DNA from: Spirosoma rigui | GTDB lineage: Bacteria; Bacteroidota; Bacteroidia; Cytophagales; Spirosomataceae | DNA: 64,000 nt | Assembly: GCF_002067135.1 (NCBI RefSeq) | Contig: NZ_CP020105.1 | Location: 4,278,001 to 4,342,000, forward strand | Direction: 5' to 3' | Shown here: positions 1 through 64,000 of the stretch, piece by piece | Layout: each line of letters opens with the position of its first letter | Position numbering within the stretch: the stretch's first letter is position 1 | Made by a program: the position numbers and the translations under genes | Notes under the pieces: model-generated | What the model was told of the DNA's origin: nothing | Seen by the model: the letters and a program-made list of their open reading frames with translations, nothing else | Databases searched by the model: none

Positions 1-728
1 CAAAGCAAGCCCTACGCCTTAAAATAAGCCTATTTTTTTGCCTGACGACCGTTTTCTCAGTCTGTCGGGCGGGCTCAGCAGAGACAATCCGGCAGGCCGA
101 TTCGCTGTTTGCGGCTGGTAATGAGAATGATGCTGCCCGTCTCTACGAAACGGCTATTGCCGACGGACATACGGCAACCGATCCTATGTTGTTAAAATTA
201 GCCAGCGCCTACGAACAGCAAAATGACCTGCCACACCTGCTTTATTACCTGCAGGTGTATTTCAACCGGCATCCCGACGATAGTGTGTTGCGAAAAATGA
301 ATGACATTGCCCGGGCCAATAACCTTAACGGCTACGAAACCGACGACCTGAATTACTTCTATCTCTTCTACCGCAAATACGGCACTTACCTCCTGCTATT
401 TTTGCTCATTCCCGGCGTGTATGTGTTTAGCGTGTTGATGGTCAAACAACTCCGTAAACAGCCCGTCGACCAGCGCCAGAAATGGGTAGCGCTCATGTAC
501 CTGCTGCTCCTCCTCTTATTTGTTAACCTGCCAGAGGGGGTTCAGTCGGGTATCACGAGCCGCGACCGGGTTCTGCTGCGAACCGATCCGTCGGCGGCCG
601 CGCCCGTCAGTGAGGTAATCGGCCGCGGCCATAAAGTGAATATCCTTGGTAGCACTGATATCTACCTGCGCGTTCTCTGGCGGAACGAACTGTTTTACAT
701 CCGGCGCGACAACGTATGGGTAATTTAA
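1..728 (+). CDS. BatE-like TPR and SH3-type membrane protein, 5' truncated
   Basis: The reading frame is open from the first bases of the window, with the first full codon at position 3, so the gene starts upstream. The earliest residues form a hydrophobic stretch ending in a small-residue region, which looks like the tail of a signal peptide. Tetratricopeptide-like helices follow to about codon 110, then two hydrophobic segments (near 375-420 and 485-530), and a C-terminal SH3-like beta domain of about 60 residues. This order matches the last protein of Bacteroidota Bat (aerotolerance) operons, where such proteins are thought to help assemble VWA-domain complexes at the membrane. The assignment rests on architecture only, because no other bat gene is visible. 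The ATG at 186 is internal to the frame and was not taken as the start. Confidence 0.6.
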   Translation, partial: KQALRLKISLFFCLTTVFSVCRAGSAETIRQADSLFAAGNENDAARLYETAIADGHTATDPMLLKLASAYEQQNDLPHLLYYLQVYFNRHPDDSVLRKMNDIARANNLNGYETDDLNYFYLFYRKYGTYLLLFLLIPGVYVFSVLMVKQLRKQPVDQRQKWVALMYLLLLLLFVNLPEGVQSGITSRDRVLLRTDPSAAAPVSEVIGRGHKVNILGSTDIYLRVLWRNELFYIRRDNVWVI

Positions 729-771
729 ATCCGTTGAACAGTGGGTGCCTGCCCAACTAGTCAATAGGTTT

Positions 772-1581
772 CTAACGCTTTAGCGGAGAGTCTTTTTCTT
801 TGGCGAGCGTATTGTATACCAGCGTATCGGCCAGCGAAGGGAGCCATTTATTCAACCAGATCGTGAGTTTGCCCTGTGCTGTCAAAACCAGATCGCGCCT
901 GCGTTTTTTGACGGCCGTCAAAATATGGTCAGCGCATTCTTCGGCGCTCATCATACTGCTTTCATCACGCATGGTTTCGCCTACAACCTGTCCGTTAGCC
1001 CCCAGAGCAGCAAAGCGAATGTTTGAAGCGGTAAAGCCCGGACAAGCCGTCAGTACGTGGACACCGGTATGAAGCAGCTCCGTACGGAGCGCTTCCAGAA
1101 ACCCGTTCATCGCAAATTTTGACGCCGAGTACCCACTCCGCACCGGGAGCCCCCGGAAACCGGCAATGGACGAAATACCCACAATCGATCCTTTGGTTTG
1201 CTGAATGTAAGGCAGGGCATAACGCGTTGCGTAAACAGTGCCCATAAAGTTGACATCCATCAGTTTCTGAATAACCGACGGATCGGTGTCGATCAGCATG
1301 GAGCGCATACTGATACCGGCATTATTAATCAGCACGTTCAGCTTGCCAAAGTGGGCAATCGTCTGATTGACGAGCTGCTTTACGTCAGCTTCCACACTAA
1401 CATCGGCCTGTAGGGCCAATACATTGATGTTGGCGGCTTTCAGCGCTTGGCTGGCCTGCGCGAGTGCATCAGCTTTACGCCCGCAGATCACGATGTTAGC
1501 GCCTTCACGACCGAAGGCAAAAGCCAGCGCCAGCCCAATTCCCGACGATGCGCCGGTGATAAGAATTACGGTATCCTTCAT
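772..1581 (-). CDS. SDR-family NAD(P)-dependent oxidoreductase
   Basis: A 269-residue classical short-chain dehydrogenase/reductase. It opens with a Rossmann fold whose cofactor motif TGASSGIG lies within the first 20 residues, followed by the NNAG motif near the middle, a catalytic serine in GISSIAG, and the YxxxK pair in YSASK. A C-terminal basic and hydrophobic tail (LNKWLPSLADTLVY) may associate with the membrane. The start was placed at the ATG at 1581 because the extra upstream residues are not SDR-like and the cofactor motif normally begins near residue 7-12. It lies 57 bp downstream of the CHU_C gene on the same strand, so co-transcription is possible. The substrate cannot be read from sequence. 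Confidence 0.88.
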   Translation of the reverse strand: MKDTVILITGASSGIGLALAFAFGREGANIVICGRKADALAQASQALKAANINVLALQADVSVEADVKQLVNQTIAHFGKLNVLINNAGISMRSMLIDTDPSVIQKLMDVNFMGTVYATRYALPYIQQTKGSIVGISSIAGFRGLPVRSGYSASKFAMNGFLEALRTELLHTGVHVLTACPGFTASNIRFAALGANGQVVGETMRDESSMMSAEECADHILTAVKKRRRDLVLTAQGKLTIWLNKWLPSLADTLVYNTLAKEKDSPLKR

Positions 1582-1638
1582 AATAAGTGCCGCAAAGATA
1601 AGCGGGATCGCAGGGATTACGGCGATCGTGTAGCGCAA

Positions 1639-3888
1639 TCATCGCATCAGGGTGAGCGGCCCCTTAAATGTTCGTTTCGTGGTTTGAATCAGGTAATAGT
1701 AAGTACCGATGGGCGCATTTGCTCCCGACCAGCGAAACAGGGGATCGACGGACGAATAAACCAGTTGTCCCCACCGGTTGGTAATCTCCACCGATGTAAA
1801 CTGTTCGGCACAGGCATTCTGCGGTAAGTCCTTCACGGCGAAATAATCGTTGACACCGTCACCGTTTGGGGTGAATACGTTAGGAACCGTAATCTCCTGG
1901 CTCACCGACAAATCTCTGACCCGGAAGGTTACCGTCGTCGTATCAGCGTGACCAGGTTGACACGAACGGTCGTCGACCGTGAAGTCAACTACGAATACCG
2001 CTTCCGAGCGACCCGCCATCAGTTCGCAGGTAGGTTTCCACCCGAACGCCGACTGTAGCGTAGGCAAACCGGTTTTATTCGTAAACTCCATGCCAGCGGC
2101 TTTGGCATCGAAGCCCCGACCCGTACCAGTTAACAGCAGCGTATCGCGATCAGGGTCATTACCCAATACGTCGAAAGCGGCCCGTCCGGCCGTATCACTC
2201 CGGCTAACGACCAGATCGACAACGGGCTGTACCAGCGTCGTCCGGATAGTCGGGGGTTGGCTTGGCAGACCCACAGCGCTTAACCTGACGGTGACGGTAT
2301 CGGTCAGGTTACGGGAACAGCGGGTATCGGTAACGATGAAATCGACCGTGTATTCGCCCCGGGTTGCCTGCGTACAGGTCGGTTTCCAGAGGAATGGACT
2401 CGACACGTTCCCAACGCCGGATGCCGACCCGAAGGTCATGCCCGCCTGGGCCAGGGTAAACCCCCGCCCTACCGCCTGAATGGTGATGTTATCATTGTCC
2501 GGGTCCCGCCCAAAAGCCGTGAACGACAGCGACGCCCCCACGCTGATCCGGGCCAGGTTATTGACAAGATTCGTGGTAGCCAAGGGTTTATTGTTGGGCG
2601 AGGGAATCACGTTCAGCCGGATGCTGAGCGTATCGCTCAGGCCCTGCGGACACCCTTCGTCGGTAGCGCGAATGAGCAGCGTAAAGGGCCGGCCATCGCC
2701 AACACAGCGCCCAAAGCAGAATTTTGCCTGTAGTGTATCGGTGCTGCTTTTGGTCAGCAACTCCCCCGGCGCGATCGACAGGCCGGGCAGCGACCCGCTC
2801 ATGTTGGTAAGCGTTATCCGTTGGTTCGGGTTAATATCCGTTACGTACAAGGACAGGCAATTGGTATCTTTCTCAGCAATGGTGAGCACGGCTCCCTCCT
2901 TGTAAAAAGCCGTCTGTCCGTCAGGCTTCAGTAACAGCTGCGGGGCGTCATTGCGGGGGCAGTCAACAACCTTTAACTGAAAGTCGCGCCGGACTCGACC
3001 AATGAGTTTACCCGCCCGGAACTCCCCCACCTCAACCGAAAAAACGAACAGCCCCACCCGATCGGCCGTTACACTCAGCAAGCCGGTACGGGAATTGATC
3101 TGCAGGGGCTTCGAGCCCGGTATCTGGTTTGAAACGGAAATACCCGGCGACCAAGTGATGCCGGGATACGGCCCTGGACTGGCAACGGCGATATTACCCG
3201 GTGCCGGACTTCCCGGATTGGGAGATACCCGGCTGCTGAATCCATTGTAGGGGGTTACCAGCGTATAAGTCAGGCTGTCTTTATCGGGGTCGGTAGCGCT
3301 GAAATCGAAGGTGAAGGGGCGGTTTACACAGATATAGTCTCCTTTGGCAACGCTGAACACCGGCGACGAATTGAGGTACGGCGTTGTCCCCGAAAAAGGG
3401 GCGGGAAATTCCAGGTAGAACGTTGATCCGGCCCCACCCGGATCAACGATGTTGTTGATAGCCGCATTTCGGCAGCAGCGCTCCCAGCTCATGTAGTAGC
3501 CGCCCGCATCGTTATAGGACAGGGGAAACGTAACATCGATTCCGTAGCGGATCAGCCGGGTCCGTAGGTCTGACCGGCTACAGGCGGGCGTACTGTAGTT
3601 GACAAGCTGGGTACCAAGGCGGGGCAGCTCGACGTTTCCCACCAGCGTATTGTCCCGTTTACGAAAAATATAGACGACAGCCGTCAGGTCCTCAGCCCCC
3701 GGACTGCCGTTTATATCGTCGAAGTACAAATTCATGTTAATGCGGTGGGTGAAGGCCCGGTTGGCCGCCAGCTTTTGCAGTTCGAGTTCACCACCCACAA
3801 TGTGCGTCGCCCGGGCCACACCACTGACTATCAGCATGAAGCTCAAAAATGCACTCGCCCACCATTGCTTCCGGTACAGGTTTATCAT
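1639..3888 (-). CDS. Secreted protein with CHU_C (T9SS type B) C-terminal domain
   Basis: A 749-residue exported protein. It starts with a signal peptide (hydrophobic core around residues 12-25, ending ARA-T). An N-terminal domain beginning THIVGGELE follows, a recurrent opening in Bacteroidota cell-surface proteins. The middle holds several cadherin-like or Ig-like repeats carrying D-P-D-x-D type calcium-binding loops (near residues 197, 463 and 578). The last 85 residues contain PNVFTPNGDGVND and NRWGQLVY, the signature of the gliding-motility-associated CHU_C sorting domain. The type IX secretion system should therefore carry it across the outer membrane. Adhesion or matrix function is inferred from the repeats. 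The start is the ATG that gives an intact signal peptide, 69 bp from the divergent methyltransferase gene. Confidence 0.85.
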   Translation of the reverse strand: MINLYRKQWWASAFLSFMLIVSGVARATHIVGGELELQKLAANRAFTHRINMNLYFDDINGSPGAEDLTAVVYIFRKRDNTLVGNVELPRLGTQLVNYSTPACSRSDLRTRLIRYGIDVTFPLSYNDAGGYYMSWERCCRNAAINNIVDPGGAGSTFYLEFPAPFSGTTPYLNSSPVFSVAKGDYICVNRPFTFDFSATDPDKDSLTYTLVTPYNGFSSRVSPNPGSPAPGNIAVASPGPYPGITWSPGISVSNQIPGSKPLQINSRTGLLSVTADRVGLFVFSVEVGEFRAGKLIGRVRRDFQLKVVDCPRNDAPQLLLKPDGQTAFYKEGAVLTIAEKDTNCLSLYVTDINPNQRITLTNMSGSLPGLSIAPGELLTKSSTDTLQAKFCFGRCVGDGRPFTLLIRATDEGCPQGLSDTLSIRLNVIPSPNNKPLATTNLVNNLARISVGASLSFTAFGRDPDNDNITIQAVGRGFTLAQAGMTFGSASGVGNVSSPFLWKPTCTQATRGEYTVDFIVTDTRCSRNLTDTVTVRLSAVGLPSQPPTIRTTLVQPVVDLVVSRSDTAGRAAFDVLGNDPDRDTLLLTGTGRGFDAKAAGMEFTNKTGLPTLQSAFGWKPTCELMAGRSEAVFVVDFTVDDRSCQPGHADTTTVTFRVRDLSVSQEITVPNVFTPNGDGVNDYFAVKDLPQNACAEQFTSVEITNRWGQLVYSSVDPLFRWSGANAPIGTYYYLIQTTKRTFKGPLTLMR

Positions 3889-3957
3889 AGTCAGATTAGG
3901 CCAGGTGTAGGGCCGTCCGAAAACGGCTGCTTAAATTAGCAGTTTTTTGGGACACTT

Positions 3958-5418
3958 ATGCGTAGAAAAAGTCATAAAGCCCCCGAACGGTTGTACGCAG
4001 TGCGAGTCGATGCTGTTGCAGCTGAGGGCAAATGTATAGTGCGTACCGAGGATGGCGTCATCTTTGTCGATAACCCCACCGGCGGTCCGGGCGTAGCCCC
4101 GGGCGATGTGGTGGATCTTCGGATTACGAACAAAAAAAAGCAGTACCGCGAAGCCGTTGCCGAACACGTTCACGAACGGTCAACGGTGCGCACCGATCCG
4201 TTTTGTGAGCACTTCGGCACCTGTGGCGGCTGTAAATGGCAGCATATTCAGTACGATGTTCAGCTACAGTTTAAACACCAGCAGGTAGTCGATCACCTCA
4301 CCCGTATCGGCAAAATCGCGTTGCCCGCCATCCGGCCCATTCTGGCTGCTACGCCCACGCAGTATTACCGCAACAAGCTTGAGTTCACCTGCGCCGAAGG
4401 GCGCTGGATGACATCGTCCGAAATTGGAGCCGGCCGGGAAGCCGGGGCGGGCCTCATCGATCCCCGGGCAGTGGGTTTCCACGTACCCGGCCGGTTCGAC
4501 AAAGTGCTGCCTATCCGGCACTGCTACCTCCAGCCTGACCCGTCGAACGATATCCGGCTTTCAGTGGCCGACTATGCGTTTCGCACGGGCATGAGCATGT
4601 ATAACCTGAAAGTACACACCGGCTACCTGCGCACGCTCATCATCCGCACGGCCTTTCCCGATCAGGTGATGGTTACGGTGCAGGTAGCCCAGGACGACCA
4701 GGAGCAGCTAACCGGGTTGATGACGCATTTGCAGACGTCGTTTCCGCAGATCACTTCACTCAACTACATCATTAATACCAAGAAGAACGACAGCTACCAG
4801 GATCAGGACGTCATTAACTGGTCGGGGAAACCGTACATTGAAGAGCAGATGGATGCCGGCGATGGCCATACGCTTGTTTTTCGGGTTGGCCCCAAGTCGT
4901 TCTACCAGACCAACGCCCAGCAGGCGCATAACCTCTACAAGATTGCCCGCGACTGGGCCGCGCTAACGGGTAACGAGCGGGTTTATGATCTCTATACGGG
5001 TACGGGAACCATCGCGCTGTTCGTGGCGCGGCAGGCTCAACACGTAGTGGGAGTCGAATATGTAGAAGCCTCCGTGGCCGATGCGCGTGTGAACGCGCAG
5101 GTCAACGGCATCACCAACACAACTTTTGTGGCGGGCGATATGCGGGATATTCTGACCGATGGCTTCTTCGATCAGCACGGCCGCCCGGAGGTAGTCATTA
5201 CCGATCCACCCCGCGCCGGCATGGACGAAGCCGTGACGCGGCAGCTGCTCAAGGCGTCACCCGAACGAATCGTTTACGTGAGTTGCAATACAGCCACGCA
5301 GGCCCGCGACCTGGGTATCCTCGACGAACTTTACTCGGTCGCCGATGTGCAACCCGTCGATATGTTCCCCCACACGCACCATGTCGAGAATGTGGTGGTG
5401 CTGAAAAAACGACTTTAG
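3958..5418 (+). CDS. rlmD: 23S rRNA (uracil-5-)-methyltransferase, RlmD/RumA family
   Basis: A 486-residue SAM-dependent RNA methyltransferase. The N-terminal 70 residues look like a TRAM RNA-binding domain. Cysteines C83, C89 and C92 (spacing Cx5CxxC) plus a cysteine near residue 188 (RHCYLQ) match the 4Fe-4S cluster of the RumA family. The SAM fold begins at YDLYTGTGTIALF. The DPPRAG motif and the catalytic cysteine in VSCNTATQARDL are both present, so the enzyme should be active. Family knowledge predicts methylation of a uracil in 23S rRNA (U1939 in E. coli). The RlmD name is the best fit, but related enzymes modify other sites. A long hairpin follows the stop codon. Confidence 0.88.
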   Translation: MRRKSHKAPERLYAVRVDAVAAEGKCIVRTEDGVIFVDNPTGGPGVAPGDVVDLRITNKKKQYREAVAEHVHERSTVRTDPFCEHFGTCGGCKWQHIQYDVQLQFKHQQVVDHLTRIGKIALPAIRPILAATPTQYYRNKLEFTCAEGRWMTSSEIGAGREAGAGLIDPRAVGFHVPGRFDKVLPIRHCYLQPDPSNDIRLSVADYAFRTGMSMYNLKVHTGYLRTLIIRTAFPDQVMVTVQVAQDDQEQLTGLMTHLQTSFPQITSLNYIINTKKNDSYQDQDVINWSGKPYIEEQMDAGDGHTLVFRVGPKSFYQTNAQQAHNLYKIARDWAALTGNERVYDLYTGTGTIALFVARQAQHVVGVEYVEASVADARVNAQVNGITNTTFVAGDMRDILTDGFFDQHGRPEVVITDPPRAGMDEAVTRQLLKASPERIVYVSCNTATQARDLGILDELYSVADVQPVDMFPHTHHVENVVVLKKRL

Positions 5419-5423
5419 TCTTC

Positions 5424-5483
5424 ATGGACCGAGCCAAGGGAGAGGCACATAGGTTTGTGTGCCTCTCCCTTGGCTCGGTCCAT
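5424..5483. terminator. 26-bp perfect hairpin between convergent genes
   Basis: Arms at 5424-5449 and 5458-5483 are perfectly complementary over 26 bp with an 8-base loop. The element lies between the 3' ends of the methyltransferase gene (stop at 5418) and the helix-hairpin-helix gene (stop at 5499), so it can end transcription in both directions. Neither side shows a clear run of T, so it is not a textbook intrinsic terminator and may act mainly as an mRNA-end stabiliser. Confidence 0.7.
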
Positions 5484-5498
5484 TTCTGCCTTACAACC

Positions 5499-6488
5499 CT
5501 AAAACTCCAGATACGGCGCCAGCTTCTCAATCGTTTTGGCGTCCAGAATTCGGATAGGTTTCAGCGATTCGGCGGAGGTGTAAGCCCCGTGCTGTTCGCG
5601 GTAATTAACGATGATCTGCGCCTGTCGACGGGAAAGAAAGGGGTGACGATCCAACTCGTCGGCGCTGGCTGTATTGACCGGAATCTTGCGCACCGCCGAC
5701 CGGATTTGGCCAAACTTCTCCAGCTCTGATAGGGCCAGCGAGTCAAGCCCGTACACCTCTTTATACTGGTCCGGCCCAATAAATCCACCAAGACCGTCGC
5801 GGTATTTGATGATCCGGGCGGCCAGCGTGGACCCAATGCCTTTCAAGGCGATGAGCTGCGCGGTATCGGCCGTGTTAATATCGAACGGCTGCAAAACCGG
5901 ACGGGCCGGACGGTCCGGGTAAGCCGGGCGGTTGGCGTAGGACGGTCGGTCGGTTGCATACGGTTTGTTTGCCGCGGGACGGTCCGTGCTGAACCGGCTG
6001 GAACGGGGAGCTCCCCTGAGGGTTATGTAGGACTCCAGTTGATCATACAGGTCGGGGGGGAAATCGTAGATACGCAGCAGATCTTCCTTTTTTCGAAACT
6101 GCCCGCCCTTGCTACGGTACTTGTCGATTCGTTCGGCCATCCAGCGTGGCAGACCAAGCTGTTGCCATTCGGCGACGCTGGCGGTGTTGGGATCGAATGC
6201 AAACAATTTTGGTTCACTGAACCGCTCGGCGGTAGTTTTTTCCCGGTCATTTCGGTCGGCAAAGCGAGGCTGTCTGGCTTCCTCGGTTTGCATGAGTGCG
6301 ACCAGACTATCCAGCTTTCGCTGGTCGGCCACCGACGTATCGGCGGGTTTGCGATCCGCAACGTACCGGTACAGAAACGGAACCAGCACGAAAAACAGCG
6401 TCAGAATGATCAGCACAACATATCCCCGCGATTCTTTGTGCGAGAAACCGAAATAATCACGAATCAGGGATTGAAAACGAGCGAACAT
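5499..6488 (-). CDS. Membrane-anchored helix-hairpin-helix (ComEA-like) protein
   Basis: A 329-residue protein. A single transmembrane segment lies near residues 23-43, preceded by a short basic N-terminus. A proline- and arginine-rich linker carries repeated RPA/DRP units around residues 165-200. Three helix-hairpin-helix modules start at FDPNTAS (about residue 98), FDINTAD (about 203) and IPVNTAS (about 271); each carries the N-T-A start and a later arginine- and lysine-containing hairpin. The ComEA family binds double-stranded DNA in transformable bacteria, but many Bacteroidota carry this arrangement with no known role. A DNA-binding function is inferred. It is divergent from glyS. Confidence 0.75.
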   Translation of the reverse strand: MFARFQSLIRDYFGFSHKESRGYVVLIILTLFFVLVPFLYRYVADRKPADTSVADQRKLDSLVALMQTEEARQPRFADRNDREKTTAERFSEPKLFAFDPNTASVAEWQQLGLPRWMAERIDKYRSKGGQFRKKEDLLRIYDFPPDLYDQLESYITLRGAPRSSRFSTDRPAANKPYATDRPSYANRPAYPDRPARPVLQPFDINTADTAQLIALKGIGSTLAARIIKYRDGLGGFIGPDQYKEVYGLDSLALSELEKFGQIRSAVRKIPVNTASADELDRHPFLSRRQAQIIVNYREQHGAYTSAESLKPIRILDAKTIEKLAPYLEF

Positions 6489-6678
6489 ATGCCCTTAGAC
6501 GGTAGGTCAGCCCGGGAGTAACCGTTACGCTATACCTGACCTGGTACTGCATGAACGGGAGCCATCCGCAGCAGCGACCAGCAAACTTGGGAGCAATCCC
6601 GACTACGGTCAGTAAGTTTATGGGCCACCCACTGCCTCCTCCACCAAAGAGAGCAGGTTTTTTTATACCCAAACTTTG

Positions 6679-6686
6679 TACTTTTG
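6679..6686 (+). promoter_or_regulatory. -7 promoter element for glyS
   Basis: TACTTTTG matches the Bacteroidota -7 consensus TAnnTTTG exactly. It ends only 9 bp before the glyS ATG, so transcription would start about 3 bases upstream of the start codon. No clear TTTG/TTG -33 element is visible. Confidence 0.5.
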
Positions 6687-6695
6687 CGCCTACGT

Positions 6696-8189
6696 ATGAA
6701 TACTACTCAAGCGCCAGCCGCTACCCTACAGGACATTATCGCCCACGCCAAAGAATATGGCTTCGTGTTCCCGTCCTCCGAAATTTATGACGGTCTGCAG
6801 GCAGTCTATGACTACGGACAGAACGGCGTCGAACTTAAGAATAACCTCAAAACGCTGTGGTGGAAGGCAATGACCCAACTCCACGACAACGTAGTAGGTA
6901 TCGACGCGTCGATCTTTATGCACCCCCTCACCTGGAAAGCTTCGGGCCACGTCGACTCGTTCAACGACCCCATGATCGACAACCGCGATTCGAAAAAACG
7001 CTACCGCGCCGATCAGCTTCTGGAACTGAAAGCCGAAGAATATGCCAACGCGGGCGACGAAGCCCGGAGCTCGGCGCTGCTGCAGGAGATGGGCCGGCTG
7101 CTGGGCGACAACGACCTCGACGGTGTTCGTAATCTCATCATCGCCGAAGGCATAAAAGACCCCGTATCGGGAACCGACAACTGGACGGAAGTTCGCCAGT
7201 TCAACCTGATGTTCTCCACGCAGGTAGGGTCACTGGCCGAAGACGCCAGCCTCATTTACCTCCGCCCCGAAACCGCGCAGGGCATTTTCGTTAACTTCCT
7301 CAACGTTCAGAAAACCGGTCGTATGAAGGTACCTTTCGGTATCGCTCAGATTGGTAAAGCGTTCCGGAATGAGATCGTAGCCCGGCAGTTTACCTTTCGG
7401 ATGCGCGAGTTCGAACAGATGGAGATGCAGTTCTTTGTGCGTCCTGGCACCGAGATGGAATGGTATGAACGGTGGCGTGATGCCCGGATGACGTTTCACC
7501 GGGCACTGGGGCTGCCCGCCGAAAAGCTCAAATTCCACATCCACGAGAAACTGGCCCATTACGCCAACGCAGCCGTCGACATCGAATATCAATTTCCCTT
7601 CGGCTTCCGCGAGATGGAAGGCATTCACTCCCGCACCGACTTCGACCTGAAGGCGCACCAGGAGCTGAGCCGCAAAAAACAGCAGTATTTCGATAACGAA
7701 GTAGACCCGGCTACCGGCAAGCCCTTTGGCAACTACGTACCCTACGTAGTAGAAACCTCTGTAGGTGCCGACCGCCTGTTCCTGGCCGTTTTCTGCAACG
7801 CGTTTACCAAAGAGACCGTTGGCGAAGGTGACGACCAGAAAGAGCGGACGTATCTGAAGCTCCACCCGGCTCTGGCTCCGATCAAAGCCGCTATTTTCCC
7901 GCTGGTGCGTAAAGACGGTCTGCCCGAGAAAGCCGAACAGATTATGAAATCGCTACGGTCCGAGTTCCGCGTCATCATGGAAGAACGCGACGCCATTGGT
8001 AAACGGTATACCCGTCAGGACCTGATCGGAACGCCGTTCTGCGTGGTCGTCGATTACCAGACCCTCGAAGACGATACCGTTACCATTCGGTACCGCGACA
8101 CTACCGAGCAGATCCGCGTCCCCATCAGCGAACTCAAAGCCCGCATTGGCCAGGACGTATCCATGGAGCGTTTGCTGGAAAATATGTAA
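6696..8189 (+). CDS. glyS: Glycine--tRNA ligase (alpha2 eukaryote/archaea-type)
   Basis: A 497-residue class II aminoacyl-tRNA synthetase that charges tRNA-Gly in the cytoplasm. The single-chain dimeric type is indicated by length and by the blocks HPLTWKASGHVDSF near the N-terminus, YLRPETAQGIFVNF (motif 2 region, near residue 185), and the motif 3 region VVETSVGADRLFLA. The C-terminal anticodon-binding domain spans roughly the last 110 residues. The ATG at 6696 was chosen over an in-frame TTG four codons upstream, because MNTT leads directly into the conserved N-terminal helix and the TTG overlaps the promoter element. A strong intrinsic terminator follows. Confidence 0.95.
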   Translation: MNTTQAPAATLQDIIAHAKEYGFVFPSSEIYDGLQAVYDYGQNGVELKNNLKTLWWKAMTQLHDNVVGIDASIFMHPLTWKASGHVDSFNDPMIDNRDSKKRYRADQLLELKAEEYANAGDEARSSALLQEMGRLLGDNDLDGVRNLIIAEGIKDPVSGTDNWTEVRQFNLMFSTQVGSLAEDASLIYLRPETAQGIFVNFLNVQKTGRMKVPFGIAQIGKAFRNEIVARQFTFRMREFEQMEMQFFVRPGTEMEWYERWRDARMTFHRALGLPAEKLKFHIHEKLAHYANAAVDIEYQFPFGFREMEGIHSRTDFDLKAHQELSRKKQQYFDNEVDPATGKPFGNYVPYVVETSVGADRLFLAVFCNAFTKETVGEGDDQKERTYLKLHPALAPIKAAIFPLVRKDGLPEKAEQIMKSLRSEFRVIMEERDAIGKRYTRQDLIGTPFCVVVDYQTLEDDTVTIRYRDTTEQIRVPISELKARIGQDVSMERLLENM

Positions 8190-8210
8190 TCCCGGCCCGG
8201 CCAGGACACA

Positions 8211-8245
8211 AAAAAAATCCCGACCAGCCTGGTCGGGATTTTTTT
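8211..8245. terminator. Bidirectional intrinsic terminator
   Basis: A 16-bp perfect stem (8211-8226 with 8230-8245, loop GCC) has an A-run on the left and a T-run on the right. It can therefore terminate glyS rightwards and the secreted nuclease gene leftwards. Confidence 0.92.
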
Positions 8246-8262
8246 GTGGGTAACACCAACGG

Positions 8263-11200
8263 TTAATTGCTTTTGATAACTTTCACCGTTTTCGATTGGG
8301 TTGGGGTCGTAGCCCGCAGCAACAGCAGCCCGGTCGACTGGCGCCCCACCTCGAACGTATGCCGCTCGATGGCATCGGCCTGATTCACCTGGTGCGTTCC
8401 CAGCACCTGCCCACGCATGTCGGTCAGCATAAGCTGCACCGGCTGCCCGGCGGCTCCCCGGATTTCGACCGGCACCTGGCCGTTCTGCGCCGGATTGCCC
8501 AGAATGCGTAGCTCCAGAACCGACTCTGCCGAAGACTGAACCCCGATACGGGCACTTCCACTCGTGCAGTTCGCCAGCCAGTTGTAGGTAAAACTGGCTT
8601 CCGTTGGCGTTCCCGATTGCGTCGCTTTCAGCGTAATGACTGGGTTATCGGTGTAGAGGTTGATCGTGTAGGGACCCGGCGCGGTGGTAGGCAGGAACTC
8701 GTTCACCACCGAGAAACTTACCGGCTGACCGCTCAGACCCGCGTATTGGGGCGTAAAGCTCACCTGCCGCAGACCCGCCGTTACTGTCGCACAATTTACC
8801 ATCGTCACGCCCGTAATGCCGAACGTACCCGTTGGCGGGGGCGGTGTGCTGCCTGTTGTGCAGGCGGCCAGCCAATCATAGGAGAAACTAGCTTCACCTT
8901 CCGTACCCACCTGGCTTGCTCTCAGCCGGATGGTTGGGTTATCGGTGTAGAGATTGATCGTGTAGGGACCCGGTGCGGTGGTAGGCAAGAACTCGTTCAC
9001 CACCGAGAAACTTACCGGCTGACCGCTCAGACCCGCGTATTGGGGCGTGAAGCTCACCTGCCGCAGACCCGCCGTTACCGTTGCACAATTTACCATCGTC
9101 ACGCCCGTAATGCTGAACGGCGGGGTTACCGTCACGAACTGATTCAGATCGAAACGAGCGACAACCGGGTTGTGGTCCGATGTCGTGTTGCCGTAGTTCG
9201 GGATGCTGAAGGGTTGGAGTACATAGGCCGAGTTACTGATGTACCCCTTCGCCAGTTCGCTCGACGTAATGATGTGATCAATGAAACTGGCCGACGAATT
9301 AAAAGTTGAACAACCCTGATTTTCGAGCGGCAGGGTCAGCGCCGAGTAGTTGGCCGCATCCGATACGAACGACTGATACGACGACGCCTGTCCCGCTGCA
9401 ATAGAGCCATTCAATTTGTCATTGTAATCGCCCAGCATGATAATCTTCGCGTTGGCATAGTTCGCGTCCAGTTCCGCTTTCAGGTCAAGGATGTCCTGCT
9501 TCCGGCGATTGTAATCCGTCGTTGCACTCCCTGATTTAGCGTGCACGGCAACGACGTGAATTTTCTGGGTCAGTCCGTTGATCGTTACATTGGCAACAAA
9601 CAGGAACGGTAACCGACCCGACGACCAGCTGTTATCGCTGGGGTAGTTGTACTTGTCGGCCAGCAGGGGCTTTGTTTCGGCCAGCACCGGCGTTACAGTA
9701 GCCGTATTGTAAATTACACACACCTTCTGCGCCAGCCGCGTTGGGCCAAATACGGTTCCTCCGGATGGCGTCTGTGCGCATTCGTCCTGGAAGTAATAAG
9801 AAAACTTATCCGAACACACGTAACTGTAGCTTCCCGGAATAGCTTTGACCGCTGCGTCGAACCGGTTAATATCGCTCACTTCTTCCGCAGCAATAATGTC
9901 GGCGTTCAGTTTCGTCAGCACCGTTGTGGCGTTGGTTTGCTGGAGCAGTTCGTTCGTCGGTCCAAAATTGTTGTAGACCAGCGTAGTGCCACCGGGGCAG
10001 CTGATGGTACCCGCATCGGCTCCGAAAAATTCGAAGTTCCAGGCGGCAATATCGAGCGTCTGATCATTGTTCAGCGTCGACCCGCTACCCACCGAGCAGG
10101 TCAGGTCAGACGGCGGAGTTGCGCCGGGAATATCGGCCAGAACGCGCGGCTGTAGCTGAAGCCCGTTTGTGCCAGCGGTGGTTGCACCCGTCACAAAGCG
10201 GTCGGCAATACCCGTCACGCTAACCGGATTCGCGGGCTGACCAGCGCCGGCCAGTGGCGAATTGGCGCTGATCCGTAGCGTACCCGACTGCCCGCCGGCG
10301 GTTATGGTGTAGTTGGTACCACCCGCGAACGATGCCGCGACGGGGGTGATGGTGGCGTTTTCGATCCGTACCAGCTGACCCTGGTAGTTTGGCAGTTGAT
10401 CGGGTGTAATGGCAATGGGTGTCGGCACCCGGTTTGCTACCCCCGACACAACGGTGAAGGTGCTGGCGCTGGCCGTAATTTCGGTGTAGCCGCTAAATAC
10501 CGACACTGGACCACTGGTTTGTACAGAATCACCGAGTTGCACCAGCGTTGACAGGTCCGTACCGGTTGGGCCGCTGTAAACGACGATACCACCCGTTGCG
10601 TCCTGTATGTAAAGTTGGCGGGAACCCAGTTGGTTGGTTACCGTAACCCGGCCCGCTACCGTAACCGACTGACCGATACTGGCCCGGGCTATTGATATTG
10701 GGGTGGCTCCGGTTGTGTTGACCCGGCCACTGATCGAAACCGATGCCGACAGGCTGCCCGATACGTTGGTGATCACACCATTTACAATACCCGGCGTTGT
10801 ACCGATCAACCGGGCGTAGACCAAGGCAGAGGTAGTCGAGCCCGGCAAGGTCAGCGTTGAACCGAAATCGCTATCCGACGACTGGCTGATTTCAACCCCG
10901 GCGGGTGCCGTTATGGTAATGGCTTCCGTTAGGTTGGCCGCCGTCAGCGAATACATCACTGGCGCAGATGGTGTCCCGCTCAGTGTTGCCAGGCCCGTAA
11001 GCGATGCCGGCGATACTGTCAGCAGGGGCGCATTGACGGCGTTTACCTGACCGCTCACGGATACCGACGCAGCCAGCGTACTACTGGCCGTGTGGGTAAT
11101 CCTACCGCTAAAGGTACCCGTTGGAGCAGTGCCGGCCAGTCGGGCGTAGATTACCTGCGAAAGCGTACCTGCCGACACGGGCAGCGAAAGGGTCGACGAG

Positions 11201-11991
11201 AACGAGCTGTTATTGGAACTCAGTTCGATGTTTGCCGTGGCCGAAACCGATACAGGTCCCGACTCGAGCAAACTGCCGGTTAGCGTGTAGCTCTTACTGG
11301 TCGATACCGATCCCTGCGTGGCAGCAAGGCCTGTAAGCGCAGCGGGCGTAGCCGTTAGTGCAGGTACGGGTGTGCAGGAGTTCAGCGGACTGGCCGAGTT
11401 ACGCGGATTGGGCGTCCCCGTCACAAAATCGGTGGCATTATTGGTGTTGTCCGTGCAACCGCCCGATGCCCTGAGTATAGCCAGCGTGTTGCTCGGTGCC
11501 GGGGTCGGCCCGGTCCCCTCGTAGCAGTTGGCTGTTGCGCCAAACCCGACAAAATCGATAATGGTAGCACCCGTTGGGCAGGTTGTGCCCACGGGAATAG
11601 CCGTAGTCGTATTGACCAGGGCCACTTTACCAGCGACATTACCCAGGTTAGGTACACCTGTTGCATCAGGCGTAGGCAAATCCGCTGTTCCTCCGGAGCC
11701 GGCGGCTCCCCGAATCAGATAATAACCGCCAGGAGCAATGGTTCCACTCAATGGAGTCGTACTCCAGTTGACGCCTGTAGCCCCTGCATACTGTACCGTC
11801 CAGCCGGTGATCGTAACCGGCGTGTTGCCGCGATTGAACAGTTCAATGAAATCGTTTTTATAGGTGGATCCTGTATTGCCCCCTCCCCCATAAACCTGAC
11901 TGATCACGACCTGCGACCGGGCATTGAACCCCGTAAACAGAAGTAGGGCACATAACCATAGTTTAATGGCTGTTTGTAGTTGTTGATGCAT
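8263..11991 (-). CDS. Secreted multidomain nuclease with lamin-tail domain and T9SS type A sorting domain
   Basis: A 1242-residue exported protein. After the signal peptide (residues 1-27) comes a lamin-tail-like domain starting VVISQVYGGGG and ending near residue 200. Two or three Ig-like modules follow, then an OB-fold-like segment (ISIARASIGQSVTVAGRV, near 430-520). An endonuclease/exonuclease/phosphatase domain lies at about 637-950, with the catalytic motifs GDYND and SDHNPV. Two nearly identical 98-residue modules come next, and a C-terminal type A sorting domain ends the protein. The layout resembles extracellular ExeM/NucH-type nucleases, which digest external DNA for nutrient or biofilm use. 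The type IX system should export it and anchor it at the surface. Confidence 0.85.
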   Translation of the reverse strand: MHQQLQTAIKLWLCALLLFTGFNARSQVVISQVYGGGGNTGSTYKNDFIELFNRGNTPVTITGWTVQYAGATGVNWSTTPLSGTIAPGGYYLIRGAAGSGGTADLPTPDATGVPNLGNVAGKVALVNTTTAIPVGTTCPTGATIIDFVGFGATANCYEGTGPTPAPSNTLAILRASGGCTDNTNNATDFVTGTPNPRNSASPLNSCTPVPALTATPAALTGLAATQGSVSTSKSYTLTGSLLESGPVSVSATANIELSSNNSSFSSTLSLPVSAGTLSQVIYARLAGTAPTGTFSGRITHTASSTLAASVSVSGQVNAVNAPLLTVSPASLTGLATLSGTPSAPVMYSLTAANLTEAITITAPAGVEISQSSDSDFGSTLTLPGSTTSALVYARLIGTTPGIVNGVITNVSGSLSASVSISGRVNTTGATPISIARASIGQSVTVAGRVTVTNQLGSRQLYIQDATGGIVVYSGPTGTDLSTLVQLGDSVQTSGPVSVFSGYTEITASASTFTVVSGVANRVPTPIAITPDQLPNYQGQLVRIENATITPVAASFAGGTNYTITAGGQSGTLRISANSPLAGAGQPANPVSVTGIADRFVTGATTAGTNGLQLQPRVLADIPGATPPSDLTCSVGSGSTLNNDQTLDIAAWNFEFFGADAGTISCPGGTTLVYNNFGPTNELLQQTNATTVLTKLNADIIAAEEVSDINRFDAAVKAIPGSYSYVCSDKFSYYFQDECAQTPSGGTVFGPTRLAQKVCVIYNTATVTPVLAETKPLLADKYNYPSDNSWSSGRLPFLFVANVTINGLTQKIHVVAVHAKSGSATTDYNRRKQDILDLKAELDANYANAKIIMLGDYNDKLNGSIAAGQASSYQSFVSDAANYSALTLPLENQGCSTFNSSASFIDHIITSSELAKGYISNSAYVLQPFSIPNYGNTTSDHNPVVARFDLNQFVTVTPPFSITGVTMVNCATVTAGLRQVSFTPQYAGLSGQPVSFSVVNEFLPTTAPGPYTINLYTDNPTIRLRASQVGTEGEASFSYDWLAACTTGSTPPPPTGTFGITGVTMVNCATVTAGLRQVSFTPQYAGLSGQPVSFSVVNEFLPTTAPGPYTINLYTDNPVITLKATQSGTPTEASFTYNWLANCTSGSARIGVQSSAESVLELRILGNPAQNGQVPVEIRGAAGQPVQLMLTDMRGQVLGTHQVNQADAIERHTFEVGRQSTGLLLLRATTPTQSKTVKVIKSN
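8641..9119 (-). repeat. Intragenic tandem duplication, 294-bp period
   Basis: Positions 8641-8825 and 8935-9119 match at about 178 of 185 bases by eye. The duplicated unit encodes a module beginning GVTMVNCATVTAGLRQVSF and containing LYTDNP. The 294-bp period equals 98 codons, so the reading frame is kept. Confidence 0.9.
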
Positions 11992-12014
11992 AAATGACGA
12001 TTAGTTATTGCCAA

Positions 12015-12022
12015 CAAATCTA
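12015..12022 (-). promoter_or_regulatory. -7 promoter element for the nuclease gene
   Basis: On the minus strand this reads TAGATTTG, an exact TAnnTTTG match. It lies 23 bp before the ATG at 11991, which gives a leader of about 17 bases. No -33 element is seen at the expected spacing. Confidence 0.5.
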
Positions 12023-12128
12023 CAATTCCTATCCGTATTATATTGTTAACAAATCGTTATTCCAACGGTAAACATGCACAATTCAGCGGCTATAAGGGCA
12101 TTCATAAACGAAGCCTATTGGCCTAAAT

Positions 12129-12168
12129 GCCAATTGCCCCAACTCCGGCTGGAATTGGGGCAATTGGC
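12129..12168 (-). terminator. Hairpin downstream of the LytTR gene
   Basis: Arms of 18 bases (12129-12146 and 12151-12168) pair with one mismatch around a 4-base loop. The element sits about 50 bp beyond the stop of the LytTR gene and has no marked T-run, so it is a probable but atypical terminator. Confidence 0.5.
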
Positions 12169-12218
12169 GTTCAATGGTGGTTGTTGGTAGAAACGGAAAG
12201 CCTGGTATCGGGCTGGTA

Positions 12219-12617
12219 CTAGTTAAGATGTGGCATGTTGTTAGCCAGTTGCCGACGAACGGTGCTCCACCGGCGACGGGATACGGGCAGGATGTCACCC
12301 GTCGACAGGTGAACGAGTCCACCGGTTTCGGTACGCTCAAGGCGCTCGACATACCGACGGTTCACGACACAGTTACGGTGCAGGCGGATAAACCATTCGT
12401 TCGGGAGTTTCGGCGAGTAGTATTTCAGGGTGCGGGGCATCAGCATCCGACGGCCATCAACCCAGTTCAACCAGCTATAGTTAGCAACGGCTTGCAGATA
12501 TACAAGATCACCAACAGCAAACGACTGTCTGCCCGTTTCGCGAAGGTACAATTTAAGAGGAGGCCACTCGGTAGGCGCAGTACGGGCAGAAACGGCAGCG
12601 GAAGAGAAATAAGTCAT
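12219..12617 (-). CDS. LytTR-domain DNA-binding protein without receiver domain
   Basis: A 132-residue protein made of little more than a LytTR DNA-binding domain. It shows the block VYLQAVANYSWLNWVDGRR, then LHRNCVVNRRYV and a C-terminal VSRRRW, the usual landmarks of the AlgR/AgrA/LytR fold. The first 30 residues hold no receiver or membrane segment. The start was placed at the ATG at 12617; an earlier in-frame start would add 31 residues with no recognisable domain. Stand-alone LytTR proteins are common in Bacteroidota, and their signals are mostly unknown. It lies 239 bp downstream of the HTCS gene on the same strand, which may or may not be meaningful. Confidence 0.82.
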   Translation of the reverse strand: MTYFSSAAVSARTAPTEWPPLKLYLRETGRQSFAVGDLVYLQAVANYSWLNWVDGRRMLMPRTLKYYSPKLPNEWFIRLHRNCVVNRRYVERLERTETGGLVHLSTGDILPVSRRRWSTVRRQLANNMPHLN

Positions 12618-12856
12618 AGCGTTTGACAGTAGAAGTTTGGTCGTTGTGTGAATCGATATTGACACAATACTAACCTGATAGACTGCCAGACTCTTGCTCT
12701 TACGTAACAAAGCCTATAAAATTTGTAACATAGGTTGTAAACAACACGGAGGGATGTGTGAATGGTCGTATATACGTCGTAAACGGCCTGTTTTGCGCGA
12801 CAATAAGGTGTTATTTTTTTGATGAGACCACCCCGGACCTGGGTGTGTTCAGGCCG

Positions 12857-15800
12857 CTAACCTGCTATTTCGTGGCGGCTTTTCTCCACGAATTCAGAGG
12901 GCGTTACGTGGTACTGCTCCTTGAAAACTTTGGAAAAATAAGCGGCCGTATCGAAACCAACCCGGTCGGCCGTCTCCGATACGGAGACCCCGGTCATCAG
13001 CAGTTCGGCAGCCCGGTTGAGCCGCACCACCCGGATCAGTTCGTTCGGGGTCATGCCCGTCATGGCCTTGATCTTACGGTTCAGGTGCATCCGGCTCATG
13101 CCAACCCGATTAGCCATCGGCTCAACCCCGAAGGAGGAATCATCGAGTCGCTCTTCCAGCACGGCGTAGACACGATTCATAAACTCATCGTCGGGCGAGT
13201 GGCTCACGACGGGCAGATGCCCCTCCCGAAGCAGTTGGGTACGGTAGTGCTGGCGGCTGCGCTGCTGCTGGTCGAGCCGGTTTCTGATTCGTCCCAGTAG
13301 CTCATCGACCTGGAACGGTTTGTTGATGTAATCGTCCGCCCCGGCATTGAGTCCCTCAATCCGGCTTTCAGGGGCGGTCTTGGCCGTCAGCAACAAAATG
13401 GGAATGTGGCTCGTCAGCGGATTGGCCTTGAGCTGGCGGCTTAGTTCGTACCCATCCAGTTCAGGCATCAGGACGTCACTAATGATCAGGTCGGGTCCAT
13501 CGGCAATGGCCCGTTCGATACCTTGGCGGCCGTTGCTGGCCCGGCGCACCTGCCAGAGGGGGCTCAGGATGCTGGTGATGTACTCGGCAATGTCGTCGTT
13601 GTCTTCCACGAGCAGGATTCGCTTCGCCCCTTCGCCCAGGCTAACGCCGGCCGCGGCATCGGTGACAGGATCGGACTGGGCACCCATGGCCGCTGACGCC
13701 AGGGCGACGTGGGCAGGGCGGCAGGGCAGATCAATGATGAACGTAGTACCCATGCCCGGCTGACTCTCAACTTCTACCGTACCATGCATCATATCAATCA
13801 GCTCTTTCACCAGCGCCAGCCCAATGCCCGACCCGCCAACTGACCGGTCTGTATTGGTGTTGGCCTGATAAAAGCGTTTGAAGATGCGCGGCAGTTCGGC
13901 CTTGTTGATACCCTGACCGGTATCCGTTACCGTAAGTCGTACGGTGTCGGCCGGGAGCGTTTCGGACGGGGGCTGCCCGTTGCTTTCCGGTTGCGGGATC
14001 GATTGAATGGACACCGTTATCGTCCCGTTCTCGTCGGTATACCGCAGGGCATTGGCCAGCAGGTTGTTGAGGATCTTCTCAATTTTATCACCGTCGAACC
14101 AGTAATACGGATTGGGCAGCGACGCGTGCACCCGCAGGTCAACGAGTTTACGGCGGGCCTCTTCGTCAAATACCCGCGTCGTCCGTTCAACGAAATCGGC
14201 CAGATCGCCCGGTGTGAGCGTAACTGACAGACTCCCCGCTTCGAGTTTAGCCAGGTCGAGCAGTTCATTGATCAACCGTAACAGGCGCGTCGCGTTCCGG
14301 TAAACCAGCGACAGCCGGCTCTGTTGCTGCGTGTCGGAAACCTCCTGCAGCAATTGCTCCAGTGGCGCCAGAATCAGCGTCAGTGGTGTCCGGAACTCAT
14401 GGGTAATGTTGGCAAAGAAGCGCGACTTGATCTCGTCAAGATTTTTGAGCTGGATCGACTCTTTCTCCCGCAGTTCCATCCGACTCCTTAGCCGTTCCCG
14501 GTTGATACGGGTACGCAGAAACAGCGCGATAGCCCCCAACAGCAACAACACATACCCCGCATAAGCCCACCAGGTCCGCCAGACGGGCGGCTCGATAACG
14601 ACTTTAATCTGGCGCGTGTGCGGACTCCAGATGCCCGATGTGTTCGACGCGTTCACTACAAAAGTGTACGTAGCCGGCGACAGGTTCGTGTAGGTCGCCG
14701 TGGCCTGGTTGCCGCTATAGACCCAGTCGTTGTCCAGACCCGTAAGCTTATAGCGGTACTGGTTTTTACTGCTCTGGTTAAACTGAAGGGCCGCGAAATC
14801 GAACGAAACGAAATTCTGAAGGTAACTCAGGGTAACTTCCGAGGTTTCGTTTATGTCCTGTCGAATGGGCGAATTGGGATTGGTCGCGTTCACCAGTTGG
14901 TTGTTGATGCGCAGGGCCGTCAGCGCAACGACCGGCTTGAAGGGGTCCTCCCCGATCCGTTTCGGATCGAAAACCGTGTAGCCGCCAATACCACCGAACA
15001 CCATTCGGCCGTCGGGCAGGGTAACGGCGTGCTGCCGGTTAAATTCCTCACTGGGCAACCCATCATCGGCCGTGTAGTTGCGCACCTCGAACGTGCGGCT
15101 GTCAAACCGGCACAATCCCCGGTTGGTACTCAGCCATAAATGACCATTGCCATCCGGCTGAATGGCATAGATAACGTTGTTGGGCAGGCCGTCGGCGGTG
15201 GTGAACCGGCGTATCCGACCGGTCAGCTTATCGAGCCGGCAAAGGCCGCTGCCAAACGTGCCCACCCAAAGGTGGTTGTACTGGGCTGGGTCCTGCGCCA
15301 GACACAGCAGGGCGTCGTTGGGCAAGGCAGCCGGGTCGGCCGAGTTGGCATGCCAGCGCAGCAGTCGCTGGGCCGATAAGTCTGCCCGCAGCAGTCCGTG
15401 ATTCTGGGTAGCCAGGTAGATCCGCCCTCCGTCGACGGTCATAGCCAGTATTTCGTAGGGATGGTTCTGCGGCAGGGGCAGCGGAAACGCGGTAAACGTC
15501 TGCAGCTCGGGGTTATACCGTACTACGGCCCGGCTATCCGGTCCCAGCAGCCCCCACAACTCACCCTGCGGTCCCGTGGCGAGTGCCGTCAGCCGGAAGA
15601 CGCCGTTTGGCAGCCACCGGGGCTCGATACCGGAGGGGCGTACGGGCTCAAACGTGCGGGTCGTCTTGGAATAGCGATACGGTGGAGTTTCGGCGCTGGC
15701 AATCCACAACGTCTTCTGCCGGTCGAACTGGGTATGAATGGTCGTGGGCCACTGGCTACGGATGCCCGCGGGGATAGCCGTAGCGGGAATCCCCATTTGC

Positions 15801-16870
15801 TGCGTCAGCCAGTCGGCGTGAAAGCTGGTCTTGTAGGGCCAGGCCGAGAACAGGCGCTGGTTGAGATCGTACTTAATGACCCCATCGCCGTTCGTTCCGA
15901 TCCAAAGTACATTGGATCGGTCGACCAGCAGGGAAAGCGCCGGGAAGCGGGCCAGCTTGGATGGCCCATCGGCCTCCTCGGGTCCGGTAAGCCGGACCAG
16001 CCCGCCCCTATCGGTATAGCGGTTCTGGTTTACGTAATCCGTCCCCCGGTGGTCGGTCGCAAACAGGGGTACCTGCGTGGGCCGGCCGGGTTCGGCAACT
16101 ACCGCCCGCACCCGCCCCGCTTTGGGATTGAAGACGGCAAAACGACCCGGAAAACCCAGCATCAGTTCACCGTTGGCCCGTTCATGCAGGCCCAATACGT
16201 TGTTTTGGGGTAGTCCCTGCGCTATTCGGTACCCCGTGAAGGCCGACGATATGGGGTTGTAGCGAAACAGGCCGTCGCGGGCGGCCAGCCAGGGGTTGCC
16301 CTGCCGGTCGAGCAAAATGGCGTTTATAAAACGTTGCACTGTGTCTTTTCGGGCGGGCCAGTACTGGTGCGAGACGAGCCCGTTTGGATTCAGCCGAAAA
16401 AAGCCGTTCGTTTGTGTGGCTACCCAGACATTTCCGAACCGGTCGGGGGCAATTCCAACGATGGGATGGCGGCCAACGGCCTTGCTGAACTGGGGTGAAG
16501 CCGAAACTCGATGGGCCTGTTCGGTGACCGGGTCAAAACAGTCGACGTTGTTGTTCTCCGTCCGCAGCCACAGCCGTCCTTTGTTATCTTCCCGAATTTC
16601 ATAGATGCTGCTGAACGAAAGGGAGCCAGCGCGCTGGGGGTCGTAATTATAAATGCGAAAACGAACCCCATCGTACCGGCACAGGCCATCGCGGGTGGCC
16701 ATCCAGATAAAGCCACGGCGGTCCTGTATCAGCGATTTGATAAATCCCTGCGGCAGGCCATTGCGTACGGTAAGGTACTCTGGTTCTGATACGTTGGCCA
16801 TGAGCGGTGCTGCCCAACCGAGCATTCCCACTATGAACCAACCAACTAACCATCGTCTGAAACGACTCAT
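12857..16870 (-). CDS. Hybrid two-component system regulator (HTCS)
   Basis: A 1337-residue one-protein signalling system. A signal peptide or N-terminal membrane anchor is followed by a periplasmic sensor of Reg_prop beta-propeller repeats (to about residue 740, repeated motifs such as GLPQ, DRRG and LWIGT) and a Y_Y_Y domain. A transmembrane helix sits near 770-790. The cytoplasmic part has a HisKA domain (HEFRTPL near 823), an HATPase domain with DTGQGI and GGSGIGLALV, a receiver with acidic VEDND and phospho-acceptor ISDVLMPELDG (about 1085-1195), and an AraC helix-turn-helix domain at the end. HTCS proteins usually sense glycans and control SusC/D loci, but no such genes lie in this window. 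The start at 16870 was chosen for its intact signal peptide. Confidence 0.92.
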   Translation of the reverse strand: MSRFRRWLVGWFIVGMLGWAAPLMANVSEPEYLTVRNGLPQGFIKSLIQDRRGFIWMATRDGLCRYDGVRFRIYNYDPQRAGSLSFSSIYEIREDNKGRLWLRTENNNVDCFDPVTEQAHRVSASPQFSKAVGRHPIVGIAPDRFGNVWVATQTNGFFRLNPNGLVSHQYWPARKDTVQRFINAILLDRQGNPWLAARDGLFRYNPISSAFTGYRIAQGLPQNNVLGLHERANGELMLGFPGRFAVFNPKAGRVRAVVAEPGRPTQVPLFATDHRGTDYVNQNRYTDRGGLVRLTGPEEADGPSKLARFPALSLLVDRSNVLWIGTNGDGVIKYDLNQRLFSAWPYKTSFHADWLTQQMGIPATAIPAGIRSQWPTTIHTQFDRQKTLWIASAETPPYRYSKTTRTFEPVRPSGIEPRWLPNGVFRLTALATGPQGELWGLLGPDSRAVVRYNPELQTFTAFPLPLPQNHPYEILAMTVDGGRIYLATQNHGLLRADLSAQRLLRWHANSADPAALPNDALLCLAQDPAQYNHLWVGTFGSGLCRLDKLTGRIRRFTTADGLPNNVIYAIQPDGNGHLWLSTNRGLCRFDSRTFEVRNYTADDGLPSEEFNRQHAVTLPDGRMVFGGIGGYTVFDPKRIGEDPFKPVVALTALRINNQLVNATNPNSPIRQDINETSEVTLSYLQNFVSFDFAALQFNQSSKNQYRYKLTGLDNDWVYSGNQATATYTNLSPATYTFVVNASNTSGIWSPHTRQIKVVIEPPVWRTWWAYAGYVLLLLGAIALFLRTRINRERLRSRMELREKESIQLKNLDEIKSRFFANITHEFRTPLTLILAPLEQLLQEVSDTQQQSRLSLVYRNATRLLRLINELLDLAKLEAGSLSVTLTPGDLADFVERTTRVFDEEARRKLVDLRVHASLPNPYYWFDGDKIEKILNNLLANALRYTDENGTITVSIQSIPQPESNGQPPSETLPADTVRLTVTDTGQGINKAELPRIFKRFYQANTNTDRSVGGSGIGLALVKELIDMMHGTVEVESQPGMGTTFIIDLPCRPAHVALASAAMGAQSDPVTDAAAGVSLGEGAKRILLVEDNDDIAEYITSILSPLWQVRRASNGRQGIERAIADGPDLIISDVLMPELDGYELSRQLKANPLTSHIPILLLTAKTAPESRIEGLNAGADDYINKPFQVDELLGRIRNRLDQQQRSRQHYRTQLLREGHLPVVSHSPDDEFMNRVYAVLEERLDDSSFGVEPMANRVGMSRMHLNRKIKAMTGMTPNELIRVVRLNRAAELLMTGVSVSETADRVGFDTAAYFSKVFKEQYHVTPSEFVEKSRHEIAG

Positions 16871-17016
16871 AAACCGATCAGGAATCTGCCCGATTCGGCT
16901 CGCATGAAGCCGAAAACAGAAGGACAAATTGGCTGATCCTCTCGGCTTTATCAATTTTACGGTAGCTTTTTTTATTAAAAGGCTTTTTTTTGATCCCATT
17001 TCACGCCCGTTCGTTC

Positions 17017-17454
17017 ATGCATATTCTCCTGAAAACACGTGTCAATCAGCCCCTGCCCGCCGTTTGGGCCGCCTTTGACCGGTCCCTCTTCGATAAACTC
17101 AGTCCCCCCTTTCCGCCCGTCGATGTTGTGCGGTTCGATGGCTGTCTTACGGGCGATATCGTTCACCTACGCCTGAATTTTATTTTTTTCAGGCAGGACT
17201 GGATCAGCCGCATCGTTGATCAGCAATCTAGTCCCGACGAAATCTATTTTGTCGATCAGGGCACCCAGCTCCCCTTTTTTCTGGCCCACTGGCACCACCG
17301 GCACCGCCTTCTGCGTGATGCCACCGGCGGCACGATCGTAGTAGATGACATCACCTTTAAAACGCCTTTCCTGCTCACTGATTATCTGTTATATCCACTG
17401 ATGTGGCTCCAGTTTGCGTACCGAAAGCCTATTTATCGAAAGGTCTTTTCCTGA
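17017..17454 (+). CDS. SRPBCC-fold protein
   Basis: A 145-residue protein without signal peptide. The sequence (opening MHILLKTRVNQPLPAVWAAF, with later beta strands) fits the START/SRPBCC ligand-binding fold, in which a long C-terminal helix closes a hydrophobic pocket. Similar small proteins are often labelled cyclase/dehydrase-like, but no catalytic residues are evident. The ATG at 17017 was preferred over an in-frame TTG nine codons upstream. It is divergent from the HTCS gene, with 146 bp between the two start codons. Function unknown. Confidence 0.6.
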   Translation: MHILLKTRVNQPLPAVWAAFDRSLFDKLSPPFPPVDVVRFDGCLTGDIVHLRLNFIFFRQDWISRIVDQQSSPDEIYFVDQGTQLPFFLAHWHHRHRLLRDATGGTIVVDDITFKTPFLLTDYLLYPLMWLQFAYRKPIYRKVFS

Positions 17455-17644
17455 CCGGAATCCGGTACGTCCATCGCTATACGCGACGCCTGCCGAAAAG
17501 CCGGCTTGCCCTCACGGTCATGCCTCTTGCCGCACCGTAACGTACAAGGCTACGCGGGGTTAAGGGCCGGTCGGTGATTGTTTGGAATCGGTCCCGGACC
17601 GGCCTGTCGCGGGCCGGGTGCTTTCTCAACTGCCCGGATTACGT

Positions 17645-17652
17645 TACTTTTG
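17645..17652 (+). promoter_or_regulatory. -7 promoter element for the symporter gene
   Basis: TACTTTTG matches TAnnTTTG exactly and ends 26 bp before the ATG at 17679. No convincing -33 box is visible. Confidence 0.5.
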
Positions 17653-17678
17653 TCAATACCGATATTTACTCTGATTGC

Positions 17679-18926
17679 ATGAAACTCCCCAACCTGACAA
17701 CGCGTATCTTTCTGGGCATGGTGCTCGGTATTGCCATTGGCTACTTTTTCCCGGCTACCGATTCTGGCTTTTCGGGTACCGATCTGAACATCCTGTCCAA
17801 GATTTTCCTGCGGCTCATCAAGATGATTATCGGGCCGCTGGTCTTTGCCACGCTGGTGGTAGGCATTGCCAAACTAGGTGATTTCGGGGCGGTGGGCCGG
17901 ATCGGTCTCAAGACGCTGGCTTATTTTTATTTCGCTACGATCCTTTCACTGGTGGTGGGACTGCTCGTTGTCAATATCCTCAAGCCGGGCGAAGTCATGA
18001 GTCTGCCGCTACCGGCAAAAGGGACCGATACGGGTATTGAGGTGCAGAAATTTTCGCTCGAAACGTTTTTCACCCACATTTTCCCGACGAGTTTCGTGGA
18101 TGCGCTGGCTAACAACGAAATCCTGCAAATCGTTGTCTTCAGTATCTTTTTCGGCATTGCCGTTGGTTCAGTTGGCGCACAAGGCAAGATCATGATCAAG
18201 GCTCTCGATGCACTGTCCCATATCATGTTCAAAGTAACAGGCTATGTCATGGGCTTTGCGCCGTTTGGCGTGCTGGGGGCTATTGCTACCGTTGTGGCGC
18301 AGCAGGGGCTGGGCATTCTGGGTGGATACGCCTACCTGATCCTGTGTTTTTTTGGTGGCCTGCTGTTCTTTATGTTCGTTGTGCTGGGGGCCATCTGTCT
18401 GGTGGTTGGCGTTCCATACGCTGCTCTCCTGCGCGAAATCAAAGACGCCATCATTCTGTCGTTCAGTACGGCCAGTTCCGAAGCGTCCTTTCCGCAGACC
18501 ATTGAAGCGTTGCGCCGGTTTGGCTGTTCGGAACGTATTATCTCCTTCGTGCTGCCGCTGGGGTATTCGTTCAACCTTGATGGATCGATGCTGTACATGA
18601 CCTTCGCCACGGCGTTTATTGCCCAGGCCTACCATATTCCGCTCAGCATCGAACAACAGATCACCATGATGCTGACGCTGATGATCACCTCGAAAGGGAT
18701 TGCCGGGGTACCGCGGGCGTCGCTGGTAATCATTGCCGGGACGATGTCGATGTTTAACCTGCCCGCCGAAGGGCTCGCCCTGCTGCTGGGTATCGATCAG
18801 GTGCTCGACATGGGGCGCAGCGCAACGAGCGTAGCGGGTAACGCCGTAGCTACCTGCATCATCTCGAAATGGGAAGGCGAATTCCGCACGCAACCCATTG
18901 ATTCCGACGAGGTAACCGTTCAGTAA
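17679..18926 (+). CDS. Dicarboxylate/amino acid:cation symporter (DAACS family)
   Basis: A 415-residue inner-membrane protein with about eight hydrophobic segments and two re-entrant loops. The serine-rich motif SFSTASSEASFP (first hairpin) and the SFNLDGSMLYMTFA segment followed by the second hairpin (SKGIAGVPRASLV) are hallmarks of the GltP/DctA/GltT glutamate-aspartate transporter fold. Substrate is a dicarboxylate or acidic amino acid taken up with sodium or protons; which one cannot be told from sequence. The MKLPNL start was chosen because upstream codons are not hydrophobic and contain the promoter element. No partner genes adjoin it. Confidence 0.9.
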   Translation: MKLPNLTTRIFLGMVLGIAIGYFFPATDSGFSGTDLNILSKIFLRLIKMIIGPLVFATLVVGIAKLGDFGAVGRIGLKTLAYFYFATILSLVVGLLVVNILKPGEVMSLPLPAKGTDTGIEVQKFSLETFFTHIFPTSFVDALANNEILQIVVFSIFFGIAVGSVGAQGKIMIKALDALSHIMFKVTGYVMGFAPFGVLGAIATVVAQQGLGILGGYAYLILCFFGGLLFFMFVVLGAICLVVGVPYAALLREIKDAIILSFSTASSEASFPQTIEALRRFGCSERIISFVLPLGYSFNLDGSMLYMTFATAFIAQAYHIPLSIEQQITMMLTLMITSKGIAGVPRASLVIIAGTMSMFNLPAEGLALLLGIDQVLDMGRSATSVAGNAVATCIISKWEGEFRTQPIDSDEVTVQ

Positions 18927-18967
18927 AACCCGGACCAGATACTCATCCGTTCCGCAGGCAGCGCGGG

Positions 18968-18975
18968 TAATTTCG
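18968..18975 (+). promoter_or_regulatory. Possible -7 promoter element
   Basis: TAATTTCG differs from TAnnTTTG by one base and lies 54 bp upstream of the ATG at 19030. It is the best candidate in the gap after the symporter gene. Confidence 0.3.
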
Positions 18976-19029
18976 TAGGTTAGTCGGCACACAACACGGC
19001 TGACAACCAGGCCTTAACCTTTTACGAAC

Positions 19030-19467
19030 ATGACCCAATCTGCTTTGCTGGAGACTGAACTGGCTCCGTATTTCACCGTTAAAGCACCGTTTCAGTTTCC
19101 GATCAACTTTCGCGAGGGCTTCGTCAAATACTGGCCTGTCGTTACGCTGATCCTGATGGTCCTGACCCTGCCGGCCATTCTGGTATTTCTGGGCCTGGGT
19201 ACCGCGCTCGTGCCCATCTCGTTTCTGGGTGGCGCGAGCGTCGGTCTGAGCTATACCCTGACCATGATCCTGGGTCTTGTAGGACTGATCCTTGGCGTAT
19301 TGGCACTACCCGGCCTGTTCAACCGCAAACGCACTGGCTGGGTGTTCAGCTACTACGCCCAGATCCTGAGCCTGGCGGGCAGCCTGATTGGATTCCATCT
19401 GATCGGTCTGCTCATTGGCCTCCTTTTTCTGATGCTCCTTTTCCAGGTCCGGGATTATTACCGCTGA
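19030..19467 (+). CDS. Small multi-pass membrane protein of unknown function
   Basis: A 145-residue protein with four hydrophobic segments, around residues 36-60, 63-75, 77-95 and 108-138. A short soluble N-terminus (about 30 residues, with FPINFREGFVKYW before the first helix) and a basic C-terminal end (FQVRDYYR) flank them. I recognise no catalytic or transport motif. It stands alone between the symporter and the ABC exporter and is closed by an intrinsic terminator, so it is probably a single-gene unit. Confidence 0.75.
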   Translation: MTQSALLETELAPYFTVKAPFQFPINFREGFVKYWPVVTLILMVLTLPAILVFLGLGTALVPISFLGGASVGLSYTLTMILGLVGLILGVLALPGLFNRKRTGWVFSYYAQILSLAGSLIGFHLIGLLIGLLFLMLLFQVRDYYR

Positions 19468-19494
19468 CACTGCTGCGTAACGGATAACGTCATC

Positions 19495-19527
19495 AGGCCA
19501 CACGTTTAACCGGTTGTGGCCTTTTTT
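19495..19527 (+). terminator. Intrinsic terminator
   Basis: An 8-bp stem, AGGCCACA pairing with TGTGGCCT, has further partial pairing inside the loop and is followed by a run of six T. It lies about 27 bp after the stop of the small membrane protein gene. Confidence 0.85.
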
Positions 19528-19636
19528 ATAACCGTCCGTACCGTCCTCCGGCTTTTCATCCGTAAATTGGTTGGCAGGGTGCGCCTGATCGCCGAAGTTT
19601 GACTGCCTCTTATACAAACCTGTTTCAACCTAAACG

Positions 19637-20551
19637 ATGAACATTCTCGAGACCCACCACATCGTCAAACAATACGCCCAGCACCGAGCTCTGAACGACG
19701 TGAGTCTGGCGGTACCGAAAGGCTGCATTTTTGGCCTCCTTGGCCCCAATGGTGCGGGCAAAACATCGCTCATCCGGATCATCAACCAGATTACGGCGCC
19801 CGATTCGGGGGAAGTAATTCTGGGGGGCGAGCGACTGAACCCCGACCACATCAAACGAATTGGCTACCTCCCCGAAGAGCGCGGCCTCTACAAGAAAATG
19901 AAAGTCGGCGAGCAGCTGCTGTACCTGGCTCAGTTGAAGGGGTTGAGTGAAAAACAGGCCATGGAAAAGCTGAAGACCTGGTTCGTCAAGTTCGATATCA
20001 AAACCTGGTGGACCAAGAATGTTGAAGACCTTTCCAAAGGGATGCAGCAAAAAGTGCAGTTCGTGGCAACGGTCATGCACGAGCCCGACCTCATTATTCT
20101 GGATGAGCCGTTCTCCGGATTCGACCCTATCAATGCCAACCTTATCAAAGACGAGATCCTGGAACTGCGCGATAAGGGCAAAACAATCATTTTCTCAACC
20201 CACCGCATGGAATCGGTGGAGGAGTTGTGCGACCATATTGCGTTGATTCACAAATCCCGAAAAGTGCTCGATGGTACCAAACGCTCCATCAAAGAGCAGT
20301 TCAAGACCCACACCTACCACGTCGATTACCAGGGAACGCTCAACGACCTGCCCCCTGCTTTCGAGGTCCTTAACACCCGGGTGCTGGAAGACAATTTTCT
20401 GCGCGCCGACATCCGAATTCCACCCGATGCGGCTGTCAATGACCTCATTCGGCACCTGCTCGACCGGGTAGCCGTCCGTGCTTTTGGCGAGAACATCCCC
20501 AGCATGAACGATATTTTCATCCAGGCCGTCGGCGAAGTACCCACGACCTGA
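19637..20551 (+). CDS. ABC transporter ATP-binding protein, NatA-like
   Basis: A 304-residue nucleotide-binding subunit. Walker A is GPNGAGKT near residue 36, the Q-loop region is YLPEERGLY, the signature is LSKGMQQKVQ and Walker B is LIILDEPFSG, followed by the switch histidine in FSTHRM. The C-terminal 90 residues form the DUF4162-like extension seen in NatA/YhaQ-type exporters. It is followed after 57 bp by its likely partner permease on the same strand, so the two probably form a sodium, drug or lipid exporter at the inner membrane. The transported substrate is unknown. Confidence 0.92.
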   Translation: MNILETHHIVKQYAQHRALNDVSLAVPKGCIFGLLGPNGAGKTSLIRIINQITAPDSGEVILGGERLNPDHIKRIGYLPEERGLYKKMKVGEQLLYLAQLKGLSEKQAMEKLKTWFVKFDIKTWWTKNVEDLSKGMQQKVQFVATVMHEPDLIILDEPFSGFDPINANLIKDEILELRDKGKTIIFSTHRMESVEELCDHIALIHKSRKVLDGTKRSIKEQFKTHTYHVDYQGTLNDLPPAFEVLNTRVLEDNFLRADIRIPPDAAVNDLIRHLLDRVAVRAFGENIPSMNDIFIQAVGEVPTT

Positions 20552-20608
20552 ACCACTTACTGAACCTTCTTTTACCTTAAAGACGGGCCTGGGTCCGTGT
20601 TCTCCCCT

Positions 20609-21937
20609 ATGAAAATTATTTTCCTCATCATTAAACGTGAATATCTCGTCCGGGTCCGGAAAAAATCGTTCCTGGTTATGACCATTCTGGGGCCATTACT
20701 CATTGCAGCCTTCTACGGCCTGGCGGGTTGGGCGGCTATCAGTTCGATCGATCAGAAGAAAGTCCAGGTTGTGGACGAAAGCGGCCAGTTTACGGGTAAA
20801 TTCAAAAACTCGTCATCTCTGCTTTTTACCTTCGTTAAAACGCCAATCACGGCGGCAAAGAAAGCGTTTCCCAAGAGCGGCAACGATGTTCTGGTCTATA
20901 TTCCGAAGGATGTCCTGAGCGACTCTAAGGGGGTTCAGCTCTTCGCCGAGAAGGGTGTTAGCTTCGACATCAAATCGGGCATTGAACGCACCATCGAGAA
21001 AGAGATCGAGAATGTAAAGCTCACCCAGTCCGGCATTACCCGCAAAGTGATCGAAGATGCCAAAGTGGATGTCGACGCCCAGACCATCAGTTTGAGCGAT
21101 GAGGGCGAGAAACAAAGCAGTACGGGGGCCGCATCGGTCATTGGCCTGTTGTGCGCGCTGCTGATCTACATCACCGTCATGATCTACGGCATGCAGGTGA
21201 TGCGGGGCGTAGTTGAAGAAAAAACCAACCGGATTATCGAAGTCATCATCTCTTCGGTAAAACCGTTTCAGCTCATGATGGGTAAGATTCTGGGCGTAGG
21301 GCTGGTCGGGCTAACTCAGTTTATGCTATGGATTCTCTTGTCGGTGGGTATCACGTCGGCGGGTACGGCTATTTTTGGCAGTAAGTTCACGGAACGCCCC
21401 ACGGTTCAGAATCAGGTGCAGGCACAGATAAACCAACAGGGCGACGTATCACCAAAGGTTACCAAGGCGGCCAGCAACCCGGTTAGTACGTTCATCAGTT
21501 CGGTACAAAACCTGAATCTTCCACTGATCATTGGCTGTTTCCTGTTTTATTTTCTCGGGGGATATTTGCTCTACAGCGCCCTGTACGGAGCCATCGGGGC
21601 GGCTGTCGACAACGAGACAGACACGCAGCAGTTTATGCTGCCGGTGACGATGCCCATCATTTTTTCGTTCATCATCGCTCAGTTCGTCCTGCGTGACCCC
21701 GACAGCAGTCTGGCTTTCTGGGCATCCATCGTTCCCTTCACCTCTCCTATTATCATGATGGTTCGGCTACCGCTGGGCGTACCGGCCTGGCAACTGGTGC
21801 TATCCATGACCCTGCTGGTGATCGGCTTCATTGGCACGACCTGGCTGGCGGCCCGAATCTACCGCGTTGGCATTCTGATGTATGGCAAAAAGCCAACCTA
21901 CAAAGAGCTGTCCAAGTGGATTTTCTATAAGGCGTAA
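20609..21937 (+). CDS. ABC-2 type permease, NatB-like
   Basis: A 442-residue membrane permease. One hydrophobic helix lies near residues 20-42. A long extracytoplasmic domain of about 140 residues follows, then a C-terminal cluster of five or six helices beginning near residue 175 (IGLLCALLIYITVMIYG). The motif EEKTNRIIEVIISS next to this first helix of the cluster is typical of NatB/YhaP ABC-2 permeases. The ATG at 20609 was preferred to a GTG four codons upstream. It pairs with the ATPase gene immediately upstream. A strong hairpin follows the stop codon. Confidence 0.9.
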   Translation: MKIIFLIIKREYLVRVRKKSFLVMTILGPLLIAAFYGLAGWAAISSIDQKKVQVVDESGQFTGKFKNSSSLLFTFVKTPITAAKKAFPKSGNDVLVYIPKDVLSDSKGVQLFAEKGVSFDIKSGIERTIEKEIENVKLTQSGITRKVIEDAKVDVDAQTISLSDEGEKQSSTGAASVIGLLCALLIYITVMIYGMQVMRGVVEEKTNRIIEVIISSVKPFQLMMGKILGVGLVGLTQFMLWILLSVGITSAGTAIFGSKFTERPTVQNQVQAQINQQGDVSPKVTKAASNPVSTFISSVQNLNLPLIIGCFLFYFLGGYLLYSALYGAIGAAVDNETDTQQFMLPVTMPIIFSFIIAQFVLRDPDSSLAFWASIVPFTSPIIMMVRLPLGVPAWQLVLSMTLLVIGFIGTTWLAARIYRVGILMYGKKPTYKELSKWIFYKA

Positions 21938-21957
21938 GAGGCTTAGCGGTTTTTTTG

Positions 21958-21998
21958 AGCGGACAGGATGTATGCGTATCGCGTACATCCTGTCCGCT
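21958..21998. terminator. Hairpin between convergent genes
   Basis: Arms of 15 bases (21958-21972 and 21984-21998) pair perfectly, and GCG/CGC inside the loop can extend them. A run of seven T precedes the element on the plus strand, which as A-rich sequence would act as a U-tract for leftward transcription. It separates the permease from the convergent outer-membrane gene. Confidence 0.8.
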
Positions 21999-22038
21999 TG
22001 TCCTGTCCTGTCTGCCGGTTATTCACCTGGGAGTACCG

Positions 22039-24999
22039 TCAGAATCCAATATCGATCACCAGTGGCTGCACGATCCACTCCTGGCTGGTGAGGTTGTAGA
22101 TCGTTCGAAAACCGGCTTCGAGGGGAACGCGCTGGCGTAATACGTTGAAAACAAAGGATACATCGACACCCGTTGTCTGGTACGACCGATTCCGGATTTC
22201 GGTTCGGAGCAGCGCGCCCGTTTGGGCACTCCGCACGTCAACGGAACTCTCACCCAGGGCGCTGTCGAAGAAAGCGCCCGCTTTTATACGCTGGATGTAG
22301 ACAAGCCGGCCCAGTGACCAGTGGATGTTGGCAAGTGGCAGGCGGTACTCGGCGCTGCCTGCCGTGATCCGGTCATCGCTCACGTAGGCTTGTCCACGCG
22401 GGTAAAACACGACGGGACTGAAGCGGTACGTACCGCGGGCCTGTTCCTGGTACCCCCCTCGTAGCCGTAGCGAGTGGTGTTTACCCAGGCCCGGAAAAAA
22501 GACATTGGCCTGCACACCCCACTGCTCGGCGTTCAGAGCCCCACCGAAAGGCGTGATCCGGTAGGTAGCAGAGAGGGTTTGCCCCCAACGGGGTGCTACG
22601 TCCCGTTTGCTTTGCCGGAGCAGCCGCGAGTAATTCAAGCTGTACGTAAACGCGCTCAACGCCCCCTGTGAACCTACTTCAGTAATAGACCGGAAGGGCA
22701 GGTCGTAGCCGCTCACCTGCAAATAATTGTAGTAGGCCGATACGTTCATTGACTGGCTGTATTTCGACTGAGTGAGCCGAAGCGGCAGTCGAACACCGGC
22801 GGTGAGCTGGTTGTACTGCCAGCGATCGGACCGCAGGCTATCCAAAGGCGACCGCCGATCAATGTAAAGCGACGTATTTCGGCTACCCCGTTGGAAACTC
22901 AGATCGAAAACGGGGTACAAACCCTGGTAGCTGAGTCGGGCAAAATAAGCCCCTACCCGCTCGGCCTGGTTGTAACTATAGCCAACTCCAATCTGGGTGG
23001 TGCTCAACAGATCCTGCGAGTTCACGCCCAGGGTCAGCTCCTGCCCCGTCGACCCCACAACCGGCCCCCAGCTGTATGCATTGAACGCGTGGGCCAACCG
23101 CCGGAACCGGGCAGGTGTGTAGGCCGGAGCCATCGGTGCGGAGTCTGCCAAAACCCGTCGCCCCGCTGCCGCGCCCGGCTCTTTCGTGGCTAGCGCAGCA
23201 TCGATCGTCGGCCCGAAATACCGGCCGGTCGACGTAGCACCGGGTGCAGCCGGCCCCCTTGTCACAGGTTGCCAACTGGCCGGATCGAGGGGCATATCGG
23301 ATATCCTGTGTCCGTTGACGGTAAAATCATCGAAACCCAGCCGGTTACCCGACGGAGAAACAGTGGCATGATAGGCAGCCAGTGGCCGGGACGTTACCTG
23401 AAAAACCTGTTTTGTCGCTACGTTGACCGCGTAAATATTATCGATACCCGACCGGGGGGAGTTGTAGAACACATAGTCACCCCAGGACTGCGGGTTGCTC
23501 AGGTTCTCGTTGGCGCGGGGCAGCAGATCACGGAGCCTATCCGCCTGCGTATCGAGCTGGCGGATGGTTTTCTGGCCGTCCTTTAATGCTACCGCCACAA
23601 CCGTTTTGTTATCGGCCTGCCAGCGCGGGTGTATGTAGTACTCGTTTTCGGGATTGGACAGCGTTTTCAGCCGCGCACCCGTTTTGGCGTTAAGAACCAC
23701 CAGTTGCGTCCTGTACCGGTCGGTTGTTTCAACAACAACAAGCTTCGTGTTGTCGGGAGAGACAGCAACGGCAATATACCGCGAACGGTGGGTGAGTCGG
23801 GTAATTTTGCCGGTGTTCAGATCGAGCAGGCGGATGTTGGAGTAGATGCGCTGGCCCCAGCGGGGATCAAACCCAAACTCAATCCAGCAGGCAGTGGCGG
23901 GCGTCGCCGAGAGCATTCCCGGATCGTTGGGAAAACCCTGGACGAACACTTTTTTCTCCCGCCCGGCTTTGTCCAGCAGCACCAGCCGGGGCGTATCACC
24001 CAGACCGCTCTTGACGCATAACACCGTCGAGTCGGTCAGAAATTGCGGGTATTGATAGCTGGTAAAGACCGGCCTCATTGCCCGGCCCTGCTCCACCCGA
24101 ACCGGGAATGTCGCAGCGGGCGTAACCGTCAGGTTTTCCTGCTGTCTGGTCCAGGTCTCGGCCAGGTCATCCATTGTTTTCCGGTACAGGTCGTCGACCC
24201 GCACACCCGTTTCGTTCCTGACACTGGCCGAAAACGCAAAGGGCCACGGAAACCGGCGGTAGTTGCGGTCCAGCACCCGGCTCCATACCTCCGGCCCGTA
24301 GGTTCGCTTGGCGTAAGTCGTTATCGGGTAGCCTAGTTCGTAGTGGTCCGGTACATTGTCGCGGTACGAACCGGCCACCGCTTTCGCGTAGCTGAAGCGC
24401 CGGCCCGCGAGCAGGTTAGCCCGCAGCCCCAGCGTGAAATTGGGAATCCGGCCACGGCCGCTGGTGCTCAGCAGCGTCTCATTACTGACCGCATCGCCCT
24501 CGGCGAACCAGTCGGGTACGGTCAACAGCGGTAATCCCAGGCCGGTATTCCCCAGCAGCGTATACAGCACCCGACCGTAGTGCTGCAGGGCTTTGTCGTT
24601 CTGCACAACGTGCCGGTACTCGTGCACGGCCAGCAGATCGAGCCAGTCCAGGGTACCCAGGAGATTGGGATTCTGGGGCTGGGCCGCGAAGAACTCCGAC
24701 CGGCGCGGGAACAGCGTAACGAAGCCGTTACTATTGGTCGTCTGGTTCTGGAGTAGGACGGAAATGGGCCGGGGACGCCGGTTGAGCGAGGCACTGGCGG
24801 GTTCGTACAGACTCTCCAGGCGGTGGGCCGTTCGCTGGGCCGTCGAGTCGAACCCGTCGGGATACAGAACCCGGAAGTGCGGGGTCGTCAGGCGATACCA
24901 GCGCAGCCCACTGGGCGTCTGGTCAAGAATGGGGAGCGATTGGGCACCGGCGGTAACCGACGTCAGCAGCAACAGGAAAGGAAATACACGCATGTTCAT
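22039..24999 (-). CDS. Outer-membrane metallopeptidase/beta-propeller/beta-barrel fusion
   Basis: A 986-residue exported protein combining three parts. A signal peptide (residues 1-19) leads into a peptidase-MA-like gluzincin domain with the zinc motif HEYRH (H126, E127, H130) and a downstream glutamate in WFAEGDA (E167), which can be the third zinc ligand. Residues about 290-610 form a TolB/WD40-like propeller with repeats such as DTPRLVLLDKAG, SPDNTKL and SPSGNRLGFD. The last 330 residues alternate polar and aromatic positions as in outer-membrane barrels (BamA/TamA-like surface antigens) and end in a hydrophobic residue followed by phenylalanine. The catalytic residues look intact. No substrate is known to me. 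Confidence 0.7.
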   Translation of the reverse strand: MNMRVFPFLLLLTSVTAGAQSLPILDQTPSGLRWYRLTTPHFRVLYPDGFDSTAQRTAHRLESLYEPASASLNRRPRPISVLLQNQTTNSNGFVTLFPRRSEFFAAQPQNPNLLGTLDWLDLLAVHEYRHVVQNDKALQHYGRVLYTLLGNTGLGLPLLTVPDWFAEGDAVSNETLLSTSGRGRIPNFTLGLRANLLAGRRFSYAKAVAGSYRDNVPDHYELGYPITTYAKRTYGPEVWSRVLDRNYRRFPWPFAFSASVRNETGVRVDDLYRKTMDDLAETWTRQQENLTVTPAATFPVRVEQGRAMRPVFTSYQYPQFLTDSTVLCVKSGLGDTPRLVLLDKAGREKKVFVQGFPNDPGMLSATPATACWIEFGFDPRWGQRIYSNIRLLDLNTGKITRLTHRSRYIAVAVSPDNTKLVVVETTDRYRTQLVVLNAKTGARLKTLSNPENEYYIHPRWQADNKTVVAVALKDGQKTIRQLDTQADRLRDLLPRANENLSNPQSWGDYVFYNSPRSGIDNIYAVNVATKQVFQVTSRPLAAYHATVSPSGNRLGFDDFTVNGHRISDMPLDPASWQPVTRGPAAPGATSTGRYFGPTIDAALATKEPGAAAGRRVLADSAPMAPAYTPARFRRLAHAFNAYSWGPVVGSTGQELTLGVNSQDLLSTTQIGVGYSYNQAERVGAYFARLSYQGLYPVFDLSFQRGSRNTSLYIDRRSPLDSLRSDRWQYNQLTAGVRLPLRLTQSKYSQSMNVSAYYNYLQVSGYDLPFRSITEVGSQGALSAFTYSLNYSRLLRQSKRDVAPRWGQTLSATYRITPFGGALNAEQWGVQANVFFPGLGKHHSLRLRGGYQEQARGTYRFSPVVFYPRGQAYVSDDRITAGSAEYRLPLANIHWSLGRLVYIQRIKAGAFFDSALGESSVDVRSAQTGALLRTEIRNRSYQTTGVDVSFVFNVLRQRVPLEAGFRTIYNLTSQEWIVQPLVIDIGF

Positions 25000-25136
25000 T
25001 GGCAGTTACCGCGAAGGTACTGAGACCGAATGAAATTTGCGGGCGTTGCCGCAGCCACTCCACCGAAAATAACGGTCCAGGAATATGCCCGGTAAGGCGT
25101 ACCGGTTTCCACCCCTACGCCTTACCGGAACCGTTC

Positions 25137-25970
25137 TCAGCGGAGATCCGCAATCGCGGTCATATCCATGTCGGCATAGTCCAGGTTCTCCCCCGCCATC
25201 CCCCAGATGAACGAGTAGCTGGCGGTACCGCAACCGGAATGCACCGACCAGGGGGGTGACACAACTGCCTGGTGGTTGGCAACCATCAGGTGACGGGTTT
25301 CGGCGGGCTGGCCCATCAGGTGGAGAACGCGGTGTGCCGGGTCGAGGTCGAAGTAGAAATACGCTTCCATCCGCCGGTCGTGAACGTGGGCGGGCATGGT
25401 GTTCCAGACGCTCCCCGGCTGCAGGATGGTCAATCCCATCACGAGCTGGCAGCTTTGGATGCCATCCTTGTGAATGTAGCGGTAAATGGTCCGGGCATTC
25501 GCCGTTTCGGACGAGCCCATACTGGCCGAGAATACCTCCGTGCTGGTCGCCTTTTGAGTCGGATGCGTTGCGTGAGCCGGTGCCGACAGCAGGTAATAGC
25601 GAGCTGGCTCGGTGGCATCGGCGCTGGCGAAAGTGACCGAATGGCTGCCGCGACCCACGTAGAGACAATCCAGCTTTGCCAGGTCGTAGGACTGGCCGTC
25701 GACCGTGATCGTACCCTGACCGCCAACGTTGATAACACCCAGTTCACGCCGTTCCAGGAAGTAGGCACTTTTCAACTCGTCGTAGGTTGGCAGGGAAACG
25801 GCACTCTCAACGGGCATTGCCCCCCCTACGATCATCCGGTCGTAGTGGCTGTAAACGAGTGCCAGTTCGTCGGGCGTAAAGAGGGTTTCGATCAGGAAGT
25901 TTTCCCGGAGTTGTGCGGTGGTAAACTGGCGAACTTCGGCAGGACTGCTGGCATAACGTACGTGCATCAT
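25137..25970 (-). CDS. kduI: 5-dehydro-4-deoxy-D-glucuronate isomerase
   Basis: A 277-residue cupin enzyme, close to the usual KduI length of 278. It interconverts 5-keto-4-deoxyuronate and 2,5-diketo-3-deoxygluconate in pectin and glycosaminoglycan breakdown. The family's metal-site signature MPAHVHDRRMEAYFYF (two histidines and a glutamate) is present, as is HLMVANHQAVVSPPWSVHSG with the last zinc-ligand histidine. The adjacent ATG codons at 25970 and 25967 are both plausible starts; an upstream in-frame start would add an unrelated segment. No other uronate pathway genes adjoin it, and the neighbour on the far side is trxB, divergently oriented. Confidence 0.92.
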   Translation of the reverse strand: MMHVRYASSPAEVRQFTTAQLRENFLIETLFTPDELALVYSHYDRMIVGGAMPVESAVSLPTYDELKSAYFLERRELGVINVGGQGTITVDGQSYDLAKLDCLYVGRGSHSVTFASADATEPARYYLLSAPAHATHPTQKATSTEVFSASMGSSETANARTIYRYIHKDGIQSCQLVMGLTILQPGSVWNTMPAHVHDRRMEAYFYFDLDPAHRVLHLMGQPAETRHLMVANHQAVVSPPWSVHSGCGTASYSFIWGMAGENLDYADMDMTAIADLR

Positions 25971-26167
25971 AGAAAACAATGGGAAAGTCAGATTGTCTGT
26001 AGTAGAGAAAAATCCGGTCCGCATTTACCCGCTGGCGGGGGAAACAGGCCCGCTTTTTTTTGCCGTTCGGGCCGTCCGGCCAGACAGGGTCCGCTTTCGT
26101 TCGGAAGAAAGGTCCCTCCGCCAGCCCTCACCGCGCGCAGCGGCACCGACAGACTAAACCTTCTTTC

Positions 26168-26198
26168 TTGCTCTCCACGCGAAATTTTTTCAATTTTG
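26168..26198 (+). promoter_or_regulatory. Candidate trxB promoter
   Basis: A TTG at 26168-26170 and CAATTTTG at 26191-26198 (one base from TAnnTTTG) are separated by 20 bp, the usual spacing of the Bacteroidota vegetative sigma factor. The predicted start lies about 70 bp upstream of the ATG at 26276. Confidence 0.4.
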
Positions 26199-26275
26199 CG
26201 TATGTTGTCTCGTTACCACCGCATCAAACGGCCGTGGTTAAACCAACCAGCAGACAACCTATTTGCCCCTTTGTA

Positions 26276-27232
26276 ATGACTACTGAACACGTTAAGTGCC
26301 TTATTATTGGCTCTGGCCCCGCCGGATATACAGCTGCCATTTACGCAGCACGGGCTAACATGAACCCTGTTATGTACCAGGGACCGCAGCCAGGCGGTCA
26401 GTTGACGATCACAACAGAAGTCGATAATTTTCCCGGCTATCCCGACGGTGTTCAGGGTCCGCAGATGATGCAGGACCTCGAAAATCAGGCCCGCCGGTTT
26501 GGTTCAGACATACGGTACGGCATGGTGACGGCCGTTGACTTTTCGGGACATCCTCACAAAGCCATCGTCGACGACCAGCACGAGATCACAGCCGATTCAG
26601 TCATTATTTCGACCGGCGCGTCGGCAAAATGGCTCGGCCTTCCCTCCGAAATGCGGCTCAATGGCCGGGGCGTATCGGCCTGTGCCGTTTGCGACGGCTT
26701 TTTCTTCCGGGGTCAGGACGTAGCCATCGTTGGTGCGGGCGATACCGCAGCGGAAGAAGCGAGCTATCTGGCGAACCTTTGCCGCAAGGTGTACATGATC
26801 GTGCGCCGGGGCGAAATGCGGGCGTCGCGGTTCATGCAGCAACGGGTAAAAACCGCGCCAAACATCGAGATTTTGTACAATACCGAGACGCAGGAAATCC
26901 TTGGTGACGACGAAGTAACGGGCGCACTGGTGAAGAATACTAGCACGGGGGAAGAAACCGTTTTAAACGTAACCGGCTTTTTTGTGGCGATTGGCCACAA
27001 ACCCAACACAGATATTTTTGGCGAGTACATCGAACGGGATGACAGTGGTTATATCCTGACCGAAAAAGGAAGTACGCGCACCAACATACCGGGCGTTTTT
27101 GCCTGCGGAGACGCCCAGGATAACGTGTATCGCCAGGCCATCACGGCAGCCGGAACGGGTTGTATGGCGGCTCTCGATGCCGAACGTTATTTAGTAACGC
27201 TGGAAATGCAGGAGCAGCAGCTTGTTCATTAA
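26276..27232 (+). CDS. trxB: Thioredoxin-disulfide reductase
   Basis: A 318-residue FAD/NADPH flavoenzyme that reduces thioredoxin in the cytoplasm. The FAD-binding motif GSGPAGYTAAIYA lies near residue 11, the redox-active CAVC pair near 138 (SACAVCDGFF), the NADPH motif GAGDTAAEEA near 155, and the C-terminal FAD motif GVFACGDAQD near 280. The ATG at 26276 was chosen because the conserved FAD fold starts within ten residues of it, and the longer open frame upstream has no recognisable content. The M23 peptidase gene follows on the same strand after 106 bp. Confidence 0.95.
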   Translation: MTTEHVKCLIIGSGPAGYTAAIYAARANMNPVMYQGPQPGGQLTITTEVDNFPGYPDGVQGPQMMQDLENQARRFGSDIRYGMVTAVDFSGHPHKAIVDDQHEITADSVIISTGASAKWLGLPSEMRLNGRGVSACAVCDGFFFRGQDVAIVGAGDTAAEEASYLANLCRKVYMIVRRGEMRASRFMQQRVKTAPNIEILYNTETQEILGDDEVTGALVKNTSTGEETVLNVTGFFVAIGHKPNTDIFGEYIERDDSGYILTEKGSTRTNIPGVFACGDAQDNVYRQAITAAGTGCMAALDAERYLVTLEMQEQQLVH

Positions 27233-27338
27233 CTTACTGGTTTGTGCCGGTTGCGTGTTGGGGTCGTTGTCGGGTGGGCGTATGCTTCCGGACAGCCACA
27301 CCTCAACACCCAACAACACAAACTCATCTTCGATTCCG

Positions 27339-28403
27339 ATGAGAAAAACCACAATTCAATGGCTGCTGGCCATTGGGTGTCTGTGTATTACCGTAACGAC
27401 ACAGGCGCAGGAACGCGGACGATTTAAAAACAATCTTCGTATTTCGCCCAAAAACCAGCAAAACACCAATGCCCCGGTCGTTGATCAGCCTCAGAAAGCG
27501 GACGACCAATTTGAACAGGAGGCCCCAAACCTGCGCTTTAACAGCCAGTTTGAGCCCAAAAAAGAACTTAATCCGGTCGTTAGTGAAGATACAAGCCAGA
27601 TCGATCAGGGCGAAACCAGCGTAGTTGAAGTAATCGATTCGGTACTGGTTGGCACTGAATGGGTCAAGATCGCCGATTATTATGCCGTCTGGGATTCACG
27701 TACCATCGACCCTTACAACATCAACCCGCTTGAGTTCAACGAGTCCATCGATATCAAGCTTTACGACCCGCCGGCCAACCGGTACTGGTCGGCCCCCCTC
27801 GACGAAGGAAAAATGACATCGAACTTCGGGTACCGCTGGGGACGCTGGCATACCGGCACCGACCTGGATCTTGAAACGGGCAACCCGGTCTATGCCGCCT
27901 TCGACGGAATCGTGCGGGTTGTGGGCTGGGACGGTAACGGCTATGGTCGCTACGTATTACTTCGACATTATAACGGACTCGAAACGCTGTACGGACACAT
28001 GTCCAAACAGACAGTTGAAACGGGACAGTTAGTCAAAGCGGGCGATCAGCTTGGTCTGGGCGGTAGTACGGGCCGTAGTTCAGGGCCGCACCTTCATTTC
28101 GAAACCCGTTATGAGGGCAACCCATTCAGCCCACTCAACATTTACTCATTTCCGGCCAATACAATCAACTCCGACCACTTTCTGTTGACGGGTAATGTGT
28201 GGGACTACCTGCGGGGCGGTCACTCGGCCGATATGAGTTTCAAGCCCAAGTTCAAGCGAACGGTTCTGCACCGGGTTCGGTCGGGCGAAACGGTGTCGAG
28301 CATTGCCAGCCGCTACGGTATGTCGGTTTCGGCGCTCATCCGGAAAAACCACCTCTCTTCGCGGGGGCGTATCAAGCCCGGGCAGAAGCTGCGGGTGAAT
28401 TAG
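27339..28403 (+). CDS. M23-family peptidase with C-terminal LysM domain
   Basis: A 354-residue exported protein. A signal peptide ends near residue 24 (TTQAQ), and a low-complexity charged region follows to about residue 120. The lysostaphin-like M23 domain carries the zinc residues HTGTDLD (H and D) and GPHLHFE near 210-275. A LysM domain starting VRSGETVSSIA covers the last 45 residues and should bind peptidoglycan. All catalytic residues are present, so it is likely an active murein endopeptidase in the periplasm. The start at 27339 gives the signal peptide; a longer frame overlaps the trxB stop and adds a second, weaker hydrophobic stretch. Confidence 0.88.
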   Translation: MRKTTIQWLLAIGCLCITVTTQAQERGRFKNNLRISPKNQQNTNAPVVDQPQKADDQFEQEAPNLRFNSQFEPKKELNPVVSEDTSQIDQGETSVVEVIDSVLVGTEWVKIADYYAVWDSRTIDPYNINPLEFNESIDIKLYDPPANRYWSAPLDEGKMTSNFGYRWGRWHTGTDLDLETGNPVYAAFDGIVRVVGWDGNGYGRYVLLRHYNGLETLYGHMSKQTVETGQLVKAGDQLGLGGSTGRSSGPHLHFETRYEGNPFSPLNIYSFPANTINSDHFLLTGNVWDYLRGGHSADMSFKPKFKRTVLHRVRSGETVSSIASRYGMSVSALIRKNHLSSRGRIKPGQKLRVN

Positions 28404-28427
28404 TCGTCCATCTATTGGCAAATCAGG

Positions 28428-28467
28428 GAGCTTCTCCGCGTAACCAGCGCCGGGAAGCTCTTTTTTT
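28428..28467 (+). terminator. Intrinsic terminator
   Basis: A GAGCTTC-containing stem (28428-28438 with 28451-28460, one bulge) is followed by seven T. It lies about 25 bp after the M23 peptidase stop codon. Confidence 0.85.
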
Positions 28468-28587
28468 GTCCTCCCTCACCAGGAAAGCGTGGACGTCAGC
28501 TGCCACGCTTAAAAAAGCTTAAAATCCAGTTCGCCTTGCAACCAACCGGGCCATTCGGCAATCTCCTGGTAAATTAATTTATTTACT

Positions 28588-29154
28588 ATGAGACATTTTG
28601 TCCTATTACTGGCGCTAGTCCTCCCCCGCCTGAGCGTTGCCCAATCCGCACCGGACGCCGGGAATCCGAATTTCCTGGCAAAGGGCCAGGTTGTCGTGGG
28701 CCTGAGCGTGGGCTCAGGCTACAAGGGTAATAAACCCGAAACCCGTTCCCTTATCCCCCGCCTTCACTATTTTCTGGCCGACGGTTGGTCGGTTGCGGTC
28801 GAGGGGCGTTACCTCAAGGCTACGTCGCTGTACGATTTTACTTACCTCGGTGCGGGCCTCTCAACCCGCTACTACGTGGTCCGGGGAAAGCACCTCGCCG
28901 TCTTCGCCCAACTGGGAGCTTTGTACGGCCAAAGTACGTACCACCGGTTTGACCCGACCGACTACCTGGCCACCATGAACGGAGTTAGAAACAGTAACTG
29001 GCAAACCAGCGCCGGGCTGGGTGTTCAGTACCGGGCTGGAAAGCGCTGGTCGATTGAGGCCCAGGCAGAGCGAAACTGGCTGCCAGCGTCCTACCTCACG
29101 CCCGCCTATAACCGCTGGCAGGCCGGTATCGGCCTCAATTATCATCTCCGATAG
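28588..29154 (+). CDS. Outer-membrane beta-barrel protein
   Basis: A 188-residue protein with a signal peptide (cut after SVAQ, near residue 19) and a mature part of alternating hydrophobic and polar strands rich in glycine, tyrosine and arginine. The sequence ends in a typical barrel strand with a basic terminus (YHLR). The size suggests an eight-stranded barrel of the OmpA/OprF-like outer_membrane beta-barrel families. No binding or catalytic motif is apparent. The start is the only ATG that gives an intact signal peptide. Confidence 0.75.
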   Translation: MRHFVLLLALVLPRLSVAQSAPDAGNPNFLAKGQVVVGLSVGSGYKGNKPETRSLIPRLHYFLADGWSVAVEGRYLKATSLYDFTYLGAGLSTRYYVVRGKHLAVFAQLGALYGQSTYHRFDPTDYLATMNGVRNSNWQTSAGLGVQYRAGKRWSIEAQAERNWLPASYLTPAYNRWQAGIGLNYHLR

Positions 29155-29211
29155 CCATCAATGCCAGTCCCTTATCGGCCCGTTTATACCCGTCCTGTAC
29201 CGCCGTTGCAG

Positions 29212-29219
29212 TAATTTTG
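29212..29219 (+). promoter_or_regulatory. -7 promoter element for the PhyH-like gene
   Basis: TAATTTTG fits TAnnTTTG exactly. It predicts transcription starting near 29226, about 90 bases before the ATG at 29315. Confidence 0.45.
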
Positions 29220-29314
29220 CGCCATGGGTGGTAAACCTGTGGTGCATTGACTACTGTTTTGACCCCTGTATGACGCCGGGACGGTTTCGCTTCCCACGAT
29301 CTGTTTTCACAGCT

Positions 29315-30094
29315 ATGGCTAACGTATTGACTGAACCGCAAATCGAGCAATTCATCAGGGATGGATTTGTACGGCTGGATAACGCTTTTTCGCCTACCCT
29401 CGCTCAGGAGGTGCGCACCCTACTCTGGCAGGATATGAGTTGCGACCAGACGGACCCGAGCACCTGGACGCAGGCCGTTATTCGGCTTGGGATGTACGCG
29501 CAGCCCCCTTTCATCGAAGCCGCTAACACGCCAGTGCTGCACCAGGCGTTTGACCAGCTCGTTGGGGCTGGCCGGTGGCTTCCCTGCAGGAACATGGGTA
29601 CTTTTCCGGTCCGATTCCCCTCCACCGACGAGCCTCCTGACGCGGGCTGGCATGTGGACGCCAGCTTCCCGGGAACTGACCCCGGCGATTATACGGCCTG
29701 GCGGATCAACAGCCGGTCAACGGGACGAGCGCTGCTGTTGCTATTCCTCTTTTCGGACGTCGGTGCGGACGATGCCCCGACCCGAATCCGGATCGGTTCG
29801 CACCAGGAGGTTGCCCGGCTGCTGAAACCGTTTGGGGAAGCGGGCCTGTCATTCACGGAACTGGCCGGCAAGCTCCGCCAGTTGCCGCCGGGTGACGAAA
29901 CTGCTGCTACTGGAAAAGCCGGTACGGTTTACCTGTGTCACCCGTTTCTGGTTCATGCAGCGCAGGCCCATCGCGGAAAGGAGCCCCGGTTTCTGGCGCA
30001 GCCCCCCTTACTGCTTGCCGATGCGCTACGCCCTGACAGACCGGCTGAGGGGCTTGTGCCGGTAGAAGAAGCCATTCGGCGCGCCCTTCTGTAA
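29315..30094 (+). CDS. Phytanoyl-CoA dioxygenase (PhyH) family protein
   Basis: A 259-residue non-haem iron(II)/2-oxoglutarate oxygenase-like protein. The iron-binding HxD lies in GWHVDAS (near residue 112), and the distal histidine lies in HPFLVHAAQAHRG (near 210-220). An arginine shortly after it (RGKEPRF) could bind 2-oxoglutarate. The open frame extends upstream into the previous gene, but the ATG at 29315 starts the PhyH-like region LTEPQIEQFIRDGFV directly. The substrate is unknown, and nothing in the context points to one. A long hairpin follows. Confidence 0.8.
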   Translation: MANVLTEPQIEQFIRDGFVRLDNAFSPTLAQEVRTLLWQDMSCDQTDPSTWTQAVIRLGMYAQPPFIEAANTPVLHQAFDQLVGAGRWLPCRNMGTFPVRFPSTDEPPDAGWHVDASFPGTDPGDYTAWRINSRSTGRALLLLFLFSDVGADDAPTRIRIGSHQEVARLLKPFGEAGLSFTELAGKLRQLPPGDETAATGKAGTVYLCHPFLVHAAQAHRGKEPRFLAQPPLLLADALRPDRPAEGLVPVEEAIRRALL

Positions 30095-30098
30095 AACC

Positions 30099-30147
30099 AA
30101 CCGCCGGCATACGCTATCCAGGTGGGTGATAGCGTACGCCGGCGGTT
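30099..30147. terminator. Long hairpin between convergent genes
   Basis: Arms of about 20 bases (30099-30118 and 30128-30147) pair with a single A-C mismatch. The element sits between the PhyH-like gene and the convergent DUF5694 gene and has no long T-run. Confidence 0.75.
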
Positions 30148-30176
30148 CAGGCAGGGGCGTTAGGACGCCCCTCCGG

Positions 30177-31103
30177 CTACCTTCCCGGACTGATACGGGT
30201 TGCTGTCCGGGCGGGCTTTTTCTTTTGTAACGCCTGCCCAACGTAGCTGGCTACGGGAATAACGGCATAGTCCGGGTCATCGGCCAGTATTCTGGTCAGG
30301 GCAGCAGCATGACGCTGACCCATTATAACGAGAATCCGCTGGTTTTTCTGGGTTAGCTGAAGCCCAACGATATTGGCGTAAATCCGCAGTTCGCGGTTGT
30401 AAAAATGACTGATGAAATCAGCCCCCACGTAATCATACGAGATACGGCTGCTATCCAGCATTGGATCGGTGGTGTCCAGGAATCCCTTTCGCACTTTGGC
30501 GGGAGCGACAAACAAGGAGTGATACGTCTTTTGCAACACGTCCGGCGAGTTAAGCGTCAGGAGGTATTCAGATACCGTCGTCTTACCCGACTGGAACAGG
30601 CCGGTAACCTCGTTACCCAGGCTGGCAAACGCGTTCATTTCGTTCAGGTAATAATCAACACGCTCACCCTTTTTCAGCATCCGGTTAGAACTGCCGCTGT
30701 AATAGTCAATGCCATACACCCGCGGGTGCCCCAGCTCCCGACCGAGGGCGTAGGCCAGCTGGTGACTCTCCGACCGCCCATAAGGCAGATCTGTCAACTG
30801 CAGCTCTCCCGCTTTGTAGCGCTTGTAAACACTATCAACATCAGCCTGCTCGCGGGGCTCCCGCTCAATGAATATTACATCTGGTTTGAAACGAGCCAGG
30901 TCACTGCGAAGCTGGCTTAATTCCCGCTGGCGTCGTTCGTGAAACAGATCGGCCAGGGGGGCATTTTTGTAAAAGCCGGTCTGGCCGAAATGGGCGCTGC
31001 CCAGCAGCATAATCTGGGTCTTGGCCGGCTGCGACTGTGCAACAAGACTTAGTTGGCAAACAGAAAACAGGAATGACAGAACGGGTACACGAAATCGATT
31101 CAT
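30177..31103 (-). CDS. Secreted DUF5694 / TraB-like protein
   Basis: A 308-residue protein with a signal peptide ending near residue 23. The mature part starts IMLLGSAHFG and continues with FIEREPREQ near residue 75 and IMGQRHAAAL near 262. This GxxH, E, GxRH pattern resembles the erythromycin-esterase/TraB/TIKI superfamily, whose members are metal-dependent hydrolases. In Bacteroidota the set is usually labelled DUF5694 with no assigned substrate. Active-site residues are present, so hydrolase activity is plausible but unproven. The upstream intergenic region is nearly 500 bp and carries two palindromes. Confidence 0.7.
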   Translation of the reverse strand: MNRFRVPVLSFLFSVCQLSLVAQSQPAKTQIMLLGSAHFGQTGFYKNAPLADLFHERRQRELSQLRSDLARFKPDVIFIEREPREQADVDSVYKRYKAGELQLTDLPYGRSESHQLAYALGRELGHPRVYGIDYYSGSSNRMLKKGERVDYYLNEMNAFASLGNEVTGLFQSGKTTVSEYLLTLNSPDVLQKTYHSLFVAPAKVRKGFLDTTDPMLDSSRISYDYVGADFISHFYNRELRIYANIVGLQLTQKNQRILVIMGQRHAAALTRILADDPDYAVIPVASYVGQALQKKKPARTATRISPGR

Positions 31104-31212
31104 AAGTGCTTATCCAGGGATGAAGATGGGCAATAGGGTCCGAACAATTGCCGTGCCAGTCGGCCGCCCCGCTGAGCGTCAGCGTCATCCATACAGCCGG
31201 TGTTTTCATTTC

Positions 31213-31247
31213 GTCCGTAAGTGGACAATTTATGTCCACTTACGGAC
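31213..31247. repeat. Perfect 15-bp inverted repeat with 5-base loop
   Basis: GTCCGTAAGTGGACA (31213-31227) pairs perfectly with 31233-31247 around the loop ATTTA. Each arm also contains the smaller GTCC/GGAC repeat. It lies between divergent genes, so it is more likely an operator or the end of an unseen short transcript than an ordinary terminator. Confidence 0.75.
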
Positions 31248-31379
31248 CTGGCTCGTTGCCGGACTGCAGCATTCTAACCGAATCCTGTATCAGTGCTATT
31301 TGATTGTGTTTAGCCAACAAACTACCGATAAAGAAAACAAACAACCTTTTTACCAAATAAACTTCTTATTTTTACAATA

Positions 31380-31395
31380 ATACTTAACTAAGTAT
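31380..31395. repeat. Operator-like inverted repeat
   Basis: ATACTTA-AC-TAAGTAT is a perfect 7-bp inverted repeat with a 2-base spacer in AT-rich DNA, about 200 bp upstream of the response-regulator gene. The size and symmetry fit a dimeric regulator site, but no function is shown. Confidence 0.45.
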
Positions 31396-31595
31396 GTTCT
31401 CGAATTATTGCCCGGCTGCTCAACACGACTTGACGCCCTGGTTACTTCTCAACGCTCATCATAGTAACACCAATCCGGCTTTATCTGGCCTTTAAAAATA
31501 ATTTGTTAACATTTTGTAAATTATTGTAAATAAGCAAGCCAGTAGCTAATATTGTTGTCGTTCACCTGCTTCGTAACTCGTATTGACTGTATTTT

Positions 31596-32000
31596 ATGTC
31601 CACTTCACCAATCCCCTCTGTATGGATTCTTGACGATGATCATGACGATCTTACGTTTATCCGCCTGGCCTTTCAGGCCAGCCAGCCTTCAATCGATGCC
31701 CTGACGATCAGCAACAGTGATGAGCTGCTGCCCTTGCTTGCTTCCACGAAGGAACGCCCCCGGCTACTTTTGCTCGATATTAATATGCCACGCAAAAATG
31801 GGTTCGAAACCCTCGCTGAACTGCGCAGCCTGCCCGAATACGCCGAGCTTCCCGTCATTATGTTTACCACCTCGTCGAATTCAGTGGATCAGGCCATGTC
31901 GATGGCGTTGGGCGCCAATCAATACCTTACCAAACCCGTTGGCTACAATCAGTTACGGCAATTAGCCCAGAACCTGAGCCAGCAATGGGGACTGACCTGA
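31596..32000 (+). CDS. Single-domain response regulator
   Basis: A 134-residue protein that is entirely a receiver domain. The acidic pair lies in LDDDHDD (residues 13-18), the phospho-acceptor is D61 in LLLDINMPRKNGF, a T/S follows in MFTTSS, and the conserved lysine is in TKPVGY. No output domain is present. Such CheY-like or Spo0F-like proteins act by protein contact or in phosphorelays. A PAS histidine kinase gene lies 135 bp downstream on the same strand and is the obvious candidate partner. Confidence 0.9.
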   Translation: MSTSPIPSVWILDDDHDDLTFIRLAFQASQPSIDALTISNSDELLPLLASTKERPRLLLLDINMPRKNGFETLAELRSLPEYAELPVIMFTTSSNSVDQAMSMALGANQYLTKPVGYNQLRQLAQNLSQQWGLT

Positions 32001-32135
32001 TCCTTTTTGCCGTGACCGACCGTGTATGCTAACGCTTACCAGCTGGAGCCTGGTCGCCATCAACCGATAAATCCTTCCGCTTAACAACTCTACTCGATTC
32101 AGGGTTGGTCTATTGATGCAAGAATAACTGCTCTG

Positions 32136-34565
32136 ATGACCGACCCGATAGATTCTTCTGTAAACGACCGCGCGCTTGAAATCGAGCAACTTCAGTTCGC
32201 CCTGCAGGCTGCCGGCATTGGTACCTGGGATTACAACCTGGTAACGGGTCAGGCAAAATGGTCGGGCATCTGTAAGGAACTCTTCGGACTCCCAACCGAC
32301 GCCGTCATCACGGCAGCTACCCTGCTCGAACAGGTTCATCCTGACGACCGGGCGTGGGTTGGGAAGGCCAATATGCAGGCAATTGACCCACTCAGCGACG
32401 GCAGGCACGACATTGTCTTCCGGATCTGTTTAGCCGACAAACGGATAAGATGGGTTCAGGCTAAAGGAAAAACGTTCAAGAATGATCAGGGCCAGATCAT
32501 CCGGTTCAGTGGCACCGCACAGGATGTTACCCAGACAAAGCTGGCGCAGCAGCAGCTGGAAACGAGCCAGCAACGCTTTCGCAGTCTGATCGAAGAGTCG
32601 CCCGTGGCAACCTGCCTGTTCATGGGGCCAACCCACCAGATCGACATCGCTAACACCGTCATGCTGGGTTACTGGGGCAAGGGCCACGAGGTACTGGGCC
32701 AACCGTTTGCCGGGAGCCTGCCGGAACTCAACCAGCAGACCTTCGGAACGCTGCTTCGTCAGGCATTCGCCACCGGCATTACCCACGAAGAACAGAGCGT
32801 TCCTACCCGGCTGAATCGACACGGGGAATCGCACCTGCACTATTTTGACTTCACGTTCAAGCCCCTGCTGCATGCTTCCGGTGCCGTCTATGCCGTCCTC
32901 AGCATGGCTATTGACGTAACCGAGCGGGTTGAAGACCAGCAGCGCGTTGACCAGATTCAGCGGCAGGTGTTGACCTCTTTTGAACAGTCACCGGTTGGTA
33001 TCGCCATTGTTTCCAGTCCCGACCTAACCTTCCGGATGGTCAATCCGTTCTACGCCGAACTGGTCGGCCGCCCCCCGGGCGAGCTGGTCGGGCAAACCCT
33101 GCAGGATGCCCTGCCCGAACTTCGGGACAAGGGATTTAAGGAACTTCTTGAGCAGGTAGTAACCACCGGTGTGCCTTACATAGCCAGCGAAGTGGCCGTT
33201 GATATCCACCGACGCAACGGTCTGGAAACCATTTACATTGATTTCACGTACCAGCCCTGGCGGGAGGGCAACGAAACGGTTGGCATCCTGGTTGTGGTGG
33301 TCGACGTTACGGAACAGGTTCGGGCCCGCCAGAAGGTGGAAGCGAGTGAAGCCAAACTGCGTTCTATCATTGCCACCGCCCCGGCGGCAATGGGCCTATT
33401 TGTGGGGCGCGATCTGATTGTAGATATGCCCAATCAGGCGTTCATCGATATTGTCGGGAAGGGGCCCGACATTTCCGGTAAGCCACTAAGGGAGGTGATG
33501 CCGGAGCTGGAGAGTCAGCCGTTTTTACAGATTCTGGATGAGGTATTCACCGCGGGACGGATGTTCCAGAGCTTCGGCTCTCAGGTCGATATTGTGCAGC
33601 ACGGCGTCATGAGCCACAACTTTTACAACATCACATACACCCCGCTCCGCGACGAAAGCGGGGCCGTCTTCGCCATACTGGATATTGCCATTGATGTAAC
33701 TGCCGAAGTGAAAACCCGGCAGGCGCTGGAAGCCAGCGAAGCCCGTTTTCGTCAGTTGTCGGCCGATCTGGACAGCCAGGTTCAACTGCGTACCCAGGAA
33801 CTCGAACGGGCCAATGCCGTGCTGGCCGCTACCATTCAGGACTTACAGCGTTCAAATCATAACCTGGAGCAGTTTGCCTATGTAGCCAGCCACGACCTGC
33901 AGGAACCCCTCCGCAAGATCCAGTCGTTCGGAGATTTGCTTAAAAACGAGTACGCCGAACAGCTGGGTACCGGCATCAACTACCTGGAACGGATGCAGGT
34001 GGCCTCCGGGCGCATGTCAACCCTGATTCGTGATCTGCTTCTGTATTCACGCATTTCCACCGGGCGGGATACGAGCCCGCTCATTGCCCTGGATCAGGTG
34101 GTACGGGTGGTGGTCAATGACCTCGAGCTGCTCATTGACGAAGCAGGCGCCCAGCTAGCCATTGGTCCGCTACCCTCCGTAGCGGGCAACTCCTCCCAAC
34201 TGGAGCAGTTGTTTCAAAATTTACTCAGCAACGCGCTTAAATTCAGGAGAGTGGGCTCTCCCGCCTATATACGGGTTCAGTGCGAACAGGTTTTGGCCGA
34301 GCACCTCCCCCCGTTCGTCAAGCCGATACAGCCCGCGATGGCCTATCACCGGATCGACGTGATCGATAACGGGATTGGCTTCGATGAAAAATACGTCGAC
34401 CGTATTTTTCAGATATTCCAGCGCCTGCACGGCAAAAACGAGTACGCCGGTACGGGCATTGGTCTGGCCATCTGCGAGAAGGTCGTTTCCAATCACGGCG
34501 GGGCCATATCAGCCAGCAGCAAACCGGGTCAGGGGGCTACGTTCAGTATCTACCTTCCCGGCTGA
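32136..34565 (+). CDS. Four-PAS cytoplasmic histidine kinase
   Basis: An 809-residue soluble sensor kinase with no transmembrane segment. Four PAS domains lie at about 12-135, 145-265, 275-395 and 405-530, judged from repeats of the S-P-V/A core and closing DVT motifs. A coiled coil runs from about 535 to 575. The DHp domain has the H-box ASHDLQEPLRK near residue 588. The ATPase domain shows the N box NLLSNALKF, DNGIGF and GTGIGLAI. This kinase class often occurs beside CheY-like regulators in Bacteroidota. The signal is unknown; no PAS cofactor-binding residues stand out. It converges with the response regulator at 34576. Confidence 0.92.
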   Translation: MTDPIDSSVNDRALEIEQLQFALQAAGIGTWDYNLVTGQAKWSGICKELFGLPTDAVITAATLLEQVHPDDRAWVGKANMQAIDPLSDGRHDIVFRICLADKRIRWVQAKGKTFKNDQGQIIRFSGTAQDVTQTKLAQQQLETSQQRFRSLIEESPVATCLFMGPTHQIDIANTVMLGYWGKGHEVLGQPFAGSLPELNQQTFGTLLRQAFATGITHEEQSVPTRLNRHGESHLHYFDFTFKPLLHASGAVYAVLSMAIDVTERVEDQQRVDQIQRQVLTSFEQSPVGIAIVSSPDLTFRMVNPFYAELVGRPPGELVGQTLQDALPELRDKGFKELLEQVVTTGVPYIASEVAVDIHRRNGLETIYIDFTYQPWREGNETVGILVVVVDVTEQVRARQKVEASEAKLRSIIATAPAAMGLFVGRDLIVDMPNQAFIDIVGKGPDISGKPLREVMPELESQPFLQILDEVFTAGRMFQSFGSQVDIVQHGVMSHNFYNITYTPLRDESGAVFAILDIAIDVTAEVKTRQALEASEARFRQLSADLDSQVQLRTQELERANAVLAATIQDLQRSNHNLEQFAYVASHDLQEPLRKIQSFGDLLKNEYAEQLGTGINYLERMQVASGRMSTLIRDLLLYSRISTGRDTSPLIALDQVVRVVVNDLELLIDEAGAQLAIGPLPSVAGNSSQLEQLFQNLLSNALKFRRVGSPAYIRVQCEQVLAEHLPPFVKPIQPAMAYHRIDVIDNGIGFDEKYVDRIFQIFQRLHGKNEYAGTGIGLAICEKVVSNHGGAISASSKPGQGATFSIYLPG

Positions 34566-34575
34566 GTGAGCATGC

Positions 34576-34953
34576 TCAGGATAATTCAGGCTGAAGGCTG
34601 GCCATGAGTGAACGAACCATATCGTGCGACAGTGGCTTGGTATGGTAGGCCACTACGTTAGGAAACTCCGCGCACCGCACCCGGTCCAGCTGACTCGTTG
34701 ACGAAGTCAGAATGATAACGCGGTTGGTAAGACCCGAGTCCCGCATTAACTCCAGAAACCCCCACCCGTCGAGGTCCGGCATGTTCAAATCCAGAAACAG
34801 TACGGAGGGATTGATCTGCTTCAACTGCGAGAAGGCCACTACTGGCTCCGTAAAGTCATACACCTTTAGCGGCATGGGTTGTCGCGACAGCACCTTTTTC
34901 ATCATCAGGTTGCAGATCTCACTGTCGTCAACCAGCATTATTGTCGTTTCCAT
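34576..34953 (-). CDS. Single-domain response regulator
   Basis: A 125-residue receiver domain: acidic residues D9-D10, phospho-acceptor D55 in LFLDLNMPDLDGW, a T/S in ILTSSTS, and the conserved lysine in YHTKPLS. There is no output domain. It is the third gene of an apparent operon that runs AhpD-like, GAF-DHp protein, response regulator. The ATG at 34953 was chosen; an in-frame GTG at 34965 would start 3 bp after the upstream stop codon and cannot be excluded. Its likely phospho-donor is either the DHp-only protein, acting as a relay, or the PAS kinase encoded opposite. Confidence 0.88.
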   Translation of the reverse strand: METTIMLVDDSEICNLMMKKVLSRQPMPLKVYDFTEPVVAFSQLKQINPSVLFLDLNMPDLDGWGFLELMRDSGLTNRVIILTSSTSQLDRVRCAEFPNVVAYHTKPLSHDMVRSLMASLQPELS

Positions 34954-34968
34954 ACGTTGCAGCACCTA

Positions 34969-35826
34969 TCAGTCGGTAGAGATTATATCGGTATCAATGG
35001 TTTGGATCACCTGTTGCAGGGCGCGATCCAGATCGTTGGAGGTAGTTACGAGCATGGGCATGATCTCCTCAATAACTTCCTCGGGCGAGAGCGTTTCTAT
35101 CAGGTATGCCAAGCTCAGTATTCTCGACAGCGGCTCACGGATGGTGTGCGCATGCTGCCGGGACAGCTCCAGCAACCGCTTGTTTTTATGCTCCAGTTCC
35201 TGGGTCCGGGTTTGAATCACGGCCTCCTGGGTAGCAACCAGTTGAGCAATCACTTCGTTTTTTTCCTGAAGGCCAAGCAACGCCTGTTCCAGCTCTTTTT
35301 TGTTGTTCCCTAACTCTTCGATCAACCGGATGGACAGGAGCTTGGCGTGGAGATTTTCTATTGCTATCTTCAGAATCGGTACATCGGTGGATTGAAACTG
35401 CCGCTCCTTTCCCGATAAAACGGATACGATCAGGCCCGTATCTGTCGCAAATCCAACGTGCCAGCCCCAGCGCTGGGTAAAAGGGTTCACCGTCTGATCC
35501 ACGAACGGGAACAGGCTACCGGCCAGTTCAACCGGGTCGTCAACGATAGCGGGCAGACTGGTATGCTTCAGGGAGTGCTCATAGGCCAGAAGCAGCTTCT
35601 CGTCCCCACTTTCGACAGTGCAGCGCGAGGGATACAGGGTATAGATGATGTAATGTCCCTGCTGATAGAAACTAAACCGGATCAGTTGAAAGTCGAACAG
35701 GTACTTCATCTGGCTCTGCAAACACTGCTTCACTTGCTCGAGTGTACCCGAGCGGCTTAGTACGCTCGAAAAGCGCGACAAAGCTTCGTAAATGATACGG
35801 TATTTGAACGCCAGTGTGGTAGACAC
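34969..35826 (-). CDS. GAF-like sensor protein ending in a bare DHp domain
   Basis: A 285-residue soluble protein. Residues 1-165 have the alternating strands and helices of a GAF-like sensor domain. A coiled coil runs from about 165 to 220. Residues 222-285 match a histidine-kinase dimerisation domain, with the H-box HTIREPLSRILSL placing the phospho-histidine at H227. The protein stops right after the second DHp helix, with no ATP-binding domain and no room for one before the next gene 3-15 bp downstream. It therefore cannot autophosphorylate by itself. It could act as a histidine phosphotransfer protein, or be phosphorylated by another kinase. It starts 5 bp after the AhpD-like stop codon. 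Confidence 0.75.
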   Translation of the reverse strand: MSTTLAFKYRIIYEALSRFSSVLSRSGTLEQVKQCLQSQMKYLFDFQLIRFSFYQQGHYIIYTLYPSRCTVESGDEKLLLAYEHSLKHTSLPAIVDDPVELAGSLFPFVDQTVNPFTQRWGWHVGFATDTGLIVSVLSGKERQFQSTDVPILKIAIENLHAKLLSIRLIEELGNNKKELEQALLGLQEKNEVIAQLVATQEAVIQTRTQELEHKNKRLLELSRQHAHTIREPLSRILSLAYLIETLSPEEVIEEIMPMLVTTSNDLDRALQQVIQTIDTDIISTD

Positions 35827-35831
35827 AAGTA

Positions 35832-36398
35832 CTAAACGTCTATTTCAAGGAGTTCGTTGTCGATCTTGATCCCTGAGATGTCGGCAATCGTGTTCAACAT
35901 ATTCACCAGAACAGCCTGTGCCATCAGTTCCTGAATCTCGCCCTGGTCAAAACCGGCTTCAGCCAGCTGGTCAAAATCGGCCGCGGTCACCGCCGACGAT
36001 GTCAGGGCTGCCTTCGTAACCACTTTTACCGCCGTCCGGTAGCTCAGTGGAATCAGGTCAGAGTCCAGATTCTGGGTAATGATAAAGTTCTCGCCGAAAG
36101 ATTTGCCCATGGTGTTGGCAAACACAGCATGCGCTTTGGCGCAGTATTCACAACCCCGCTGGGCTGATACGTTATAGATGATCAGCTGCTTGATGATGTT
36201 GGGTACCGAACCCTGAATCAGCGTAGCGTGCAGCTTAGCCCAGTTCCCCTGTAAAAGCAGGGGATTGCCACCCTGGCAGGTAAACCAGTTCAGCACAAAT
36301 GGTAAACCCAGCGCTCGTTTCGTTTCATCGTAGATCTGCCTGACTTCGGGGGATGCTTCTTCGTAGGATACGGCTTTGAATGGGTGACTCTGTTCCAT
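35832..36398 (-). CDS. AhpD-like / carboxymuconolactone decarboxylase family protein
   Basis: A 188-residue all-helical protein of the AhpD/CMD family. It has the motif CEYCAKAH (C83, C86, H90), which matches the redox-active CxxC plus histidine of alkylhydroperoxidase AhpD, so peroxidase or thiol-disulfide activity is more likely than decarboxylation. The start at 36398 (MEQSHPF) was preferred; an earlier in-frame start would add 35 residues with no fold. It is the first gene of the operon with the DHp-only sensor and the response regulator, and it is divergent from the H-NOX gene. A role in nitrosative or peroxide stress is inferred from that context. Confidence 0.78.
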   Translation of the reverse strand: MEQSHPFKAVSYEEASPEVRQIYDETKRALGLPFVLNWFTCQGGNPLLLQGNWAKLHATLIQGSVPNIIKQLIIYNVSAQRGCEYCAKAHAVFANTMGKSFGENFIITQNLDSDLIPLSYRTAVKVVTKAALTSSAVTAADFDQLAEAGFDQGEIQELMAQAVLVNMLNTIADISGIKIDNELLEIDV

Positions 36399-36564
36399 GT
36401 CGTTCGCGTCTTTATCTTTTCTAGTTTTTTTCTGTAGGACAAATAGATCGGTAAAGGGTGATTCTGCCAATGCGGTCAGAGAGTTTTCCGGATCATGGCG
36501 CATGCTGCTGGTGTAAGCAGCGCAACAACGTACCCGCCGTAAGTAACCTGTTCTATTCCAATAT

Positions 36565-36572
36565 CAAATATA
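36565..36572 (-). promoter_or_regulatory. -7 element for the AhpD-like operon
   Basis: On the minus strand this reads TATATTTG, an exact TAnnTTTG match. It predicts a leader of about 160 bases before the ATG at 36398. Confidence 0.4.
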
Positions 36573-36790
36573 TCAACCAAAGCACTCTTATGTAAACTTT
36601 AATAGCAATAATTTATCTTTTCTACCAACCGGGCAAAACTAAAGAATACAATTAATCCCCTTTATTGTCATCTCTTGTTATCACATCTACTCAAATAGCA
36701 GGCTTTTCCCATAAACAGTATATTTTTTCAAAACTATATTCCCTTGTTTATCAGTATAGTACCGATTACTTCCTTTTTTTTCACAAACAA

Positions 36791-36842
36791 AGTGACCAAC
36801 TCATACATCTATACAGGTGACTTTTTGGTAGTTTTGGTCACT
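36791..36842. promoter_or_regulatory. Inverted repeat overlapping the H-NOX promoter
   Basis: AGTGACCAA (36791-36799) and TTGGTCACT (36834-36842) are perfect inverted copies with centres 43 bp apart. The intervening sequence has a related AGGTGACT at 36815-36822. The right arm overlaps the -7 element by three bases. The arrangement suggests a regulator binding two half sites about four helical turns apart, possibly by looping. Confidence 0.5.
36829..36836 (+). promoter_or_regulatory. -7 element for the H-NOX gene
   Basis: TAGTTTTG matches TAnnTTTG exactly and lies 35 bp before the ATG at 36872, giving a leader of about 29 bases. Confidence 0.55.
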
Positions 36843-36871
36843 AACACCCTCCTTTTTCGCGTAACGAGTCA

Positions 36872-37444
36872 ATGAAAGGCATTGTATTCACTCAACTGTT
36901 GGACATGGTTGAGCAGGAGTTCGGCTATGGACTGGTTGATACCCTGCTATTAACGGCAGATCTACCCTCTGGGGGAGCCTACACATCGGCGGGTACCTAC
37001 GCCCCCCACGAAATGGTCAGTCTGGTAACCACACTAAGCGCCCATACCAACAAGCCCGTACCGGAAGTACTGCGGGAATTTGGTCGTTACCTGTTCAAGA
37101 GCTTTGTCTCTACCTACCAGCATTTTATCGTTGCGGCACCCGACGCCTTCTCGTTCCTGAGTTCCGTTCACGCTTATATCCACGTCGAAGTAAAGAAGCT
37201 TTACTCCGACGCGGAGTTGCCGTTTTTTGGTATCGAGCGCTGCGATGAACATACGCTCCGTATGCTCTACCAGTCGAACCGAAAAATGGCTGATCTGGCG
37301 TATGGCCTGATCGAAGGAACGCTGGAGCATTACGGTGAAAAAGCCACCATCACCAAAAACATGATCAAAGCCGACGGCAGCGAGGTGGAGTTCATCATTA
37401 TTAAGCAGTGTCAACGAACCCCGGACCTGCCGTTAGCCACGTAG
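36872..37444 (+). CDS. H-NOX haem nitric-oxide/oxygen-binding protein
   Basis: A 190-residue stand-alone H-NOX sensor. The region IHVEVKKLYSDAELPFF supplies the proximal haem ligand, H104. The haem-propionate motif YxSxR is intact as Y133, S135, R137. The length matches bacterial single-domain H-NOX proteins. In an ungapped comparison with the Thermoanaerobacter protein (H102, Y131, S133, R135), the oxygen-binding distal tyrosine Y140 corresponds to L142 here, which suggests an NO-selective pocket that excludes O2. Family members usually signal through a nearby histidine kinase or cyclase. Here the neighbours are the AhpD-like and DHp-only operon. Its last codons overlap the convergent DUF2071 gene by 12 bp. 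Confidence 0.9.
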   Translation: MKGIVFTQLLDMVEQEFGYGLVDTLLLTADLPSGGAYTSAGTYAPHEMVSLVTTLSAHTNKPVPEVLREFGRYLFKSFVSTYQHFIVAAPDAFSFLSSVHAYIHVEVKKLYSDAELPFFGIERCDEHTLRMLYQSNRKMADLAYGLIEGTLEHYGEKATITKNMIKADGSEVEFIIIKQCQRTPDLPLAT

Positions 37445-38170
37445 TACCGCCCCCGACTTGATGGCTACGGCCGAGCCATCGGCCAGGAAAACAGAGTGGG
37501 GCGGCTGCTCGAAGAAGGGCGCAAATGTGTTGCCGTACAACGTGGGAATATCGCAGTGTACGGAGTAATCGTGCACGGAGAAAATAGACCACTGCGGATG
37601 GACGACTTCGTATTCCGAGGTCCGGCTTTCGCCCTGCTTCAGCCCGCTTCGCCTGGTGTATCCCCAGTAATGTTCGGTTATAAATTCTTCTTCGCTGCCG
37701 GGGCGCACGGGCTGGCCCGTCAGGCCGGCGCGCACGCGGATGTGGTTCCAGTCGGACCCTACTTTCCAGTCGTACTGAATATGTTGCGCCTGGGCTTCCT
37801 GTTTCCAGGTGTGCCGCATGGGGTGCGTAGCGTACGGTTCGCCATAGAGCGTATTGGCAACCAGCGTAATGGCAAATTTAGGAACGATCTCTTTGACAAA
37901 GACCACGCCCCGTTTCCAGCCGGTTTCGGTCTTGCGCCGGACGTAAAACCGCAGGTTGAACTCTTCGAACTCCTGGTGGAACGGCACCGCCACCGCCCCG
38001 AACATGCGCACATGCTGGAAGTAAAAGCCAACGAGGCTACCGTAGTAGACGCCGTTGAAATCGTCCAGCTCGGTGCCGTAAGGAACGAGCGGTTCCAGCA
38101 CCTGCCGGTCAATGGCGTAATTGGCAAAGATCAGGTTTCGCCATTCGGCGGTCAAAAACGTAAAGGCCAT
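37433..38170 (-). CDS. DUF2071 (YqjF-like) protein
   Basis: A 245-residue cytoplasmic protein. It opens with FLTAEWRNLIFANYAID and continues with LVPYGTELDDFNGVYYGSLV, the usual start of the DUF2071 family, then a long series of beta strands including RVRAGLTGQPVRPGS and ITEHYWGY. The fold is thought to be related to acetoacetate decarboxylase-like proteins, but no activity is established. The stop codon lies inside the 3' end of the H-NOX gene, so the two converge with 12 bp of overlap. It is divergent from the radical SAM gene, with 159 bp between starts. Confidence 0.82.
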   Translation of the reverse strand: MAFTFLTAEWRNLIFANYAIDRQVLEPLVPYGTELDDFNGVYYGSLVGFYFQHVRMFGAVAVPFHQEFEEFNLRFYVRRKTETGWKRGVVFVKEIVPKFAITLVANTLYGEPYATHPMRHTWKQEAQAQHIQYDWKVGSDWNHIRVRAGLTGQPVRPGSEEEFITEHYWGYTRRSGLKQGESRTSEYEVVHPQWSIFSVHDYSVHCDIPTLYGNTFAPFFEQPPHSVFLADGSAVAIKSGAVLRG

Positions 38171-38329
38171 GTAGCAATGGGGTAGGTCATTAGTCGAACA
38201 ACTGTCTGTACGGTCAATCGTTCAGCCCTTTTTTTGTGACAGCGCCCGCAGCCTGCTCTCATCGGGTCACGTTCTTCCTGACCGGTTAGCCCGTCAACAC
38301 CACCGAACCAATGCCGGAACGACGAGGTT

Positions 38330-40576
38330 ATGCTGCTTCAGGACAGGCCGGAACCCTGCCCGGAAATTCGTACCGTTGTGGATCAGACGCTCTTACTCAT
38401 CACACCTCCTTTTACCCAGCTCAACACGCCTTACCCGGCCACTGCCTACCTGAAGGGGTTTCTGCAAACGCTGGGCAAAACGGCTTTCCAGGCCGACCTG
38501 GGGATTGAGGTTATTCTGGCCCTGTTTTCATCGACGGGGCTGGCGTCGATGTTCGCCCAACTCGAAGCGTCCGACGCCGAACTGTCGGACAACAGCTACC
38601 GGATCTGCCGGTTACAGGCCGATTACATCGACACCATCGACCCGGTTATTCGGTTTTTGCAGAATAAAAACCCGACCCTTGCCCATAGCATCTGCGACCG
38701 GACTTACCTGCCTGAAGCGTCGCGTTTTGCGCAACTGGAAGAGCTGGACTGGGCATTCGGCACGATGGGTATTCACGACAAGGCCCGCCACCTGGCGACG
38801 CTCTACCTGGAAGATCTGAGTGACCTGATCCAGGAAGCTGTCGATCCGCATTTTGGCTTCAGCCGCTACGCCGAACGACTGGGTCGCTCGGCTACACACT
38901 TCGATGAGCTGCACACGGCCCTACAAGCCCCTTATACCCAGGTATCGTCGCTGCTGATCGAGTTGCTGGAGCGCCGGATTCAACAGTGGCAACCCGACGT
39001 TATTTGTCTGACAGTGCCTTTCCCCGGCAACCTCTACGGCGCGCTCACCTGTGGCAAATACATCAGGCAGCACCACCCTGCTATCAAGATCGTCATGGGC
39101 GGTGGCTATGCCAATACCGAACTGCGGTCGCTGTCGGAACCGCGTGTGTTCGATTATGTCGATTTCATCTGCCTCGACGATGGCGAAGCCCCGCTCCTGA
39201 CCCTGCTCGACCATTTGGCGGGCCAGCGGGAGATCAGCCAGCTGAAACGCGTTTACGCCCGCGTCGATGGCGTTGTCACCTATTTCAATGGAGCGCGCGA
39301 AAAGGATATTCCCCAGCGCGAAACCGGTACACCCAACTACCGCGACCTGCTGCTGCACGACTACCTATCCGTCATTGAGGTCGTGAACCCCATGCACCGG
39401 CTGTGGAGCGATGGCCGCTGGAACAAGCTCACGCTGGCGCACGGCTGCTACTGGGGCAAATGCTCGTTCTGTGATGTAACCCTCGACTACATCAAACGCT
39501 ACGAACCCGTCACCGCTTCGCTCCTCTGCGACCGTATCGAGGAGATAATCGACCAAACCGGACAGACGGGGTTTCATTTCGTTGATGAAGCCGCTCCCCC
39601 TGCGCTGATGCGCGACCTGGCGCTGGAAATCGTTCGCCGGAAACTGACCGTAACCTGGTGGACCAATATCCGGTTCGAATCCAGCTTTACACCCGACTTG
39701 TGTACCTTGCTGAAAGCATCAGGCTGCATTGCCGTATCGGGTGGACTGGAAGTAGCCTCCGACCGGCTGCTGGAACGCATGAAAAAAGGGGTTACGGTAG
39801 CGCAGGTGGCCCGCGTCGCCGACGCGTTCACGCAGGCGGGCATTATGGTGCATGCCTACCTGATGTACGGCTTTCCAACCCAGACGATGCAGGAAACGGT
39901 CGACTCGCTGGAAATGGTACGTCAGCTGTTCCAGACCGGCATTGTTCAGTCGGGGTTTTGGCACCGCTTCGCCATGACTGCCCACAGTCCGGTGGGTGTC
40001 GATCCGGCCGGGTTCGATGTGCTGCGAATTGGCCCTAGTTTCGGCGGTTTTGCTGATAATGACCTCGACCATGCCGACCCGTCCGGTGCCGACCACGATC
40101 TGTTTGCCGAGGGACTTCGGAAGTCGCTGTTCAACTACATGCACGATGTAGGATTTGACCTGCCGCTGCAGGAATGGTTTTCGTTTCCCCTACCCATTAC
40201 ATCCATCCCGCCCCGCTATATCGAGAAAGCCATCCGTCAGCGCACCGATAAAGACCCGCGACCGAATGCGCTTGTGGTCTGGCCGGGTAAGCTACCCAGC
40301 CTGGAAGTGTTCGAGTTACAGCAGGGTCGTAAACTTATTGAGATGGCCGAACTGGAATTTTACGGCAAACAGGACCAGTGGCTACTCGAAGCTACGGTAC
40401 CCGTGGGCGAATGGCTGATGGATACGCTACCTGCCCTGACCATCGGGCCGCACGAGCCTTACTCGCTAGCGCAGCTCAAAGCCAGCTATGAAACAGCCGG
40501 ACTGGGGCGTTTTGATGCGTTCACGCAGTCGCCCGTTTGGACCCAGCTCCGCGAACACGGCTTATTGATCGTGTAA
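38330..40576 (+). CDS. B12-binding-type radical SAM protein with CX4CX2C motif
   Basis: A 748-residue protein. Residues about 20-330 resemble a cobalamin-binding-type N-terminal domain (LLLITPPFTQLNTPYP, later VICLTVPFPGNLYGA and KIVMGGGYANTELR), as in BchE- and YgiQ-like enzymes. The radical SAM barrel starts near residue 365. The cluster cysteines are C373, C378 and C381 (GCYWGKCSFCD), that is CX4CX2C instead of the usual CX3CX2C. Later landmarks include VSGGLEVASDRLLERMKKG and MYGFPTQT. The C-terminal 150 residues are not recognised. The substrate is unknown and the neighbours give no clue. The gene is followed closely by a TetR gene. Confidence 0.85.
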   Translation: MLLQDRPEPCPEIRTVVDQTLLLITPPFTQLNTPYPATAYLKGFLQTLGKTAFQADLGIEVILALFSSTGLASMFAQLEASDAELSDNSYRICRLQADYIDTIDPVIRFLQNKNPTLAHSICDRTYLPEASRFAQLEELDWAFGTMGIHDKARHLATLYLEDLSDLIQEAVDPHFGFSRYAERLGRSATHFDELHTALQAPYTQVSSLLIELLERRIQQWQPDVICLTVPFPGNLYGALTCGKYIRQHHPAIKIVMGGGYANTELRSLSEPRVFDYVDFICLDDGEAPLLTLLDHLAGQREISQLKRVYARVDGVVTYFNGAREKDIPQRETGTPNYRDLLLHDYLSVIEVVNPMHRLWSDGRWNKLTLAHGCYWGKCSFCDVTLDYIKRYEPVTASLLCDRIEEIIDQTGQTGFHFVDEAAPPALMRDLALEIVRRKLTVTWWTNIRFESSFTPDLCTLLKASGCIAVSGGLEVASDRLLERMKKGVTVAQVARVADAFTQAGIMVHAYLMYGFPTQTMQETVDSLEMVRQLFQTGIVQSGFWHRFAMTAHSPVGVDPAGFDVLRIGPSFGGFADNDLDHADPSGADHDLFAEGLRKSLFNYMHDVGFDLPLQEWFSFPLPITSIPPRYIEKAIRQRTDKDPRPNALVVWPGKLPSLEVFELQQGRKLIEMAELEFYGKQDQWLLEATVPVGEWLMDTLPALTIGPHEPYSLAQLKASYETAGLGRFDAFTQSPVWTQLREHGLLIV

Positions 40577-40600
40577 ACCGGCTGGCCTGTTCCCAATAAA

Positions 40601-40632
40601 TTTGGATAAAGTCCGGCTACCAACTAGTTTTG
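40601..40632 (+). promoter_or_regulatory. Promoter of the TetR gene
   Basis: TTTG at 40601-40604 and TAGTTTTG at 40625-40632 are separated by 20 bp, a complete match to the Bacteroidota -33/-7 promoter. The predicted start site (about 40639) falls within the operator-like sequence. Confidence 0.75.
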
Positions 40633-40636
40633 CAAA

Positions 40637-40658
40637 AACATACCAGTTAGTATTTTTT
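40637..40658. promoter_or_regulatory. Operator-like site 1, upstream of tetR
   Basis: The site has the form AAACATAC-N6-GTATTTTTT, with outer ATAC/GTAT arms. It lies between the -7 element and the ATG at 40660, where a bound repressor would block transcription. A near-identical copy lies at 41263-41284. Confidence 0.65.
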
Positions 40659-40659
40659 T

Positions 40660-41247
40660 ATGTCAAAGGCGGCATTGACCCGGCTTACCATCCTGCAGAA
40701 ATCCTTCGATCTGGTATACAGGAACGGCTTTCAGGTAACCAGCATCGACGACATTATTGCCACGACCCAGGTTACCAAGGGGGCTTTTTTTTACCACTTT
40801 TCAAACAAAGAAGAGATGGGGCTGGCCATGATTAACGAAATCATGTATCCGGGCATGTACGACGTACTCGTCAAGCCGCTGCTCAACTCTACAGACCCGG
40901 CTGCTGATATCTACCTGATGATGAAGCACCTACTACTGGAAGCCCCGTTTTTCGACGTTAAATTCGGGTGTCCGGCCGTAAACCTCATCGATGAAATGGC
41001 GTCGGTAAACGACTCATTCCGGCGCGTACTCAATAAACTTTTCACCGAATGCCAGGGGGCGATCCAGGCGAGTATAACGGCCGGCCAATCGCGGGGGCAG
41101 GTGCGGGGCGACGTTGATCCGCGACAGGTAGCCTGCTTTGTTATGGCCGGTTATAGCGGTATCCGGAACATGGGCAAGTTAGCCGGTAGCGCCTGCTACC
41201 ATACCTATCTGCACGAATTGACAGGTTATCTCAACAGGCTCTCTTAA
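40660..41247 (+). CDS. TetR/AcrR-family transcriptional regulator
   Basis: A 195-residue regulator. The N-terminal 55 residues form a TetR helix-turn-helix, with ILQKSFDLVYRNGF then TSIDDIIATTQVTKGAFFYHFSNKEEM. The remaining helices form the ligand-binding and dimer domain, with a cysteine in FGCPAVNL that resembles the redox- or electrophile-responsive AcuR/NemR group. The gene has a complete promoter with an operator-like site over the start of transcription, and a second copy of that site precedes the next two genes. Autorepression and control of the downstream membrane operon are therefore likely. The inducer is unknown. Confidence 0.9.
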   Translation: MSKAALTRLTILQKSFDLVYRNGFQVTSIDDIIATTQVTKGAFFYHFSNKEEMGLAMINEIMYPGMYDVLVKPLLNSTDPAADIYLMMKHLLLEAPFFDVKFGCPAVNLIDEMASVNDSFRRVLNKLFTECQGAIQASITAGQSRGQVRGDVDPRQVACFVMAGYSGIRNMGKLAGSACYHTYLHELTGYLNRLS

Positions 41248-41262
41248 TTTTTTTTACCCAAA

Positions 41263-41284
41263 AACATACCAGTCAGTATTTTTT
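41263..41284. promoter_or_regulatory. Operator-like site 2, upstream of the membrane operon
   Basis: This 22-base site differs from site 1 at 40637-40658 by one base. It lies 28 bp before the ATG at 41312, just downstream of a weak -7 match (TAATTTTT at 41245-41252). This ties the membrane-protein operon to the TetR regulator. Confidence 0.65.
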
Positions 41285-41311
41285 ACGCCACCCGATAAAC
41301 CCCCTGGTTTC

Positions 41312-41776
41312 ATGTACCAAACCCTGCTTATCATTCACTCGCTGGTGCGCTGGCTGGTGCTGGTCACACTGGTGTATGCTCTCGTCAATGCCTGCATCGG
41401 CTACAGCCGGAAACGTCCGTTCACGAAGGCAGATGATGCCGTACGGCATTGGACGGCAACAACGGCCCATATTCAGTTAATACTGGGGGCTACCCTGTAT
41501 TTCAACAGCCCCGTTATCAGCGCCTTTTTCGCTCGATTTTCAACGTCGATCCAGTCTGCCAGCACGGCGTTTTTTGGTATCATCCACGCACTGACCATGT
41601 TCGTCGCCATTCTTATCATCACCATCGGCTCGGCGCTGGCTAAACGACAGACCGTTGATCGGGACAAGTTCAGGACCCTGCTAATCTGGTTTTCAATTGG
41701 CCTGGTCCTGATTCTGCTGGCCATTCCCTGGCCCTTCTCTCCGCTGGCCAATCGCCCTTACGTTCGATCCTTTTGA
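41312..41776 (+). CDS. Four-helix membrane protein, cytochrome-b-like family
   Basis: A 154-residue integral membrane protein with four hydrophobic helices, near residues 5-28, 48-66, 84-108 and 122-142. Histidines sit in or next to the membrane segments (IIHSLVRWL, TAHIQLIL, IIHALTMF). Related Bacteroidota proteins carry the label cytochrome B, and the placement of the histidines would allow haem binding, but that is not proven. It begins the operon that the TetR site controls, and its stop codon lies 11 bp before the next start. Confidence 0.7.
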   Translation: MYQTLLIIHSLVRWLVLVTLVYALVNACIGYSRKRPFTKADDAVRHWTATTAHIQLILGATLYFNSPVISAFFARFSTSIQSASTAFFGIIHALTMFVAILIITIGSALAKRQTVDRDKFRTLLIWFSIGLVLILLAIPWPFSPLANRPYVRSF

Positions 41777-41787
41777 CGCCCATACCT

Positions 41788-42093
41788 ATGTTTACATCCT
41801 CTGTTGGCTGGCTCCGCCTGATCGGGTTACTCGAAGGTCTGTCGCTGCTGGCGCTTCTGTTCATCGCCGTTCCCGCCAAACATTTCTTCGGCGACCCAGC
41901 CCTTGTCCGGTTTATTGGTCCCGTGCATGGACTCCTGTTCCTGCTGTTCGTTATGAATACCTTATACACGGGCATAACGCAGCGCTGGACGTTCAGGATC
42001 ACAACCTGGAAGGTACTTCTCGCCTGTCTGATTCCGTTTGGTACGTTCTACATTGACCGGGTCATCCTCAGCAAAATCAAGCCTGTTTCGTAA
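41788..42093 (+). CDS. DUF3817-family membrane protein
   Basis: A 101-residue membrane protein with three hydrophobic helices. The motifs LRLIGLLEGLSLLALLF and GPVHGLLFLLFV, and the ending IPFGTFYIDR, match DUF3817, a short family often seen next to transporters and regulators in many bacteria. The ATG at 41788 was chosen; a TTG five codons upstream overlaps the previous stop codon. Function unknown. It is co-transcribed with the preceding gene and closed by an intrinsic terminator. Confidence 0.82.
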   Translation: MFTSSVGWLRLIGLLEGLSLLALLFIAVPAKHFFGDPALVRFIGPVHGLLFLLFVMNTLYTGITQRWTFRITTWKVLLACLIPFGTFYIDRVILSKIKPVS

Positions 42094-42184
42094 GCCGGCT
42101 GGCCAAAACTGCTCTTGTCGGTGGAAGTTGACATACAGGTCTTCCGTCGAGCCGGATCGTGTCCCAACCAGGAGGTAGGGCAAA

Positions 42185-42222
42185 AAAAGGAGTGGCACCG
42201 CCGATGCTGCGCCACTCCTTTT
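42185..42222. terminator. Bidirectional intrinsic terminator
   Basis: A perfect 12-bp stem (42185-42196 and 42211-42222) begins with A-rich and ends with T-rich sequence. It can serve both the DUF3817 gene and the convergent amidohydrolase-fold gene. Confidence 0.88.
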
Positions 42223-42238
42223 CACTACGGGTTACCAA

Positions 42239-43540
42239 CTACTTCTGCTCGTATTTGTCTTTATAAGCCTTGTAGAGCCGCTTATGCCGGTCGTCCAGGT
42301 TAACCGTGCGCCCCTGGATATAGACGTGTTCGATCACATTGGTACGCATATCGAGCGCGTCCCCCGCCGACACGAACAGGGTGGCCTGCTTGCCTTTTTC
42401 CAGCGTGCCGGCTACGTTGTCGATCCCCAGGATTTTGGCGGTGTTGGACGTCACCAGTTTCAGTGCTTCCTCGCGGTCAGTAATTCCGAAACCAGCGGCT
42501 GTTCCCGCCAGGAACGGCAGGTTACGCGTCCGCCACCACTCGTCGGCATAGCTCAAGCTGACCAGTATCCCTGCTTTCTGCAAAATGCCCGGCATCCGGT
42601 ACGGCAGATCCACATCTTCGTCTTCGCGATTGGGCAGGCGGTGCAGGGCGCTCAGAATGACCGATACGTTGTTATCCTTCAGGAAGGTTACAACCCGGTT
42701 GGCTTCTTCACCACCCACGATAACGACTTTAGGAACACCCATCTGCTTGGCGAAGGTAACCGCTTCGATGATATCTTTTCCGTAATCGGCCCGAATATAC
42801 AGGTTCTGCTGGCCCGTAAACAAGCCCCGCATGGACTCCAGCCGGAGGTTCACCGGCGAGGGAGCAGGTAACGCTGCGTAGGCTTTTGCATCGGCAAACG
42901 TAGCCTGCAGGGCACTGATGGCTTCGGTTCGTTTGTCGTTCTTTTTGATCGAAACCGTAAAGTCCTCGAAGTTGAAATTACGGGCGAAGTAGCCGGGCCA
43001 GTTGAGCCAGATGCCGTCATCTTTTTTGAGCGCGGCATCTTCCCAGTTCCAGCCATCGGCCAGCATCACGCTCGAGCTGCCCGATACGGTACCACCCTGG
43101 GGCGTAGCCTGGGTGATGAGCACGCCGTTGTTACGAATAGTGGGAATGATCTCCGAATCCGTGTTATAGGCGACCAGCGCCCGAACGTTTGGATTCAGAA
43201 TGCCAACTTCCTGCATGTCGACCGTGGACCGTACCGCCGAAATCTCCTGCAAACCCACCGTCGACGCAGGCGAAATAAGGCCGGGGTATACGTGTTTACC
43301 GGCTACGTTGACGACGTCGAGGTTGGTCAGGTTCAGTTTGACGACCGTAGCATCGACAACATTGGTGATGATGCCGTTCTCGAAAATGATGACCCCGTTT
43401 GGGATCACCTGCCCGTTTCCAACGTGAATAGTACCGCCCATCAGCGCCATAGCCTTAGCCTGTGGCCGGGCTGGGGCCGGGTTCTGCGCAAAGCCCGTGA
43501 GCGATGCGAGGGTGAGTACAACTAAACTTAATTTTTTCAT
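42239..43540 (-). CDS. Secreted amidohydrolase-fold protein lacking metal ligands
   Basis: A 433-residue exported protein (signal peptide ending FAQ, residue 19). It keeps the amidohydrolase layout: a beta-sandwich start (MALMGGTIHVGNGQVI), the segment KHVYPGLISPAS, a barrel region, and the closing GTLEKGKQATLFVSAG. The metal-binding motif that should read HxH after PGLID is SPAS here, and no other suitable histidines align, so it is probably not a metal-dependent hydrolase. It starts 19 bp downstream of the two-lobed amidohydrolase gene on the same strand. A structural or partner role for that protein is a reasonable inference. Confidence 0.82.
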   Translation of the reverse strand: MKKLSLVVLTLASLTGFAQNPAPARPQAKAMALMGGTIHVGNGQVIPNGVIIFENGIITNVVDATVVKLNLTNLDVVNVAGKHVYPGLISPASTVGLQEISAVRSTVDMQEVGILNPNVRALVAYNTDSEIIPTIRNNGVLITQATPQGGTVSGSSSVMLADGWNWEDAALKKDDGIWLNWPGYFARNFNFEDFTVSIKKNDKRTEAISALQATFADAKAYAALPAPSPVNLRLESMRGLFTGQQNLYIRADYGKDIIEAVTFAKQMGVPKVVIVGGEEANRVVTFLKDNNVSVILSALHRLPNREDEDVDLPYRMPGILQKAGILVSLSYADEWWRTRNLPFLAGTAAGFGITDREEALKLVTSNTAKILGIDNVAGTLEKGKQATLFVSAGDALDMRTNVIEHVYIQGRTVNLDDRHKRLYKAYKDKYEQK

Positions 43541-43559
43541 GATCGTTCGATTGAATGTC

Positions 43560-46500
43560 TTATTTCTGTTCCTCGCCTTCGGCCATCAGTCCTTCGATGT
43601 CTTCGCAGTGCCACATTCGGGCCCGCTTGAAGCCAGGCCGGGTTGTTGGCGATCCGCCTGCTTTGGCGGTGATCATCTTCTGGATAATGCGGGCGCGCTC
43701 AGCCTGCATAGCCTCGCGTTTGCGGTCTTCGCCGGCGAGGTCAAAATAAACGGCCCCATCGATGATCGTTTTTTCAGGACGGGCGTAGATCGCGAGTGGG
43801 TTGGCGTTCCAGAGCACCAGATCGGCGTCTTTGCCAACGCGGATGCTACCCATGCGGTTGTCGAGGTGTAGCAGCTTGGCCGGGTTAAGCGTCACCATTT
43901 TCCAGGCGTCTTCTTCAGTCATGCCGCCGTATTCCACGGTTTTAGCCGCTTCCTGGTTCAGTCGGCGGGCCATTTCGGCATCGTCCGAGTTGATGGATAC
44001 CGTTACCCCCTGCCGGTGCATCAGCGCTGCATTGTAGGGAATAGCGTCGTGTACTTCCATTTTGTAAGCCCACCAGTCGGCAAAGGACGAACCGCCCGCA
44101 CCGTGTTTCGCCATTTTGTCGGCCAGCTTGTACCCTTCCAGAATATGGGTGAAGGTGTTGACTTTGAAGCCCAGCGAGTCGGCTACGTGGAGCAGCATGT
44201 TGATCTCCGACTGCACGTAGGAGTGGCAGGTGATGAACCGCTTGTTAGCCAGAATTTCGGCCAGCGCGTCGAGTTCAATATCTCGGCGGGGTGCCACTGC
44301 CGTTGCTTTTTGTTTTGCGTTCAGTCCGTTGTACGCGGCCCACGATTTAGCGTATTCCTTCGCCCGCATGAAGTGGTCCATGTAGACCTGCTCAACACCC
44401 ATCCGGGTTTGCGGAAACCGCACCCGCGCAATGTCGCCCCAGTTGGACTGCTTCACGTTCTCGCCAAGCGCGAACTTGATAAAGCCATCGGCCCCTTTGA
44501 TCAACAGCGCATCCGGCGCTTCGCCCCATTTCAGCTTGATCATGGCCGACTGCCCGCCGATGGCGTTTGCCGAACCGTGCAGCAGTTGCGAACTGGTGAC
44601 ACCACCCGCCAGCTGGCGATAAATATTCACATCCTCGGAGTTGACGACATCAGCCATGCGTACTTCAGCCGTGCTTGACTGCGATCCCTCGTTGACCGAC
44701 AGCAGGGCAATGTGCGAGTGCTCATCGATGATACCATTCGTCAGGTGCTTACCCGTCCCGTCGAACACCGCGATGTCGGCCGGAACGGGCAGGTTCTTAC
44801 CCACTTTGGCAATTTTCCCGTTCGTAATGAATACGTCGGTGTTGGGCATGATCCCTTCTTTTTCGTTCGTCCATACTGTGGCGTTCCGGATCATCATTGT
44901 TTGGGGAACCGGCTTGCGGGGGTTGCCCATCCCAACGAACGGATACATCAGTGCGGTGGCGCTGGCGGGCAACGAAACCACGGCGGTCGTGCTGGCACTC
45001 GTTGCCACAGTGGTGGACTGGGCCGTTGCGGACGTAGCGGTTGTTGATGCGGGGGCATCGGCAGTTCGCGTAGCCGACCAGGTGATCTGTTTTCCATCCG
45101 GTGTTTCGCCGTCGCCCTTGAGGGTGGTCGGGCTGGTGCGGTAACCGGTCAGCCGGGTCGTGCCGGGCTGCTTCTTGTCGAGCTGGGTCTGAATCGAGAT
45201 CAGGTCGCCATTAATGGCCACTTTGGGCGTAATCTTCGTTGTATCGGCAATGAGCTGAAAGTCCGGCTTCTCGGCCGACTTACCCGTTATGTTCAGGGTC
45301 AGCCCGGTACGCTGCCCTACGGTGAGGTTCCATTTACCGCGCAGATCGGCCACGTTTTTCTCGTTGACGATGTACTGCTTGCCCCGAATCCAGTTTTCGT
45401 AGATGATGTTATCGGCACTGAACAGGTTTCCCGACGTGATGATGAAGTTAGCCACGCGGCCTTTTTGCAGACTCCCCAGCAGATCGTCGGCTTTCATCAG
45501 GCGGGCGGGCGCTACGGTGAGTGCTTCGAGGGCTTTTTGCTCGGTCAGGCCATTCTCGATGGCTTTACGGACGTTGCCCCAAAAATCGGCTTTGTTGCGC
45601 AGACCCGACGTAGTCAGGGCAAACGGAATGCTCGCCCCCGCTATCCGGGCCGCGTTCATGGGGGCCATCTCCCAGTGCTTGAGCTCAGACAAGGACACGT
45701 TATCGGCATCCCAGGCGTCTTCAACGTCGTACGGTTGCGGAAAGTTGACCGGTACGATCAACGAGGCACCCGTGGCTTTGATCTCGTCGATCCGCTGGTA
45801 TTCATCGCCCGATCCCCGCATAACGTACTGGATACCAAATTCATCGCCTACCTTATCGGCGCGCAGGATACCCAGCTTGTCGCCCGCGTCGAAAATGGAG
45901 GGTAAGGACAGCGTCCGGTTCAGCGCGTCGAGGGACGTATTGGCTTCTTCTTTTGAACCCGACCGCTTGTACCAGTCGGCGTCGTACATGGCCTGGCGCA
46001 GCAATGCCACCGCTCCCATCATGGAGTTGGGGTAGGTTTGCGCGGAGCTGCCTTTATTGAACGAGTAGTGCGCCGTCGCGTTGGGTTTCAGCAGTACCGC
46101 ATTCTCCCGGTCATCGGCTAGGGTAACGATGGCTCCCGTTCCCCGAACCACGCCGTCGTGCGGGTGGGTCAGCACGGCCCCAAAGCCAATTTTACGCAGT
46201 TCATCGGCTTTCTTGTCGTCGGCTTTGAACAGCAGACTGGCGCTGTTTTCGGGCTGGACCGCCTGGTTCCAGTAGTAAGCCCCTTTCTTTGCCGACTCAA
46301 GTTGCTGAGCCGTCCGGCCGCCCCCGCGCTGCTCCCGCTTTACTTCCGGCATGCCATAATCCGAATCGATTTCAACCAGGGCCGGGTAGATACGTTTTCC
46401 CTTTAAATCGGTAACGACAGTACCGGCGGGCACACTGACATTGGGTCCAACGGCCTCAACGCGGCCATTGCGGACCAACAGCGTCGCATTTTGCAGGGTA

Positions 46501-46649
46501 GTTTGCGGGTCGACAATGATCGTCGCGTTGGTGAAGGCATACAAACCCGGCCGCTCGTCGTAAACGCCGTTACGCGGGACCGTCACCTGCGCCCTCGCCC
46601 CATAGGTCAGGCCAACAGCGAACAAACCCGTCAGAAGATATTTGGTCAT
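43560..46649 (-). CDS. Secreted two-lobed amidohydrolase
   Basis: A 1029-residue exported protein with two amidohydrolase lobes. After the signal peptide (residues 1-20) the first lobe (to about 440) has the fold landmarks KRIYPALVEID and SLQKGRVANFIITSG but no HxH motif. A linker rich in T, S and A (about 520-575) separates it from the second lobe, which has the intact metal motif GIIDEHSHIA, then ITCHSYVQ, FTHILEG and INSDDAE, and closes with GSIRVGKDADLVLWNA. Only the second lobe should be catalytic. The family includes imidazolonepropionase-like and dipeptidase-like enzymes; substrate unknown. The degenerate paralogue follows in the same operon. Confidence 0.88.
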   Translation of the reverse strand: MTKYLLTGLFAVGLTYGARAQVTVPRNGVYDERPGLYAFTNATIIVDPQTTLQNATLLVRNGRVEAVGPNVSVPAGTVVTDLKGKRIYPALVEIDSDYGMPEVKREQRGGGRTAQQLESAKKGAYYWNQAVQPENSASLLFKADDKKADELRKIGFGAVLTHPHDGVVRGTGAIVTLADDRENAVLLKPNATAHYSFNKGSSAQTYPNSMMGAVALLRQAMYDADWYKRSGSKEEANTSLDALNRTLSLPSIFDAGDKLGILRADKVGDEFGIQYVMRGSGDEYQRIDEIKATGASLIVPVNFPQPYDVEDAWDADNVSLSELKHWEMAPMNAARIAGASIPFALTTSGLRNKADFWGNVRKAIENGLTEQKALEALTVAPARLMKADDLLGSLQKGRVANFIITSGNLFSADNIIYENWIRGKQYIVNEKNVADLRGKWNLTVGQRTGLTLNITGKSAEKPDFQLIADTTKITPKVAINGDLISIQTQLDKKQPGTTRLTGYRTSPTTLKGDGETPDGKQITWSATRTADAPASTTATSATAQSTTVATSASTTAVVSLPASATALMYPFVGMGNPRKPVPQTMMIRNATVWTNEKEGIMPNTDVFITNGKIAKVGKNLPVPADIAVFDGTGKHLTNGIIDEHSHIALLSVNEGSQSSTAEVRMADVVNSEDVNIYRQLAGGVTSSQLLHGSANAIGGQSAMIKLKWGEAPDALLIKGADGFIKFALGENVKQSNWGDIARVRFPQTRMGVEQVYMDHFMRAKEYAKSWAAYNGLNAKQKATAVAPRRDIELDALAEILANKRFITCHSYVQSEINMLLHVADSLGFKVNTFTHILEGYKLADKMAKHGAGGSSFADWWAYKMEVHDAIPYNAALMHRQGVTVSINSDDAEMARRLNQEAAKTVEYGGMTEEDAWKMVTLNPAKLLHLDNRMGSIRVGKDADLVLWNANPLAIYARPEKTIIDGAVYFDLAGEDRKREAMQAERARIIQKMITAKAGGSPTTRPGFKRARMWHCEDIEGLMAEGEEQK

Positions 46650-46683
46650 GAAGAAGTGAGATTGATAATTGGGTTGAAACCGC

Positions 46684-46691
46684 CAAAAATA
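46684..46691 (-). promoter_or_regulatory. -7 element for the amidohydrolase operon
   Basis: The minus strand reads TATTTTTG, an exact TAnnTTTG match 34 bp before the ATG at 46649. No -33 box is seen at normal spacing. Confidence 0.45.
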
Positions 46692-46817
46692 CGCAGAACA
46701 ACCATCAGGCGGGCTATTTAGCCAAAGAAGATTTTGCTATCAGCGGGAAAACAAGCAGAATAAATGCAGCAAAAAATTGTTTCTTTGGGTTTTTCTTGCA
46801 CTTAATCCTGACGTATC

Positions 46818-47552
46818 ATGCGCCTGCTGTTTACTGCCCTTCTCTTGACGCTGGCCCCGCCTTTCGCGCAGGCCCAGGAAGAGTTTATGACCCAGAGTAC
46901 CCGCGACCGAATCAATTTCAGCAACCTCAACATTCCAACGACGGGTATCCTCTTTGGTATTAAAGGGCCGGCCGGCAAAGTCATCGGTAACCCGTATATC
47001 GATACACTCTGGCAGGCGGGTAACGTCAAATTCTACGGCCGGCTCAACGCCAAAACCGATTCCCTGGCTGGCGTGCCTGTGCGTATCGACCTGCTGGCCA
47101 ACGAAGTCGAGATCAAAGCGGGGGCAAACGATATTCGGGCGACCAAAGCCGCTACTGTTCGCTACGTCGATATGAACAACTACAGGGGTACCAGCAGCCG
47201 GTTCATCAACGTGCGCGAGTACCGCGGTGATGCCGACGAACTGTCGGGGTTCTTCGAAGAGGTTGTTACGGGCAAGTTCGATCTGCTCCGGCATCCAACT
47301 ATTTACATCCGGCGAGCCAACTACAACCCGGCCATGAACATAGGGACGAAAGACGATGAGCTTATGAAGAAAACAGATTGGTATATAGCGTACAGAAAGC
47401 GAGCCGTAAAGTTTTCGCCCTCCAGGAAAGCGTTGCTGGAACTCATGCCCGACCACAAAGAGCAGATGGAGATGTACCTGAAAAGTAAACGATCCGACCT
47501 GAAAGATAGAGCGGATCTGATGGCGCTGGTGCTGTATTACAATTCTCTTTGA
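46818..47552 (+). CDS. Secreted protein of unknown function
   Basis: A 244-residue protein with a signal peptide (residues 1-19, AQAQ). The mature part includes EVEIKAGANDIRA and a region starting YVDMNNYRG with mixed beta strands, and it ends with a charged helical tail (KEQMEMYLKSKRSDLKDRAD). I do not recognise the family. The overlapping open frame on the other strand has neither a signal peptide nor a known fold and is a shadow. Its stop codon abuts that of the convergent oxidoreductase gene with no gap. Confidence 0.72.
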   Translation: MRLLFTALLLTLAPPFAQAQEEFMTQSTRDRINFSNLNIPTTGILFGIKGPAGKVIGNPYIDTLWQAGNVKFYGRLNAKTDSLAGVPVRIDLLANEVEIKAGANDIRATKAATVRYVDMNNYRGTSSRFINVREYRGDADELSGFFEEVVTGKFDLLRHPTIYIRRANYNPAMNIGTKDDELMKKTDWYIAYRKRAVKFSPSRKALLELMPDHKEQMEMYLKSKRSDLKDRADLMALVLYYNSL

Positions 47553-48659
47553 CTACGTCCGCCAGTCGATTGTGATTTTCCGACCCGTTTCGGCCGCCTG
47601 CAAAATGGCCCCGATCAATTTCATATCTTTCCAGCCCTCCTCGCCCGAAGCTTCGGGGAGTGTGCCGGCCCGAACCGATCGCGCGAATGCGTTCAGCTGC
47701 GCTACCTGCTGGAAACGGGGCGACGCTACGTCCATTGGACCTCTGCTGGTTATGCCCTGCGCCCCGGTTGCGTTGAAAGCAGGCTCCAGTTTAAACCAGC
47801 CGCGCTCACAGGTCGCGTATAGTCGATCGACATAGGATGAATAGGTCGTGCTGCTGTGCGCGACGGTGCCGCCGGGAAATTCAAACTGCCAGAAAACGGT
47901 TTCGTAAATATCCTTGAAATGGACCGTGTCGAACGTAAAAGCCTGGGCAGTCACGCTGATTGGGTCCTCGCCGGTGATTCGACGGGCACCCTGGATAGCA
48001 TACACCCCTAAATCCATGATAGCTCCGCCCCCACCAATCTTCCTGTCCAGCCGCCATGAGTTGGGGCCGGGCACGGTGAACCCCAGCCCCGATTCAATGA
48101 CCTTGACCGCCCCAAACGACTTTTCTGCGGCCAGTCGGCGCATTTCCAGGTGGTGTGGTTCGAAGTAGAGCCGGTACCCGACCGATAGCTGCACCTTTGC
48201 TTTCGTGCAGGCGTCAATCATCTGACGGGCTTCGGTGGCATTCATGGCCATCGGTTTCTCGCAGATGACATGCTTTCCTGCCTGGGCCGCCCGTATCGTG
48301 TATTCGGCGTGCAGGAAGTTTGGCAGTACAACGTAGATGATGTCGATGTCGGGGTTATTCCGGATTTGATCGAACGTCTGGTAATTGTATATGTTCCGGG
48401 CGGGGATACTGTACGTAGCAGCCCAGGTCTTCGCCTTGTCGGGCGAGCCGGTGACGATACCGGCGAGGTAGCAATCGACCGCTTCCAGCAAAGCCGGGGC
48501 CAGTTGATTGGTCGCGTAGTTGCCCAGTCCCACCAGGGCAACGCCCAATTTTGCGGGCTTGGGTTGCCCCGCCCGCAGATCACCCGGCAGCGTTAGTAAG
48601 CCACCCGTGGTCAGGGAAAGCAGTTGCAACGTAGTACGACGGGTCATGAGCGCAGCCAT
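47553..48659 (-). CDS. Gfo/Idh/MocA-family oxidoreductase with Tat-like signal
   Basis: A 368-residue NAD(P)-dependent oxidoreductase. An RR-containing signal (MTRRTTLQLLSL, residues 5-16) precedes the Rossmann motif VALVGLGNYATN and the family signature ICEKPMAMN near residue 134. The catalytic block GGGAIMDLGVYAIQGAR contains the D and Y that resemble glucose-fructose oxidoreductase. Export by the Tat route, with cofactor bound, to the periplasm is suggested. The substrate is probably a sugar or a derivative. The start could be the ATG at 48659 or the one at 48647. It converges with the secreted unknown gene at zero distance. Confidence 0.87.
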   Translation of the reverse strand: MAALMTRRTTLQLLSLTTGGLLTLPGDLRAGQPKPAKLGVALVGLGNYATNQLAPALLEAVDCYLAGIVTGSPDKAKTWAATYSIPARNIYNYQTFDQIRNNPDIDIIYVVLPNFLHAEYTIRAAQAGKHVICEKPMAMNATEARQMIDACTKAKVQLSVGYRLYFEPHHLEMRRLAAEKSFGAVKVIESGLGFTVPGPNSWRLDRKIGGGGAIMDLGVYAIQGARRITGEDPISVTAQAFTFDTVHFKDIYETVFWQFEFPGGTVAHSSTTYSSYVDRLYATCERGWFKLEPAFNATGAQGITSRGPMDVASPRFQQVAQLNAFARSVRAGTLPEASGEEGWKDMKLIGAILQAAETGRKITIDWRT

Positions 48660-48695
48660 ATCAGTTTCGGGTAAATCCTTGGGCTGGCAAGGAAC

Positions 48696-48733
48696 AAAAA
48701 AAAGACCAGCACAAAATCACTTTTGTGCTGGTC
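48696..48733 (-). terminator. Intrinsic terminator of the helicase gene
   Basis: A perfect 13-bp stem (48704-48716 and 48721-48733, loop TCAC) is followed on the minus strand by eight T. It lies 20 bp after the helicase stop codon. Confidence 0.92.
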
Positions 48734-48752
48734 GGTACAGGAGTTCGGTTAT

Positions 48753-50309
48753 CTAGTCGCCAATGGGCGTCACCACCGGGTTCGGGCTTGATTCGTTACC
48801 TTCTTTTTTGGGGCCGCGCCGACGCTTTTTCCTGCGTTTGGGTTTGTCAGAAACCTGACCGTCTGCCGCAACGGGGCGCACTGGCCGGGGTTGTTCACTG
48901 CCGTTACTTCCGGTAGCCGACTCAACGGAGGGAGCCGCACTACCGTCTGGACGGGGCTGCCGATTGCCACCGTCGCGCCGGGCGCGTTGTTCATCCGACG
49001 AAGCCGTACCGTTCTCGGGACGCCGACGATCATCGCCCCGCCGTCCATCGCGGCCACGGCCGCCTTCCGACCGGCCTCGTCCATTACCGCCATCGCGACC
49101 ACCCCGACCCGCACCCGGTCCGCCTTTACCACGCAGGCCACTGAACCGTTTGGGATCAAACACGGGCGACTTACCCATGCCCAGTTCCTCGGTGATCGAC
49201 CGCTTTTCGACTTCGCGCTCGATCAGCTTCTCGATATTTACGATCCGGTTCTGGTCCTGGTCGCTGATGAACGTGATGGCTGTGCCGGTTGTAGCCGCCC
49301 GGGCTGTCCGGCCAATCCGGTGGACATAATCTTCGGCATCGCGCGGAATGTCATAGTTGACAACGTGCGTCAGGTTATCAATGTCGATCCCCCTCGACAG
49401 CACATCGGTCGCCACCAGAATCGGGAACGCTTTGTTCTTGAAATCGCGGAGCACCACCTCACGGTCGTCCTGTTCCAGGTCGGAGCTGATCCCGCGGGCT
49501 TCGTAATTCAGCTTGCTCAGGGCCCGCACAATGCCGTTCACCTCCGACTTGCGCGAAGTAAACAGAACCATACTCTGCACCGGTGTCGGGCTATTTTTGA
49601 TCAGGTGAGCCAGCAGGGGTAATTTCTGATTGTCGAAGGCCAGGTAAAACTGCTGATCGATACCGGCGGCAGGTTTGGAAACGGCCAGCCGGATCTCTTC
49701 CGGGTCCGTCAGGATTCGTTTGGAGAACTCCCGAATCTTGTTGGGCATCGTCGCCGAGAACAGCAGTGTCTGCCGCTTGGCCGGAATCTTGTCGACGATG
49801 TTCATGATGTCGTCCGAGAAGCCCATGTCAAGCATCTTGTCGGCTTCGTCAAGCACCAGGTAATCGATCTTGTCGAAATTTACATAGCCCAGCTGCATGT
49901 GAGCCATGAGCCGACCCGGCGTAGCGATGATAATGTCGGCACCGGTTTCAAGGGCTTTGCGCTGTTTGTCCCAGTCGTCGCCTTTGCCGCCCCCGTAGAT
50001 GGCAATACTGTTGGCATTGACGAAATAGCCAAACCCTTCCACCTGCTCGTCGATCTGTTTGGCCAGTTCACGGGTCGGTACCAGAATCAGCGTACTGGTA
50101 TGGTCGTGGTCGGCATGAGAGATTTTGTCGAGGAGTGGAATCAGGTAGGCCGCCGTTTTACCGGTTCCGGTCTGCGCGCTGGCGATCAGGTCGTGACCGG
50201 CGAGAATTTTGGGGATAGCCATTTCCTGAACCGGTGTGGCATTCAGGTAGTTCATGGCGTCCACACCGGCCAGCAGGTCGTCGTGGAGATTAAATTCGGA
50301 AAATGTCAA
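48753..50309 (-). CDS. DEAD-box RNA helicase, RhlE-like
   Basis: A 518-residue ATP-dependent RNA helicase. It has the Q motif FNLHDDLLAGVDAMNYLNATPVQ, Walker A AQTGTGKT, PTRELAKQ, TPGRL, DEAD (LDEADKMLD), SAT, and the C-terminal VATDVLSRGID and HRIGRTAR. Residues 400-518 form a basic and glycine-rich tail with many RG and RR pairs, which family members use to bind RNA. It probably works in ribosome assembly or RNA turnover at low temperature. The closing KRRKKRRRGPKK is typical of the Bacteroidota homologues. A promoter element sits 70 bp upstream. Confidence 0.93.
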   Translation of the reverse strand: MTFSEFNLHDDLLAGVDAMNYLNATPVQEMAIPKILAGHDLIASAQTGTGKTAAYLIPLLDKISHADHDHTSTLILVPTRELAKQIDEQVEGFGYFVNANSIAIYGGGKGDDWDKQRKALETGADIIIATPGRLMAHMQLGYVNFDKIDYLVLDEADKMLDMGFSDDIMNIVDKIPAKRQTLLFSATMPNKIREFSKRILTDPEEIRLAVSKPAAGIDQQFYLAFDNQKLPLLAHLIKNSPTPVQSMVLFTSRKSEVNGIVRALSKLNYEARGISSDLEQDDREVVLRDFKNKAFPILVATDVLSRGIDIDNLTHVVNYDIPRDAEDYVHRIGRTARAATTGTAITFISDQDQNRIVNIEKLIEREVEKRSITEELGMGKSPVFDPKRFSGLRGKGGPGAGRGGRDGGNGRGRSEGGRGRDGRRGDDRRRPENGTASSDEQRARRDGGNRQPRPDGSAAPSVESATGSNGSEQPRPVRPVAADGQVSDKPKRRKKRRRGPKKEGNESSPNPVVTPIGD

Positions 50310-50378
50310 GGTGACAGCTGGTAAAGTGAAGAAAAGCTGACCTTGATTTCCCGGTCAGCAAACCGCTTGATTTGGAAA

Positions 50379-50386
50379 CAAATATA
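50379..50386 (-). promoter_or_regulatory. -7 element for the helicase gene
   Basis: The minus strand reads TATATTTG, an exact TAnnTTTG match. The predicted leader is about 63 bases, of the length seen in other cold-responsive helicase genes, though regulation is not shown. Confidence 0.5.
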
Positions 50387-50421
50387 CAAAATAACGCGCA
50401 AAAATCCATCAGGTCCGTAGC

Positions 50422-50538
50422 CAGCCCTGCCAGTAGGCGTAGCCCCTGGTAGTGGCTTATTATAAGGTGATGGCTTACCAACAAATCTACTCCCTTATGG
50501 TAAGTCACTACAAGGGGCTGCGCCCACTGGCAGGGCTG
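50422..50538. repeat. Long imperfect inverted repeat, 46-base arms
   Basis: Arms at 50422-50467 and 50493-50538 pair at about 40 of 46 positions around a 25-base loop. Several mismatches can form wobble pairs. The element fills most of the gap between the small helical-protein gene, which ends 5 bp away, and the helicase promoter. It may end the upstream transcript, or be a small mobile palindromic element. Confidence 0.7.
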
Positions 50539-50543
50539 GAAGG

Positions 50544-50867
50544 TTAAATGGTATCCCGGCGGGTGGCGCTACGTCGGGCTTTACGTTCATCGGCTTTGCG
50601 CTCGATCGCTTCGCTTGCCCGTTCGGCTTCGGTACCCACCTTTTTACCAACGACTTTGGCTTTTTCTTTGGTTTCCCGGCCTAACTCCGTGGCTGCACTG
50701 CCAACTTTTTGGCCTGCTTCTTTCAATTCACTTTTGGAGTTCTCAATTTTCTGGGCGCGGGCCTGCCGACGGGCTTCCCGTTCGGCCTCCGTTGTTGTGC
50801 TTTGCGCGTAGGTGCCCACTGTGCAAAATAGGGCGAGGGCCATAGCCCCCAGTATGGTCTTTTTCAT
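50544..50867 (-). CDS. Small secreted helical protein
   Basis: A 107-residue protein with a signal peptide (residues 1-22, ending TYAQ). The mature part is nearly all charged and alanine-rich helix, with repeated EAEREARRQARAQK-like and KVGxxA units of a type seen in apolipoprotein-like and YtxH-like stress proteins. The C-terminus is strongly basic (RKARRSATRR). The ATG at 50867 was chosen for its signal peptide. No enzymatic motif is present; a periplasmic structural or stress role is a guess. Confidence 0.65.
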   Translation of the reverse strand: MKKTILGAMALALFCTVGTYAQSTTTEAEREARRQARAQKIENSKSELKEAGQKVGSAATELGRETKEKAKVVGKKVGTEAERASEAIERKADERKARRSATRRDTI

Positions 50868-51099
50868 GGTATTAGTCGACGCTGGTACGTATTCGTCGCA
50901 TCGGTATGAACGAAACATGACGTCGTTTATGATTCATTAAATCAACCGCAGGGCACTTTCTTTTGTTTTATTGGCCTTAAGTCCGCTTTTCTCGCCCCGC
51001 CTAGCCAGCTCACCGCTTCGCTACCGGCAGGCGAACATTTCGGAAAATTCCCGCGTTTTCCCTGCATACGCGTAGCCGGCCGGAGAACTCCTTTTTCCG

Positions 51100-51107
51100 T
51101 ACCTTTG
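51100..51107 (+). promoter_or_regulatory. -7 promoter element for ispG
   Basis: TACCTTTG matches TAnnTTTG exactly and ends 30 bp before the ATG at 51138. The predicted leader is about 24 bases. Confidence 0.55.
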
Positions 51108-51137
51108 CGCTCGTCAAACGGCTTTGCCGACATCTGT

Positions 51138-53153
<2,016 letters not shown>

Positions 53154-53262
53154 TGAAATAATACTGGTGGGGGCGGGTAACGTGCCGTCCAAAACCGTTG
53201 TTAATAATGTGAACAATTCTATTTGACAGTTCATTATTCATTTTTCCACTGCCCCTCCAGAC

Positions 53263-53451
53263 ATGAACCGTATCTTAGATTACCTTAAAATCGGGCCTGT
53301 TTTCGCGTATTTTCTACGGGTTTTCCGCAAGCCTGATCCCAATCACCCAACCAGCGTAAACCTGCGCATGATGCACGGCATCAATCGCATTTCGATCGTT
53401 ATGTTCCTGTTTTGTATTGGTGTCATGATTTTCCGGGCCTGTACCCGGTAA
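53263..53451 (+). CDS. Small single-helix membrane protein
   Basis: A 62-residue protein. A short basic region with RKPDPNHPTSVNLRMMHGI precedes one hydrophobic helix (about residues 43-58) and a CTR end. The pattern resembles DUF6728, a set of Bacteroidota micro-proteins with no known role; I am not certain of that match. A good start codon, a length like the family and conserved-looking R-P/T-N-L-R-M-H-G-I residues make it a credible gene. Confidence 0.6.
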   Translation: MNRILDYLKIGPVFAYFLRVFRKPDPNHPTSVNLRMMHGINRISIVMFLFCIGVMIFRACTR

Positions 53452-53480
53452 GCCAGCCCAGGAACCAGCCTGTTTTTGTG

Positions 53481-53831
53481 ATGAACATTGAAGCCATACG
53501 CGAGTATTGCCTTGCTAAACCCGGTGTTACCGAGTCGTTTCCGTTTGATGAAGTAACGCTCGTGTTGAAGGTTGGGAACAAAATATTCGTACTGCTGGAT
53601 ACCGGGAGTCACCCCACAACGATCAATTTGAAATGCGACCCCGAGCGGGCCGTAGCGTTGCGGGATCAGTACCAGGCCGTACAGCCCGGATTTCACATGA
53701 ACAAAACCCACTGGAATACCATCACGCTCGATGGCAGCCTTCGTGGGCATGACGTTCAGGAGTGGATCGACCACTCTTACGACCTAGTTAAAAAGGGATT
53801 ACCGAAAGCTGTTCGGGAACAACTTATCTGA
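53481..53831 (+). CDS. MmcQ/YjbR-family protein
   Basis: A 116-residue protein with an alpha/beta fold. The start EAIREYCLAKPGVTESFPFDEVTLVLKVG, the middle INLKCDPERAVAL, and the ending HWNTITLDG then YDLVKKGLPK match the MmcQ/YjbR (CyaY-like DNA-binding) family. DNA-binding is proposed for the family, but the cellular role is unknown. The ATG at 53481 lies 30 bp after the stop of the preceding small membrane protein, so the two may be co-transcribed. Confidence 0.85.
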   Translation: MNIEAIREYCLAKPGVTESFPFDEVTLVLKVGNKIFVLLDTGSHPTTINLKCDPERAVALRDQYQAVQPGFHMNKTHWNTITLDGSLRGHDVQEWIDHSYDLVKKGLPKAVREQLI

Positions 53832-53840
53832 GAGATCTGC

Positions 53841-53872
53841 TTGCCTGAACAGTACCAAACATTGTAAATTCG
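53841..53872 (+). promoter_or_regulatory. Candidate promoter of the TPR gene
   Basis: TTG at 53841-53843 and TAAATTCG at 53865-53872 (one base from TAnnTTTG) are 21 bp apart, 27 bp before the ATG at 53899. Confidence 0.4.
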
Positions 53873-53898
53873 CGAGGTGTAAAAAACCAGTCCGTGTT

Positions 53899-54453
53899 AT
53901 GGAAGTTGCGCTGTTGGGGGTCTTGTTTGTATTGTATCTGACAATCCGGTATTACCTGATGGATCACGATACACCGGCTGAAAAAGACCAAAAGCGATTT
54001 AAGAAAGGAATTGATCTGGTTGCCCAACGGCAGTTCGACCAGGCATACCCGTATTTCGATGAGCTGGTTCGGCAATACCCCAAGTCGGCGATTGCTTATG
54101 CCTACCGGGGTAAATGTAATCTGGCGCAGGAGAATTTTTACTCGGCCATCTATGACTTCACGCAGGCCATCAGCCGAGATAACACATTAGCCGACTGTTA
54201 CCTGGATCGGGGCATTGCTTTCTACCAGATTGAAGAACACCAGAATGCCTTTCGGGAGTTTGATAAAGCCGTCTGGCACTTCCGCGACGAACAGCCCGAT
54301 GCCTATCGCTGGCGGGCCCTGGCCCGGATTCAGGTGCGGCAGCTTCCCCAGGCCGAAAATGACCTTCGCCGGGCGGTCTCCCTGGGCGACGAAAACTCCT
54401 TCCATATCCTGATGCAACCGCCCTTCACCCGGCCGGTTTACCAAAGCAAGTAG
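53899..54453 (+). CDS. Membrane-anchored TPR protein
   Basis: A 184-residue protein with an N-terminal membrane helix (residues 3-20) and about four TPR repeats from residue 30 on (FKKGIDLVAQRQFDQAYPYF, AYAYRGKCNLAQENFYSAI, DCYLDRGIAFYQIEEHQNAF, AYRWRALARIQVRQLPQAE). TPR domains act as protein-binding scaffolds; the partner is unknown. The gene stands alone, with its own promoter candidate and a distant terminator. Confidence 0.8.
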   Translation: MEVALLGVLFVLYLTIRYYLMDHDTPAEKDQKRFKKGIDLVAQRQFDQAYPYFDELVRQYPKSAIAYAYRGKCNLAQENFYSAIYDFTQAISRDNTLADCYLDRGIAFYQIEEHQNAFREFDKAVWHFRDEQPDAYRWRALARIQVRQLPQAENDLRRAVSLGDENSFHILMQPPFTRPVYQSK

Positions 54454-54506
54454 CCTGGACCAGACCGTAACAGAGGTCAACCAAATGGTGACGGTGCCTG
54501 AAAGTG

Positions 54507-54523
54507 GTGTCGGACCCCGACAC
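54507..54523. repeat. Short GC-rich hairpin
   Basis: GTGTCGG and CCGACAC pair perfectly around a 3-base loop, 54 bp after the TPR gene stop. There is no T-run, and the role is unclear. Confidence 0.4.
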
Positions 54524-54613
54524 GCTATAGGTATTATAAATCCTGTTGCAGTCGCTATGGATAGGTCTTAGAAGATTTACCGAGCCGCAAATACAGTGAT
54601 CACCTAACTCTAA

Positions 54614-54663
54614 AAGCCAAAAGGGGCATCAGGAATTGTTGATCCTGATGCCCCTTTTGGCTT
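54614..54663. terminator. 21-bp perfect hairpin between convergent genes
   Basis: Arms at 54614-54634 and 54643-54663 pair perfectly around an 8-base loop, with a CCTTTTGG-rich end. It separates the TPR gene from the convergent thioredoxin-fold gene. The remaining sequence 54454-54747 shows no gene. Confidence 0.8.
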
Positions 54664-54747
54664 GTTAAGGCTTACTAACTAGTCTTGTCGAGGCTGCGAC
54701 TGCAAATCCTGTCAATTCAATCAATCCTTTACTCGTCCTAGTCGGTA

Positions 54748-55935
54748 TTACTTCAGTTTACCCATCTGCTCCACATTTCGGCGCGTGTCGAGCTTCGTGG
54801 CCTGAGCGAGTTCCATCGACTTCTGCGCGGCCTTCTGCGCATCGGCAGTTCGGCCACCCCGGCGGTAGGCTTCGGCTAACTCGAAATACAGATCAGCCTG
54901 TTCTTTCTGCGGAGGGCGCATCGATAGTGCTTTTGTGGCCCATTTAGCCACCGTTGGGGCATCGACCGCGTCGGGGCTGTTCCGATTGAACAGCCGGGAA
55001 ATGTACAGGTATTCCGGTACCGACAACTGGTTTGAATTAACCTGCGCTTCCATCCGCTCCAGCGCCTTGGCCGTCTGGCGAGCGTGGAAATAGGCGTTCA
55101 CCTCGGGTAGCAGCGTCCGGTTGGCGGCAACTTTCGGCTCGATCCCTACTTTCACCAGTCCCTGGCGCACTTCCAGTATTTTGCTGATTGGGTACTGACC
55201 ACCCCGGCCACTGAACAGTGACGACATCAAAATATTCTCCGCTACCTGCTCGGTCGCTTCAGCTCCGTAGGCTTTCCGGTACGCGTCCAGGTGACCAAGC
55301 ATATACTGAAACATCGGATTTTCGTAGTCTAGTACGAGCTTTTGCAAAGCCAGCCAGTTGGTCTGGTTGGCAAACGTCGCCGGCGACTGCTGCTTGGCGT
55401 AGTCGTTCATCGCGGCAATGTTCGATGCAGTATCCTTGGTTACGCGGCTGTACATGGCAAAGTCGATCAGAAAGTTCGACGCCCGTTCACCCTGCTGGTA
55501 GCGCGACTTCATGTTCTGGCTGCGTGCCTGCGGGTTGAGCGCATTGGTCCCGTGGCGAATTACCTCATCGGTGGTATTGTTGCTCATGGCAAAATGCACC
55601 AGATTCTGCTGGGGATCGAAGTACAGAAACAGCGGCAGCGACGGTACGAAGAGATGATTCTTGTCCAGAAATACCCGCGTCGATGGCTGGGCAATATCGA
55701 TTTTGGTACTGACGAACTTGGTGTTGTAGAATTTCCCTACCCGGGCATCGGCCAGGGTTGGGACAAAACTCTGACAGACGTGGCAGGTGGGCGAGAAGAT
55801 TTCGACAAACACCGGCTTACCCGTTTTACGGGCTTCCTGAAACACCCGCTCCACGGGTAGCTCTTTAAACTGAATTCCAGCTTTCTGAGCCAGCGCCACG
55901 TTCGCGACGAAAAGCAATAAAAAAAACGTTTTCAT
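54748..55935 (-). CDS. Secreted thioredoxin-fold protein with helical C-terminus
   Basis: A 395-residue exported protein (signal peptide 1-16). The first 130 residues form a thioredoxin-like domain with a CxxC redox pair in SPTCHVCQSF (cysteines near 51 and 54), followed by the cis-proline region VPSLPLFLYFD. Residues 190-395 are helical and end in TPR-like repeats (AYRRGGRTADAQKAAQKSMEL). Such DUF255-like fusions probably act as disulfide reductases or isomerases of exported proteins. Substrates are unknown. Confidence 0.8.
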   Translation of the reverse strand: MKTFFLLLFVANVALAQKAGIQFKELPVERVFQEARKTGKPVFVEIFSPTCHVCQSFVPTLADARVGKFYNTKFVSTKIDIAQPSTRVFLDKNHLFVPSLPLFLYFDPQQNLVHFAMSNNTTDEVIRHGTNALNPQARSQNMKSRYQQGERASNFLIDFAMYSRVTKDTASNIAAMNDYAKQQSPATFANQTNWLALQKLVLDYENPMFQYMLGHLDAYRKAYGAEATEQVAENILMSSLFSGRGGQYPISKILEVRQGLVKVGIEPKVAANRTLLPEVNAYFHARQTAKALERMEAQVNSNQLSVPEYLYISRLFNRNSPDAVDAPTVAKWATKALSMRPPQKEQADLYFELAEAYRRGGRTADAQKAAQKSMELAQATKLDTRRNVEQMGKLK

Positions 55936-56011
55936 GCCTGAAAAAAGTACGGTGTTAAATGGAAGGCTCGTGTTATGTACGTACTCATCAACGTCTGCCG
56001 TTCCGGGTCTA

Positions 56012-56362
56012 TTACTGCTGCTGTTTTTGTTGTTTGATTTCTTCCTCCAGCCGCTTGCTCAGAACGCGGCAGGTATTTTCGATATCGGTCGCCATCTGCT
56101 TGTCGCCGGTGGCGTTAACGGCCGTGTCGGCAATGCCACTCATGATCTCGATCAGAAAGCGCTTCATATCGATCACTTCCATATCCTTGGTCCAGAGGTC
56201 AATTTTCAGCGTGCTGTTATGGTAATGATCCCACAGCGCAATGGCCATGGCCCGCGTATCGCTGAGACCCTCGTTCGGGTTATCGGTAGCCTCCCAATAA
56301 ATTTTTTCGGGTACGTTCTGGTTGTCGAGCTCAACCGCAAAATGAATGTCTGATTTTTTCAT
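56012..56362 (-). CDS. gldC: Gliding motility protein GldC
   Basis: A 116-residue cytoplasmic or peripheral protein. The opening MKKSDIHFAVELDNQNVPEKIYWEATD and the later IALWDHYHNSTLKIDLWTKDMEVIDMKRF are the signature of GldC, a small protein of the Bacteroidota gliding machinery that supports GldB function and is not itself membrane-spanning. The start at 56362 gives the family's normal length; the seven residues upstream are not conserved. No other gld gene lies nearby, as is common because gld genes are scattered. An exact -7 promoter element ends only 5 bp before the ATG. Confidence 0.9.
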   Translation of the reverse strand: MKKSDIHFAVELDNQNVPEKIYWEATDNPNEGLSDTRAMAIALWDHYHNSTLKIDLWTKDMEVIDMKRFLIEIMSGIADTAVNATGDKQMATDIENTCRVLSKRLEEEIKQQKQQQ

Positions 56363-56367
56363 AGCCA

Positions 56368-56375
56368 CAAATTTA
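56368..56375 (-). promoter_or_regulatory. -7 element for gldC, predicting a leaderless transcript
   Basis: The minus strand reads TAAATTTG, an exact TAnnTTTG match, ending 5 bp upstream of the gldC ATG. The usual spacing puts the first transcribed base at or next to the start codon. Confidence 0.45.
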
Positions 56376-56476
56376 CGGAACATGGCCGGGAATTACAGCC
56401 TACCAAGCTAGTAAGCTCGTAGGGCAAACCCGTGGAAGTAAAAAACAATAATCGATCCAGAACGGCATCACCGTGG

Positions 56477-56507
56477 TTGGCGGGCGGCAAAAAACCGGCT
56501 ACTTTCG
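56477..56507 (+). promoter_or_regulatory. Promoter of the YffB-like gene
   Basis: TTG at 56477-56479 and TACTTTCG at 56500-56507 (one mismatch) are separated by 20 bp, 19 bp before the ATG at 56527. Confidence 0.5.
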
Positions 56508-56526
56508 CCCCGCACAACCAACGGCC

Positions 56527-56874
56527 ATGTATACCTTATTCGCCATTCCCAATTGTGATACCGTCAAGAAAGCCCGCACCTGGCTGGCCGAACACGGCAT
56601 CGACTACCAGTTTCACGACTACAAAAAACAGGGCATCGACCAGCCAACGATCGACCACTGGCTTGCCCAGAAACCCTGGGAAGAACTCGTTAACCGCGCC
56701 GGCCAAACCTGGAAGAAGCTCCCCGACGATGAAAAACCCACCGATGCCGCCGGAGCAACGGCCCTGATGATGGCCAAACCATCGGTCATCCGTCGCCCGC
56801 TCATCGTAGCCGACGGCAGGATCGTTGCTCTTGGCTTCAATCCGGCCCTGTATTCGGAAACGTTTTCCCGCTGA
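56527..56874 (+). CDS. ArsC/Spx/YffB-family reductase
   Basis: A 115-residue thioredoxin-fold protein. The opening AIPNCDTVKKARTWL carries the single active-site cysteine in the NCDTVKKA form of YffB, followed by DYQFHDYKKQGI and a C-terminal MMAKPSVIRRPLIVADGRIVALGF. The YffB group is related to arsenate reductase but is thought to act in thiol or glutathione-linked redox reactions. The ATG at 56527 was preferred to a frame extension that crosses the promoter. The truncated haemoglobin gene begins 18 bp after its stop codon, so the two are probably co-transcribed. Confidence 0.88.
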   Translation: MYTLFAIPNCDTVKKARTWLAEHGIDYQFHDYKKQGIDQPTIDHWLAQKPWEELVNRAGQTWKKLPDDEKPTDAAGATALMMAKPSVIRRPLIVADGRIVALGFNPALYSETFSR

Positions 56875-56892
56875 TGCGTGGTTATTTCTGAA

Positions 56893-57309
56893 ATGAGCAC
56901 GGCTATGACGAAAAGAACGCTGGACTCACCGGAAGCAGTACGCTTTCTGGTGGATTCATTTTACGATAAAGTTCGGGTAGACCCGCTGATTGGTCCCGTG
57001 TTTACGGTTGTCGCGCAGGTCGACTGGTCGAAACATTTACCGAAGATGTATGCCTTCTGGGAATCGCTGATCCTGGGGAACAATGCCTATGACGGTCATC
57101 CGTTCCGGCCGCACCTGATCGTTAACCAGCAACACACGCTGACGATCGATCATTTTGAACGGTGGCTACAGCTTTTTTCGGCTACCCTTTCGGAAAATTT
57201 CATGGGCGACACCGCCGATCAGGTACGGCAGCGGGCCACCCAGATTGCACTGGTCTGGACCAACAAGCTCGACTACATCAACAACGACGCGCACATGGGC
57301 GCCCAGTAA
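56893..57309 (+). CDS. Group III truncated haemoglobin
   Basis: A 138-residue globin. The helices VRFLVDSFYDKVRVDPLIGPVF, KMYAFWESLILGNNAYDG and HTLTIDHFERWLQLF match the group III 2-on-2 haemoglobins; H81, the first histidine of the last motif, is the likely proximal haem ligand. Group III members often serve in nitric-oxide or oxygen chemistry (for example, Ctb in Campylobacter). The first ATG of two (56893, 56905) was used. It forms a probable two-gene unit with the thiol-reductase gene upstream. It is a second candidate NO-related haem protein in this window besides H-NOX, but 20 kb away. Confidence 0.85.
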   Translation: MSTAMTKRTLDSPEAVRFLVDSFYDKVRVDPLIGPVFTVVAQVDWSKHLPKMYAFWESLILGNNAYDGHPFRPHLIVNQQHTLTIDHFERWLQLFSATLSENFMGDTADQVRQRATQIALVWTNKLDYINNDAHMGAQ

Positions 57310-57318
57310 AAAGAAACA

Positions 57319-57360
57319 GGACGGGTTCGATCGGTGCACGTGCACTGATCGAACCCGTCC
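57319..57360. terminator. Palindromic terminator between convergent genes
   Basis: A 42-base near-palindrome (21-base arms, one wobble pair) folds into a long hairpin and is followed by CGTCTTTT. It separates the truncated haemoglobin gene from the convergent DUF4197 gene. Confidence 0.82.
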
Positions 57361-57382
57361 CGTCTTTTATAAACCGTATCCC

Positions 57383-58138
57383 CTATTTGCTGCCAAATAC
57401 CCGCTTCAGCAGATCGGACACGCGGGCGGCTGGGTTTTCCCGGATCTTCTGCTCTTCCTGGGCAACCAGCAAAAACAGACCATCAACGGCCTTACCGGTG
57501 GCATACTGCGTCAGGCTGGGATTCACCTTCTGCACCAGCGGGATTTTATTGTAGGTGTTGACCAGATCGGCGTAGTACCGCGTGGCGTTATTTTTCTTCA
57601 GTGTGCTGTCGATGATGGGCGTGAACTCCGTAACCAGCTGCTGCCCAGACGTCCGGCGCAGGTACTGCGTAGCGGCATCGTTCTGACCGCGCAGGATGCC
57701 CACCGCATCGCCGATGCTCATGGACGTAATGGCTTTTATGAAGACGGGCTTGGCAACTTTGGCCGCATCTTCGGCCGCACGGTTCAGCGACAGTTCGAAT
57801 TTGTCAACCTGGGGGCCCAGGCCAATCTGCCGCAGCCGTGACGCCACTTTCTGGGCTTCGGGCGGGAAAGCGATCCGGAGCAGGGGATTTTTAAAGTAGC
57901 CGTCCGTTGCCGACGCCTGATCGGCTCCTTTGCTGATACCCACCCGCAGGGCTTCTTTCAACCCCGAGGCAATATCGCTGCTCGTCAGGCTCCCCGAAGC
58001 ACCGCCAGGCTGCGTGACGGCCTCCAGCACTTTACCAAAAAAACCACCCGACGACTTCTTCTGGGTTGTATCCTGCGCCTGCAATGTAGTCGCCAGCGAA
58101 AAGGCGAGTACGGTTGCCAGTAATGTCTTTTTCTTCAT
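57383..58138 (-). CDS. Secreted DUF4197 protein
   Basis: A 251-residue exported protein (signal peptide 1-22). The pattern ASGLKEALRVGISKGADQAS, FPPEAQKVASRLRQIGL, and AITSMSIGDAVGILRGQNDAATQYLR is characteristic of DUF4197, an all-helical family in Bacteroidota and Proteobacteria. No activity is known. It lies in the periplasm or on the membrane surface. The gene stands between the haemoglobin pair and the divergent cinA gene. Confidence 0.88.
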   Translation of the reverse strand: MKKKTLLATVLAFSLATTLQAQDTTQKKSSGGFFGKVLEAVTQPGGASGSLTSSDIASGLKEALRVGISKGADQASATDGYFKNPLLRIAFPPEAQKVASRLRQIGLGPQVDKFELSLNRAAEDAAKVAKPVFIKAITSMSIGDAVGILRGQNDAATQYLRRTSGQQLVTEFTPIIDSTLKKNNATRYYADLVNTYNKIPLVQKVNPSLTQYATGKAVDGLFLLVAQEEQKIRENPAARVSDLLKRVFGSK

Positions 58139-58175
58139 CTCCGATAATTCAGGTTAACCAATACCTAACGGCCAA

Positions 58176-58204
58176 TTGGCCTAAATCGTTTTTTCGTACT
58201 TTTG
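58176..58204 (+). promoter_or_regulatory. Promoter of cinA
   Basis: TTG at 58176-58178 and an exact -7 element TACTTTTG at 58197-58204 are separated by 18 bp. The predicted leader is about 100 bases. Confidence 0.6.
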
Positions 58205-58311
58205 ACCACACTAACTGGATAATGTAAAGCGCCTGATGAATAAATAATTGTTTATCAGCCCCAGGACATCGCAAAGCCGTTTTTGTGTACTGGGTTCAGG
58301 TCCTACCTTCT

Positions 58312-59565
58312 ATGATCAACACCATCCGTGCCGAAGTAATCACGATCGGCGACGAAATTCTATTCGGGCAGATTACCGACACCAACACCCAATGGATCGG
58401 CACTGAGCTTACTAATATCGGCATGCGTGTCACCCGCAAATCGTCGATTGGTGACCAGGCCGATGCCATCCTGCAGATACTGAACGAAGCCCACCAGCGC
58501 GCCGATGTCATCATCCTGACGGGTGGGCTGGGGCCAACCAAAGACGATATCACCAAGAAAACGCTTTGCACGTATTTTGGCGTGGGCATGGTACGAAACG
58601 AAACGGCCCTCGCGCTTGTGACGAGCTTCTTCGAGAAGCGGGGCCGCGAAATGACCGATCTCAACCGGGGCCAGGCCGACCTGCCCGCCAATGCCGAGTA
58701 CATCCAGAATGACTGGGGTACCGCGCCGGGTATGTGGTTCAACCACCAGGGGCGGGTCTATATTTCCCTGCCGGGGGTACCGTTCGAGATGAAACATCTG
58801 ATGACGAACCGGATGCTGCCCAAACTCCGGGAGACGTTCGCTCTGCCCATTATCCGGCACAAGATGATCCGGACCATTGGCGTTGGCGAGTCATTTCTGG
58901 CCGAGCGGATCGAAGGATGGGAAGATGCCCTGCCCAGCCACATCAAGCTGGCCTACCTCCCCCACTTTGGTCAGGTCAGGCTGCGGCTGACGGCTACCGG
59001 CACTGACGATGCCCTTATCGACCGCGAACTGGCCGAACAGGTAGCGAAGGTGATGCCGCTCATCGAGAAGAATGTGTATGGCTACGACAACGATGAACTC
59101 GAAACCGTTGTTGGTCAACTCCTGGCGGGCAACGGACTGACGCTGGGCATTGCCGAGAGCTGCACGGGTGGTTACGTCTCGGCCCAGATCACGAAAGTCC
59201 CCGGTTCTTCGGCCTATTTCAAAGGCAGCATCGTAAGCTACAGCAATGATGTTAAGGTGAGTCAACTGGGTGTAAAGGCCGACGCCCTGGCTCAGCACGG
59301 GGCCGTCAGCGAAGAAACAATCCGGCAAATGGCCGAGGGCGTCCGACGGGCGCTGGGTACCACCTTCGGCATTGCCACGAGCGGCATCGCAGGGCCCGAT
59401 GGCGGCACCCCCGACAAGCCCGTGGGAACCGTCTGGATTGCCTGCGCCGGCGAACAGCGCACCGTTACGCGGCTGCTTAAACTGGGACAGTACCGCGACC
59501 AGAACATTCAGCTTACCGCTACCTATGTGCTTAACATGCTGCGGGAAGAACTAATCAATCAGTAA
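58312..59565 (+). CDS. cinA: CinA-family nicotinamide mononucleotide deamidase-like protein
   Basis: A 417-residue two-domain protein. The N-terminal MoaB/MogA-like domain (residues 1-170) starts AEVITIGDEILFGQITDTNTQWIG and contains ILTGGLGPTKDD, and acts as an ADP-ribose pyrophosphatase in characterised members. The C-terminal domain (from about 255) has GIAESCTGGYVSAQ and GIAGPDGGTPDKPVGTVW, the NMN deamidase signature. The pair works in NAD recycling. The start at 58312 was taken because the conserved region begins five residues later; upstream codons are non-conserved. Confidence 0.93.
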   Translation: MINTIRAEVITIGDEILFGQITDTNTQWIGTELTNIGMRVTRKSSIGDQADAILQILNEAHQRADVIILTGGLGPTKDDITKKTLCTYFGVGMVRNETALALVTSFFEKRGREMTDLNRGQADLPANAEYIQNDWGTAPGMWFNHQGRVYISLPGVPFEMKHLMTNRMLPKLRETFALPIIRHKMIRTIGVGESFLAERIEGWEDALPSHIKLAYLPHFGQVRLRLTATGTDDALIDRELAEQVAKVMPLIEKNVYGYDNDELETVVGQLLAGNGLTLGIAESCTGGYVSAQITKVPGSSAYFKGSIVSYSNDVKVSQLGVKADALAQHGAVSEETIRQMAEGVRRALGTTFGIATSGIAGPDGGTPDKPVGTVWIACAGEQRTVTRLLKLGQYRDQNIQLTATYVLNMLREELINQ

Positions 59566-59620
59566 CAGGCATCAGGAGCGACTATTCCCACACGCTCCCA
59601 CCGCCTTACTCTAAAAAACT

Positions 59621-61135
59621 ATGGCACTCATCGATATGGTCATGCCCAAAATGGGCGAGAGTATTATGGAATGTACGGTCATTGCGTGGCTTAAACAGCC
59701 CGGCGACCGCGTCGAAGCCGACGAGTCGGTACTGGAAGTAGCCACCGATAAAGTCGACACCGAAGTGCCGGCTCCGTACAACGGTATCCTGAAAGAAGTG
59801 CTGGTAAAGGATGGTGACGTAGTGGCCGTTGGTGCGCCCATTGCCCGCATCGAAACAGAAGAAGCGGTCTCCGGCGACGACCAGCCTGCGCCTACCCAGT
59901 CGACCCCGGAATCCTCATCGGAAGCGCAGCCGGTCAATGCTAACCAGACGCCCGTGGGTATTGGCGACGTAGCCAATGTACCCGCCGACGTCAGCCAGGC
60001 TGTCGACGCTGACACCGACGAAGTCCGGGCCGCCCGGGAACTGGAATCCAGCATTATGGCCATGAGCAGTTCGGGCACACCGATGCACGACAAAGCCGTT
60101 GCTGCATCGCCAACCCGGCTTGTGACCGACAGCGCCGTTGCGTTTCCCGACCGTTTCTACTCGCCCCTGGTTCTGAATATTGCCAAAGAGGAAGGGATCT
60201 CACGTACCGAACTTGACCGCATCGTGGGGTCGGGTGCCGACAACCGGGTGACCAAAAAAGACATGCTGGCCTACGTCATTGACCGGGCTGAAGGACGTGT
60301 AGCACCCGCCGGACTGGAATCGGTTGACGTACCGAAACCCGCGCAACCCGCTCCGCAGCCGGCACCGTCGCCAAAACCACAACCCTCAGCGCCGGTCAGT
60401 ACCAACGGCAATGGCTCGCTGAACGGGCAGTCCGACATTATCCAGATGGACCGGATGCGAAAAATGATTGCGCAGCGGATGGTGGAGTCGAAGCAGATTT
60501 CCCCGCACGTCAGCTCATTCGTGGAAGCCGATCTGACGTCCGTAGTGCAGTGGCGCACGCGCATGAAGGACAAGTTCAAGCAGCAGACCGGCGAGAATCT
60601 GACCTATACGCCCATTCTGGTCGAAGCCATTGTGCGGGCCATCAAGGACTTCCCGATGATCAACGTATCGGTCGAGGGCGATACGATTCTGGTGAAAAAG
60701 CAGGTGAACATAGGCATGGCTGTAGCCCTGCCGAGCGGCAACCTCATCGTACCGGTCATTCACAACGCCGACCAGTATAACCTCGTGGGGTTGACTAAAA
60801 AGGTCAACGACCTGACCAAACGCGCCCGTGAGAACAAACTTACCGCCGACGATCTGGCGGGGGGCACCTACACCATTTCGAACATCGGCACCTTTGGCAA
60901 CCTAATGGGTACCCCCATTATTGTCCAGCCGCAGGTGGCGATCATGGCGTTCGGGGCCATCGTAAAAAAACCCGCCGTCATTGAAACGGCCGAAGGCGAC
61001 TTCATCGGCATCCGGCAGTTGATGTTCCTTTCTCATTCCTACGATCACCGCGTTGTCGACGGCTCCCTGGGCGGGCAGTTCGTTCGGCGCGTAGCTGATT
61101 ACCTCGAAAAATTTGACATAGACCGATCGTTATGA
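59621..61135 (+). CDS. 2-oxo acid dehydrogenase E2 (lipoyl acyltransferase)
   Basis: A 504-residue E2 subunit. One lipoyl domain occupies residues 1-80, with lipoyl-lysine K44 in ATDKVDTEV. A long acidic linker follows, then a peripheral-subunit-binding domain near 188-226 (YSPLVLNIAKEEGISRTEL). A proline- and alanine-rich linker leads to the catalytic domain (from about 275), which ends with the active-site block SYDHRVVDGSLGG. The layout fits a branched-chain or pyruvate/2-oxoglutarate dehydrogenase complex; the preference cannot be fixed. No E1 or E3 gene is next to it. It overlaps the following nucleotidase gene by ATGA. Confidence 0.88.
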   Translation: MALIDMVMPKMGESIMECTVIAWLKQPGDRVEADESVLEVATDKVDTEVPAPYNGILKEVLVKDGDVVAVGAPIARIETEEAVSGDDQPAPTQSTPESSSEAQPVNANQTPVGIGDVANVPADVSQAVDADTDEVRAARELESSIMAMSSSGTPMHDKAVAASPTRLVTDSAVAFPDRFYSPLVLNIAKEEGISRTELDRIVGSGADNRVTKKDMLAYVIDRAEGRVAPAGLESVDVPKPAQPAPQPAPSPKPQPSAPVSTNGNGSLNGQSDIIQMDRMRKMIAQRMVESKQISPHVSSFVEADLTSVVQWRTRMKDKFKQQTGENLTYTPILVEAIVRAIKDFPMINVSVEGDTILVKKQVNIGMAVALPSGNLIVPVIHNADQYNLVGLTKKVNDLTKRARENKLTADDLAGGTYTISNIGTFGNLMGTPIIVQPQVAIMAFGAIVKKPAVIETAEGDFIGIRQLMFLSHSYDHRVVDGSLGGQFVRRVADYLEKFDIDRSL

Positions 61136-61659
61136 AACAACGCATTGCCATCGACATGGACGACGTCATGGCCGACACACACACCAAATTTATTCAGCTG
61201 TACCTGGAGGGCGATATGCCCCGCTACACCCTGGAAGAGCTAAAAGAAAAATCCTTTCACGAACTGTTCGACGAGCACGAATACAAGGCCCTGTCCGATC
61301 GGGTCTACGAACCGGGCTTCTTTCGCGATATTCCGGTTATGGAAGGCGCGCAGGACGTCATTGCCGATCTGATGACGAAGTACGACGTGTACATTGCTAC
61401 GGCGGCTCAGGAGTTCCCGAACTCGCTCCGCGAAAAGTGGGACTGGCTGCAGGAGCATTTTCCGGCTATTACCTGGCACCACTACGTATTCCTGGGTGAT
61501 AAAAGCATTCTCAATACAGATTTCCTCATCGACGATCTGCCCCGCAACCTGCGCACCTTCCAGGGCGAAGGGCTTTTGTACGATGCCCTTCACAACCGCG
61601 ACGACCAGGCTTTCCGGCGGGTAAAATCCTGGCAGGATATAGCCACCATTTTGCTCTAA
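61132..61659 (+). CDS. NT5C-type 5'-nucleotidase
   Basis: A 175-residue HAD-superfamily phosphatase. The nucleophile motif IAIDMDDVMADTHTKF (residues 5-20) has the DxDD form of 5'(3')-deoxyribonucleotidases. TAAQEFPNSLREKWDWL supplies the second HAD motif, and FLIDDLPRNL the acidic motif. It should dephosphorylate (deoxy)nucleoside monophosphates in the cytoplasm. Its ATG overlaps the E2 stop codon (ATGA at 61132-61135), so translation is coupled. The functional link to the E2 gene is not obvious. A terminator follows. Confidence 0.88.
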   Translation: MKQRIAIDMDDVMADTHTKFIQLYLEGDMPRYTLEELKEKSFHELFDEHEYKALSDRVYEPGFFRDIPVMEGAQDVIADLMTKYDVYIATAAQEFPNSLREKWDWLQEHFPAITWHHYVFLGDKSILNTDFLIDDLPRNLRTFQGEGLLYDALHNRDDQAFRRVKSWQDIATILL

Positions 61660-61686
61660 CACACAAACGGCACGACTGGGTCTGAT

Positions 61687-61735
61687 CGGCCCTGCAATGA
61701 GCCAACCGGTTTACGGTTGACGCATTGCAGGGCCG
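61687..61735 (+). terminator. Hairpin terminator
   Basis: A 13-bp perfect outer stem (61687-61699 and 61723-61735) encloses a small internal loop and a further 6-bp stem. It ends close to TTTG, 28 bp after the nucleotidase stop codon. Confidence 0.78.
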
Positions 61736-61840
61736 TTTGCGGTATTCGGGTATAGGTAGTCCTGTCATTTTTTATCCTTTGCGTTTCTGTATTCACCAGA
61801 TCCCCCGCGTCAGTCGCGCATGACCCGTTGACCCCCATAC

Positions 61841-62875
61841 ATGGCACTACTACTACGCTTTGGACGAGCAATTTGCGGACTCAGTCTGCTCCTCAGTTTA
61901 TTGACTACTCCTTTTGCCGCCGGCCAATCAACCGGGCTAGCCGCTGTTCAACCCCGTATGCGCGTGATCGTAGACAACGATTTCAGCGGGGACCCCGACG
62001 GGCTATTTCAACTGGCGCACCTGCTGCTGTCGCCTTCGGTAGACGTACGGGCTATCATCGGCTCGCACCTGAACGTAAACGATGGCTTCGACGGGTCGAA
62101 GACGCAGGCCGACAATGCCGCCAGGAAAGCGAAGGAATTGATTCAGGTCATGGGTGTGGGCAAAACCATTCCTATTCTGGCGGGGTCCAACACGGCCCTG
62201 GTGAACGACAGTACACCCGTGAAAAATGAAGCCGTTAACGCCATCATTCAGGAGGCTCTGCGCACCGATACCAAACTACCCCTATATGTCGTCTGCGGGG
62301 CGGGGCTGACCGAAATTGCGTCGGCTGCGCTGACCAATCCGCAAATTGCCGATAAACTCACAGTTATCTGGATCGGTGGTCCCGAATACGCTGAACTGGC
62401 TACGCCCCCACCGGGCTACTCGGAAATCGAATACAACCTCAACATCGACCAGGCTGCAGCCCGGGCTGTTTTCAACCGGTCGTCGCTGCCCCTGTGGCAG
62501 GTGCCCCGTAATGTGTACCGGCAATGCCTGCTGTCATACGCGCAGTTGCTCACGAACGTGAAACCCCGTGGCAAAACCGGTGCTTACCTGAGCGGAACAC
62601 TCGAAACCCTGATGGCACGTATCCAGCGCTACATCAATATCGGCGAAACCTATATTCTGGGCGACAGTCCGCTGGTGTTGCTCACAGCCCTTCAGTCGTC
62701 GTTCGAACCCGACCCCTCGTCGAGTCAGTACGTAGTGCGGCAGGCGCCCCGCATCAATCAGGCCGGCGTGTATGCGGTCAACCACAAAGGCCGGCCCATT
62801 CGCGTGTACACCCAACTGGACACGCACCTGATGTTCGCCGATTTTTTCGCCAAGCTTGAGCTTATGCGTCCATGA
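61841..62875 (+). CDS. Secreted nucleoside-hydrolase-fold protein
   Basis: A 344-residue exported protein (signal peptide 1-29). The mature part starts RVIVDNDFSGDPDGLFQLAHLLL, a variant of the DxDxxxDD calcium motif of inosine-uridine hydrolases in which one aspartate is replaced (NDFSGDPDG). The fold continues with LLVV-like strands (LPLYVVCGAGLTEIA) and IWIGG, as in the family. The substrate could be a nucleoside or a related glycoside. It overlaps the next gene by ATGA, and both proteins are exported, so they probably work on the same external compound. Confidence 0.78.
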   Translation: MALLLRFGRAICGLSLLLSLLTTPFAAGQSTGLAAVQPRMRVIVDNDFSGDPDGLFQLAHLLLSPSVDVRAIIGSHLNVNDGFDGSKTQADNAARKAKELIQVMGVGKTIPILAGSNTALVNDSTPVKNEAVNAIIQEALRTDTKLPLYVVCGAGLTEIASAALTNPQIADKLTVIWIGGPEYAELATPPPGYSEIEYNLNIDQAAARAVFNRSSLPLWQVPRNVYRQCLLSYAQLLTNVKPRGKTGAYLSGTLETLMARIQRYINIGETYILGDSPLVLLTALQSSFEPDPSSSQYVVRQAPRINQAGVYAVNHKGRPIRVYTQLDTHLMFADFFAKLELMRP

Positions 62876-64000
62876 AACCTCCTCTCTTTTTCCTTTTTCT
62901 GTTCCTTTCGAACGTCACACTGGCGCAGTCGACCGGCGCCAAAACCCGGCTGATTGTCCTGACCGATATCGAAAATGAACCCGACGATTCGCAGTCGCTG
63001 GTGCGTTTACTCACCTATGCCAATCAGATTCAGATTGAAGGGCTAATTGCGACAACCTCCATCCACCTGCAGAAGCGCGTAGCCCCCGAAACCATTCATC
63101 GTATCATACGCGCCTATGGCAAGGTGCAACCCAACCTGCTGAAGCACGAGCCAGGCTATCCAACCGCCCAGGCGCTGAAAACTCTGATCAAGAAAGGGTT
63201 GCCCGTTTACGGTATGGGCGGAGTGGGCCCGGGAAACGATTCGGAAGGATCGACCTGGATTATCCGGCAACTGGAAAAGCCGGACAACCGCCCCATCTGG
63301 GTGTCGGTCTGGGGGGGCGTCAATACGCTGGCGCAGGCGTTGTGGACCATTCAGAAAACCCGCACACCCGAACAGGCCGAGCGGCTTTACCGCAAACTAC
63401 GGGTCTACACCATCTCCGATCAGGACGATAGCGGCCCCTGGATTCGAAAAACGTTTCCTGGCGTATTTTACGTAGTGAGTCCCGGCTACGGGTACGAATA
63501 CGCCACCTGGCTCGGCATGAACACTGGCGAACCCGGTACCCAGCCCGAGTATGTGAGTAATGCCTGGCTGGCCGAACACATTCAGCAGGGTCATGGCCCA
63601 CTGGGCGCGCTGTACCCCGACGTTGCTTTTGGTATGGAAGGCGACACCCCGTCGTTTCTGGGCCTGATTCCGAATGGTCTGAACGTGCCCGAGCACCCCG
63701 ACTGGGGCGGCTGGGGTGGCCGTTACGTCCTACAAACGCCCACGCTGGTCGTCAGCCGGAATAAACCCGCCAATGCACCGGCCGAAACAGCCGAAACACG
63801 TCCTGTCTGGACCAACTCGGCCGATTCAGTGCTGATGCCCCGATCGTTCATGCCACAGCCCATGACTAAGGAGCCCAGAGCTGGCAAAAGTACCCGGGCC
63901 ACAATCTGGCGGTGGCGCCCCGAATTTCAGAACGATTTTGCGGCCCGGATGGACTGGTGCACCAAATCATACAAAGCCGCTAATCACCCGCCCGTACCCC
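62872..64000 (+). CDS. Secreted DUF1593 protein, 3' truncated
   Basis: The frame starts at ATG 62872, four bases into the previous stop codon, and stays open to the window end, so the gene is cut. The 376 visible residues start with a signal peptide (residues 1-19, TLAQ). RLIVLTDIENEPDDSQSLVRLL follows, then IEGLIATTSIHL, YGMGGVGPGNDSEGSTWII and VSVWGGVNTLAQALW, all typical of DUF1593, which shares the nucleoside-hydrolase fold. A second half with WRPEFQNDFAARMDW starts before the cut. Function is unknown; an exported glycoside hydrolase-like role is suggested by its neighbour. Confidence 0.8.
   Translation, partial: MKPPLFFLFLFLSNVTLAQSTGAKTRLIVLTDIENEPDDSQSLVRLLTYANQIQIEGLIATTSIHLQKRVAPETIHRIIRAYGKVQPNLLKHEPGYPTAQALKTLIKKGLPVYGMGGVGPGNDSEGSTWIIRQLEKPDNRPIWVSVWGGVNTLAQALWTIQKTRTPEQAERLYRKLRVYTISDQDDSGPWIRKTFPGVFYVVSPGYGYEYATWLGMNTGEPGTQPEYVSNAWLAEHIQQGHGPLGALYPDVAFGMEGDTPSFLGLIPNGLNVPEHPDWGGWGGRYVLQTPTLVVSRNKPANAPAETAETRPVWTNSADSVLMPRSFMPQPMTKEPRAGKSTRATIWRWRPEFQNDFAARMDWCTKSYKAANHPPVP

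Follow-up and report, generated by a model that had tools for sequence, protein, structure and literature searches.

The conserved part of the locus described here is a three-gene unit on the minus strand (34576-36398) encoding an AhpD-like protein, a DHp-only protein and a receiver. Judged by its sequences, it brings together a protein resembling a sensor kinase that lacks the ATP-using half, a second protein resembling thiol enzymes and a single receiver, and the trio is conserved in scattered relatives. The unit lies in the window, by which we mean the whole 64,000-nucleotide stretch of Spirosoma rigui DNA that was analyzed. We regard it as about evenly balanced that the three products form a functional unit, in which the CA-less kinase descendant would act as a phosphotransfer protein with the receiver and the AhpD-like protein would be the input partner. 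A preliminary description had combined these genes with three neighbors into a nitric oxide (NO)/redox signaling locus built around an H-NOX protein; the six genes are real but are not one system. The features are as follows.

31596-32000, plus strand: stand-alone receiver (Pfam Response_reg, 5.7e-19), 5' of the four-PAS kinase and outside the conserved operon
32136-34565, plus strand: four-PAS histidine kinase, convergent to the operon (Pfam PAS_3 once, PAS_4 in three stretches, HisKA and HATPase_c; TIGR00229 in four stretches)
34576-34953, minus strand: stand-alone receiver, third operon gene (D9, D10, phosphoacceptor D55 at 34789-34791, K106)
34969-35826, minus strand: GAF, coiled-coil and DHp protein without a CA domain, 285 amino acids (phosphoacceptor H227 at 35146-35148; E231, the H+4 residue, at 35134-35136)
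35832-36398, minus strand: AhpD-like (CMD family) protein, first operon gene, 188 amino acids (Q71 at 36186-36188, C83 at 36150-36152, C86 at 36141-36143, H90 at 36129-36131)
36399-36871: divergent intergenic region of 473 bp between the operon and H-NOX, with an inverted repeat, AGTGACCAA / TTGGTCACT (36791-36842)
36872-37444, plus strand: H-NOX of an orphan clade (Pfam HNOB, 5.8e-39), divergent neighbor outside the conserved operon

Pfam confirmed the families previously assigned to the two receivers, the four-PAS kinase, the AhpD-like protein and H-NOX. The second receiver matched Response_reg at 1.8e-13 (frame 34576-34965), with the alignment placing its likeliest start at 34953. The AhpD-like gene most likely spans 35832-36398, since close relatives match only from Met36; a Pfam CMD/AhpD match of 8.2e-07 was obtained with frame 35832-36503, together with a peroxid_rel match of 1.8e-13 that is below the curated cut-off.

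Conservation of the three-gene operon

Two search peptides retrieved 68 AhpD loci (the named set, outside of which fall AhpD-like genes carrying neither peptide). A DHp-family gene lies directly 3' of the AhpD-like gene in 67 of these loci, the 68th being cut by a contig end, and these genes comprise 55 kinase-less forms and 12 full kinases. The next gene is a receiver after 54 of the 55 kinase-less genes, the 55th stopping at a contig end, and directly after none of the 12 full kinases; all 54 receivers keep the three aspartates and the lysine. At one full-kinase locus (L169), a receiver-like frame lies about 0.7 kb upstream on the opposite strand, and two further loci (L158 and L159) have distant ones. 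An independent search without any AhpD sequence, in which a DHp profile was run against 390 genomes of the order, returned 17 loci besides the window that matched over most of the length, at least 2 of which also belong to the named set. AhpD is upstream in all 17, and a receiver comes next in 14/14 kinase-less loci (one split in two frames) and within about 1 kb of 0/3 full kinases. The grouping of the three genes as an operon in the preliminary description is borne out by the trio's conservation in 54/55 kinase-less named loci.

Under a nearest-Met rule, the DHp-to-receiver spacing in 53 loci is -4 to +44 nt, which rules out a CA domain hidden by a frameshift in these 53 short loci; the AhpD-to-DHp spacing could be measured by the rule used in 25 loci only. 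None of 10 other AhpD-like paralogues has a DHp-family gene in the corresponding place. The operon is rare, being found in 2/395 genomes of a phylum sample, and across the 68 loci no recurring neighbor outside the trio was common to more than five genus labels, most of these being related Flavobacteriia. An AhpD-like gene paired with a GAF-cyclase gene in one genome (G695, locus L209) is a single case: no cyclase follows the four family homologues that were fetched, as judged from their frames, and a BLASTP comparison between the cyclase protein and one long-form kinase gave no match. As for the six-gene grouping, the four-PAS kinase and the first receiver were beside the operon in none of four relatives examined, and these two genes and H-NOX do not travel with it. 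The preliminary description had named no known system with this set of genes, and a literature search of listings and the beginnings of abstracts, mostly without subscription papers, returned no published description of it.

The GAF-DHp protein and its full-kinase counterparts

The DHp-only protein alone gave no informative Pfam match. Across 54 aligned short sequences (the window and 53 of the 55 short loci, L136 being left out for a contig end and L177 also omitted), HisKA was matched in 44 at E 0.01 and HATPase_c in none at the same threshold; HATPase_c is present in 12/12 long forms. In an AlphaFold2 model (mean pLDDT 86, pTM 0.60), an alpha/beta domain is followed by a long helix and then by a second helix, after which the chain ends. 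Foldseek assigned a GAF fold to the model (probability 1.00, E 1.5e-05 to 1e-03), with the best PDB matches mostly being GAF proteins at TM-scores by query length of up to 0.48. Pfam GAF_2 and GAF were matched in 3/12 and 1/12 long forms, respectively, and in none of the 54 short forms. The earlier reading as a GAF-like DHp-only protein therefore stands, with the HisKA-type DHp helix pair and its phosphoacceptor histidine present and the CA (HATPase_c) domain absent. Comparison of the short and long profiles (257 columns, E 1.5e-37) shows that the protein is, as judged by these profiles, homologous over nearly its full length to the sensor and DHp regions of the full kinase that occupies the same position in a sister group of loci. 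In an AhpD tree without L175 (contig end) and L177 (frameshifted), one branch with support of 100/100 separates short-form from long-form loci; the tree is unrooted, and loss of the CA domain, in place of gain, would hence be the parsimonious direction only.

The phosphoacceptor histidine is kept in 54/54 short and 12/12 long forms. At H+1, Asp is found in all 12 long forms, and among the 54 short forms Asn occupies the position in 35, Asp in 5, Thr in 4, Ser in 3 and other residues, one of them a Glu, in the rest. At H+4, Glu is present in 54/54 short forms and A, R or G in the 12 long forms. In tested HisKA kinases (PMC3510030), the H+1 acid is required for kinase activity and an H+4 Thr/Asn for phosphatase activity. 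Because the long form also has no Thr/Asn at H+4, its loss is not a mark of the short form.

It is conceivable, if unlikely, that the system is a kinase split in trans, in which the CA domain of another protein, as a hetero-oligomer or a CA-only partner, phosphorylates the DHp domain, which then feeds the receiver in the usual direction. The invariant histidine and the receivers intact in 54/54 named loci are consistent with this, possible donors are abundant (77 HATPase_c matches in the window genome), and a split DHp/CA pair has reportedly been found in mycobacteria. However, an acid at H+1 is kept in only 6/54 short forms, and no conserved CA-only gene lies near the operon. The sole HATPase_c frame of fewer than 200 amino acids in the genome (163 amino acids) was rejected as a dedicated partner; it sits among STAS, RsbRD-like and SpoIIE-phosphatase genes and is therefore probably of the RsbW/RsbT type. 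A scaffold role, with the GAF-DHp protein binding and sequestering the receiver without phosphotransfer and its histidine being structural, would suit a protein with neither a kinase domain nor the phosphatase Thr/Asn that is followed by a receiver in 54/55 loci, but we consider it quite improbable, as a scaffold would not need the conservation seen in the histidine (54/54) and in the receiver Asp and Lys residues (54/54).

The AhpD-like protein

The CxxC-X3-H motif is kept in 68/68 named and 17/17 DHp-profile loci, and in the latter it forms part of a Q-X11-CxYC-X3-H motif. The glutamine replaces the Glu of the proton relay, 12 residues N-terminal to the first Cys, in the window protein and in 17/17 DHp-profile loci; the three PDB relatives shown have Glu at this position. 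Glutamine is also found in 68/68 named loci, a count that is not independent because one of the two search peptides contains this residue and that peptide is carried by 67 of the 68, so that the Gln count rests on the 17 DHp-profile loci. Agrobacterium AhpD has a His at the Glu position and is nonetheless regarded as able to work (PMC3141380), and the Gln is thus no proof of lost activity. An active thiol peroxidase or reductase, the expression or activity of which is regulated by the two signaling proteins, would agree with a catalytic motif that retains its CxxC and its His in every locus of both sets and with a C-x-Y-C form that is also that of the weakly active PA0269. Nevertheless, we deem this improbable in view of the Glu-to-Gln change in 17/17 loci and of a fixed pairing with a GAF protein, which fits a sensor partner better.

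H-NOX and its neighborhood

H-NOX has the HNOB domain and, as previously stated, the proximal histidine H104, the YxSxR motif (Y133QSNR) and a Leu at R+5. The distal O2-binding Tyr, whose place is the fifth residue beyond the motif Arg, is thus absent, and NO selectivity of the window protein is a fair inference from its sequence. A role of the distal Tyr in O2 binding by H-NOX is described in PMC8738867. The R+5 residue was read in 17/20 primary and 3/5 orphan copies of the genus. The window protein belongs to a separate orphan clade (five copies, six loci) in a tree the bootstrap of which had not settled. No kinase-like motif was found within about 1.5 kb of any of the five copies in a search covering kinase motifs; the window four-PAS kinase is farther away than this and is not conserved. 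Two of the five copies are broken.

Of the co-location proposed earlier, the part concerning the AhpD-like, DHp-only and receiver genes held. For H-NOX, the outcome that the preliminary description had named as refuting, a lack of conserved co-occurrence, was the one obtained, and the view that the locus was built around it is not supported: H-NOX adjoins the operon in 2/5 family genomes that carry the operon, being broken in one of the two, S. utsteinense, and this same genome supplies the only case (1/68) among the named loci. Shared regulatory DNA was not supported, as the inverted repeat that precedes H-NOX has no aligned counterpart in S. utsteinense, lying where that alignment has a gap. 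At the order level, on the assumption that the operon and H-NOX samples comprise one set of 390 genomes (their identifiers and number agree), H-NOX occurs in 11/15 genomes with the kinase-less operon and in 125/375 others (Fisher p 0.004; p 0.0009 for 14 operon genomes, before G299 was added as the 15th), or in 11/18 when full-kinase loci are added (p 0.02). Counts by genus were 3/6 versus 44/124 (p 0.67), or 3/9 with full-kinase loci (p 1.0), and within the genus 4/4 versus 16/32 (p 0.11); because these tests are not significant, the order-level co-occurrence is explicable by relatedness. No H-NOX match was found in the operon-bearing genomes G364, G449, G478 and G299. An NO-binding H-NOX that controls the adjoining GAF-DHp/receiver pair, as the intact window gene, the divergent intergenic region, the same layout in S. 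utsteinense and the order-level counts might suggest, is very unlikely given the rare adjacency, the broken copies, the genus-level counts and these four genomes. H-NOX is best read as a stand-alone paralogue beside the operon, and it illustrates how a conspicuous neighbor can mislead annotation by proximity.

Proposed mechanism

Given the conserved anatomy of the trio, we infer a phosphate flow and a signal. An ancestral full histidine kinase would have lost its CA domain once, yielding a GAF-regulated phosphotransfer protein that acquired an in-operon receiver, and an AhpD protein with a rebuilt active site may have become a dedicated thiol-redox or ligand-sensing partner. We tentatively consider this AhpD-coupled phosphorelay, scattered through Bacteroidota, a real possibility, somewhat short of an even one. 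Phosphoryl groups would pass between the conserved histidine of the kinase-less protein and the operon receiver, and a separate kinase would supply the phosphate by way of that receiver, a route like that of the Pak-SdrG-PhyT-PhyR relay in Sphingomonas. The AhpD-like protein would be no ordinary peroxidase and would act on the GAF domain either through the redox state of its thiols or by binding a ligand. The operon presents one signaling protein with both states in the same gene setting: the full kinase has no receiver gene beside it, and the kinase-less form does. The conversion of a kinase into a phosphotransfer protein is thereby directly testable. In addition, it suggests a nonperoxidase role of an AhpD-family protein in signal input.

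Comparison with known systems

Spo0B and ChpT are DHp-type phosphotransferases without autokinase activity that keep a degenerate CA-like domain and are not known to have a GAF domain or an AhpD partner. The architecture of the kinase-less protein fits a phosphotransferase of the PhyT, Spo0B or ChpT type. It would resemble Spo0B and ChpT in using a DHp domain without autokinase function, and its GAF domain, its AhpD-like partner and the lack of a CA domain would set it apart from them. Similar to the proposed relay, the PhyT/SdrG relay of Sphingomonas (PMC5898713) pairs a single-domain receiver with a phosphate-passing histidine protein, with separate kinases supplying the phosphate; PhyT, however, is membrane bound, and the published abstract mentions no AhpD-like partner. 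H-NOX/histidine kinase pairs are known (PMC8738867), and the other 20 H-NOX loci of Spirosoma, including a second copy in the window genome, each adjoin a HisKA-motif frame, whereas the window copy is an orphan without a kinase neighbor. Finally, the operon AhpD-like protein has detectable homology to the AhpD/carboxymuconolactone decarboxylase family, for example, PA0269 (PMC3141380) and the proteins of PDB entries 2ouw, 2oyo and 2prr, and shares their CxxC-X3-H motif, but it differs in its Gln for Glu and in its fixed linkage to a histidine-kinase-derived gene.

The locus and its genes

The Spirosoma chromosome carrying the window is 5.83 Mb long, and the six signaling or redox genes that the preliminary description had assembled into a possible NO/redox locus built around H-NOX are present as described there, save that the AhpD-like gene had been started too far upstream. 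Its limits are set here at 35832-36398 because the alignment of close relatives begins at Met36.

31596-32000, first receiver
32136-34565, four-PAS kinase
34576-34953, minus strand, stand-alone receiver of the operon
34969-35826, minus strand, GAF-DHp protein lacking a CA (HATPase_c) domain
35832-36398, minus strand, AhpD-like protein
36872-37444, stand-alone H-NOX

The AlphaFold2 model of the GAF-DHp protein (54-row alignment; mean pLDDT 86, pTM 0.60) comprises an α/β domain (residues 1 to 145) and two helices (146 to 243 and 248 to 284), and its Foldseek matches are for the most part GAF proteins. Elsewhere in this genome, STAS, RsbRD-like, HATPase_c, and SpoIIE genes lie together (361500-364500) in what resembles a stress module of the Rsb type.

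Conservation of the AhpD, GAF-DHp, and receiver genes

Among 36 same-genus genomes, four have matches to the DHp protein, and the same four have close AhpD matches (at least 79%). In the family (200 genomes), five genomes have full-length DHp matches (41 have some match at 1e-3), and AhpD-like matches at 1e-10 occur in the same five. The proposed co-location thus holds in part: the order AhpD, DHp, receiver is kept in all five (the window and four relatives), whereas H-NOX adjoins the operon only in the window and in Spirosoma utsteinense, where it is split across two frames, and is located elsewhere in the remaining three. In none of the four relatives does the operon adjoin a counterpart of the four-PAS kinase or the first receiver.

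Independently of the AhpD sequence, a DHp profile run in 390 genomes of the order matched 17 loci besides the window over most of its length. An AhpD-like gene lies upstream in all 17; a receiver is present in 14/14 kinase-less loci (short forms; once as two split frames) and within ~1 kb of 0/3 loci encoding a full histidine kinase in the same place (long forms). A control set of ten other AhpD-like loci had no DHp-family gene in the equivalent place, one having a weak, divergently placed kinase match. The distribution is patchy: at 1e-20 the AhpD profile matched 3 of 395 genomes sampled from the phylum, two of which carry the operon. In the third (L209, 264-2058), the gene immediately after a CxxC-less AhpD-like one encodes a class III nucleotide cyclase with a GAF domain (Guanylate_cyc, 4e-49); this pairing was seen once and is absent at four family homologues.

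Short and long forms

The AhpD alignment, scanned once against 84,980 species genomes via two conserved peptides, yielded 68 loci, nearly all from Bacteroidota and including at least 2 of the 17 above. Two are MAGs labeled Puniceicoccaceae (short form) and Thalassovita (long form), which may reflect misbinning or transfer. A DHp-family gene is directly downstream of AhpD in 67, the exception stopping at a contig end. The receiver is next in 54 of 55 kinase-less loci, once behind a frameshifted DHp gene; the other locus stops at a contig end. It follows none of the 12 full kinases (Mucilaginibacter, Daejeonella, Thermoflexibacter, Cesiribacter, and MAGs); with a relaxed model, one of these loci has a receiver ~0.7 kb upstream on the opposite strand, two have distant ones, and nine have none. 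H-NOX is found at 1/68 loci, that of S. utsteinense.

HATPase_c is present in 12/12 long and 0/54 short proteins, and in a profile comparison the short form aligns to long-form columns 6 to 266, a stretch that takes in the GAF region, the coiled coil, and DHp. No genus label occurs in both forms, and one branch of the AhpD tree (support 100/100) separates the two.

All short forms (the window protein and 53 relatives) have the phosphoacceptor His, Glu at H+4, and Pro at H+5, with differing residues at H+1 (N 35, D 5, T 4, S 3, I 2, Q 2, H 1, E 1, G 1); in the 12 long forms H+1 is Asp and H+4 is Ala in six, Arg in five, and Gly in one. According to PMC3510030, in tested HisKA kinases an acidic H+1 serves kinase activity and Thr/Asn at H+4 serves phosphatase activity. 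Set against those kinases, the short form keeps the phosphoacceptor with a relaxed kinase residue and no CA domain, and the phosphatase residue is missing from short and long forms alike. The acidic pair, phosphoacceptor Asp, and Lys of the receiver are kept in 54/54 named loci. The AhpD-like motif Gln-X11-CxYC-X3-His occurs in 68/68, 67 of which hold the Gln-containing search peptide, so that the fair count is 17/17 DHp-profile loci. The Gln position is Glu in three PDB relatives; according to PMC3141380, this Glu is part of the proton relay in Mycobacterium tuberculosis AhpD and PA0269, and one AhpD with His in its place is on record.

H-NOX in the genus

PF07700 matched in 20/36 genomes of the genus. 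His104, YQSNR, and Leu at Arg+5, as first reported for the window protein, were all confirmed; Arg+5 is Leu in 3/3 orphan copies read and Phe in 17/17 primary copies read. Each of the 20 primary loci has a HisKA-motif frame directly adjoining on the same strand, and a search ~1.5 kb around the six loci that hold the five orphan copies found no kinase-like motif. The orphans form a single clade (support 100/99, the tree bootstrap not being settled). Stops or frame changes interrupt two of the five, those of S. utsteinense (L112, 6135-6543) and Spirosoma sordidisoli (L024 and L025), the latter having three H-NOX matches. The window genome has one orphan and one primary copy, the latter at 4537732 next to a frame for a PAS hybrid kinase of 959 aa.

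Shortly upstream of the window H-NOX start lies a perfect 9-nt inverted repeat (AGTGACCAA / TTGGTCACT; 34-nt spacer; 36791-36842), a possible operator, at whose position the alignment with S. utsteinense has a gap. The 3' end of H-NOX overlaps that of a DUF2071 gene, which adjoins a gene for a B12-binding radical SAM protein (38330-40576; best NCBIfam match PhpK-like, 2.2e-28, far under the cutoff).

Discussion

Gene order, domain content, conserved residues, and the single branch between short and long forms are direct observations. By genomes, H-NOX and the kinase-less operon co-occur above background (11/15 versus 125/375), but at the genus level they do not (3/6 versus 44/124); a functional link of the operon to NO is therefore possible but tentative. 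We infer that the CA domain was lost rather than gained, and that the AhpD-like protein would provide the input to a GAF-DHp protein acting in phosphotransfer via H227, with the operon receiver as its probable partner. The nearest described design that we found is the Pak-SdrG-PhyT-PhyR relay, in which, as set out in PMC5898713, the single-domain receiver feeds a phosphotransferase.
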